Both the position numbers and the translations under genes were made by a program. Below the pieces are notes generated by a model, which searched no databases, was not told where the DNA came from, and was given only the letters and a program-made list of their open reading frames with translations. Shown piece by piece: positions 1 to 34,699 of a stretch of 34,699 nt of DNA (positions are counted from its first letter, which is position 1; the number at the start of each line of letters is the position of its first letter). Source of the stretch: Desulfamplus magnetovallimortis. Lineage in GTDB: Bacteria > Desulfobacterota > Desulfobacteria > Desulfobacterales > Desulfobacteraceae. The DNA lies in the NCBI RefSeq assembly GCF_900170035.1, contig NZ_LT828565.1:1-34699 (forward strand), read 5' to 3'.

Positions 1-23
1 CAGACTTTCACCTAATTTACATG

Positions 24-263
24 CTCAAAGTCAACACCTATGATCTTGTAAGCATTGTCAACACTGTCTGAATCAGGATTCCCAAGATTAACAAGATAAG
101 GCAGGATTATATATCTGAAACATCCTATCTACTCAAAGTCGACACCTATTATCTTTTGAGCTTTGTCAACACTGTCTGAATCAGGATTCCCAAGATTAAC
201 AGGATAAGGCAGGATTATATATCCTGAACATCTTGTTTATCCTGGTTATCCTGATTCAGACAA
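24..263. repeat. Two tandem copies of an intergenic repeat (family A)
   Basis: Two units starting near 24 and 132 are almost identical over about 100 bp. Each begins ctcaaagtc(a/g)acacctat and runs through the core TGTCTGAATCAGGATTCCC. The second unit ends with the reverse complement of the core, giving a perfect 14-bp inverted repeat (173-186 with 249-262). A third copy lies in opposite orientation at 8676-8809. The rest of 1-418 contains no gene that I can support, only a short hairpin at 306-329. Confidence 0.85.
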
Positions 264-418
264 ATTCAGTAAATGGAAAAAAGCAATAATATGTCATTTT
301 TTCAATACATGACGGGAAGCCATCATGTACGTTAATCTCTCCGGTGAATTTTAAATTAGCGACCTTTGGGCGGATTTTTGATAACATATTGCTTTTACAG
401 GTGATAAAATATAATTTT

Positions 419-1123
419 CTACACCAATAAATTATCTGCAAACTTCTGAATGCAGGCAGGATAAAGCTCCCACTCCAGAGCAAGTCCCTTTTTTTTGACA
501 TCATCCAGGGTATCTCCATCCTCTATCTGAAAAGCTCTCTGCCCGATGATGGGTCCTGTATCTTCACCATAGTCAATAAAATGAACCGTACATCCACCCA
601 CTTTACAGCCATACCGGAAAGTGTCTCCATAACCGTCTGTTCCAGGAAACGCAGGCAGCAGTGCCGGATGGATATTCATTATTCTCTTGTTATTCGGGTC
701 AACATTAATACGATCAATAAAATAGGGGGTCAGGGTTCGCATAAAACCGGCCAGAACAAGAAGATCAATGCCGTAATGCTCAATTTTCTCAAGCAGCATC
801 TTTTCTGCAACAGCTCTTGACTGAAGAAAAAAATCCACCTGGGAAGGATTATGATCATCTGACATCAATGATTGTTTTTCTCTTACAGTTACCAGATCAA
901 AATCAGAAGGAAGTGACGACTTAATCTCTTCCGGACTTTCCCTGCATTTTTTTATAATTTTTCTGTAATCCACCACAAAAGTGTCTATACCGGCTTTTTT
1001 CGCACGATCAAGACCTTTAACATCAGGGGTATCCGAGCCTGTAAAGACAACAGTCGCATCTATTCGGCCATCAGCGCAGCCATCAATTATTGCCTGAAGA
1101 TTGGTACCTCCTCCTGAGATCAA
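419..1123 (-). CDS. purN: Phosphoribosylglycinamide formyltransferase, 5' end out of frame
   Basis: PurN transfers a formyl group from 10-formyl-tetrahydrofolate to GAR in cytosolic purine synthesis. Visible signatures are the N-terminal ISGGGTNLQAII loop, the catalytic NIHPALLPAFPG motif, and the DTGPIIGQ segment carrying the conserved Asp. At 234 residues it is longer than the usual 190-210, mainly because of a charged insertion around residues 60-100. The frame can start only at TTG 1123, which would remove the first beta strand and has no ribosome binding site. An ATG at 1158 has a good GGAGG, but it is one base out of frame across a run of nine A's (1146-1138 on the coding strand). One more A would give MGKNKKKIRVGTLISGGG, a normal PurN start. 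The identity is secure and the start is not. Confidence 0.9.
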   Translation of the reverse strand: MISGGGTNLQAIIDGCADGRIDATVVFTGSDTPDVKGLDRAKKAGIDTFVVDYRKIIKKCRESPEEIKSSLPSDFDLVTVREKQSLMSDDHNPSQVDFFLQSRAVAEKMLLEKIEHYGIDLLVLAGFMRTLTPYFIDRINVDPNNKRIMNIHPALLPAFPGTDGYGDTFRYGCKVGGCTVHFIDYGEDTGPIIGQRAFQIEDGDTLDDVKKKGLALEWELYPACIQKFADNLLV

Positions 1124-1425
1124 AGTTCCAACACGAATTTTTTTTTATTTTTACCCATTTTTCACGCCTCCATGTTTCTCCTGCTTCTGTTTCTAAAACA
1201 TAGTCAAAACAGACATTATTATTTGACGCTGCACACTTATTTATTGTTTTTTTTGAATTTTATAGGCTAAAGGTTCAATGAGCTTTCCAACTAACAAGAA
1301 AATTGAAATAACACCGCCTGGATTGTCCAGCTTATTATTATGATATGTTATCCCAAAAAAGTTATCAAATCTCTTCGGAAAACAACATCAGGTATAAGGC
1401 CGACAAAAAGGAATTTCTCATTATG

Positions 1426-1454
1426 TTGACAAAGTATAGCGAAACCAATATATT
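1426..1454 (+). promoter_or_regulatory. Sigma70-type promoter for trxA-trxB
   Basis: TTGACA (1426-1431) and TATATT (1449-1454) are separated by exactly 17 bp, about 45 bp upstream of the trxA start. This is the best match to a housekeeping promoter in the window. Confidence 0.7.
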
Positions 1455-1498
1455 TACAAAACAGTTTTTTTGATTCCCCAAACAAAAGGAGATGCCGA

Positions 1499-1825
1499 AT
1501 GTCAGAAAATATTATAGAAATAGAAGATGATGCCTTTGAGCAGGAAGTTCTTAAATCCACTATACCAGTGCTGGTTGACTTCTGGGCACCATGGTGCGGT
1601 CCATGCAGAGCCATAGCCCCCACCATTGAAGAGCTTCAGAAAACCTATGACGGCAAAATGAAATTTGTGAAGGTCAATGTGGATGAAAATCCTATATCTC
1701 CAAGCAAATATGGCATTCAGGCCATTCCCACCCTGATTTTTTTCAAGGATGGCGAGGTCTCAGAACAGATCACAGGAATGGTTGCAAAAGCAAAACTTGA
1801 AGATACCATAAATACTCTTCTGTAA
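1499..1825 (+). CDS. trxA: Thioredoxin
   Basis: A 108-aa cytosolic thioredoxin that reduces protein disulfides using electrons from TrxB. The active site WCGPC places the redox cysteines at residues 33 and 36. The buried Asp is at 27 (VDFWAPWCGPC context), and the cis-proline loop is in GIQAIPTLIFFKDG. Length and domain match the standard single-domain family. The ATG follows AAAGGAG with normal spacing. It is the first gene of an operon with trxB, 28 bp downstream, so reductase and substrate are made together. Confidence 0.97.
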   Translation: MSENIIEIEDDAFEQEVLKSTIPVLVDFWAPWCGPCRAIAPTIEELQKTYDGKMKFVKVNVDENPISPSKYGIQAIPTLIFFKDGEVSEQITGMVAKAKLEDTINTLL

Positions 1826-1853
1826 ATATAGAAAATCACAGGAGGAACAGGAA

Positions 1854-2783
1854 ATGCCACAAAGCGATTATGATCTTGTGATTATCGGCGGAGGCCCTGC
1901 CGGTCTCACTGCCGGAATCTATGCTGCCAGAGCCCGATTGAATGTTGTACTTTATGAAAAAGCCGCTCCAGGTGGTCAGGTGATCATTTCGGACTGGATT
2001 GAAAACTATCCAGGTTTTCCAGATGGTATCAGTGGTTATGACCTTGGTGAAAAAATGTTGAACCATGCCAAGAACCTGGGATTAACCATAGAGACTGAGG
2101 ATGTAACAGGTCTGGATCTTACAGGGGACATTAAAGTAATTCACCTTGGACCAGAAAAAAGTGTCACCACCAAGGCAATTATTATTGCATCAGGAGCCTC
2201 TCCAAAAACCCTGAATGTAGGAGAAGACAAATTCAGGGGCAAAGGGGTCTCTTTCTGTGCTACATGCGACGGTCCTTTTTTCAGGGATAAAACTGTTGTT
2301 GCTGTGGGTGGCGGTGATACTGCTGTTCAGGAATCCCTTTTCCTTACCAGATTTGTGAAAAAATTATATCTTGTACACCGAAGAGATGAATTAAGAGCCA
2401 CAAAAATCCTTCAGGAAAGAGCATTTAAAAATGACAAAATTGAATTTGTCTGGGATTCTGTTGTAACCGGCATGGATGGATTGTTTGCAGTTGAAAACGT
2501 TAATGTAAAAAACGTCAAAACAGAAGAAGAGTCTTCAATAAAAGCCAATGGCTGTTTCATATGGATAGGGATCACACCAAATACCGATTTTGTGGGAGAT
2601 GACCTTAATCGCGACGAATGGGGCTTTATATTTACAAATGACCGCATGGAAACTTCTATCCCAGGGGTTTTTGCAGCAGGAGATGTCAGAACCACTCCAT
2701 TAAAACAGATTGCAACTGCGGTAGGAGATGCTGCAATTGCAGTAATGGGTGTTGAGCATTACATTGAAAATATTAATTCATGA
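1854..2783 (+). CDS. trxB: Thioredoxin reductase (NADPH, FAD)
   Basis: A 309-aa low-molecular-weight thioredoxin reductase that passes electrons from NADPH through FAD to thioredoxin. The N-terminal FAD-binding GGGPAGLTAGIYAARA is at about residues 12-27. The redox motif CATC is at 135-138. The NADPH-binding GGGDTAVQESLFLT follows at about 153-166, and the C-terminal FAD motif AAGDVRTTPLKQIATA is present. GGAGGAACAGGAA precedes the ATG. It is the second gene of the trx operon, and a strong intrinsic terminator follows at 2953. Confidence 0.96.
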   Translation: MPQSDYDLVIIGGGPAGLTAGIYAARARLNVVLYEKAAPGGQVIISDWIENYPGFPDGISGYDLGEKMLNHAKNLGLTIETEDVTGLDLTGDIKVIHLGPEKSVTTKAIIIASGASPKTLNVGEDKFRGKGVSFCATCDGPFFRDKTVVAVGGGDTAVQESLFLTRFVKKLYLVHRRDELRATKILQERAFKNDKIEFVWDSVVTGMDGLFAVENVNVKNVKTEEESSIKANGCFIWIGITPNTDFVGDDLNRDEWGFIFTNDRMETSIPGVFAAGDVRTTPLKQIATAVGDAAIAVMGVEHYIENINS

Positions 2784-2821
2784 AAAGAGTGGCCTTTTTC
2801 ATACAACCCCAAAACCATTTG

Positions 2822-2873
2822 ACACTTTTGTGAAAAAAGCCCCCCCAAAAGGGGCTGCTTCTCTGAAAAGTGT
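2822..2873. repeat. Palindromic intergenic element (family C member)
   Basis: ACACTTTT (2822-2829) pairs with AAAAGTGT (2866-2873), enclosing a G/C hairpin AGCCCC...GGGGCT (2838-2843 with 2851-2856). The outer arms match those of larger inverted repeats at 8898-9011 and 15495-15554. Confidence 0.55.
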
Positions 2874-2952
2874 AAAGAGGTGAATGAAACATGCCAAAAG
2901 TGTGTTAAAGACACAAATCTTCAGCCATTTCATTACCCCATAAAAAATAGAT

Positions 2953-2988
2953 ATAAGCTGAGAAACGATCTCAGCTTATTTTATTTTT
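2953..2988 (+). terminator. Rho-independent terminator after trxB
   Basis: An 11-bp perfect stem (2953-2963 with 2969-2979, AAGCTGAGA paired to TCTCAGCTT plus AT pairs), a loop of AACGA, then TTTTATTTTT. Confidence 0.85.
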
Positions 2989-3104
2989 GACGATTCTGCA
3001 AAAAAATCAAATAGACATTGAGTTTATGCAAGGGAAAGCTTGGGGTATTCTTCCTTAAAATTTCAACTATACTGTTCCAGATAATTAAATTGGCAGGCAG
3101 TGTA

Positions 3105-3128
3105 GGGGCAATCCCTTGTGGTTGCCCT
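3105..3128. repeat. REP-like palindrome
   Basis: GGGCAATC (3106-3113) pairs with GGTTGCCC (3120-3127), one pair being a G-T wobble. The surrounding TAGGGGCAA...TTGCCC pattern resembles dispersed REP-type palindromes. The gap between trxB and bamD (2784-3192) otherwise shows only the terminator and the element at 2822. Confidence 0.5.
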
Positions 3129-3192
3129 TCAGAATTGATAATGCCAAAATATTTTTCTGGAAATCTATATTTCCCATGGAATCACTTCGCTT

Positions 3193-3864
3193 ATGAGAAT
3201 TATATCTATTGGATTACTACTGTTTATTTTTGCCTCTATATCCGGATGTGCCTGGTTTTCAAAAGATAGCCAGGAGGTAGAAAAAACTGCAAGAGAGCTT
3301 GCAGCAGAAGGAAACCAGGAGTTCAAAGAAAAAAACTATAAAAATGCAATTGAGGCATTTACAACTCTCAGGGACTGGTATCCATTCAGCAAATATGCCA
3401 TTCTTGCCGAACTTAAAATTGCAGATTCACATTTTAAGCTTAAATCATATGAAGAGGCCATTGTGGCATACCAGGAGTTTGAAAGTTTACACCCAAGAAA
3501 CGAAGCTGTCCCTTATGTGATTTATCGAACAGGTATGTGCTGGTACAACCGTATTGAATCCATAGACAAAGACCAAACCCCTGCAAAAAAGGCAATGGAG
3601 CAGTTTCAGAGACTTACAAAGCGTTTTCCAGATGATAAATACAGCGAAAAAGCTCAAAAAAAGATCATGAAATGTACAGAACACCTTGCAGGACATGAAG
3701 CCTATATTGCTGAATTCTATCTTAAGGCCAAAAAATACAAGGCTGCTCTAAAAAGATTTGAAACTATCTTTGCAATCTATCCTGATACAGAGGCAGGCAA
3801 ACAATCTATTGAAAAGATAGTTTTATGCAGAAAACTTCTTGAAGAAGAGAGTATAAATGAATAA
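3193..3864 (+). CDS. bamD: Outer-membrane assembly lipoprotein BamD (ComL/YfiO)
   Basis: A 223-aa lipoprotein of the BAM complex, which inserts beta-barrel proteins into the outer membrane. A type II signal peptide (MRIISIGLLLFIFASISGC) puts the lipidated Cys at residue 19. TPR-like repeats follow. These include ELAAEGNQEFKEKNYKNAIE near 36-55, a second repeat around LADSHFKLKSYEEAIVAYQEF, and FYLKAKKYKAALKRFETI near the C-terminus. Length is slightly below the E. coli protein (about 245). The ribosome binding site is weak. The gene ends 20 bp from the convergent oxidoreductase gene. Its presence indicates a diderm envelope. Confidence 0.88.
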   Translation: MRIISIGLLLFIFASISGCAWFSKDSQEVEKTARELAAEGNQEFKEKNYKNAIEAFTTLRDWYPFSKYAILAELKIADSHFKLKSYEEAIVAYQEFESLHPRNEAVPYVIYRTGMCWYNRIESIDKDQTPAKKAMEQFQRLTKRFPDDKYSEKAQKKIMKCTEHLAGHEAYIAEFYLKAKKYKAALKRFETIFAIYPDTEAGKQSIEKIVLCRKLLEEESINE

Positions 3865-3884
3865 TGGCTCCTTCTTATTTGCTG

Positions 3885-5123
3885 TCATCCTCTCCTTTTT
3901 GAGAAGCCATAAATACCCATTCTGGCAAAGGCCTGAAAGACAACCCGCCAGGCATTAAGAGCAGGATCTGGAGCTTTACCCTTTGCAATTCTCTCAATCT
4001 GAAATTCGTACCAGAGAATTGACATCAGGGTCATTCTGTCAACGGCTTTAAAGCCTGTTGTAGGATCATCAAAATGAATAGCTGGTATCTCATTATCCAT
4101 TAGTCTGTTTGGAAAGTCAGGCATAACAGCAAGGGGTCTTGCAATGCCTATCATATCAGTGGCACCGCTTTCCAATGCCGATATCATTGCAGCACCTGAG
4201 CGAAACCCACCGGTAACCACAAATGGTACATCAATCTCTTTTCTCACTTTTTCCGCATATTCCAGAAAATAGGCCTCACGTTTCCGGGTTGAATCCTTTA
4301 CTTTGTAACCCGTCATACTGGGGCTTTCGTAGGTTCCTCCAGATATCTCAACAAGATCTATTCCTTCTTTCTCCAACTGCTTTACCACAGCCATTGATTC
4401 TTCATGTGTAAAACCGCTTTTCATGAAATCTGCGGAATTGAGCTTTATTCCAACAGGGTAGCTCTCTCCAACTGTTTTCCGAATGGCCCTGAAGACTTCC
4501 AGAACAAACCTCATCCGGTTCTCAAGGCTGCCCCCCCAGCCATCTGTCCTGCGATTGTGATGGGGTGACAGAAACTGACTGATAAGATAGCCGTGGGCAC
4601 CATGTATCTGGACTCCTGAAAAACCAACGCGTTTGGCAAGCCCTGCACTTATGGCAAATTTTTGAATTATGCTGAAAATTTCTTGTTCGGTCAGCTCTCT
4701 TGGCGTATTAAATGTTTTATCAAAACCTTTTCCCAAAGGTACTGCAGAGGGAGCCACAGGCTCTTTTGTCAAAAATTTAGGACTCTGTTTACCGGGGTGA
4801 TTAAGTTGTATCCACAATTGCGTATCATCTCTTTTGCCTGCTTCTGCCCACTGCTCAAACATCGAAAGATAGCTCTTTTCATCAAGCACAACATTTTTCG
4901 GCTCACCAAGTGCAAAGCGATCCACCATCACGTTTCCGGTAACTGAAAGACCAATACCGCCCTTGGCCCATGTATCATAAAGGCGTACAAGCCCGTATGA
5001 TGGATTATGAAGATTATCCCCTAACTGCTCACTCATGGCTGACTTAAACAGTCTGTTTTTAATGGTTACTCCATTTTTGAGTTTCAATGGAGATTTTAAT
5101 GCATTCTGGTTTGAGTTTGTCAT
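3885..5123 (-). CDS. NADH:flavin oxidoreductase, Old Yellow Enzyme family
   Basis: A 412-aa TIM-barrel FMN enzyme of the OYE/2,4-dienoyl-CoA reductase superfamily. The N-terminal KNRLFKSAMSEQLGD is the FMN-binding start. HGAHGYLISQFLSPHHNRR at about residues 175-193 is the substrate-binding His pair, followed by TDGWGGSLENRMRF. VVTGGFRSG and GIARPL near the C-terminus bind the FMN phosphate. There is no C-terminal Fe-S/FAD/NAD domain, so it is a stand-alone barrel rather than a full dienoyl-CoA reductase. It probably reduces activated C=C bonds, but the substrate is unknown. It is divergent from the thioesterase gene and convergent with bamD. Confidence 0.9.
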   Translation of the reverse strand: MTNSNQNALKSPLKLKNGVTIKNRLFKSAMSEQLGDNLHNPSYGLVRLYDTWAKGGIGLSVTGNVMVDRFALGEPKNVVLDEKSYLSMFEQWAEAGKRDDTQLWIQLNHPGKQSPKFLTKEPVAPSAVPLGKGFDKTFNTPRELTEQEIFSIIQKFAISAGLAKRVGFSGVQIHGAHGYLISQFLSPHHNRRTDGWGGSLENRMRFVLEVFRAIRKTVGESYPVGIKLNSADFMKSGFTHEESMAVVKQLEKEGIDLVEISGGTYESPSMTGYKVKDSTRKREAYFLEYAEKVRKEIDVPFVVTGGFRSGAAMISALESGATDMIGIARPLAVMPDFPNRLMDNEIPAIHFDDPTTGFKAVDRMTLMSILWYEFQIERIAKGKAPDPALNAWRVVFQAFARMGIYGFSKRRG

Positions 5124-5186
5124 ATTTGTTCATTAATCCTTGTAATTGAAATTGATGATTTAAACCAGTTTTCCCAAAATAGCCTT

Positions 5187-5546
5187 GTGGGTCACATTGG
5201 AATTGAATTCATTGAAAAAGGCTCTGACTTCTTGAGGGCAACTCTTCCTGTTGATCAACGCACCGTACAACCCATGGGAATCCTGCATGGGGGAGCGTCA
5301 GTTGTTCTTGCCGAAACCCTTGGAAGTGTTGCCTCCCACCTTGCAATTGACGATACGCACTATGCTGTAGGACTTGAGATCAATGCCAATCACATCAAAA
5401 GCGCCAGAGAAGGTCTGGTTACCGGAATGGTAACAACTGTGCATCTTGGTAAAAGAACCCATGTGTGGGATATATCCATTAGAAATGGGAAGAATCAGCT
5501 TATCTGCGTTTCCAGGCTCACCATGGCCATTTTGGTAGTGTCATAA
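5187..5546 (+). CDS. Hotdog-fold acyl-CoA thioesterase, YdiI/MenI-like
   Basis: A 119-aa hotdog-fold (PaaI-type) thioesterase. The diagnostic block LHGGASVVLAETLGSVAS, then GLEINANHIKSAREG and SRLTMAIL, match the E. coli YdiI (MenI) type, which hydrolyses DHNA-CoA in menaquinone synthesis. A role in menaquinone synthesis is plausible but not shown. The first usable start is GTG 5187. Homology appears to continue upstream in the same open frame (LNQFSQNSLVGHIGIEF), where no ATG, GTG or TTG exists back to a stop at 5112. The true start is therefore unclear, or the 5' end is damaged. It is divergent from the OYE gene, 63 bp away. Confidence 0.85.
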   Translation: MGHIGIEFIEKGSDFLRATLPVDQRTVQPMGILHGGASVVLAETLGSVASHLAIDDTHYAVGLEINANHIKSAREGLVTGMVTTVHLGKRTHVWDISIRNGKNQLICVSRLTMAILVVS

Positions 5547-5646
5547 AAGTGTTGATATCTTTTTGTGAAAGCCCTGCTGAATCAAGGTTTGTGAAGAGCT
5601 CATCAACATATTTGGGACACCACCGCCATTTTGAAGAAATAATTAT

Positions 5647-6873
5647 TCAATTAAAAATCTTTTCGTAGTTACCATACCCTTCACTGGCAAGATTTTCCTT
5701 CGGAATAAAGCGAAGCGCAGCAGAATTAATGCAGTATCTTAAACCACCGGGTAGATGGCCGTCCTCAAAAAGATGGCCAAGATGTGAATCTGCATAACGG
5801 CTTCTGACCTCAATTACATTCCCGAAAAACAATCCTTTCTCCTGTTTTTCAACAAGGGAATTTTTATCTATTGGTCTTGTGAAGCTTGGCCAGCCGGTTC
5901 CTGAATCAAATTTGTCTCTTGAAGAGAAAAGAGCTTCTCCAGATACAATATCCACGTATATCCCCTCTTTTTTGTTATCCCAGTATTCATTCTGAAAAGC
6001 TTTTTCCGTGCCATTATTGCGGGTAACCTCATATTGGATGGGAGTAAGTTTTTTTTTCAGTTCACTGTCAGATGGAAGTTTAAAAGACTCCATTTCTGAT
6101 GATTGTCCTGACAAATCATAGAAGTTGTTTCTTGATGATGGCGTGGAGGAAGAGTCCCGCTGCTCTGAAAAAGAACCATTTGAAGATGAAGCATCTTGCG
6201 ATATTGAAAAAATATCATCACTTTTTACCCAGGTTTTCTCTATAAACTGATCCCTTCCTGATCTGTATCTGTAAAATTTATATCGTATGGGATTTTTTTT
6301 ATAATAATCCTGATGATAATCTTCAGCATCATAAAATTTTTTAAATTCAACAATTTCAGTTGCAATTGGCCTGGTAAAGATTTTTGATGCATCAAGAAGA
6401 TTGCGTGAAGCCTCGGCAATTTTTCTTTGATTCTCATTGTGGTAAAAAATTGCTGAGCGATATTGAGAGCCCCTGTCAACAAAAGAACCGCCGGCATCTG
6501 TTGGGTCAATCTGTTGCCAGAAAAGATTTACAAGCTCCTTATAACTTACCCTTTCAGGGTCAAATTTTATCTGAATGGCCTCTGCATGGCCGGTATGCCC
6601 GGATGATACAGATTCATATGTAGGATTTGAGGTCTCACCGCCTGTGTAACCAGAAACAACATTTTTGACCCCGTCTATTTTTTCAAAAGGAGTTTCCATA
6701 CACCAGAAACATCCACCGGCGAATGTAGCAATTTCAAGATGTTGATTCTTATCATCCATAGCAACCTCCTCCCTATCCAAAGAGCTTGTGAAGACAACCT
6801 GGGCACTCCATAAAGCTCCGATTAATACCAATATCGCAACTTTTATCGTAATATTGTGCAGTAAAAGTTTCAT
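5647..6873 (-). CDS. msrAB: Bifunctional peptide methionine sulfoxide reductase MsrA-MsrB, exported
   Basis: A 408-aa fusion that repairs both epimers of methionine sulfoxide in proteins. Residues 1-31 form a signal peptide or membrane anchor. The MsrA domain (about 48-205) has the catalytic GGCFWCME with Cys55. A Ser-rich linker spans about 215-270. The MsrB domain (about 275-405) has [17 protein letters not shown] and the catalytic Cys in [11 protein letters not shown]. The CxxC zinc pairs of some MsrB proteins are absent. Met1 is preceded by AGGTGAG. A second ATG at 6759 (Met39) has a strong GGGAGGAGG 5 nt upstream and would yield a leaderless cytosolic form. It lies next to tpx, a peroxide-defence gene. 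Confidence 0.93.
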
Positions 6874-6974
6874 ACTCTCACCTTTTCCCTTTCTTCTTGC
6901 GAACTTTTGCTCATCAAGGTATAAGCCATGAGAAGTTTTTTAGCTTCATGGAGAGACCCAAAGATGACGCAATT

Positions 6975-7487
6975 TTACAATTCTGCCTTTTCAACAGCAG
7001 CAAGAGCAGATTCATAATCAGGCTCCTGGGAGATTTCCGGAACCTGTTCTGTGTAGGCAACCTTTCCATCTCCGTCAATGACAACAACAGCACGGGAGAG
7101 AAGTCCGGCAATTGGCCCTGTTGTAATTTTTACCCCATAATCAGTGCCAAAATCTGGTGATCTGAATGTTGAAAGAGAAATTACATTTTTCAAACTTTCA
7201 ACTTCACAGAAACGGGAATGCGCAAATGGAAGATCGCCTGAGATACATAACACAACACAGTTTTTTGATTCTCCTGCTGTTTTGTTGAATTGTCTTGTTG
7301 AAGCTGCACAGACTGGTGTATCAATGCTTGGAAAGATATTCAGAACAACTGTTTTTCCGGCAAATTGAGACAATTTAACATCTGAAAGATCTTTTCCGGT
7401 GAGCGTAAAATCAAGAGCTTTTGTTCCAACTTCCGGAAGCTTACCAACAGTTTCAATAGGGTTACCTTTTAATGTAATGTTAGCCAT
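6975..7487 (-). CDS. tpx: Thiol peroxidase (atypical 2-Cys peroxiredoxin)
   Basis: A 170-aa peroxiredoxin that reduces hydroperoxides at the expense of thioredoxin. The peroxidatic Cys60 lies in [14 protein letters not shown]. The resolving Cys94 is in the Tpx-specific [10 protein letters not shown]. Length matches the family exactly. The ATG follows AAAGGAG. The gene is transcribed in the same direction as msrAB, 101 bp upstream of it, so the two oxidative-damage genes may share transcripts. The trxA-trxB operon in the same window supplies the likely reductant. Confidence 0.95.
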
Positions 7488-7609
7488 GATATTTCTCCTT
7501 TTAATTTATTTATCGAATTTTTGGGATTGCAGATATTGTCCTTGCAAAAGGATAGGCTTAGGGGGACAGCCACTGCAGTTACCAACCTCAGAATCCCCCA
7601 TAATTTATT

Positions 7610-7774
7610 ATGAACTCAGTTAGAATCATAATGACTGATTCTTTCAAAATCAAGGTGAAGGCATTGAAAATTCCCTTTTTCAAAGGCTTTACATCTGAAA
7701 AGTGCAAAGTACTTTTGGATGAAATGAAGGATGCCAGACTTTCTTACAAAAAATCCATAACCATTGCGAGGTAA
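7610..7774 (+). CDS. Small basic protein coupled to MBL-fold gene
   Basis: A 54-aa unrecognised protein (47 aa if the in-frame ATG at 7631 is used). It is Lys-rich (12 lysines) with a run KIKVKALKIPFFKGF and one Cys. No signal peptide or membrane segment is seen. Neither start has a clear ribosome binding site. Its stop (7772-7774) is 1 nt from the ATG of the metallo-beta-lactamase gene at 7776, and the last codons contain that gene's GAGG. The layout suggests translational coupling. It could instead be a leader ORF. Confidence 0.5.
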   Translation: MNSVRIIMTDSFKIKVKALKIPFFKGFTSEKCKVLLDEMKDARLSYKKSITIAR

Positions 7775-7775
7775 A

Positions 7776-8627
7776 ATGAATATTACAGCTTTAATTGAAA
7801 ACTGTATCACTGATAATCGAGAAGATCTTGAAAAAGAGCATGGACTATCCCTTTATATTGATTACAATAATCTTAAAATTCTTTTTGATGCTGGTGCATC
7901 AGATGCTTTTGAAAGAAATGCAATAAAACTTGGAGTTGATCTTGAAAAGGTGGATATGGCAATACTTTCTCATCAACATTATGATCATGGTGGTGGGCTT
8001 TCAAGGTTTCTGGAAATCAATTCAAAGGCATCTGTTCATCTTTGCAGACAGATGAAGGGTAATACATACTTTAAATCTCTCGGAGGATTAATAAACAAAT
8101 ACATTGGCCTGGATAAAAAGATTTTTGTTAAACATCCAAATCGCTTTGTGTTTGTAAACGGTACGGCTGAAGTATCAAAAAATGTTTTTATCATCACTGA
8201 AATTTGTCGTAAATATCCTCAACCAAAAGGTAACAGTAAACTTCTTGTCTGTGAAAACGGTAATTGGCTCCCTGACCCATTTGATCATGAACTCATAGTT
8301 GTAATAAAGGAAGAAAAAGAGCTTGTAATCCTTACAGGATGTGCACATAATGGTATTTTAAACATGGTTGAAACCGTTGTGCGTCAATTTCCGGATATGC
8401 CCATAAAAGCTATAATCGGCGGTTTTCATCTTGCCGGCATTCCTGTTCCCCAGTTACTGCCTGAAACTATTGAAGAGATTCGAGCCATTGCATCAGACCT
8501 GCTTAAATATCCTGTTAAAACAGTATATACCGGCCACTGCACAGGAATGAAAGCCTATGGAATACTCAAGGAGGTTATGGGAAACAAACTCGAATATCTT
8601 GATACAGGAAAAACAATTTCCATTTAG
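7776..8627 (+). CDS. Metallo-beta-lactamase-fold hydrolase, dihydropterin-synthase-like
   Basis: A 283-aa MBL-fold protein of the archaeal and bacterial group often annotated as 7,8-dihydropterin-6-methyl-aminobenzene-phosphate synthase. The metal motif HQHYDHGGG is at about residues 68-76. TGCAHNGILNMVE supplies a further His, IGGFHLAG another, and TGHCTG lies near the C-terminus. The start is set at ATG 7776 because GAGGTAAA precedes it; a TTG at 7764 is in frame but less likely. The substrate cannot be told from sequence. It is preceded closely by a 54-aa ORF and followed by repeat-rich non-coding DNA. Confidence 0.85.
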   Translation: MNITALIENCITDNREDLEKEHGLSLYIDYNNLKILFDAGASDAFERNAIKLGVDLEKVDMAILSHQHYDHGGGLSRFLEINSKASVHLCRQMKGNTYFKSLGGLINKYIGLDKKIFVKHPNRFVFVNGTAEVSKNVFIITEICRKYPQPKGNSKLLVCENGNWLPDPFDHELIVVIKEEKELVILTGCAHNGILNMVETVVRQFPDMPIKAIIGGFHLAGIPVPQLLPETIEEIRAIASDLLKYPVKTVYTGHCTGMKAYGILKEVMGNKLEYLDTGKTISI

Positions 8628-8675
8628 TTCTACTTTCTCAAAATCAATCTTATTGCTTTTTCAGAAATTATTGCA

Positions 8676-8809
8676 TTTGTCTGAATCAGGATAACCAGGA
8701 TGAATAGGATATTCAGGATAGATAATCCTGCCTTATCTTTGTTAATCCTGGGAATCTTTATTCAGACAGTGTTGACAAGGCTTACAAGATCATAGGTATC
8801 GACTTTGAG
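8676..8809. repeat. Intergenic repeat, family A (inverted copy)
   Basis: Reverse-oriented relative of the units at 24-263. It starts TTTGTCTGAATCAGGATAACC and ends in the complement of the ctcaaagtcgacacctat motif, including GTGTTGACAAGGCTTACAAGATC. A further partial copy of its end (CATCCTGGTTCAGACAAA) lies near 9085-9102. Confidence 0.8.
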
Positions 8810-8870
8810 TAAACAGGCATGATTGATTACGTATCAATCACCCCCAAATATAAAAATGACAGTCATTTTC
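8810..8870. repeat. Intergenic repeat, family B, copy 1
   Basis: Shares the block GTATCAATCACCCCCAAATA plus TAAAAATGA(c/t)AGTCATTTTC with copies at 9794-9858 and 10766-10830. This copy is slightly diverged and abuts the family A copy. Confidence 0.8.
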
Positions 8871-8897
8871 GACATCCTTCATATCAACTCAAAATTA

Positions 8898-9011
8898 GTT
8901 TACACTTTTCGAAAAATTCTGAACCATGATTAAAGGATTGAAGGATTAACACGATTAAAAATCAAGATAATCCCTTAATCATGAAAATCATGGTTCAAAA
9001 AAAGTGTAAAC
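8898..9011. repeat. Long inverted repeat, MITE-like (family C)
   Basis: Outer arms GTTTACACTTTT (8898-8909) and AAAAGTGTAAAC (9000-9011) are perfect complements. An inner pair, TGAACCATGATT (8920-8931) with AATCATGGTTCA (8986-8997), is also perfect. The 114-bp unit could fold into one long hairpin. No ORF is inside. The gap 8628-9152 consists almost wholly of these repeats. Confidence 0.75.
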
Positions 9012-9152
9012 CGACAAATGAAAGATGCCTCATTTTCACGGTAAAAAAGGTGTTCAGGATTAAGTACCCTGAACATCTTTTTCATCCTGGTTCAGACAAA
9101 TGCCAAAACCTTAGAATCAAACTATTTTTATGGAGGTCATCGCCACGCTGAC

Positions 9153-9635
9153 ATGCATCCTTTTTCCCAAAAAACACTTGAATTGAAAATACCCCCTGTG
9201 TTGGTTTTTTTAATTTTCGCCTTTATAATGTGGAAGATCCCTGAATTTATAAAACCTTTCAATGTAACCATACCTTTGAAAGAACTCTTGATCATTTTTT
9301 TAATGACTATGGGAGCATTTACAGGCATTGCAAGTCTTTTGGCATTCAGAATGAAAAAAACAACCGTTGACCCAAGATATCCCGACAATGCATCATCCCT
9401 TGTTGTAAAAGGAATTTATAGAAGAACGCGCAATCCAATGTATCTTGCTCTGCTGCTCATCCTCCTTGCATGGGCTGCCTATCTTTCAAATCCTGTGACA
9501 CTTGCTGGTGCATGGGGATTTTATAAATATATCACTTTGTTCCAGATTTTGCCGGAAGAAAGAGTGCTGCATGAGAAGTTCGGTACTCAATATCAAAACT
9601 ATATCTCTTCTGTTAACAGATGGTTCTCATGGTAA
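9153..9635 (+). CDS. Isoprenylcysteine carboxyl methyltransferase-family membrane protein
   Basis: A 160-aa integral membrane protein of the ICMT/phospholipid methyltransferase group. Hydrophobic segments lie near residues 12-27, 43-62 and 85-120. The SAM-binding signature is GIYRRTRNPMYLALLL at about residues 86-101. EERVLHEKFGTQYQNYISSVNRW near the C-terminus is the second conserved block. Bacterial members have varied or unknown substrates. The start is ATG 9153; GGAGG lies upstream but rather far (about 16 nt). It is flanked by repeat DNA on both sides. Confidence 0.82.
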   Translation: MHPFSQKTLELKIPPVLVFLIFAFIMWKIPEFIKPFNVTIPLKELLIIFLMTMGAFTGIASLLAFRMKKTTVDPRYPDNASSLVVKGIYRRTRNPMYLALLLILLAWAAYLSNPVTLAGAWGFYKYITLFQILPEERVLHEKFGTQYQNYISSVNRWFSW

Positions 9636-9672
9636 CCACCTCCCTAAAGTTCAGAATATTTGCTTTTTTCAT

Positions 9673-9768
9673 ATGCCTTATGAAACCCTGATAGAATTTG
9701 CAGACACAGCTCTTTATCGTTCCAAAGAAGCAGGGCGAAATATTACAACTCTCTTTGATACAAAGTAG
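9673..9768 (+). pseudogene. C-terminal remnant of a GGDEF (diguanylate cyclase) gene
   Basis: The 31 codons ending at 9768 read YETLIEFADTALYRSKEAGRN, the typical last helix of GGDEF domains (ADxALYxAKxxGRN). The GGDEF motif and everything before it are missing, and the frame upstream is not coding-like. This is a decayed fragment, not a working cyclase. Confidence 0.7.
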
Positions 9769-9793
9769 TATTTTTCAATGTTTATTTGTCGGC

Positions 9794-9858
9794 TAAACGG
9801 ACATGATTGCGTATCAATCACCCCCAAATATAAAAATGATAGTCATTTTCACGGTAAA
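9794..9858. repeat. Intergenic repeat, family B, copy 2
   Basis: A 65-bp unit from TAAACGGACATGATTGCG to CATTTTCACGGTAAA, identical base for base to 10766-10830. The rest of 9636-10085 holds the GGDEF remnant and the Pho-box array. Confidence 0.9.
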
Positions 9859-9947
9859 AAACACGTCTAATCTTTCCATTGCCTGAAAAATTATTCGACA
9901 GTTTAAACCTGAAGAAGCAGTATTGGCAAACTTATAACAAGAAGAGC

Positions 9948-10001
9948 ATAACCAGAATTTAACCACTTGCTAACATAATCCTAACAGATAACCGGTATAT
10001 A
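9948..10001 (+). promoter_or_regulatory. Pho-box-like array and -10 element upstream of phoU1-phoB-phoR
   Basis: Four heptamers at an exact 11-bp period: ATAACCA (9948), TTAACCA (9959), CTAACAT (9970) and CTAACAG (9981). Then 8 bp, then TATATA (9996-10001). PhoB-type regulators bind 7-bp direct repeats with 4-bp spacers, replacing the -35. The same geometry recurs upstream of pstC. Binding by the PhoB encoded here is inferred. Confidence 0.75.
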
Positions 10002-10085
10002 GATCTTTCCCGCCCCCCTTCTCAAAAAACCTGTGAAGGGCAGCATGGGCAAATTATTTCCGCCAAATTCCTAAAAGAGGTTTTT

Positions 10086-10736
10086 ATGAGTAAATTACTT
10101 AAAAAAGAGCTTGAAAAGATAAAAAATAACCTGCTGGCTCTTGGTGCAATGATTGAAGATCGCCTTCAGACCATGGGCTATGCAATTGAAAACATGGACT
10201 CAAAAATTGCAAGGCAGATAATTGAAGGTGATCATGAAATTGATGAGGCAGAGGTTGCAATTGAAGAGGAGTGTCTTAAGCTGATTGCCCTTTTTCAGCC
10301 GGTTGCCATTGATCTTCGCTTTCTGGTTTCAGTGATAAAAATCAATAACGATATGGAACGTATCGGAGATCTAACTGCCAATGTGGCACACCGCCTTTTG
10401 ATTGCTTCAAAGGAAAAGGAAAGAAATTTTATATTTGACTATTCGGAGATGGCCACAAGAGTAAAGCATATGCTCAAAAATAGCCTTGATTCTTTTGTAA
10501 ATATGGATCTGGAACTTGCAAGAACCATCAAGGGAATGGATGATGCCGTTGACAAAATAAAAAATCACGCATATGACATGACAAAGGTTTTTCTGAAAGA
10601 GCATCCGGACAAGGCTGGATATGCCATCAACATGTTTCTTATTTCACGACACCTTGAACGCATTGCTGATATGGCAACAAATATCGCAGAAGAGATTATA
10701 TATATCATAGAGGGTTCAATTATTCGTCACACATGA
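10086..10736 (+). CDS. phoU: Phosphate transport regulator PhoU (copy 1)
   Basis: A 216-aa all-helical PhoU protein made of two three-helix repeats. The metal-binding motifs appear as INNDMERIGDLTANVA (about residues 80-95) and SRHLERIADMATNIAEE (about 182-198). PhoU links the Pst transporter to PhoR and restrains PhoB signalling when phosphate is plentiful. The ATG follows AAGAGG. It is the first gene after the Pho-box array and precedes phoB-phoR. A diverged paralogue is at the end of the pst operon. Confidence 0.93.
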   Translation: MSKLLKKELEKIKNNLLALGAMIEDRLQTMGYAIENMDSKIARQIIEGDHEIDEAEVAIEEECLKLIALFQPVAIDLRFLVSVIKINNDMERIGDLTANVAHRLLIASKEKERNFIFDYSEMATRVKHMLKNSLDSFVNMDLELARTIKGMDDAVDKIKNHAYDMTKVFLKEHPDKAGYAINMFLISRHLERIADMATNIAEEIIYIIEGSIIRHT

Positions 10737-10765
10737 TATTTGTCTGAATCACTGATTAAACGGAT

Positions 10766-10830
10766 TAAACGGACATGATTGCGTATCAATCACCCCCAAA
10801 TATAAAAATGATAGTCATTTTCACGGTAAA
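10766..10830. repeat. Intergenic repeat, family B, copy 3
   Basis: A 65-bp block identical to 9794-9858, between phoU1 and phoB. It is preceded by a fragment TTTGTCTGAATCA resembling the end of family A. It would be transcribed if phoU1, phoB and phoR form one operon. Confidence 0.9.
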
Positions 10831-10884
10831 TGATTACACTGATTATAAAATCCTTAATAAATAAAAAACATCAGGACATAAATT

Positions 10885-11616
10885 ATGTCAAAAGAGCACA
10901 TTCTGATTGTTGATGATGAGGAAGACATTCTGGAATTGATCAAATTCAATCTCCATAAAGAGGGCTACCTTGTAACAACAGCGTTGACAGGGGAAGATGC
11001 CATCAAAATTGTAAGAAAAGAGAAGATTGACCTGATGATTCTTGATCTTATGCTGCCTGGTATTGACGGCTTTGAAGTGACAAGGGAGATCAGGAAAACA
11101 ATCCAGCTTCCTGATATTCCCATCATAATGCTTACAGCAAAGGGAGAAGAGGCAGATGTGGTAACAGGACTGGAGCTTGGTGCTGATGATTACATTGCAA
11201 AACCCTTTAGTCCAAAGATACTTCTTGCCAGAGTTCGTACCATACTAAGACGAAAATCTCTTTTAATGAATAGTTCTGATAAAGAGAACAAAGCTGCATT
11301 TCCACATACCCATAAAGGGCAGGTCAATATCTTCGGCATAATGATAGATCCTGGCAGATACAGGGTTGAAGTTGACGGGAATCCCGTTGATTTAACCTAT
11401 TCGGAGTTTAATATTCTCCTTTTTCTTGCAGGCCATCCAGGATGGGTTTTCACCCGCCAGCAGATTATGGATGCCATTCGTGGTGAAAATTATGTTGTGA
11501 CTGAACGCAGCATTGATGTTCAGATTGTGGGGCTTAGGAAAAAACTTGGAAAACACGGAAAGTTCATTGAAACTGTCAGGGGAATAGGCTACCGCCTAAA
11601 GGAAAATTCAATATGA
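10885..11616 (+). CDS. phoB: Response regulator PhoB (OmpR/PhoB family)
   Basis: A 243-aa regulator. The receiver domain (1-120) has acidic pocket D10-D11, phospho-acceptor D54 in LMILDLMLPG, and K106 in YIAKPF. After a linker of about 25 residues, the winged-helix domain (about 145-240) shows LTYSEFNILLFLAGHPGWVFTRQ, the recognition region VTERSIDVQIVGLRKKLG and the wing ETVRGIGYRLKE. It is the activator of phosphate-starvation genes and the likely ligand of the heptamer arrays at 9948 and 19730. Its stop overlaps the phoR start (ATGA). Confidence 0.92.
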   Translation: MSKEHILIVDDEEDILELIKFNLHKEGYLVTTALTGEDAIKIVRKEKIDLMILDLMLPGIDGFEVTREIRKTIQLPDIPIIMLTAKGEEADVVTGLELGADDYIAKPFSPKILLARVRTILRRKSLLMNSSDKENKAAFPHTHKGQVNIFGIMIDPGRYRVEVDGNPVDLTYSEFNILLFLAGHPGWVFTRQQIMDAIRGENYVVTERSIDVQIVGLRKKLGKHGKFIETVRGIGYRLKENSI

Positions 11617-13688
11617 AAAGAAGAAAAATATTGTGGGAAATCTATCCATCATATCTTCTTATTATTATTGTTTCTCTTTTTGCTGTAACATTTTATTCTT
11701 CAAACTTTTACCATAAATTCTTTATGGAGCAGATGTGTGAAGATTTAAAGTCCAGAGGAGCAATCCTGAAAAATTCCCTGCATGATTTCCTGAATGAACC
11801 GGATAAACTGGACAGGTTCTGCAAAAAAATAGGCAAGGAGTCCCTGACTCGAATTACAGTAATATTGGCAGATGGTACTGTAATTGCGGACTCTGAAAAA
11901 CAAAAAACAGAAGATATGGAAAACCATAAAGACAGGCCTGAAATTATTGAGGCATTTAAAGGAAAAGCAAGTTCAGTTTCAAGGTACAGTGACACCCTGA
12001 AAAAAAAAATGATCTACATGGCCCTGCCCATTGAAGAAAATGGTGAAATTCCTGCTGTTATGAGGGTTTCCATTTCCGTTTCCACCATTGATGAAAAAAT
12101 AAAGCAGGTAATCTCCCGTATTATCATAAGTGGCTTCATCATAGCTTTGTTTACATCAATTGTTGTTTTCTTTATTTCAAAAAGAATTACAAGACCCATT
12201 GAAGAGATGACAAAAGGCGCCCAGCATTTTTCAGAGGGTAACCTGAGTCGCAAGCTTAAGCTTCCAGCGTCTCTTGAACTTGCAGCTCTGGCACTTTCAA
12301 TGAACAGTATGGCATCAAGCCTTAATGAAAAAATCAATACAATACTTAAACAAAAAAACGAACTTGATTCTGTTCTCTCCAGTATGAAAGAAGGTGTCAT
12401 AGCACTGGATGACAATGACCATATTATAAGTATTAATCCTTCTGCTGCCGAAATTTTCTGTGTTGAGCCTGAAAAGGTCAAAGGGAAAAATATAAAGGGA
12501 GCAATCAGAAATTACAGCCTGCAAAAATTTATTGCAGATGCAAGGGAGACTCACATTCCCATAGAGAGGGATATCAATTTATATGGCATGGACATCAATG
12601 ATTCAATTGGTGACACAAATCAATACAATAGCAGATCACAAAGCCTTCAAAGCAGCAAACACAATGAAGAGGGTAGCATAAATCATAAAGAGAGCAGCAA
12701 AAAACAAGAAGAGAGTAGCATAAACCATGAAATTGCAATAGATAATGGGAGTGGCATAGAGCATGGGAGTTCCATAGATCATGGGAGTTCCATAGACCAT
12801 GAAAATATAACTCACCATTTGAGCAACATTAATCGTGTGAGTTTCACTGATAACAAGAGAACAATTTACCATGAGAACGCCATTCAAAAAGTTCTTTATA
12901 TCCACAGTGCCCCTTTGCTTGATGTGAGAAATGCAGAAATCGGGCTTTTGATAATTTTGAATGATGTAACCAAATTAAGACATCTTGAACAGATGCGTCA
13001 GGATTTTGCCGCAAACGTCTCCCATGAGATCAAGACGCCATTGACAAGCATCAAGGGTTACATGGAGACCCTGACAAATCATCACAACAGCGACAATCCA
13101 CTCTCGGCTGAAGAGCAGAGCCATTTTTATTCAGTGATTGAACGAAATGTCGATCGCCTTACTGCCATTGTCAAAGATCTTCTTCATCTCTCCCAGATTG
13201 AGCAGATCGGAGGGAAACACCATTTGGCTCTAATGGAAACAGATTTATCAGATGCCATTTCAAATGCTGTTATAACATGCAGTGAAAAGGCAAATTCCAA
13301 AAACATCTCTGTGGAAATCAAGACAGTTTCAGAAAAAAAGATCAAGGCCGATCCCCAGCTAATTGAACAGGCCATGGTGAATCTCATTGATAATGCCATT
13401 AAATACAGCCATGAAAATGGCCAGATTATAGTCAAAAGCGACATTGACGCCACTGCATCAAAAATCGTTATAACTGTTTCTGACAATGGTCCCGGAATTG
13501 CCAGAAAACATCTGAACCGCCTGTTTGAAAGGTTTTATCGTGTGGATAAGGGCAGAAGCCGCCAGCAGGGAGGCACAGGACTTGGTCTGGCCATTGTAAA
13601 GCACATTGTAATGGCCCACAATGGCAGGATAAATGTGGAAAGCAAAGTTGGCCAGGGAGCCCAATTTTCAATACATCTCCCTTTCTGA
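11613..13688 (+). CDS. phoR: Sensor histidine kinase PhoR with repeat insertion
   Basis: A 691-aa membrane kinase. TM1 is at about residues 10-30, an extracytoplasmic domain at 31-168, TM2 at about 170-188, and HAMP at about 188-240. A PAS segment (DSVLSSMKEGVIALDDNDHI) begins near 250. The DHp domain has phospho-acceptor His471 in SHEIKTPLTSIKGY. The ATP-binding domain has NLIDNAIKYS, DNGPGIA and GGTGLGLAIVKHIV. Residues about 325-425 are an unusual low-complexity insertion rich in Ser, His, Asn and Ile, with repeats such as GSSIDHG and SSIDHE. Typical PhoR proteins are 430-600 aa. It overlaps phoB by 4 bp, so the two are coupled. Confidence 0.92.
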   Translation: MKRRKILWEIYPSYLLIIIVSLFAVTFYSSNFYHKFFMEQMCEDLKSRGAILKNSLHDFLNEPDKLDRFCKKIGKESLTRITVILADGTVIADSEKQKTEDMENHKDRPEIIEAFKGKASSVSRYSDTLKKKMIYMALPIEENGEIPAVMRVSISVSTIDEKIKQVISRIIISGFIIALFTSIVVFFISKRITRPIEEMTKGAQHFSEGNLSRKLKLPASLELAALALSMNSMASSLNEKINTILKQKNELDSVLSSMKEGVIALDDNDHIISINPSAAEIFCVEPEKVKGKNIKGAIRNYSLQKFIADARETHIPIERDINLYGMDINDSIGDTNQYNSRSQSLQSSKHNEEGSINHKESSKKQEESSINHEIAIDNGSGIEHGSSIDHGSSIDHENITHHLSNINRVSFTDNKRTIYHENAIQKVLYIHSAPLLDVRNAEIGLLIILNDVTKLRHLEQMRQDFAANVSHEIKTPLTSIKGYMETLTNHHNSDNPLSAEEQSHFYSVIERNVDRLTAIVKDLLHLSQIEQIGGKHHLALMETDLSDAISNAVITCSEKANSKNISVEIKTVSEKKIKADPQLIEQAMVNLIDNAIKYSHENGQIIVKSDIDATASKIVITVSDNGPGIARKHLNRLFERFYRVDKGRSRQQGGTGLGLAIVKHIVMAHNGRINVESKVGQGAQFSIHLPF

Positions 13689-13813
13689 AAAACAAACAAT
13701 CAGATAATAATTCGTGAATTGTAAGTTCTCAATATTCAATCATAAGTTCTCTGATTGGCCACCACATATGGTGACTAATTTATATTAATATATGTAGTGT
13801 ATATTTTCGGAAA

Positions 13814-14488
13814 TCAGATTTCAATGCACTCTATACAGGTACTCCCTGTCTTGACATAATAGATACCTTCCGCAATATTTGTTATGTGATCACCAATGCG
13901 TTCGCAACACCTTCCCATGAACATCAGTGTTGTAGAGTCATCCTGATTTTCTGGTTTTTCCCGCATTGATTGCCTTACAAGTCTGAGCAGCCGTGAGTAG
14001 TTGTGGTCAATCTCATCATCCATTTGCCATACTTCATATGCTTTTTCAGCATTTTTATCTGTAAGAGCCTCCATTGCACCCCTGATCATCTTTGATGCAG
14101 TTCTTGCCATAAGGATTATGCAATCCACGGGACCATCCAGATCCAATTTTTGCAGTTTTGTAATGTGTTTTGAAATGTTTGCTGCATAATCGCCTACTCT
14201 TTCCAGTTCAGAAGCTATTTTGAACCCTGCAATAACATATCTTAAATCCGACGCCTTGGGCTCTCTTATGGAAATCATTGATATTGCAAGCTGTTCAATT
14301 TCCAGATGCATCTCATTGATAATCTTGTCACGTTTAATTATATATTTGGCAAGTTCACTATCTAAGCTTGTGAGGGCATCAACTGATTTTATCAACTGAA
14401 GTTCACACTCGTTTGCCATTGTTGATATTTTATTATTCAGGACTTCCAGTTCTTTATCAAAACCTTTAAACATATGTGGATTCTGCAT
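13814..14488 (-). CDS. phoU: Phosphate transport regulator PhoU (copy 2)
   Basis: A 224-aa PhoU protein, last gene of the pst operon. Motifs ASELERVGDYAANISKH and GRCCERIGDHITNIAEGIYYVKTG are the two metal-binding helical repeats. The start is placed at ATG 14488, preceded by AGGA with 6-nt spacing; an in-frame TTG at 14512 would overlap pstB. It is clearly diverged from the phoU next to phoB. The locus may thus use one PhoU tied to the transporter and one tied to the two-component pair; that division is inferred. Confidence 0.92.
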   Translation of the reverse strand: MQNPHMFKGFDKELEVLNNKISTMANECELQLIKSVDALTSLDSELAKYIIKRDKIINEMHLEIEQLAISMISIREPKASDLRYVIAGFKIASELERVGDYAANISKHITKLQKLDLDGPVDCIILMARTASKMIRGAMEALTDKNAEKAYEVWQMDDEIDHNYSRLLRLVRQSMREKPENQDDSTTLMFMGRCCERIGDHITNIAEGIYYVKTGSTCIECIEI

Positions 14489-14504
14489 AAATATTCCTGT
14501 TTGA

Positions 14505-15380
14505 TCATCCAAATCGACCAGTTATGTAGTCTTCAGTCAACTGATGCATGGGGCTTAAAAAAATCTGGTTGGTACTTCCAACCTCAATAAGATCACCAAG
14601 GTGAAAAAAAGCTGTTCTCTGGGAGACCCTGGATGCCTGCTGCATTGAATGGGTGACAATTGCTATGGTATAATTTTCTCTAAGTTCGTCAATAAGCTCT
14701 TCAATTCTTGCAGTTGCAATGGGGTCAAGTGCGGAGCAAGGCTCGTCCATCAGTATTATTTCAGGCCCAACTGCAATGGTTCTTGCAATGCAAAGGCGCT
14801 GCTGCTGACCTCCTGAAAGACCTGTGCCAGGCTTGTCAAGACGATCTTTTACCTCATCCCAAAGCCCTGCCTTTAAAAGCGATTTCTTGACAATCTCATC
14901 TGTTTCATCCCGGGTCTGGACAAGACCGTGTATTTTTGGGCCATATGCAACATTGTCATATATTGACTTAGGGAAAGGGTTTGGTTTCTGAAATACCATC
15001 CCAACACGCGCCCTCAATGGCACTACATCAATATTTTTATCGTAGATATTGTTTCCGTCCAGCAATATTTCTCCAGTTACCCGACAGATATCTATGGTGT
15101 CGTTCATGCGGTTAAGACATCTCAAAAATGTGGATTTTCCACATCCTGAAGGGCCAATAAGTGCAATCACTTCATTTTTACCAATATCTAAGGAGACATC
15201 ATGGATTGCGTGCTTATCCTCGTAATAAACATTGACATTACGGCAGGACATCCTTGGATCATGGACAGTTGGCTGGCCTATGGTACTTCTGTTGTTTCGA
15301 TCTACAAGCGTACCTTGTTTTCCATTCCGGTATGCCTTGCTGTCTGTTTTCTTTGTTGAAGTTAATTGGTCAGAGCTCAT
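14505..15380 (-). CDS. pstB: Phosphate ABC transporter ATP-binding protein PstB
   Basis: A 291-aa ABC ATPase powering high-affinity phosphate uptake. Walker A is GPSGCGKST, the Q-loop region is [21 protein letters not shown], the signature [16 protein letters not shown], Walker [14 protein letters not shown], and the H-loop IVTHSMQQA. An N-terminal extension of about 40 residues precedes the usual PstB start, and Met44 ([13 protein letters not shown]) would give the normal length. No strong ribosome binding site supports either. Upstream lies a hairpin-forming repeat (15495-15554) separating it from pstS. Confidence 0.95.
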
Positions 15381-15494
15381 ATTATGAAAATCCCGCTAAT
15401 ATTGAAATTCAACTGGTCCCCAGATTGCTGGAGACCAGATATTTTTTAAAAATCACATCATGAAACATCATCCTTCACGGCATTCCAAAAAGAC

Positions 15495-15554
15495 TTTACA
15501 CTTTTTTGATGAAAATTCCCGATAAATGAACATGTTTATCCACAAAAGTGTAAA
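15495..15554. repeat. Inverted repeat between pstS and pstB (family C)
   Basis: TTTACACTTTT (15495-15505) and AAAAGTGTAAA (15544-15554) are perfect 11-bp arms around 38 nt. The arms are identical to those of the element at 8898-9011. Lying inside the operon, it may act as an mRNA stabiliser or attenuator between pstS and pstB, as REP elements do. This function is inferred. Confidence 0.7.
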
Positions 15555-15583
15555 CCGGAAATCCAATGATGCCCATGTAATTT

Positions 15584-16642
15584 TTAAAGGTCATCACATG
15601 AAAGGGTTTTCATAGCCTTGATATCCCCACTGAACTTTGCTCTCTCATCAGTCGGCATTGGAATCATTCCCTTTTCGCTAAGGTATCCATCTTCACCCCA
15701 GGCCTTTTCACTTGAAAACTCCTGCAAATAGGCTTTCATGCCAGGAATTACATCTGCATGTGCTTTTTTTACATAAAAGAAAAGAGGACGTGATACAGGA
15801 TATGAACCATCTGCAATACCTTCAAATGTAGGCTGAACCCCATCCACAAAAGAACCCTGTATTTTATCTGTATTCTGGTCAAGGAAACTGAATCCAAAAA
15901 TTCCAAATGCATCTGGATTGGCATCAAGTTTCTGGACAATAAGGTTGTCGTTTTCACCAGCTTCTATATATGCACCATCTTCCCTTATGGTGTGACAGAC
16001 AGCTTTATATTTTTTCTTGTCAGCTTTTTTCATATCCTTTATGAACCCAAAGTTTTTTGCTCCTGCCTCCATGGCAAGCTCAACAAAAGCATCACGGGTT
16101 CCGGATGTGGGCGGAGGTCCAAGAACTTCTATTTTTATAGCAGGAAGTTGGGGGTTGACATCTTTCCATGTTTTATAGGGGTTATCCACAAGGGAATCAG
16201 AACCATCGGGATTTGGTACCTGCTTGGCAAGGGCAAGAAAAAGATCCCTGCGTGTGAGCTTCATGGGTTCAACCTTATTGGAATTACCTATTACTATGCC
16301 GTCATACCCGACTTTAACCTCAACAATATCCTTTACTCCATTTTCCCCGCACATTTTGCATTCCGAGCTTTTCATTCTTCTGGAGGCATTTGTAATGTCA
16401 GGATGCTGTACACCAACACCTGCACAAAAAAGCTTAAAGCCTCCGCCTGAACCGGTGGACTCAATTTTTGGGGTCTTGTAATCGGTTGTCTTTCCAAGCT
16501 GTTCCGCTACAACTGTAGCAAAAGGATAGACTGTGGATGAACCCACAATGCTGATATAATCCCTGGCTGAATCCGCCATTGCACTGCCACCAAAGGTTAA
16601 AGCTGTTACAACCATTGCTGCACAAATTAATCTCTTTTTCAT
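15584..16642 (-). CDS. pstS: Phosphate-binding periplasmic protein PstS
   Basis: A 352-aa substrate-binding protein. A Sec signal peptide starts MKKRLICAAMVVTALTFGG and is cleaved near AMA. The phosphate-binding signature IVGSSTVYPF follows, then ESTGSGGGFKLFCAG and SRRMKSSE. GPPPTSGTRDAFVELAM is the second binding segment. A Cys pair (ECKMCGENG) near residue 110 could form a disulfide. The start is ATG 16642 because AGGAG precedes it; a longer frame to 16678 would overlap pstA and bury the signal peptide. It is third in the operon, after pstC and pstA, whereas pstS is usually first. Confidence 0.95.
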   Translation of the reverse strand: MKKRLICAAMVVTALTFGGSAMADSARDYISIVGSSTVYPFATVVAEQLGKTTDYKTPKIESTGSGGGFKLFCAGVGVQHPDITNASRRMKSSECKMCGENGVKDIVEVKVGYDGIVIGNSNKVEPMKLTRRDLFLALAKQVPNPDGSDSLVDNPYKTWKDVNPQLPAIKIEVLGPPPTSGTRDAFVELAMEAGAKNFGFIKDMKKADKKKYKAVCHTIREDGAYIEAGENDNLIVQKLDANPDAFGIFGFSFLDQNTDKIQGSFVDGVQPTFEGIADGSYPVSRPLFFYVKKAHADVIPGMKAYLQEFSSEKAWGEDGYLSEKGMIPMPTDERAKFSGDIKAMKTLSCDDL

Positions 16643-16661
16643 AAAATTTTTCTCCTGTTGT

Positions 16662-17951
16662 TTACCATCTTTTTTCAAATTTTTTCCTCAGCATAACTGC
16701 AAGGGCATTCATCAGTACAAGAAATGTAAGAAGTACCATAATAGCTGCCGAGGTTCTTTCAAGAAATCCACGCTCAGGGCTGTCTGCCCAGAGAAATATC
16801 TGTACCGGAAGCACCGTTGAAGGATCGGTAATTCCCCCGGGGATATCAACTATAAAAGCCACCATGCCGATCATCAAAAGAGGGGCTGTTTCACCCAATG
16901 CCTGTGCCATACCTATGATGGTACCTGTCAACATGCCGGGCATTGCAAGAGGTAAAACGTGGTGGATAACTGTCTGCATCTTTGAGGCTCCTACTCCCAA
17001 AGCTGCTTCTCGAATAGAAGGCGGAACTGATTTAAGGGCTGCACGGCTTGCAATGATGATTGTAGGAAGAGTCATCAAGGTCAAAACAAGACCTCCAACA
17101 AGAGGGGCTGAACGGGGCATGCCAAAAAAATTTAAAAAAACCGCAAGACCCAGAAGGCCAAAAACAATTGACGGAACCGCTGCAAGGTTGTTGATATTAA
17201 CCTCAATAATATCTGTCCACCTGTTTTTTGGAGCAAATTCTTCAAGGTAGAGTGCCGATGCAACACCTATGGGAAATGAGAGAAACAGGGTTATAATCAT
17301 AGTAAAAAAAGAGCCACATGTAGCTCCCCAGATACCAGCAAGTTCAGGTTCCCTTGAGTCTCCAGCCGTAAAGAATGCCAGATTGAATTTTTTTTCGACT
17401 CGTCCTTCTTTTTCAAGGCTTTCAATCCATTCAATCTGTCTGTTATTCAGCCTCCTTTCAGATTCAGGCACATCCCGCTTCATGTATCCTTTGATCAGCA
17501 TATCAGTGTCATCATCTGCAGGAACCCAGACATCCATTGTCTGACCAACAAAATCAGGGTTTTCTATAAGAATGTTTCTAATTTTAAAGGCTGCACCTGA
17601 ACTTACCAGAGAATACAAACTTTTCTTCTCCCTTCTGGACTTAACTTCAGGAAACATTTTCAAAAGAGAATTTTTTATCACCCCCTGGTAGTTGGCTCTT
17701 TTAAGGTCTTCTCCTCCAAGGATATCAGAATCAAAAGAGACAGAAAGAAGTATGTGAGTCTGAAACAGAGCACCATACCCATTGGATGCAATACTTATAA
17801 AAAGAACCCCAAGAAACATAAGACTGGCACATATTGCCGCAATACCATAGAACTTGAATCGCCGCTCTGCATTATATCTTTTTGAAAGCCCTTTCTGGAC
17901 AATATCGGTATTTGAATGTCTGTCTATGGATGAAGTCAAATTGTCACTCAT
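16662..17951 (-). CDS. pstA: Phosphate ABC transporter permease PstA
   Basis: A 429-aa inner-membrane permease. A cytoplasmic N-terminus is followed by TM1 at about 34-55. A large periplasmic insert (about 56-205) is absent from short PstA proteins, and five more hydrophobic helices follow from about 212. The permease (EAA-type) loop SVPPSIREAALGVGASKMQTVIHHVLP contacts PstB. The extended form with a periplasmic domain occurs in several proteobacteria. The start ATG has AAGGAA upstream. 225 bp separate it from pstC and only 19 bp separate it from the pstS start. Confidence 0.93.
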   Translation of the reverse strand: MSDNLTSSIDRHSNTDIVQKGLSKRYNAERRFKFYGIAAICASLMFLGVLFISIASNGYGALFQTHILLSVSFDSDILGGEDLKRANYQGVIKNSLLKMFPEVKSRREKKSLYSLVSSGAAFKIRNILIENPDFVGQTMDVWVPADDDTDMLIKGYMKRDVPESERRLNNRQIEWIESLEKEGRVEKKFNLAFFTAGDSREPELAGIWGATCGSFFTMIITLFLSFPIGVASALYLEEFAPKNRWTDIIEVNINNLAAVPSIVFGLLGLAVFLNFFGMPRSAPLVGGLVLTLMTLPTIIIASRAALKSVPPSIREAALGVGASKMQTVIHHVLPLAMPGMLTGTIIGMAQALGETAPLLMIGMVAFIVDIPGGITDPSTVLPVQIFLWADSPERGFLERTSAAIMVLLTFLVLMNALAVMLRKKFEKRW

Positions 17952-17989
17952 AACTATTTTTTCCTTGTTTTCATAACCTTCCGATATAA

Positions 17990-18122
17990 CTTTTCATATA
18001 ACGTACATGGCGGATACTCGCCACAACCTAAGAGTTGAAAGTCTTTATAAAAACAGCCACTTACTGAGATTTTCATATAAACCCCCATGTTTGCTGATGC
18101 ACCACAACGAAACATGAAAGTC
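17990..18122 (-). repeat. Two 54-bp imperfect tandem repeats between pstC and pstA
   Basis: On the minus strand, 18122-18069 and 18043-17990 are each 54 bp. Each starts GACTTTCA, has GTTGTGG near the middle and CATG further on, and ends TATATGAAAA. The second unit contains a small hairpin GGCG-AGTATC-CGCC. No gene is seen in 17952-18176. Confidence 0.6.
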
Positions 18123-18176
18123 GTTGTATATCAACATGTTATGGAGACTTTCTATAAACCATCATGATCATTAATT

Positions 18177-19565
18177 TTATTCATATTGTTCACGATATTT
18201 TCTTACAACAACAAGGGCAATGATATTGAGGATAAGTGTTACGATAAAAAGCATCAAACCCAGAGCAAATGCAGCAAGTGTTTTAGGGCTATCAAACTCC
18301 TGGTCTCCCACAAGAAGCGTCACAATTTGCACAGTCACAGTGGTAACTGTATTGAGCGGATTTACAGTCAGATTGGCTGCCATTCCTGCGGCCATTACAA
18401 CTATCATGGTTTCCCCTATTGCCCTTGAAACTGCCAGAAGGACTCCTCCCACAATACCCGGAAGTGCTGCCGGAATAATCACCTGGCGGATGGTCTCTGA
18501 TTTTGTTGAGCCAAGACCATAAGCGCCTTCCCTCAATGACATAGGGACAGCATTAATAACATCATCGGAAAGAGAGGATATAAAAGGGATAATCATGATA
18601 CCCATTACAAGTCCTGCGGCAAGGGCGCTTTCGGATGATACATCAAGTCCAAAAACTCCTCCGGTATCACGAATCATAGGGGCAACGATAAGAGCTGCAA
18701 AGAATCCATAAACAACTGTCGGAATTCCTGCAAGAATCTCCAGCAGGGGCTTTACAACATTTCTGAACTCTCTTCCCGCATACTCGGAAAGATAAATGGC
18801 GGACATAAGTCCGATGGGCACAGCCACACACATTGCAATGGCAGAAATAAGAATGGTTCCCATGAACACCGGAACAGATCCAAATGCCCCTGATGAACCA
18901 ACCTGATCTGCCCTGATGGCCATCTGGGGACTCCAATCAAGTCCTGTTACAAACTCTGTTAAGGGGATAACCTTGAAAAACCGAATGGCTTCGTAAAGAA
19001 CAGAAAGAACAATTCCAATGGTTGTGAAAATAGCGATGGTTGAACATGCAATCAGGATGAACTGAATAACGCGCTCCACATGGTTTCTTGCTCTTAAATC
19101 CGGTGAGATAATACGCTGAACCAGCATCATTCCTGCTATTGCAATAACTATAACAATAACAGAAAGTGATGCGTGACTTACTGTGCTCAATGATTGATAA
19201 TGATCTGCCGCAGCCTTCATACCAGGATCAATTTTACCGGATACGATATTGCCGCTTACAAGGTTTTTGATATCATTAACAACAAGATTGAGCCTGTCTG
19301 GAGGAAGCTCCCTTATTGGATCGGGCAAATTTGAGATAACGAGGTTGGTGATAATACTGGACTCAAAAAAGAGCCAGAAAAAAAATACAATCAGGGCAGG
19401 AATTGCACACCAAAGTGCAGTCAGAGAACCATAATAGGTAGGGCGTGAATGAAGATGCTGCACTCCTCCATTTTTATTCCCCACAGCATATGATTTTTGC
19501 CTACCAAGGTAAAACCCCATGGCTGAAAGCATTAAAAGAGTAAAAAGCAGTATGGTCGGGTTCAT
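18177..19565 (-). CDS. pstC: Phosphate ABC transporter permease PstC
   Basis: A permease of 462 aa from ATG 19565 (465 aa from 19574). Met4 is preferred since AGGAAGG lies 9 nt before it but touches the first ATG. TM helices occur near residues 5-20, 45-70, 130-155 and 185-215, then come the conserved permease core and the loop INAVPMSLREGAYGLGSTKSETIRQVIIPAALPG. AIGETMIVVMAAG and VNPLNTVTTVTVQIV are typical PstC blocks. It is longer than E. coli PstC (319 aa) owing to the N-terminal helices and a periplasmic segment. First gene of the pst operon, directly behind the second Pho-box array. Confidence 0.93.
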   Translation of the reverse strand: MNPTILLFTLLMLSAMGFYLGRQKSYAVGNKNGGVQHLHSRPTYYGSLTALWCAIPALIVFFFWLFFESSIITNLVISNLPDPIRELPPDRLNLVVNDIKNLVSGNIVSGKIDPGMKAAADHYQSLSTVSHASLSVIVIVIAIAGMMLVQRIISPDLRARNHVERVIQFILIACSTIAIFTTIGIVLSVLYEAIRFFKVIPLTEFVTGLDWSPQMAIRADQVGSSGAFGSVPVFMGTILISAIAMCVAVPIGLMSAIYLSEYAGREFRNVVKPLLEILAGIPTVVYGFFAALIVAPMIRDTGGVFGLDVSSESALAAGLVMGIMIIPFISSLSDDVINAVPMSLREGAYGLGSTKSETIRQVIIPAALPGIVGGVLLAVSRAIGETMIVVMAAGMAANLTVNPLNTVTTVTVQIVTLLVGDQEFDSPKTLAAFALGLMLFIVTLILNIIALVVVRKYREQYE

Positions 19566-19715
19566 ATTTTCCATCCTTCCTGAAGGAAAAATTAAGCATT
19601 AACCAAAGATCAACTCCATTACCGTCAAAATATCCATATCATTTTCATGATCTGGGGTGACCGAAATCCGGCCATTGAGGCTTAATTGAAGCGATCCCCT
19701 TTCAAGACAGAAAAC

Positions 19716-19769
19716 ATATTACCCTTGTTTTGTTAGAATTTTATTAGGATTTCTTTATGGTTTTGTAAG
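19716..19769 (-). promoter_or_regulatory. Pho-box-like array and -10 element upstream of pstC
   Basis: Read on the minus strand: CTTACAA (19769), ATAAAGA (19758), CTAATAA (19747) and CTAACAA (19736), at an exact 11-bp period, then 8 bp, then TAATAT (19721-19716). Repeat number, period and distance to the -10 match the array at 9948-10001. The rest of 19575-20048 holds no gene that I can support. Confidence 0.75.
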
Positions 19770-20025
19770 CACTGTTTTTTTTATCTAATAATTTATACTA
19801 CCCATTGCAGGTGGTCACCAAAATCGAAAAAATGTCCATGAATAAAGACCATGAAGCACGCATAAAGGCAGTGCTGGATCAATGTCTCTTTCAAGTATCT
19901 TTAATAAAAAGTAAATAGATCATAAAAAATGAAAAATTTGTTTCCTTTGAAATTGATAGAATGAACCTAAATCGCTAATCTCTTATGAGATCCAGCTAAG
20001 TTTTTTATTGACAGCTACACAGGAA

Positions 20026-20031
20026 TATAAT
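20026..20031 (+). promoter_or_regulatory. Possible -10 element of tRNA-Glu
   Basis: TATAAT lies 17 bp before the tRNA. A perfect TTGACA at 20008-20013 is only 12 bp upstream of it, too close for a standard sigma70 promoter, so the -35 is uncertain. Confidence 0.4.
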
Positions 20032-20048
20032 AGAAAGACATAGTTTTT

Positions 20049-20123
20049 GGCCCCATCGTCTAGCGGTTAGGACGCTGGCCTCTCACGCCGGAAGCAGGGG
20101 TTCGATTCCCCTTGGGGTCACCA
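20049..20123 (+). tRNA. tRNA-Glu (anticodon CTC)
   Basis: Full cloverleaf of 75 nt with encoded CCA. The acceptor stem GGCCCCA pairs with TGGGGTC. The anticodon stem CTGGC/GCCGG carries the loop CTCTCAC with anticodon CTC at 20082-20084. The T-loop is GGGGTTCGATTCCCC. Its 3' end is the likely attachment site of the element that begins next to it. Confidence 0.97.
20106..20123. other. Candidate attL at the 3' end of tRNA-Glu
   Basis: Tyrosine integrases commonly insert at tRNA 3' ends and leave the gene intact. An integrase gene ends about 100 bp downstream. No second copy of the tRNA 3' end is visible elsewhere in the window, so attR must lie beyond 34699 or be lost. The boundary is inferred. 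Confidence 0.5.
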
Positions 20124-20161
20124 ATTATTTCAATTGGTTACAGTGAGAAAAAATTTTAAGG

Positions 20162-20209
20162 ATGCCTCAGGAAGTATATAAGAAGTAGATACTTTCCTGG
20201 GGCATTTTT
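20162..20209 (+). terminator. Intrinsic terminator after tRNA-Glu
   Basis: ATGCCTCAGGAAGTAT pairs with ATACTTTCCTGGGGCAT (one wobble, one bulge), followed by TTTTTGTTTTT. It may also stop transcription of the facing integrase gene. Confidence 0.8.
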
Positions 20210-20225
20210 GTTTTTAAAGACAGAC

Positions 20226-21356
20226 TCAATCATCAGCAGTAAGAAATTGATCAAGTTTTCCCATGGCTGCTTCCCCCTGTTCTTTATCAAGATGACTATA
20301 CCTGAGAAACATCTCATTGGTTTTATGCCCGGTCAATTTCATTATGACGGTCTGACTCACACCTGCTTTAAGCATGTTGGTATTAAATGAGTGCCTGAGA
20401 TCATGTATTCGATAATCAGGTACACCAGCCTTTTTACATGCCTTTTTGAAGAGACGCTGAATATACCATTTGGGAACCTGACTGCCGTCTGGTTTGGTAA
20501 ACACATAGTTATTTCCATTCCGATGCCCATTCATAGCCGCAGTAATGACGTTCTTTAACTCAGGTATCGAATTAAAATAAATACGCCGATGCTCTTCAGT
20601 TTTTGTGTCTTCCGGTGTCAGGTCAATGAACCCTTCGGCAATATTGACTCTATCGCAGGTCAAATCAATGAGTTCACCGCGTCGCATTCCAGTCATATAC
20701 GCTGCCGTAACAAAAGCCTGTAGGTACAGAGGAAGAAACGGTAGAATGGCTCTGAAATCACTTTCAGGAATATATTTACCTTTTGCTTCTTCCTTAAAAA
20801 CACCACGTCGAGCAAATGGGTTTGATTTGACTATCCCTGCATCCATACCCAGATAATATATCCGTCTTGCCAGGGACACCATTTTATTTATGGTGGTACC
20901 TGAATATGGCCTGCCTGTACTGCTGGAAATAGTTTTTGTCATCTTGATACGGAAGTTGTCCACCATAAGCGGAGTAATCTGAGCAGCCTTATGGTTTTCA
21001 AATTCTTTTACAAGATTGACAACCCTTACTCTGTCATCCGCTGCTGATGCTTTTATTTTCATCACTTCCTGATCAAGTCCCCAGTTTACCAACTCCTCAA
21101 ATGACATATCAGTATTGGGTTGAACCCCAAACTGTTCTACTTCCTGAAACTTGTCAGATTTAGTCCTGAAGAATTGTTCAGCCTTTTTCTTACTGAATGA
21201 TACTTTTTCAGTTCTGTATTTAATTTTCCCAGTTTTAGGGTCTCGTTCATGGGGATATTGTGCAAACCATGGCCCTTCCTTCTTTGGTTTACCTTTTTTA
21301 TCCAAGACAGCATTACCATTTTTGTCTTTTTTAATATATCTTTGAAATACACCCAT
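20226..21356 (-). CDS. int: Tyrosine integrase of the tRNA-Glu element
   Basis: A 376-aa phage-type tyrosine recombinase. The N-terminal DNA-binding region is Lys-rich (about 1-75), a SAM-like core-binding domain spans about 85-190, and the catalytic domain follows. Catalytic residues are visible: Arg225 (TGMRRGELIDL), His318 and Arg321 (IHDLRHSF), His344 (LTGHKT) and Tyr353 (LRYSHL). All are present, so it should be active. AAGGAG precedes the ATG. It points towards the tRNA and lies 102 bp from it, with an AlpA-like HTH gene just upstream. Confidence 0.95.
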   Translation of the reverse strand: MGVFQRYIKKDKNGNAVLDKKGKPKKEGPWFAQYPHERDPKTGKIKYRTEKVSFSKKKAEQFFRTKSDKFQEVEQFGVQPNTDMSFEELVNWGLDQEVMKIKASAADDRVRVVNLVKEFENHKAAQITPLMVDNFRIKMTKTISSSTGRPYSGTTINKMVSLARRIYYLGMDAGIVKSNPFARRGVFKEEAKGKYIPESDFRAILPFLPLYLQAFVTAAYMTGMRRGELIDLTCDRVNIAEGFIDLTPEDTKTEEHRRIYFNSIPELKNVITAAMNGHRNGNNYVFTKPDGSQVPKWYIQRLFKKACKKAGVPDYRIHDLRHSFNTNMLKAGVSQTVIMKLTGHKTNEMFLRYSHLDKEQGEAAMGKLDQFLTADD

Positions 21357-21444
21357 TATTTTTGCTCCTTATATATTAAAGGAACAAGAGCAAGAAATTA
21401 TCATACCTCCATATATAGATGGTAGTGTCTCTCAACTCCTGTTG

Positions 21445-21666
21445 TCAACAATCAATCTTTGGTAGCTTATCCAAATATTTATCGACGTCTTTTATGTCCC
21501 ACAGGACTTTTGAAAAGATCTTTTTTGCAGGAATTGGAAACTCACCGGAATAAAATTTGTTTTTTATGGTTTGAGGTCTTAAGCCTATATACCTTCCGAG
21601 TTCTTCAAAATTGAACATCCTCTGTGCATTGGTAGGAAACCTATTGCTTGTTTTTTTGCCTGCCAT
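21445..21666 (-). CDS. AlpA/excisionase-like HTH protein
   Basis: A 73-aa DNA-binding protein with a MerR-like/AlpA winged-helix: FNFEELGRYIGLRPQTIKNK, then a basic wing and LWDIKDVDKYLDKL. The start is ATG 21666, where GGAG lies 9 nt upstream; the frame can extend to 21708 without a better site. It sits directly upstream of the integrase, the usual place of an excisionase or directionality factor. It could also be a transcriptional regulator of int. Confidence 0.75.
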   Translation of the reverse strand: MAGKKTSNRFPTNAQRMFNFEELGRYIGLRPQTIKNKFYSGEFPIPAKKIFSKVLWDIKDVDKYLDKLPKIDC

Positions 21667-21793
21667 CTTATCACACTCCATAGAATTGTAGTTTTTGACT
21701 TCCAACATGTTAGTCTTCTACAATGCTATGTGTGAAAAAGCATGGCACATTGACGGAACACTGTTCTAATATGCTTTTTTTATTATTTATTTT

Positions 21794-23383
21794 CTATTGA
21801 TCAGCCAAAATCCATTTTGGCCTATTTTGATCTTGAAATTCTGGTGTATGCCATATATATTCTGATGCTTCTAAAAAGTCACAAGATTTAGGATGCCTAT
21901 AATATGCACCTAACCTTCCTATATAAATATTTTTTTCCCACTCAAGATAATCCTCTAAATCTATTCCTTCTTTTTTGATTACACTGATAGCTGTTATGAC
22001 TCTTTTTATAAGCATTGAACGAGATTTTTCAGCATCATGGTCAATTTGAATTTCTTCTTTACCAGTCTTTTTTTCATAAAGCATATTTTTGTAATATTTT
22101 AATAATTTTTTTTGATGATCCAATTTCTCCTTACAAGTTAAGTTATCTTCCATAGTTAAGTTATCTGAAAAAAGCGATTCTTCAAGTACACTTATTTTTT
22201 TTTCGATTAGTTTTATTCGTCTTTCGATTTTTTTAATTGTTATGTTTTTTAATTTACCATTTTTTGATATATAATAACTAACTCCGTATACTAAATTATC
22301 ACTATATGCTTTATCATATTTTTTGTTTGGTAATTTATCAGGATGATGTTGACCAGAAGTAGTAAGTTCAGCAACATGTAATAACCGGTTAGGATTATTT
22401 AATAAATAACGAATCTGTTCAAAGCCTAACTCATCATCTATCTCTTTAGTTTTTCCTTGAAAACCAATAATCCATTTTTTGTCATCTTCTTTTTTTTTAT
22501 AAAAACAGATTATTACTTCATCATTTTTATCATTAAGTGACAATGATGTTTTTGCTGTATTATCATTTTCTAAAGAAGAATAAGCTGATCGAAGTGTAAT
22601 ACTCAAACAGCCTAAAGTTATTAAAGATGATCTCTCTAATACGCCTTTATTTACTTTGTATGCTTTTTCGATTGAAGCTTCAATTTCCTCGTAAATTTCA
22701 GAAATACCGCCAGGCCAATCATAATTCATTAAAGCATCCATAGCATCTGGAGCAAACGTAATTGAATTAATCTCTTTTTTCCGACAAATGTTATTCATGA
22801 TTAAATTAGCAAGCTCTTTTATTCTATTTGGCTGTTGATTTAAAGGCAGGATCTTTTCAGGAATAGAAAAATTAAATTCAAAAGGGCTAAAAAAATCATT
22901 TGGAATATCTATTTCTTCTAAATCTGTAGATAAAATTAATCGGGCATCAAATTGTTTTGTCTCTGTTGAATTGATAGGTAGATAAGATTTGTCAGTTTTA
23001 TAAGTAAGTGCTATTAACTCTTTTAGGGATTCTGCTGGTAACAAGTTGATGTCATGTAAATATAAAGTCCCCTTTCCAGCCAGTTCTATTAACCCTGGAT
23101 GAAATTTTGATTTATTATTTTGTTTTGAATACTCTACATACCCAAAAATATCTTGTTTAGCACGTTCAGGATCTTCATCAATATTGCCGATGATAAATGG
23201 AAATTCATTCAGGATACCAACTTGATGCAATATCTCCGCATAATCCTTTTTCCCAGAACCTTTTTTACCATATAATAACTTATGTCTATCTTCATAACGA
23301 TCGAATCTATGTTTGTCAAATAAGGCTCTCTCATAACCTTCTTGATCTCCAGTTAGTAGCTTATGCAATATTTCATCATCCAT
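21794..23383 (-). CDS. Degenerate sigma54-activator-like AAA+ protein
   Basis: 529 aa from ATG 23383 (an in-frame TTG lies at 23416). Residues about 30-260 resemble the AAA+ domain of bacterial enhancer-binding proteins. A Walker A-like YGKKGSGKKDYAE is followed by AGKGTLYLHDINLLP at the Walker B position (usual form GTLFLDEI), a sensor-like FDARLILSTDLEE, and DYDWPGGISEIYEEIE matching WPGNVREL. The GAFTGA loop that contacts sigma54 is missing, so it is unlikely to activate sigma54 promoters. The C-terminal half has no recognised domain and contains a Lys/Glu-rich coiled coil near 390-450. Unusually AT-rich. 39 bp downstream of the small recombinase gene. Confidence 0.6.
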   Translation of the reverse strand: MDDEILHKLLTGDQEGYERALFDKHRFDRYEDRHKLLYGKKGSGKKDYAEILHQVGILNEFPFIIGNIDEDPERAKQDIFGYVEYSKQNNKSKFHPGLIELAGKGTLYLHDINLLPAESLKELIALTYKTDKSYLPINSTETKQFDARLILSTDLEEIDIPNDFFSPFEFNFSIPEKILPLNQQPNRIKELANLIMNNICRKKEINSITFAPDAMDALMNYDWPGGISEIYEEIEASIEKAYKVNKGVLERSSLITLGCLSITLRSAYSSLENDNTAKTSLSLNDKNDEVIICFYKKKEDDKKWIIGFQGKTKEIDDELGFEQIRYLLNNPNRLLHVAELTTSGQHHPDKLPNKKYDKAYSDNLVYGVSYYISKNGKLKNITIKKIERRIKLIEKKISVLEESLFSDNLTMEDNLTCKEKLDHQKKLLKYYKNMLYEKKTGKEEIQIDHDAEKSRSMLIKRVITAISVIKKEGIDLEDYLEWEKNIYIGRLGAYYRHPKSCDFLEASEYIWHTPEFQDQNRPKWILADQ

Positions 23384-23422
23384 AATTTTACCAATATAGC
23401 TTTTGATTATTGTCAATCAATA

Positions 23423-24028
23423 TTACCCAATCTCATTCCTAAGTATCCCATTAACTTCCTTGTCATGGATGCCGAGATACCGCATGGTCACAGAGGGACT
23501 GGAGTGATTAAATCGTTTGGCAAGCACTTCAAATCCTACTCCAAACTGTGTCCTCTGAATATATCCAAAGGTTTTCCTCAAAGTGTGGGCTCCGTAATTT
23601 TCTTTCAGTCCGATTTCCGCAGCCCATTTTTTCACCATATTATTTACACTTTGGATAGTCAATGCACCTTTCCCCTTCCTGCTGGAAAACAGGTAATCCT
23701 CATCATCAGGGGCGTAATCTTCAAGATATTTCTGGAGTGCCTTGAAAACTGTCTTGTTGATCGCCAGCACATTTTTCTTTTTTGTCTTACCCTCAACCAT
23801 AGTAAGGGTATCTCCGGCAGACAATCCTTTCACCTGTCCCACCTTCAACTGTAGCAAATCTCCAACACGCAGTCCATTGTTGATTCCCATTAAAAACAAA
23901 AGCTGGTCTCTGGGTTTATCATTCAACCGTCTGACAATCTTTTTAATATCCTTCTCCCGCCTTATGGGTTCCACTGTAATTCTGGAGCCCTTTTTGGGGT
24001 GATTCGGATTCTTGATCTCTTCATTCAT
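23423..24028 (-). CDS. Catalytic-domain-only tyrosine recombinase
   Basis: 201 aa from ATG 24028, which has GGTGG 5 nt upstream; four more codons are open to 24040. The catalytic set is complete, numbered from the 24040 start: Arg58 (INNGLRVGDLL), His152 and Arg155 (GAHTLRKTFGY), His179 (FNHSS) and Tyr188 (TMRYLGI). The core-binding domain is almost absent, as in small Xer-like integrases of phages and plasmids. It heads a short operon with the AAA+ gene. It differs clearly from the integrase at 20226 and may act on another site, such as resolution or inversion. Confidence 0.88.
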   Translation of the reverse strand: MNEEIKNPNHPKKGSRITVEPIRREKDIKKIVRRLNDKPRDQLLFLMGINNGLRVGDLLQLKVGQVKGLSAGDTLTMVEGKTKKKNVLAINKTVFKALQKYLEDYAPDDEDYLFSSRKGKGALTIQSVNNMVKKWAAEIGLKENYGAHTLRKTFGYIQRTQFGVGFEVLAKRFNHSSPSVTMRYLGIHDKEVNGILRNEIG

Positions 24029-24212
24029 AAAAACCACCATATATATTAATTTTTTCTATAAATATTTATAATAGTTAAGATTAAAAATCAATTATTTTTT
24101 TGGGCAGTGTATCTATTTGAGTTTAACTGTTTGATATTGTTTTAGAAATGCTCAATAGATGAATCCTAACTTTTACACAGAAGTTAAGATTGATTTAAAA
24201 CATAAAATGGTA

Positions 24213-24241
24213 GTTGACCCTGATAAAAAATTTGCTATCCT
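24213..24241 (+). promoter_or_regulatory. Possible promoter of the MNT/HEPN pair
   Basis: TTGACC (24214-24219) and TATCCT (24236-24241) have 16-bp spacing, 80 bp before the start. This is a moderate match only. Confidence 0.4.
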
Positions 24242-24321
24242 CAATCAAAACCAATAGAATATAGACGACGTACACCTGCTGATTATTGATAAGGCTTCAT
24301 AAAAGTATGTGGGGGACAACC

Positions 24322-24648
24322 ATGCTTAAAAGATACATTACAGAGCTTAAAGATATTTTAATTAAACTTAATCCATATAAAGCAATTCTATTCGGTTCTT
24401 CTGTATCTGGAGATTTTACAGATGAGAGTGACCTTGACCTGATTGTGATTCTGGAAAAAAATGATATGCCCAGGAATTTTGATGAAAGAACTCACAATTA
24501 TTCATGGGTAAAAGAATTTCTTAAGCCTTTAAACAATAAGGTTCCCATGGATATTATAGTTTATACAAAACCTGAGTGGAGTAACTTTATGAAGGCAGAC
24601 AACTCGTTTACAAGAGAGGTGCTGGAAAAGGGGGTAGTGCTGATATGA
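24322..24648 (+). CDS. MNT-type nucleotidyltransferase (HEPN partner)
   Basis: A 108-aa minimal nucleotidyltransferase of the pol-beta superfamily. The active site is GSSVSGDFTDESDLDLIV, with Gly25-Ser26 and metal ligands Asp37 and Asp39; a third Asp (77) is in PMDIIVY. All catalytic residues are present. The start is ATG 24322 with GGGGG upstream. It overlaps the HEPN gene by ATGA. Such pairs act as toxin-antitoxin or defence modules (in characterised HepT-MntA pairs the MNT protein AMPylates the toxin). The function here is inferred from pairing. It is on the opposite strand to all other element genes. Confidence 0.8.
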   Translation: MLKRYITELKDILIKLNPYKAILFGSSVSGDFTDESDLDLIVILEKNDMPRNFDERTHNYSWVKEFLKPLNNKVPMDIIVYTKPEWSNFMKADNSFTREVLEKGVVLI

Positions 24649-25037
24649 GACACTCTGTTCTGTCGTGGCTTCAGGCTTGTGAGGAAGATTTAGCTGCGAC
24701 AAAGGTTTTAATGCAAAGTAAACTGGCAACAGGTGCTGCATGTTTCCATGCCCAGCAATGCGTGGAAAAGAGTTTTAAGGCCGTTCTTGAAGAGCATACT
24801 AAAAAAGTTCCAAAAATTCATGATTTAAGCAAACTTTTATATGAGGTTGAAAAATATATAACTGTTGAAGTAGATACCTTGATTATTGACAAACTTAACA
24901 TGCTATATATTGAATCACGATATCCAGGTGCATTCGGTTATTTACCAGAAGGAAAACCAGGTATTGAAGATGTTGAACAATTCTATGATTTTGCGAAATA
25001 CATTTACAAAACGATCAAGGCATATTTAGAGCAATAA
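24645..25037 (+). CDS. HEPN-domain protein (MNT partner)
   Basis: A 130-aa helical HEPN protein with typical motifs HAQQCVEKSFKAVLEEH, PKIHDLSKLL and SRYPGAFGYLPEG. The Rx4-6H RNase motif of toxic HEPN ribonucleases is not evident, so ribonuclease activity should not be assumed. It overlaps the MNT gene by 4 bp (ATGA), so the two are translated together. It ends 117 bp from the convergent helicase gene, with a hairpin between them. Confidence 0.8.
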   Translation: MRHSVLSWLQACEEDLAATKVLMQSKLATGAACFHAQQCVEKSFKAVLEEHTKKVPKIHDLSKLLYEVEKYITVEVDTLIIDKLNMLYIESRYPGAFGYLPEGKPGIEDVEQFYDFAKYIYKTIKAYLEQ

Positions 25038-25051
25038 AAAAAGTTATATCT

Positions 25052-25094
25052 AACGGCAAGGTGTCCACCAGCATGGGCAAACACCTTATCCGTT
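25052..25094. terminator. Hairpin between convergent HEPN and helicase genes
   Basis: AACGG (25052-25056) pairs with CCGTT (25090-25094), and AAGGTGT (25058-25064) with ACACCTT (25081-25087). No T-run follows directly, so it is only a possible bidirectional terminator. Confidence 0.4.
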
Positions 25095-25154
25095 GATAAG
25101 TTTTGTAAATTATTTGTTTTATTTATGATATTTCTTTTGTTTGTATATCTTTTG

Positions 25155-26999
25155 TTAATTCAAGATTTCATCCAGAAACCTTGACCTTTTCATGTTTTTT
25201 CCACTGTAAACTATGGGATGAGACAGATAGAGCCTTTCCATGGCTCTACTCATACCCACAAACGCAACTCTGCGTTCTTCCTCTATCTCCCCTTGCTTAT
25301 GGGGGAGCATTCCTTCCATAAGTCCTATCAGGAACACCACAGGGTATTCCAGCCCCTTGGACTTATGAATGGTCATCAGTGATACTCCCTCTTTATTATT
25401 GCTGATCTCTTCCCTGAATGTTTCGGTGTAGTTGATTAAATCCGAAATATTTTTATACTTCCCTGCAACCATTGTAAGCTGGTTTATGTTATCCATTTTT
25501 GAGTTGTCAATGCTTGGCACATCGTCATCTGAAATGAACTTGTCATACTCAAGACCTTCCCTCAATAGATAGAGCATCTCCGCAGGTTCCAACTGGTCTT
25601 TATCCTTGATCAACTGTCCCATGAATCCCACAAACTTTCTCACAATCTTCTTGAGATATGGAAGGTTTATGGGCATACGTTTCAGAGCTTCATAAAGTGA
25701 AACATTGTTTTTTTCACAGTATTCATCAAGCTCATTTATCAGGGTTTTCCCAATATATCTGTTAGGAATATTGAGAACCCTTCCAAGTGCTTCATCACCT
25801 TCATGGGAATCTGGGTCATCAATGAATTTAAGATAATCCAGAAGCACCTTTACTTCAAACCTCTGGTAGAAGCTCTGGGCATTCTCTATGTGGTAGGGAA
25901 TGTCATGTTGCTTAAAGCTGTCCTCGATTGGTCTGCTGAGTGAATTTGCACGGTAGAGTACCGCAATATCCTTGAACTCATAACTATGACCATGTTTTTG
26001 TGTAAGTGCCTTCACTTCATTGACAATTTGCACTGCCTCATCATCTTCATTGGCTGCTTCAATTATCACTGGTTTGTCTCCCGATTTATTATTTGTCTGT
26101 AGTTTTTTATCAATTTTTTTGACATTATTATCAATTAATTTCTGACACGCATCAAGTATCTCCGGTGTTGATCTGTAATTGACATCAAGTATAAATCGTT
26201 GACAATCAGGGAATATCTTGTCAAAGTTTAAAATATTACTAATATTACCACCAGTAAAGCTGTAGATACTTTGAGAATCGTCCCCACACACCCAGAACGA
26301 AGTTCTTTTGCCGTTATATATTAATAACTTAACCACCTCTGCCTGTAATGGAAAAGTATCCTGGAACTCATCCACAAGGATGTGACTAAAGGTGCGATGA
26401 TACTTTTCCCTAACCTCATCATCACTGGATAACAGATTATATGTTTCCAGTAGAAGATCATTGAAATCCTTTAACAGCTTCTTCTTTTTGGACTTTTCAT
26501 AATAATCGTATATGGCACCTATGGCAGACATGGTTTCATTATCTGCATGGACAGCCTTGAACTCCTCAATACTTACCATGTTGGATTTAGATAAATTTAT
26601 CTCACTTAATACCAATCCTGTTGGTATATGCCGTATTTTTAGATTTTTCATTATCTGTCTAAGAAACTTTATCTGTTCTGTTCCTGAAAGTATTTCAAAG
26701 GTATAACCTTCCTGTTTCAGCAATGAGTAAGCGAAGCTGTGGGTAGTCATAAGCTTTACCCTTAAAGCCTCTTCATTGAGTATTGGAATCAGTTTTTCCT
26801 GCATCGACCTTGCAGCATTTCTGGTAAAGGTTAGTCCCAAAATTGATTCTGGGGATACATTATGTTTCTTTATCAGAAGTGAAATCCTGGTTGCCATGGT
26901 GAGCGTTTTTCCTGCTCCAGGAATACTGATAGTACATGCGATACCATACAGAAATTCAGCAGATGCTCTCTGCCTTGGGTTTAACTTGATCTGTTGCAT
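25155..26999 (-). CDS. UvrD/Rep-like superfamily 1A DNA helicase
   Basis: A 614-aa ATP-dependent 3'-5' type helicase. Motifs in order: I SIPGAGKT (Lys31), II LVDEFQDTF, III CGDDSQSIYSFTGG, IV DVNYRSTPEI, V SLMTIHKSKGLEYPVVFL and VI RVAFVGMSRAMERL. It is shorter than UvrD (about 720 aa), with a trimmed C-terminus. The start is ATG 26999, preceded by GAGGTGAT at 7 nt; GTG 27011 and ATG 27008 are in frame but sit on the ribosome binding site. It is the last gene of the recombination operon, directly after the Fe-S nuclease. The pairing recalls AddAB/RecBC split into separate chains. Confidence 0.93.
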   Translation of the reverse strand: MQQIKLNPRQRASAEFLYGIACTISIPGAGKTLTMATRISLLIKKHNVSPESILGLTFTRNAARSMQEKLIPILNEEALRVKLMTTHSFAYSLLKQEGYTFEILSGTEQIKFLRQIMKNLKIRHIPTGLVLSEINLSKSNMVSIEEFKAVHADNETMSAIGAIYDYYEKSKKKKLLKDFNDLLLETYNLLSSDDEVREKYHRTFSHILVDEFQDTFPLQAEVVKLLIYNGKRTSFWVCGDDSQSIYSFTGGNISNILNFDKIFPDCQRFILDVNYRSTPEILDACQKLIDNNVKKIDKKLQTNNKSGDKPVIIEAANEDDEAVQIVNEVKALTQKHGHSYEFKDIAVLYRANSLSRPIEDSFKQHDIPYHIENAQSFYQRFEVKVLLDYLKFIDDPDSHEGDEALGRVLNIPNRYIGKTLINELDEYCEKNNVSLYEALKRMPINLPYLKKIVRKFVGFMGQLIKDKDQLEPAEMLYLLREGLEYDKFISDDDVPSIDNSKMDNINQLTMVAGKYKNISDLINYTETFREEISNNKEGVSLMTIHKSKGLEYPVVFLIGLMEGMLPHKQGEIEEERRVAFVGMSRAMERLYLSHPIVYSGKNMKRSRFLDEILN

Positions 27000-27018
27000 T
27001 GATATCATCACCTCTCTT

Positions 27019-27822
27019 TCAATTTAGTAGATATTCCCTGCATTGGTTTGCAAATTCACAGTAGTTGCATTTCCATGTTCCCTGGGCATTGGGCAGAAAC
27101 ACTTCCTTCTGGATTCCGTTCCATGTTTCTTTAATGATCTTGATTGTACGCTTTTCATCTTCTTCACTGCGGTGTGTGTAAATTTGCTTGAACTGTGGAG
27201 TCTTGGTTTTCATAAGACAATCCAGCTTTAAGACTATATCATTATTTGCATAACCGTTCTTCTTTGCAGCCAGGTAATAAACCGATAATTGAAAGTTTTG
27301 ATCAATTTCATTTATGGTTACTGATGAAGACATTGTTTTATAATCGCTTATGATAATGGTATTTTGTTCATCTCTTTCAACCAAGTCCATAATTCCAATA
27401 ATTGGTATGTCAATATCGTCAATATTAAATCTAAATGGTTCTTCAACGGCAAGAATCTCGTACTCGTCTTTTGGCACCTGGGATATAAAAGTCTTGATCA
27501 TCTCTTTACCCTGTTGAAGTAGTACATCAAAGTTCTTCCCCCTTGAGTATCTGATATCAGGTGTTTTGTTTACATTTGCAGTCCAGTAGTGTTCAAACAA
27601 CTCCATGAGTTCCTGTGCTGACAGGGTATTGCCCATGAGCTTTTCTTCATTATAGTCTGAAAGCACCTGGTGTATTGTACTTCCGAAGATAAGGTTATCT
27701 GATGTAAACTCCCTTGTTACTTTTTCAACTCTGGAAAACTTGTACTGCAATCCACAACCGTTGTAGCTCTGGATACTGCTGGCTGAAAGATGCGGCATTG
27801 ACCTTAACGTTGAAATATTCAT
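27019..27822 (-). CDS. PD-(D/E)XK nuclease with Fe-S cysteines (AddB/Cas4-like)
   Basis: A 267-aa RecB-family exonuclease. The core is PIIGIMDLVERDE followed by IIISDYKTMSS (Asp and DYK catalytic residues), with QLSVYYLAAK as the conserved Q/Y helix. Four cysteines fit the 4Fe-4S arrangement of AddB, Cas4 and Dna2: Cys23 (YNGCGLQYKF) and Cys252, 255 and 261 (WKCNYCEFANQC). GAGG precedes ATG 27822; an in-frame TTG at 27846 is less likely. It lies 19 bp ahead of the helicase start and probably works with it in end resection. Confidence 0.88.
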   Translation of the reverse strand: MNISTLRSMPHLSASSIQSYNGCGLQYKFSRVEKVTREFTSDNLIFGSTIHQVLSDYNEEKLMGNTLSAQELMELFEHYWTANVNKTPDIRYSRGKNFDVLLQQGKEMIKTFISQVPKDEYEILAVEEPFRFNIDDIDIPIIGIMDLVERDEQNTIIISDYKTMSSSVTINEIDQNFQLSVYYLAAKKNGYANNDIVLKLDCLMKTKTPQFKQIYTHRSEEDEKRTIKIIKETWNGIQKEVFLPNAQGTWKCNYCEFANQCREYLLN

Positions 27823-27951
27823 TGTTAAATATCCTCTAATATTCAATAGTTTATCTTGGTCATAGAGAGTAGAAACAGCTATCCTGCTGATTTATCTCTA
27901 CTCTCTGGTTTCAAATTTTAGTTATTGATTTTTTATTTCAGAATGGAGTGA

Positions 27952-28713
27952 TCAAGCTGCCTGTTGGAGCTGCTTGATAAATGCCGATGCTTCATTGGAA
28001 GAAAGTTTCTCAAGGGGAAGTCTGAAAGCATCTTGAACCATTTTGTCAAGTTCCTCATCAGGTATGCCTTTCCTCTTGCCAAGGTTTGTAATTGCCTTTA
28101 TCTGGGCTGTACTTGCCTGGGGAGATGTGTTGCTGATACCTGTTTGTCTGATCGGTTTTTCTGTTGCTTCTTCCTTCTTGGAATCTGGTTTCTGAGTTTT
28201 CTGATCTTTCTTCGGAGTCGCTTTTGGTTCCTTTGGAGTTTCATTTATATTATTTTCCTTTCTGTTGTTTACATTAACAGGTTTTCCTTTGGATTGCCTT
28301 TTAGGTGGTGTAGAGCCATTGTTTCCACCAATGACCTGATCTAAATCCCCTAACTCTTCCAATGCAGTCATCCCGATATTAGTCATGTCTCTTAATGCAC
28401 GAGCTTTAGCTCTTGTTGCAGCCATACGCAATATATGTTCTGCTATCATACGATTAACGTTTTTAGGAGATGCGTCACCTATTTCAGTGAACACCTGCTC
28501 ATTTTTTGATGTGACTATAGCCATACAGATTGCTTCCATACCGTTTTCCTTGGTAGGATATTGTATTGGCTCAATCTTGATGCTCTTGATTCCAATCTGA
28601 TGCCCAAGGTCGAGAAGCCCGCTATATAATACGAAATCTTTACCTTTAATATTTGATATGAATTGTTCCTTTAGTTTTGGACATGATTTCCCGTTTTCAT
28701 CGTTCTCAGCCAT
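27952..28713 (-). CDS. Putative Rad52-like single-strand annealing protein
   Basis: 253 aa. An N-terminal alpha/beta domain (about 1-125) with VTSKNEQVFTEIGDASPKNV and ILRMAATRAKARALRDMTNIG resembles phage and mobile-element Rad52/annealase-type proteins. A basic, Pro/Lys/Asn-rich linker (about 130-200) follows. A small C-terminal helical module (STAQIKAITNLGKRKGIPDE... EASAFIKQL) of a type often attached to phage recombination proteins ends it. GGGAGG precedes the ATG. It lies between SSB and the nuclease, the expected place of an annealase. The family assignment comes from pattern and context and is not certain. Confidence 0.6.
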   Translation of the reverse strand: MAENDENGKSCPKLKEQFISNIKGKDFVLYSGLLDLGHQIGIKSIKIEPIQYPTKENGMEAICMAIVTSKNEQVFTEIGDASPKNVNRMIAEHILRMAATRAKARALRDMTNIGMTALEELGDLDQVIGGNNGSTPPKRQSKGKPVNVNNRKENNINETPKEPKATPKKDQKTQKPDSKKEEATEKPIRQTGISNTSPQASTAQIKAITNLGKRKGIPDEELDKMVQDAFRLPLEKLSSNEASAFIKQLQQAA

Positions 28714-28732
28714 TTAAACCTCCCTTGCTCCC

Positions 28733-29107
28733 TTAAAAGGGTACATCTTCATCTGGTGATTGAGGAACATAATTATTATTTTCTGAATTGTTATCCTCAA
28801 AGCCTCTGCCGTCTGTTTTGATGAATTCGATGATATTTGCAATCACCTTAAAAGTAGATTTTTTGTTTCCATAATCGTCTTCCCATTTATCCTGGTCAAG
28901 CATTCCTGATACAGCTACTTTTGCACCTTTATGAAGGTATCTTTCAGCCAAGTCTGCTGTTTTCTTAAAGCATGTTATTTTTACCCAGTTTGTCTTGTCC
29001 TTTGTGCTTTTAAAAGCCAGCGAGAAGCTTGCGATATGCATGCCTTCATTTGTGTAGAATATTTCCGGGTCTGCACCGAGATTTCCTGTAAGTATTATTT
29101 GATTCAT
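28733..29107 (-). CDS. ssb: Single-stranded DNA-binding protein
   Basis: A 124-aa OB-fold SSB. The N-terminus MNQIILTGNLGADPEIFYT, the NWVKITCFKKTADLAERYLHKGAKVAVSG core and the acidic tail ending DEDVPF, which recruits partner proteins, are all typical. It is shorter than chromosomal SSB because the linker is brief. The start is ATG 29107 with AAAGGA upstream; the frame extends to 29158 without support. It is an element-borne copy, 19 bp ahead of the annealase-like gene. Confidence 0.95.
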   Translation of the reverse strand: MNQIILTGNLGADPEIFYTNEGMHIASFSLAFKSTKDKTNWVKITCFKKTADLAERYLHKGAKVAVSGMLDQDKWEDDYGNKKSTFKVIANIIEFIKTDGRGFEDNNSENNNYVPQSPDEDVPF

Positions 29108-29117
29108 AATTATTCCT

Positions 29118-29465
29118 TTAACTGATATAAATACATTTTGTAATATTGTGAATTTCAAGTATCTTTTTTGCCAGATACTCGTCTCTTGTTGCTATATCAA
29201 TAATCCCAAAAGCGATTATTGCCTTCATTTCCTCGTATTTCTCCAACGGGATTTTAATAGATGAAAGGTTTTTCTCAATTATTTTTACAGTTGTTATTGG
29301 GTCTTTTAGACACTTGCTGAATCTTTCAATCCTGCTTGCAAGTGCATATGTTGTTTTTCTTATGTCATCGTGAATCCTTTGGTCTGGAATCCTGTTAAAT
29401 GCTTCAAGGCATTCCAGCAGCAATGATTCATACTCAGAACTATTTTTGTATTCTAATTTATACAT
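29118..29465 (-). CDS. Unknown 115-aa helical protein of the recombination operon
   Basis: No family recognised. Predicted mostly alpha-helical and charged, from SSEYESLLLECLEAFNRIPD to DIATRDEYLAKKILEIHN. No signal peptide, membrane helix or metal motif. The start is ATG 29465, with GGGGGTATC rather far upstream; the frame is open to TTG 29510, which would overlap the preceding gene. Ten bp separate it from ssb and 22 bp from the DUF3150-like gene, so it is a true operon member. Confidence 0.65.
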   Translation of the reverse strand: MYKLEYKNSSEYESLLLECLEAFNRIPDQRIHDDIRKTTYALASRIERFSKCLKDPITTVKIIEKNLSSIKIPLEKYEEMKAIIAFGIIDIATRDEYLAKKILEIHNITKCIYIS

Positions 29466-29487
29466 TATGTATCTGATACCCCCTGTG

Positions 29488-30411
29488 CTATATTGCCATT
29501 TCTTCCTCAAACAGTTCTGTTTCTAAAGGTAGAGGATCAATTTTAAGTTTCCTTCTGGGCATATCCTGTATGGAATCCTCAAGACTATCTTTCAGGTTTT
29601 CCATGTCACTGCGGATACTGTCCCTTAAATTTTGTGAATATTTAAGACTATAGGGATTTGTATTATTGATGATCTGCCTTGCTTCCTCTGCAAGCAGGGT
29701 CAGCTCCTGATCTTCAAAGAGGTTCCTTGTTCCAAGATCATCAAGGAAATCATTAATTTTATTGAACATGTTGTTCGATATAACCCTGGGTCTTTCTCCA
29801 TTGCTGTCTAATCTCTCCACAAGGTGAGTTACCACCTGTGAAAACTCTTCCTTTAAAGCTGCAACCGCAGTCTCTCTGGTCTCTTCAATCATTTCCTGAA
29901 AACGCTGTTTTTCACGTTCATATATGGCAGGTGAAAGAATGGTTGTTTTTCTTGGGAGATCAACTGTCATGTAGCGCCACTGGAACTTGAACTTTGATCT
30001 GATATCCACTGGATAATCTGTTTCATCGAAAAGCTCTTTTAGAACCTCCCTTGCGTCTTCCATGCTTCTTTCATAGATTGCTTCAAAATCAGCATAAGAG
30101 TCCCAGAACCTTGCTTCAAAGTACTGTAACCGTTCGTCAATTACACTTAATGATTCTTTGGGCACCAAGTAAATACCCCCAACGGGGAATGGCAATGAAT
30201 ATTTCTTGATAGTGTTCCTTGCCTGCTGGGTTGCAGTGTTAATTGGCCCCAGAAGGGTTGGGTCAATTAGATATTTCTTCCCACGGAGCCACTCGGCATC
30301 CTCACCGATCTTATCAATTAGAACTGAATGATTTATGGCTTTGCTGGTTCTCCATACAGATGTTGAAAGCTGTACAAGACATGCTTTCCTGAAAAGTTCC
30401 TTATAATCCAT
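29488..30411 (-). CDS. DUF3150-like protein
   Basis: A 307-aa protein resembling the DUF3150 family of phages and mobile elements. The N-terminus has LSTSVWRTSKAI, WLRGKKYLIDPTLLGPI and SLPFPVGGIYLVPKESL. The middle and C-terminal parts are long charged helices with coiled-coil character (EREKQRFQEMIEETRETAV; LRDSIRSDMENLKDSLEDS). No catalytic motif is visible, which suggests a structural or DNA-associated role. The start is ATG 30411 with GGAG 7 nt upstream. It lies between DUF2997 and the 115-aa gene. Confidence 0.6.
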   Translation of the reverse strand: MDYKELFRKACLVQLSTSVWRTSKAINHSVLIDKIGEDAEWLRGKKYLIDPTLLGPINTATQQARNTIKKYSLPFPVGGIYLVPKESLSVIDERLQYFEARFWDSYADFEAIYERSMEDAREVLKELFDETDYPVDIRSKFKFQWRYMTVDLPRKTTILSPAIYEREKQRFQEMIEETRETAVAALKEEFSQVVTHLVERLDSNGERPRVISNNMFNKINDFLDDLGTRNLFEDQELTLLAEEARQIINNTNPYSLKYSQNLRDSIRSDMENLKDSLEDSIQDMPRRKLKIDPLPLETELFEEEMAI

Positions 30412-30496
30412 TTTTATTCTCCATTTGTTATTTATCATCATGACCCAACCAGTTGATGATTGAGTCATGGAGGTTTAACTTATGCGGTTAATGTGA

Positions 30497-30694
30497 TTAT
30501 CCGCAAAGGGGAAGATGCCGTCTTACAAGCTCCCTGTTTCTCATGTAAAACGCTGGCACTAACTCCCTTTCTACTTCACTGCCCAAAAGGTCTTTCACAA
30601 ATTGAGAGGATTCAAGGCATTCACTTCCTGTAAATCCCTTTGTCTCAACATGCACCTCTCCGTCTGAACAAATATCAATGATGATTTGTTTCAA
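30497..30694 (-). CDS. DUF2997 small protein
   Basis: A 65-aa protein with the DUF2997 pattern: a short beta hairpin (KQIIIDICSDGEVHVETKGF) and then GSECLESSQFVKDLLG. The start is TTG 30694, with GGAG 7 nt upstream. Members are commonly neighbours of DUF1257 and of Ycf46-like ATPases, exactly the order seen here. The function is unknown. The C-terminal tail of about 20 residues after LLGSEVERELVPAFY looks lineage-specific. Confidence 0.8.
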   Translation of the reverse strand: MKQIIIDICSDGEVHVETKGFTGSECLESSQFVKDLLGSEVERELVPAFYMRNRELVRRHLPLCG

Positions 30695-30761
30695 TTTGAT
30701 TCTCCAGATTGTAATTATGGTTTTTGATTTTTGGATAATTGGAAGGGAAATATTGCAGGTG

Positions 30762-31187
30762 TTATGACATGCAGAGGGAAAGTCTGATCTTGTTGTTTCT
30801 CATCTGTTTTTCAATCATACGATAACCCTTTTGCTTTGCTGATCTTTTTACAGATTCAACAGCATAAGCTTGTTTCAGTATTCCTGCATCTTTTCCAATG
30901 TACTTTTGCAGACCACCACCTATCCAGCTATCCCAAAGCAGGATATATTTGTTGTTCTTTTTAACAACGCCGATCTCAAAGGTGGCAGCAGGTACATGGA
31001 TAGCATGGGTACAGTGTCCCAGTTGCTCTTCTGTGATTCCTTCCGGTAATGGTTCCTGTGAAATCCATTTCCCATACCAGATATAACGTTTCTGGTTCTC
31101 CATGAAATGGAACCCAAGCCTTTCACATGCCTGCTTAAGTGCTTCCAGGTCTTTTATTTCAAGCTCTATTTTAGAAATATGCGACAT
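30762..31187 (-). CDS. DUF1257 protein (Ycf35-like)
   Basis: 141 aa. The start MSHISKIELEIKDLEALKQA, FHFMENQKRYIWYGKW and HAIHVPAATFEIGVVKK fit DUF1257, the family of Ycf35 encoded in red-algal plastids and cyanobacteria. The biochemical function is unknown. GAGG precedes the ATG. It lies 12 bp after the Ycf46-like ATPase gene, so the two are co-translated neighbours. The conserved trio Ycf46-Ycf35-DUF2997 inside a recombination operon suggests one complex, by inference. Confidence 0.85.
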   Translation of the reverse strand: MSHISKIELEIKDLEALKQACERLGFHFMENQKRYIWYGKWISQEPLPEGITEEQLGHCTHAIHVPAATFEIGVVKKNNKYILLWDSWIGGGLQKYIGKDAGILKQAYAVESVKRSAKQKGYRMIEKQMRNNKIRLSLCMS

Positions 31188-31199
31188 CTCTTTTCCTCA

Positions 31200-32624
31200 C
31201 TATGATGCAGCAGGAACAACATGGATTTTCCTCTGTTCCTGTGGTTCAATATCAGCTGTATTAGCAAGCCTTGCACGGTTATGTGCCCATTTTTGAAGAT
31301 TAGAAATCTCATCTTTCATGGTTCTTGAAAGTGGGACTATTGCTTCAAGGGCTGAATCTACACCGTCATACAAACTATCCTTAGCCAATTGTTCAATTTC
31401 AGCTCCAGAAAAACCATTCAGTTTCGGTGCTAATGTTGTTGAAATGTTTGAGTTGTATTTTTGATTCATGATTTTTATGATCTCAACTCGTTCCAATGTG
31501 GAAGGTAAATCCACAAAGAATGTTGCATCGAATCTTCCAGCTCTCAGAAATTCAGGTGGTAATTTTGTAATGTCATTTGCTGTAGCCATAACTATGCAAT
31601 TTCCTTTACTTTCCTGTAACCATGTCAAGAAGTATCCGAACATGTTTGCAGTTGAACCTCCGTCTGTTTCACCTGAACTTTTTGTTCCAGAAAACGCTTT
31701 TTCAACCTCATCGACCCAGACAACTACTTCTCCAAATGCTTCAATTACCTGTGTTGCTTCTCTCATTTTTCTTTCTGATTCACCTACAAGAGATCCTTTG
31801 AGTGAGCCTATATCAAGTTTTATAAGAGGCCACCCAAGGATAGATGCTGTTGCTTTACAACTTAGGCTTTTGCCTGTACCTGCGATTCCTGCCAAAAGTA
31901 TTCCTCTAAGGGGTGGAAGGTGCTCATTACCTGATTCATACGCAGTTGCTCTTTTTGCAATGAACTGTTTCAGGTTATTGAGTCCTCCAACCTCTCGTAT
32001 GTCAGCAGGTTCCCAGAACTCCATTAATCCAGACTTTCTAATCATTTGAGATTTTTGTTCTGAGATTATTCTTGTGGAACAATAGCCTTTCTTTATCAGT
32101 GATAAAGCATAGGCTGTTTCTGCTTCAAATTCAGTGAGCCCTTTTGCAATACGGGCTGCTTTTCGATTTGGCTTAATGTTTAAACTGCTGCATAGATCTT
32201 TTTGTAGCTCAAACAGTGCTTCTGTATCTGGTAAAGGAAGTTCAATTACAGTGTTAAATTTGTCTAATTCTGGAAGTATTGGAATGATTGGGGATATCAT
32301 TACAAGGGACGAACCAGAAGATTTCCAGCGAAGGGTTCCTGACTGTATAGCCTGTATAATGTCAGGAATCCGTGCCTCCAGAAACAGGTGCAGGTTATGA
32401 GCTATCAAAACTGAATCCTGCTGCATGTTAAGCCATTCAATAGCCTGAACAGGGTCACGTATACCTTCTATAATTTTATACGTTCCTGCTTTACGGATAC
32501 CTTGATTGCAGTCCCAGCTGTAAAATGTCCAGCCTTCACAGATAACGATATTTTCTGCTCTGTTTGGTTCCTGTGTAAGTAAGGTAAGCATGGGATAGCC
32601 TGCTTTAAGATAATCTTTTATCAT
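31200..32624 (-). CDS. Ycf46-like AAA+ ATPase
   Basis: A 474-aa two-part ATPase. The N-terminal domain (about 1-200) resembles the degenerate, nucleotide-free domain of Ycf46 (YPMLTLLTQEP; FYSWDCNQGI; DSVLIAHNLHLFLE). A classical AAA+ domain follows: Walker A GIAGTGKS with Lys252, Walker B VVVWVDEVEKAF with Asp305-Glu306, sensor 1 CIVMATANDITKLPPEFLRAGRFD carrying the arginine finger, and a C-terminal lid. All ATPase residues are intact. GAGG overlaps the end of the upstream gene, whose TAA is followed at once by this ATG. Probably the motor of the operon. Confidence 0.88.
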   Translation of the reverse strand: MIKDYLKAGYPMLTLLTQEPNRAENIVICEGWTFYSWDCNQGIRKAGTYKIIEGIRDPVQAIEWLNMQQDSVLIAHNLHLFLEARIPDIIQAIQSGTLRWKSSGSSLVMISPIIPILPELDKFNTVIELPLPDTEALFELQKDLCSSLNIKPNRKAARIAKGLTEFEAETAYALSLIKKGYCSTRIISEQKSQMIRKSGLMEFWEPADIREVGGLNNLKQFIAKRATAYESGNEHLPPLRGILLAGIAGTGKSLSCKATASILGWPLIKLDIGSLKGSLVGESERKMREATQVIEAFGEVVVWVDEVEKAFSGTKSSGETDGGSTANMFGYFLTWLQESKGNCIVMATANDITKLPPEFLRAGRFDATFFVDLPSTLERVEIIKIMNQKYNSNISTTLAPKLNGFSGAEIEQLAKDSLYDGVDSALEAIVPLSRTMKDEISNLQKWAHNRARLANTADIEPQEQRKIHVVPAAS

Positions 32625-32840
32625 TTACTGAATCCTCCATTTTGACATAAGGTGTATACTCAGGGGGCATCTGCCGCAGACCCAGTATTCTTTACCTTGT
32701 CCGTTTAATTGAGTTGTGATAATCCATTCTCCAATACGACTGCAAAACTGGCATTTTGTTTTTTCGATCTCCAATGGTTCTGTATCAAACATGATAAAAG
32801 GTGGTACATGGACTACATTCTCTAAAATTTCTGTTTCCAT
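32625..32840 (-). CDS. Small Cys4 (zinc-ribbon-like) protein
   Basis: 71 aa with two CxxC knuckles, CQFC and CGRC, about 25 residues apart in the order TKCQFCSRIGEWI... YWVCGRCPLSIHL. This fits a zinc ribbon. The N-terminal 25 residues are acidic and hydrophobic (ETEILENVVHVPPFIMFDTEPLEIE) and could be a docking segment. GGAGAAAGAACT precedes the ATG. It is the first gene of the operon, and its stop codon abuts the ATPase start, so translation is coupled. No named family recognised. Confidence 0.75.
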   Translation of the reverse strand: METEILENVVHVPPFIMFDTEPLEIEKTKCQFCSRIGEWIITTQLNGQGKEYWVCGRCPLSIHLMSKWRIQ

Positions 32841-32957
32841 AGTTCTTTCTCCAATTTTGTTGATTTTGTTAAAATTGAGAGAACCAAATAACCCACCAGC
32901 ATAAAGACGAATCTTTATTTTGATAGGTTGATATGGTTCCAGGGAGAGTGTGATACC

Positions 32958-32988
32958 TATCTATACATACTAAAATGATGTGTAGATA
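32958..32988. promoter_or_regulatory. Operator-like inverted repeat upstream of the recombination operon
   Basis: TATCTATACAT (32958-32968) and ATGTGTAGATA (32978-32988) are inverted with 10 of 11 positions complementary and a 9-bp spacer. It lies about 118 bp upstream of the first gene (start 32840). The site may bind a repressor; none is identified. Confidence 0.5.
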
Positions 32989-33120
32989 AATTCAGAATAT
33001 TGATAGAACGCATCTCTCACTTTTCATTAGACAATACTCTCAATGAGGATATTGAATAATGATCGGTGATTGAGTTATTTTATCTCTATTCTTTAGTGAT
33101 AATATCTATATGAAAATGAT

Positions 33121-33420
33121 GAAAAGAACATGGGTGGTGGGGATGATGGACTGGGAGATGGATTGAAATTTGCCCCCGGGGACAAAATTGATGATGGTAG
33201 AGATGGCTGGAAGAGGATTGGTTGGAGATGATGGGAAGAACTATAACTGCGCAGTAAGAGTTGATTGATTTTAGGACGGATGGAGATGGGGAGGATGGTT
33301 CAATATTCTCCCCAAGGGAGAAAATTGGAGGTATGTGAGGAGATGGGATTGAACTGTGGAAGGCGCTGTCGCTGACTGAGAAGGATATGGGTGGGGATCA
33401 ATTACCCAAGTGAGTAGTGC
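33121..33420. other. Purine-rich non-coding stretch with recurring GGAGATGG and two hairpins
   Basis: No ORF can be supported in 32841-33487. The plus strand is strongly purine-biased. GGAGATGG or a one-base variant occurs at 33154, 33199, 33224, 33282 and 33339. Two similar hairpins, TTGCCCCCGGGGACAA (33170-33185) and TTCTCCCCAAGGGAGAA (33306-33322), are each followed by AATTG. It could be an origin-like region, an oriT, a structured RNA or decayed DNA. Confidence 0.5.
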
Positions 33421-33487
33421 TGATAGGAATTGATCTCAGGCTATTCTGAGTATAAATCACAGTCTTTTATGGTTTAGGTGTTCCCCA

Positions 33488-33601
33488 ATGAAAATTTTTA
33501 TGGTTATTATAATTGCATATTTAATTATGACTGTTAACTGCAATGGTTTACAGAAAATTTCAGATTATTCATTTTCCGTAGAAATAGATACAATATTTTG
33601 A
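33488..33601 (+). CDS. Tiny ORF with hydrophobic N-terminus next to the IS
   Basis: A 37-codon frame, MKIFMVIIIAYLIMTVNC followed by about 19 polar residues. It looks like a signal peptide or lipoprotein leader. Its stop is 6 bp before the IS. No ribosome binding site is clear. It could be the remaining start of a secreted protein or chance. Confidence 0.25.
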   Translation: MKIFMVIIIAYLIMTVNCNGLQKISDYSFSVEIDTIF

Positions 33602-33607
33602 TGCTCA

Positions 33608-34503
33608 GAAGCTGTTTTAAAACCCATGCATTGTTGGTATGATATGAATTTTACCTGAAATAAGGAACAAATTCCATGAGCGTAGAATACAAAAAAAAAT
33701 ATCCGACAGATGTAACAGATTCTGAATGGGAAATAGTGCTCCAATTTATACCCAAGCCCAAAAGTGGAAAGGGCAAATCGGGACGACCGGCTTCAGACTT
33801 GAGAAATGTTTTTAATGGAATAAGATATGTAAATAAAACAGGTTGTCAGTGGAGAATGCTTCCGAATGATTTCGGCCCATGGAGTACCATTTATGGCTAT
33901 TACAACAAATGGTCAAAATTAAAAATATGGAAGACATTGATGGATGAATTACGTAAAATGGTAAGAAAGCGGCAGGGACGAAAGCCGGATCCATCAGCCG
34001 GAAGTGTTGACAGTCAAAGCGTTAAAAGCAGTATACAAGGGGAAAGTATCGGGATTGATGGTGGAAAATTAGTGAAAGGACGCAAGCGACATATCTTAGT
34101 TGATACACTTGGGCTTATACTTTCGGTAATTGTAACTCCAGCAAATGAGGGAGATCGAAATGGTTTGAAAAACTTACTGACAGATTATTTTTCTAATGGA
34201 ATAAGTAGGTTGAGGAAGATATGGGTTGATGGAGGTTATTCTGGATCAGCTTTAAAAGAGTGGGTTCGGAAGCTTAAAAAAACACATCAGATCGATCTGG
34301 AAGTATCTGAAAAAGAAGGAAAAGGGTTCAACGTTGTAAAAAAACGTTGGGTTGTGGAACGAACATTCGCATGGATTTATAATTTTCGACGAAATTCGAA
34401 AGATTATGAAAGAAAAACAGACAACAGCGAAGCTATGATCCAGATCTCAATGATTAGTATTTTGCTCAATAGATTGTCCTAATAGGGGTTTTAAAACAGC
34501 TTC
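33608..34503 (+). mobile_element. IS5-family insertion sequence
   Basis: An 896-bp element with perfect 18-bp terminal inverted repeats: GAAGCTGTTTTAAAACCC at 33608-33625 and its complement at 34486-34503. It is flanked by a 3-bp direct repeat TCA (33605-33607 and 34504-34506). A TNA target of 3 bp fits the IS1031 group of IS5. Ends, duplication and transposase are all intact. Confidence 0.9.
33676..34482 (+). CDS. IS5-family transposase (DDE)
   Basis: A 268-aa single-frame transposase. The N-terminal IS5-type domain shows SEWEIVLQFIPKPK and NGIRYVNKTGCQWRMLPNDF with PWSTIYGYYNKW. The catalytic triad is visible: Asp112 (GSVDSQSVK), Asp185 (IWVDGGYSG) and Glu228 (RWVVERTFAWIYNFRR). AAGGAAC precedes the ATG. 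No frameshift is needed. It lies within matching 18-bp inverted repeats. The 190 bp after the element (34507-34699) show no recognisable gene. Confidence 0.95.
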   Translation: MSVEYKKKYPTDVTDSEWEIVLQFIPKPKSGKGKSGRPASDLRNVFNGIRYVNKTGCQWRMLPNDFGPWSTIYGYYNKWSKLKIWKTLMDELRKMVRKRQGRKPDPSAGSVDSQSVKSSIQGESIGIDGGKLVKGRKRHILVDTLGLILSVIVTPANEGDRNGLKNLLTDYFSNGISRLRKIWVDGGYSGSALKEWVRKLKKTHQIDLEVSEKEGKGFNVVKKRWVVERTFAWIYNFRRNSKDYERKTDNSEAMIQISMISILLNRLS

Positions 34504-34699
34504 TCAAGTATGAAAGAACGAGCGCCATGTCAGTTTACTTCGAAAATAATCTGAAGTGTTTAATTGCTTTGAAAGTAAGAATACATGTGTCAAGGAAGAA
34601 GATAGTGATGATGCAGTAGACTGAATCTTCGGCCAGCTATATAGTCAACGAATTCATGTCGCAACGCACGCTGGTTGGTGTGGGGGCTGGGGGCATACG

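Follow-up and report, generated by a model that had tools for sequence, protein, structure and literature searches.

Background

Conjugative elements and phages recombine by means of annealase operons, on which recombineering is also based. In the ssb-bet-exo operon of SXT/R391 elements (S064-S066), SSB, an annealing protein and an exonuclease are encoded together on an integrating element, and SXT Exo is reported to be stimulated by Bet and SSB (PMC3118119, a paper whose main text does not use the word "ATPase"). The IncA plasmid pRA1 carries the series CbbQ-hyp-Bet-Exo-DUF3150-VWA, in which the engine is a CbbQ/MoxR-type AAA with a CobT-like VWA protein. Cyanobacteria have a Ycf46-Ycf35 pair and a DUF2997-ycf35-fed7 cluster, the latter described in Synechocystis as DUF2997 and DUF1257 (ycf35) clustering with the ferredoxin fed7 (PMC4284462), and genes for Ycf46 and Ycf35 are reported from plastid genomes of red algae and diatoms. 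DUF3150, DUF1257 and DUF2997 are families of unknown function in Pfam, and the name "DUF3150" was not found in the text of the literature searched.

The window analysed here is the full 34,699-nt stretch of contig NZ_LT828565.1 of Desulfamplus magnetovallimortis. Its operon, like that of SXT/R391, places SSB, a putative annealing protein and a nuclease together, but the annealase and nuclease families differ, and the window adds a UvrD-type helicase, a Ycf46-type AAA, DUF1257, DUF2997 and DUF3150. As on pRA1, AAA+ and DUF3150 genes are interleaved with annealase and nuclease genes, while the engine is instead a Ycf46-type AAA with DUF1257 and DUF2997. The AAA and DUF1257 families are common to the window and the cyanobacterial loci (AAA proteins at 33-36% over most of their length, among the best 80 of 557 relatives), which have no DUF3150 and no recombination gene by profiles in the stretches examined. 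The features are as follows.

20049..20123, plus strand: tRNA-Glu (tRNA call), possible integration site
20226..21356, minus strand: tyrosine integrase adjoining tRNA-Glu (PF00589, 90.4 bits)
25155..27011, minus strand: UvrD/Rep/PcrA-type helicase (UvrD-helicase 188.2 bits; PcrA 428.5 bits, below cut-off; phrog_1967)
27019..27822, minus strand: PD-(D/E)XK nuclease with Cas4-like cysteines (PDDEXK_1 119.6 bits, Cas_Cas4 27.4; ORF listed to 27846)
27952..28713, minus strand: annealase-like protein (predicted structure; phrog_22961, 1.8e-9)
28733..29107, minus strand: SSB with C-terminal tip DEDVPF (PF00436, 88.4 bits; ORF listed to 29158)
29118..29510, minus strand: 130-aa protein, p130 (ORF), overlapping the DUF3150 gene by 23 bp
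29488..30411, minus strand: DUF3150 protein (PF11348, 48.0 bits; ORF listed as 29488-30468, likely ATG at 30411)
30497..30694, minus strand: DUF2997 protein (PF11211, 43.9 bits)
30762..31187, minus strand: DUF1257 (Ycf35-like) protein (PF06868, 25.2 bits, cut-off 22.2)
31200..32624, minus strand: AAA+ ATPase, Ycf46-like (Pfam AAA 80.5 bits; phrog_8638, 4e-98)
32625..32840, minus strand: 71-aa four-cysteine (Cys4) protein, operon gene 1 (ORF)

Results and discussion

Gene content of the operon

An ORF check of the sequence bears out the ten ORFs that an earlier note had placed here, all on the minus strand, and with refined starts (DUF3150 at 30411, SSB at 29107, nuclease at 27822) they are tightly packed, with intergenic gaps of -23 to 129 bp. 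Eight of them, AAA-DUF1257-DUF2997-DUF3150-SSB-annealase-nuclease-helicase, are treated below as the core. The Cys4 protein has no family in Pfam, PHROG or NCBIfam, and its homologues among the loci scanned are in L011 and L014 only; p130 has no Pfam family and, among the same loci, is present only in the window and in a second copy of the operon on contig C30. The operon probably lies on a mobile element, with a tyrosine integrase beside tRNA-Glu; a second att site was not found by exact search, the 23-mer at the 3' end of tRNA-Glu occurring once in the assembly. An MNT-HEPN pair adjoins the operon.

The ATPase has Walker A and Walker B motifs at residues 246 and 300, the motif RAGRFD at 361 and a pore-loop-like motif, SLVGESE, at 278. 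Its closest solved relatives are p97/Cdc48 chains; the NCBIfam CDC48 model matches it in one stretch at 66.6 bits against a cut-off of 802.65, which makes it a relative, not a member, of the CDC48/p97 family. We call it Ycf46-like after the earlier note; no library model of that name was matched. It lies beside DUF1257 and DUF2997, as in a Ycf46-Ycf35-DUF2997 module, and both DUFs accompany the AAA in 25/80 genome loci (the best 80 of 557 relatives) and 42/80 viral loci (the best 80 of 418), so that both sets are made up of the query's closest loci. The next protein belongs to DUF3150, at 48.0 bits against a curated cut-off of 24.9. Its AF2 model (mean pLDDT 88.9, pTM 0.75) has structural matches among viral proteins, one of them named DUF3150; no PDB fold matched at E<=0.001, so that an adaptor role can only be conjectured.

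The SSB and UvrD-type helicase assignments of the earlier note hold by their Pfam scores. Its Fe-S PD-(D/E)XK nuclease stands as to the fold, with PDDEXK_1 matched and no YqaJ match in Pfam, and as to the four cysteines (C31, C260, C263 and C269, numbered from the TTG start), which fit a putative Cas4/AddB-type Fe-S site; the score against TIGR00372 is 41.8, below the cut-off of 65. "Rad52-like", the label given to the product of 27952-28713, does not survive as a family name. This protein matches no Pfam family at E<=0.1, including Rad52_Rad22 (PF04098), RecT (PF03837) and ERF (PF04404); profile comparison found only a C-terminal tail in common with two Rad52 proteins, and hhalign against six ERF proteins gave 1.3%. 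(The annealases of loci L016 and L321 do match Rad52_Rad22, at 50.7 and 58.6 bits.) Lacking both the RecT and the YqaJ match, the set does not belong to the SXT type. The putative annealase is modelled as a b-b-b-a core of low confidence (mean pLDDT 56.6), a linker and a C-terminal helical domain, and this last domain is predicted to resemble the SSB/exonuclease-binding domain (CTD) of Red-beta.

PADLOC matches the helicase to GajB (272 bits) and the ATPase to IetA (54.3 bits), which, with the MNT-HEPN pair next door, could suggest the host-conflict role raised earlier, that is, an anti-phage or counter-defence cassette. We regard this as highly improbable: among the ten proteins, the only ones given to PADLOC, neither GajA nor IetS was matched, so that membership of Gabija and of Iet defence was rejected; the UvrD and AAA scores are generic, and the company kept is that of an annealase, a nuclease and SSB.

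Recurrence and the part played by DUF3150

The two halves of the operon recur together in other genomes, as the earlier note would have them. All eight core genes are found in four further genomes, two of them labelled Bacteroidota, and a fifth has the core without the AAA, a contig end truncating that gene. Protein identity is 48-74% for eight core genes in G015 (30% for the Cys4 gene) and 54-63% for seven core genes in G008. Within the window's own genome, the C30 copy shows 94.1% identity across 8,008 bp, and differences fall mainly at third codon positions in 7/8 gene pairs compared (all but SSB and cys4). Such a second copy, together with the recurrence elsewhere, makes the observation more than chance.

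Among the AAA loci of the genome set (the best 80 of 557 relatives), at least one recombination gene is present in 10/10 loci with DUF3150 and 0/70 without. A phylum sample gives 11/16 against 0/31, drawn from 59 places after exclusion of the 12 that lack an AAA above 230 bits in the stretch. (Helicase matches below 60 bits were ignored, as were secondary AAA matches below 150 bits in the 80-locus sets or 230 bits in the phylum sample.) Related genomes inflate the significance of this contrast, and the two samples overlap, L022/L235 and L027/L251 appearing to be the same contigs by their lengths (12,570 and 96,965). Five of the 16 DUF3150-positive loci have no recombination gene; among the 11 positives, L244 and L268 depend on weak nuclease scores (36 and 38 bits), and across both samples some positives rest on a single gene, SSB in L027, L073, L251 and L254 and a helicase fragment in L022 and L235. 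Because loci without DUF3150 had no recombination neighbours by profile search, the pairing of Ycf46, DUF1257 and DUF2997 with recombination genes, as first proposed, stands in that it recurs, but the link goes via DUF3150; association through DUF1257 and DUF2997 as such was rejected, and nothing makes the ATPase a recombination protein by nature. In these genomes it is DUF3150 that carries the link.

Within one AAA clade the annealase family changes, between the window type, ERF and Rad52 (the tree takes 80 of 129 non-redundant rows, including 34/34 with DUF3150, by a quick method with no bootstrap). Non-homologous exchange of annealase and nuclease argues for a functional link. DUF3150 also keeps similar company with another engine: where it accompanies a CbbQ/MoxR AAA+ and VWA, annealases or exonucleases are present in 16/18 loci (all but L314 and L327), or 15/18 if L324, whose exonuclease label (47 bits) has no Pfam confirmation, is set aside, and the same CbbQ-type company is seen on pRA1. 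These 18 come from 43 DUF3150 places, of which 20 were taken (L309-L328) and two without an AAA label (L326, L328) excluded; eight of the 18 are from one genus (g131), and the exonuclease labels of L317 and L323 and six of the eight ERF labels rest on our own profiles. DUF3150 is what these two different AAA+ modules share.

These counts bear on a rival explanation, that early mobile-element genes merely cluster and that AAA-DUF3150 does an unrelated job, in enzyme maturation like MoxR-VWA or in virion assembly. MoxR-VWA pairs are described as acting on other enzymes, as RavA-ViaA does, and a jumbo-phage survey suggests virion assembly for one such pair (PMC7824862). Viral loci, moreover, show no enrichment of recombination genes (5/32 with DUF3150 against 6/48 without, among the best 80 of 418 relatives, a set that includes repeats: three of four duplicate DUF3150 proteins found). 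Mere co-location nevertheless seems unlikely to us, given the contrast in the genome and phylum samples, the two AAA+ types that keep the same DUF3150-annealase company, and the ten operon genes, among which Pfam and PHROG searches found no virion gene.

Viral AAA modules sit amid replication and ParB-like genes. Another rival is a role in replication: the AAA module would remodel an initiator or helicase-loader complex at the origin of the element or phage, the annealase set merely lying in the same replication region. In RHph_I4 and RcDurkin, genes for DnaB and DNA polymerase follow AAA-DUF1257-DUF2997 after a few kb, on the same strand; the neighbours in Dylan include ParB, Ku-like and DnaN genes; and PHROGs searches with 128 neighbour representatives gave, among the matches listed (25 of 191 families), primase/helicase 3, DNA polymerase 2, DnaB-like 2, UvsX-like 3 and ParB-like 4. 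Against this, annealases recur and swap in the window's clade, and no DnaB or replicase was seen in one set of gene lists read by eye, which leaves the replication role doubtful. The idea that the complete operon resides in viruses was rejected, annealase-based viral scans giving 0 loci with the single sequence and 3 with the alignment, none of the 3 with an AAA module in the stretch examined.

A proposed role in single-strand annealing

The best-supported reading keeps the earlier suggestion of an ATPase group that builds or remodels a complex for DNA processing: an integrated element would carry a phage-type recombination system that works by single-strand annealing, with the AAA+ genes as its accessory remodelling module (probability roughly 0.5). 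Counting against it are the missing contrast in viral loci, the DUF3150-positive loci that show no recombination gene, and the poor model of the annealase core. The mechanism, including the physical contacts, we infer as follows. The nuclease and the UvrD-type helicase would generate single strands, which the element's SSB would coat; the Red-beta-like tail of the annealase may hold the C-terminal tip of SSB and the nuclease while the annealase pairs complementary strands. The Ycf46-type ATPase would assemble as a Cdc48-like ring, with DUF1257, DUF2997 and above all DUF3150 as candidate adaptors bringing it to the annealase/SSB-DNA complex. The ring might load that complex or, after annealing, pull it apart, leaving polymerase and ligase free to finish.

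Yeast Cdc48/p97 is reported to act on SUMO-Rad52 (PMC5577460), a case in which an AAA of this type works on an annealing protein; the analogy to the window is one of function only. A more speculative extension, offered tentatively, would make DUF3150 the shared adaptor of an undescribed bacterial class of "annealase segregases". Mobile elements would have taken up two AAA+ engines separately, the Ycf46-type with DUF1257/DUF2997 and CbbQ/MoxR with VWA, for loading or stripping the proteins that anneal single strands. This would be a bacterial counterpart of Cdc48 on Rad52, with plastid-encoded Ycf46/Ycf35 as domesticated relatives of such a remodeller. The repeated, swap-tolerant link to annealase systems gives these unknown families a specific question, whether the ring acts on annealing proteins, and the pairing suggests a job for a module whose chloroplast relatives have no assigned function.

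Transcription signals and p130

On the minus strand no terminator-like site was called in the interval from DUF3150 to ssb. A minus-strand promoter-like match (10 of 12) lies upstream of ssb at 29278-29251, within p130; the counts for the two kinds of site are at shuffled level (21 v 25.5; 7 v 5.9). The gene for p130 is also the exception among the eight pairs compared between the window and the C30 copy, its differences by codon position being 2/5/7.

The operon and its surroundings

The ten open reading frames of the operon (window 25155..32840, minus strand) lie where the earlier note had placed them. The distance from one gene to the next ranges from -23 to 129 bp, and most starts are preceded by Shine-Dalgarno-like runs. 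Pfam backs seven of the ten names given to them, while the Cys4 protein, the 130-aa protein (p130) and the putative annealase called "Rad52-like" match no Pfam family. An inverted repeat, AGAGAGTAGA...TCTACTCTCT (window 27864-27906, about 23 nt between arms, by eye), lies in the annealase-nuclease gap. The operon looks like part of an integrated element, with surroundings that include a tRNA-Glu, an adjoining tyrosine integrase, and the following:

21794-24040, on the stretch from the tyrosine integrase to the operon: sigma54-type AAA protein and another protein with an integrase domain
24286-25037, plus strand: MNT nucleotidyltransferase and HEPN pair (Pfam), adjoining the operon
far side of the operon: IS4/5-type transposase gene

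No second exact copy of the tRNA-Glu 3' 23-mer, as would mark another att site, was found in the assembly. Contig C26 begins with the window's first base, and the window may span all of it. The MNT-HEPN pair is likely a toxin-antitoxin; that the operon itself serves in host conflict we consider most improbable.

Copies, recurrence and annealase exchange

DUF1257 occurs three times in this genome. The copy on contig C30 (340-8328, the contig beginning 339 bases ahead of the match) is 94.1% identical to window 25144-33117 over 8,008 bp, a match that covers the operon and its upstream region alone, with different flanks. Among the eight gene pairs compared (SSB and cys4 left out), differences fall mostly at third codon positions in seven (first/second/third: AAA 27/16/77, UvrD-type helicase 9/7/53), the exception being p130 (2/5/7). 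The copy on contig C28 is diverged (AAA 54.6%, DUF3150 35.3% identity) and has a different recombination set, namely an ERF annealase (141.7 bits; the sole ERF match in the genome), a YqaJ nuclease (135 bits) and SSB; RadC lies on the opposite side.

The eight-gene core (AAA, DUF1257, DUF2997, DUF3150, SSB, annealase, nuclease, helicase) is present in another genome at 48-74% protein identity, in G336 from a different family of the same phylum, and in two MAGs labelled Bacteroidota (L020, L021); G008 has seven of the eight, its contig stopping inside DUF1257. Counting again yielded the same genomes. Other loci carry annealase and nuclease (L025), nuclease and ERF (L026), or a Rad52 annealase immediately upstream of AAA (L016). 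A quick-method tree of 80 AAA proteins places the window's AAA in a 12-member clade (SH-aLRT 99), in which all 12 have DUF3150 and seven a profile-recognised annealase (window type four, ERF two, Rad52 one), none being recognised in five. The AAA module retained annealing company across changes of annealase, which simple linkage would not predict; mere co-location of module and annealase set is distinctly unlikely. Annealase homologues at L020 16849, L021 14542, L025 13313 and L252 11430 have an additional N-terminal CxC...CxH zinc-finger-like domain, which we take to be SWIM-like.

Recombination genes at AAA loci with and without DUF3150

Among genome loci found by AAA alone (best 80 of 557), one or more recombination genes (SSB, annealase, nuclease, UvrD helicase) occur in 10/10 with DUF3150 versus 0/70 without. 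Of the ten, four have annealase and seven nuclease; in three the sole such gene is SSB (L027, L073) or a helicase fragment (L022). DUF2997 is found in 45 of 395 genomes sampled from the phylum, at 59 places, 47 with AAA in the stretch (16 with DUF3150, 31 without); here a recombination gene lies near AAA in 11/16 versus 0/31, two of the 11 being counted only for weak nuclease scores (36 and 38 bits), and two of the five DUF3150 loci without such a gene being on contigs of about 4 kb. Fisher p values (6e-13 and 2.5e-7, respectively) are inflated by kinship, and the samples share at least two contigs.

Viral loci (best 80 of 418) show no such contrast (5/32 with DUF3150 versus 6/48 without). Viral neighbours across 128 representatives (first 25 of 83 Pfam and first 25 of 191 PHROGs families) include ParB-like, UvsX/RecA, RecT (one), primase/helicase, DnaB, polymerase and ligase proteins; that the module serves replication is possible, if on the unlikely side.

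RadC-type JAB genes lie near the module in 5/10 DUF3150-positive versus 1/70 DUF3150-negative genome loci (best 80 of 557), with companions in L012, L017, L020, L021, L023, L024, L073, L252 and others.

DUF3150 beside other AAA proteins

An independent search by DUF3150 finds 43 places in 31 of 395 genomes. The 20 stretches examined include a second architecture, CbbQ/MoxR-like AAA - DUF3150 - VWA. AAA and DUF3150 are both labelled in 18 of the stretches, eight of the 18 coming from one genus, and 16 of the 18 also have an annealase, an exonuclease or both: ERF in eight, Rad52 with PD-(D/E)XK in one, and a nuclease recognised by a profile derived from pRA1 Exo in seven (SSB also present in five of these). 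Pfam gives a fitting family for eight of ten proteins checked (ERF two, Rad52, PDDEXK_1 four, YqaJ); the L324 exonuclease label is unsupported and an unlabelled L309 protein has no fitting family. On gene content, DUF3150 is the pivot of the AAA-recombination link.

IncA plasmid pRA1 has the order CbbQ - hypothetical - Bet (RecT 87 bits) - Exo - DUF3150 (298 bits) - VWA/CobT. In Pfam its AAA+ protein matches AAA_5 with CbbQ_C, and the window's matches AAA. Plasmid pE51_002, likewise typed IncA, has AAA and DUF2997 with a weak DUF1257-like gene between (L019 9959-12119; profile 2e-7, no Pfam match); the CbbQ-Bet-Exo-DUF3150-VWA segment is pRA1's. An unlabelled 318-aa protein without a Pfam family lies between SSB and exonuclease at two CbbQ-DUF3150 loci (L309 14101-15054, L310 4774-5730) and is a candidate new annealase.

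A viral fold search with DUF3150 returns, as ninth match, a 275-residue protein of Mycobacterium phage Dylan (E 8e-4, TM 0.33-0.36). From length and place we infer this to be gp94 (L185 9310-10137, 275 residues), which adjoins AAA gp95 and gave no match to the DUF3150 sequence profile. Dylan probably has a DUF3150-fold protein next to a Ycf46-type AAA.

Proposed role

The best reading is that the AAA module would remodel annealase/SSB-DNA complexes. Precedents are yeast Cdc48, which takes SUMO-Rad52 off (PMC5577460), and Red-beta, which binds annealed duplex tightly (PMC8034648). What the analysis itself gives is the genes present, their recurrence, the exchange of annealases and a predicted fold for the annealase tail, which may resemble the Red-beta SSB/exonuclease-binding domain; all further claims we infer.

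DUF1257 or DUF2997 is named in three papers of the literature searched; within it we found no mention of DUF3150, no paper joining three of DUF1257, DUF2997, DUF3150, Ycf46, MoxR and recombinase, and no account of the module. As that literature covers few subscription papers, this does not prove novelty.

The closest solved relatives of the window's AAA are p97/Cdc48. Among NCBIfam models it scores highest against CDC48, at a value far under the cut-off. It contains what we take to be Walker A, Walker B, pore-loop-like (SLVGESE) and RAGRFD motifs, and, to judge by sequence, the first 200 residues resemble a degenerate AAA domain.
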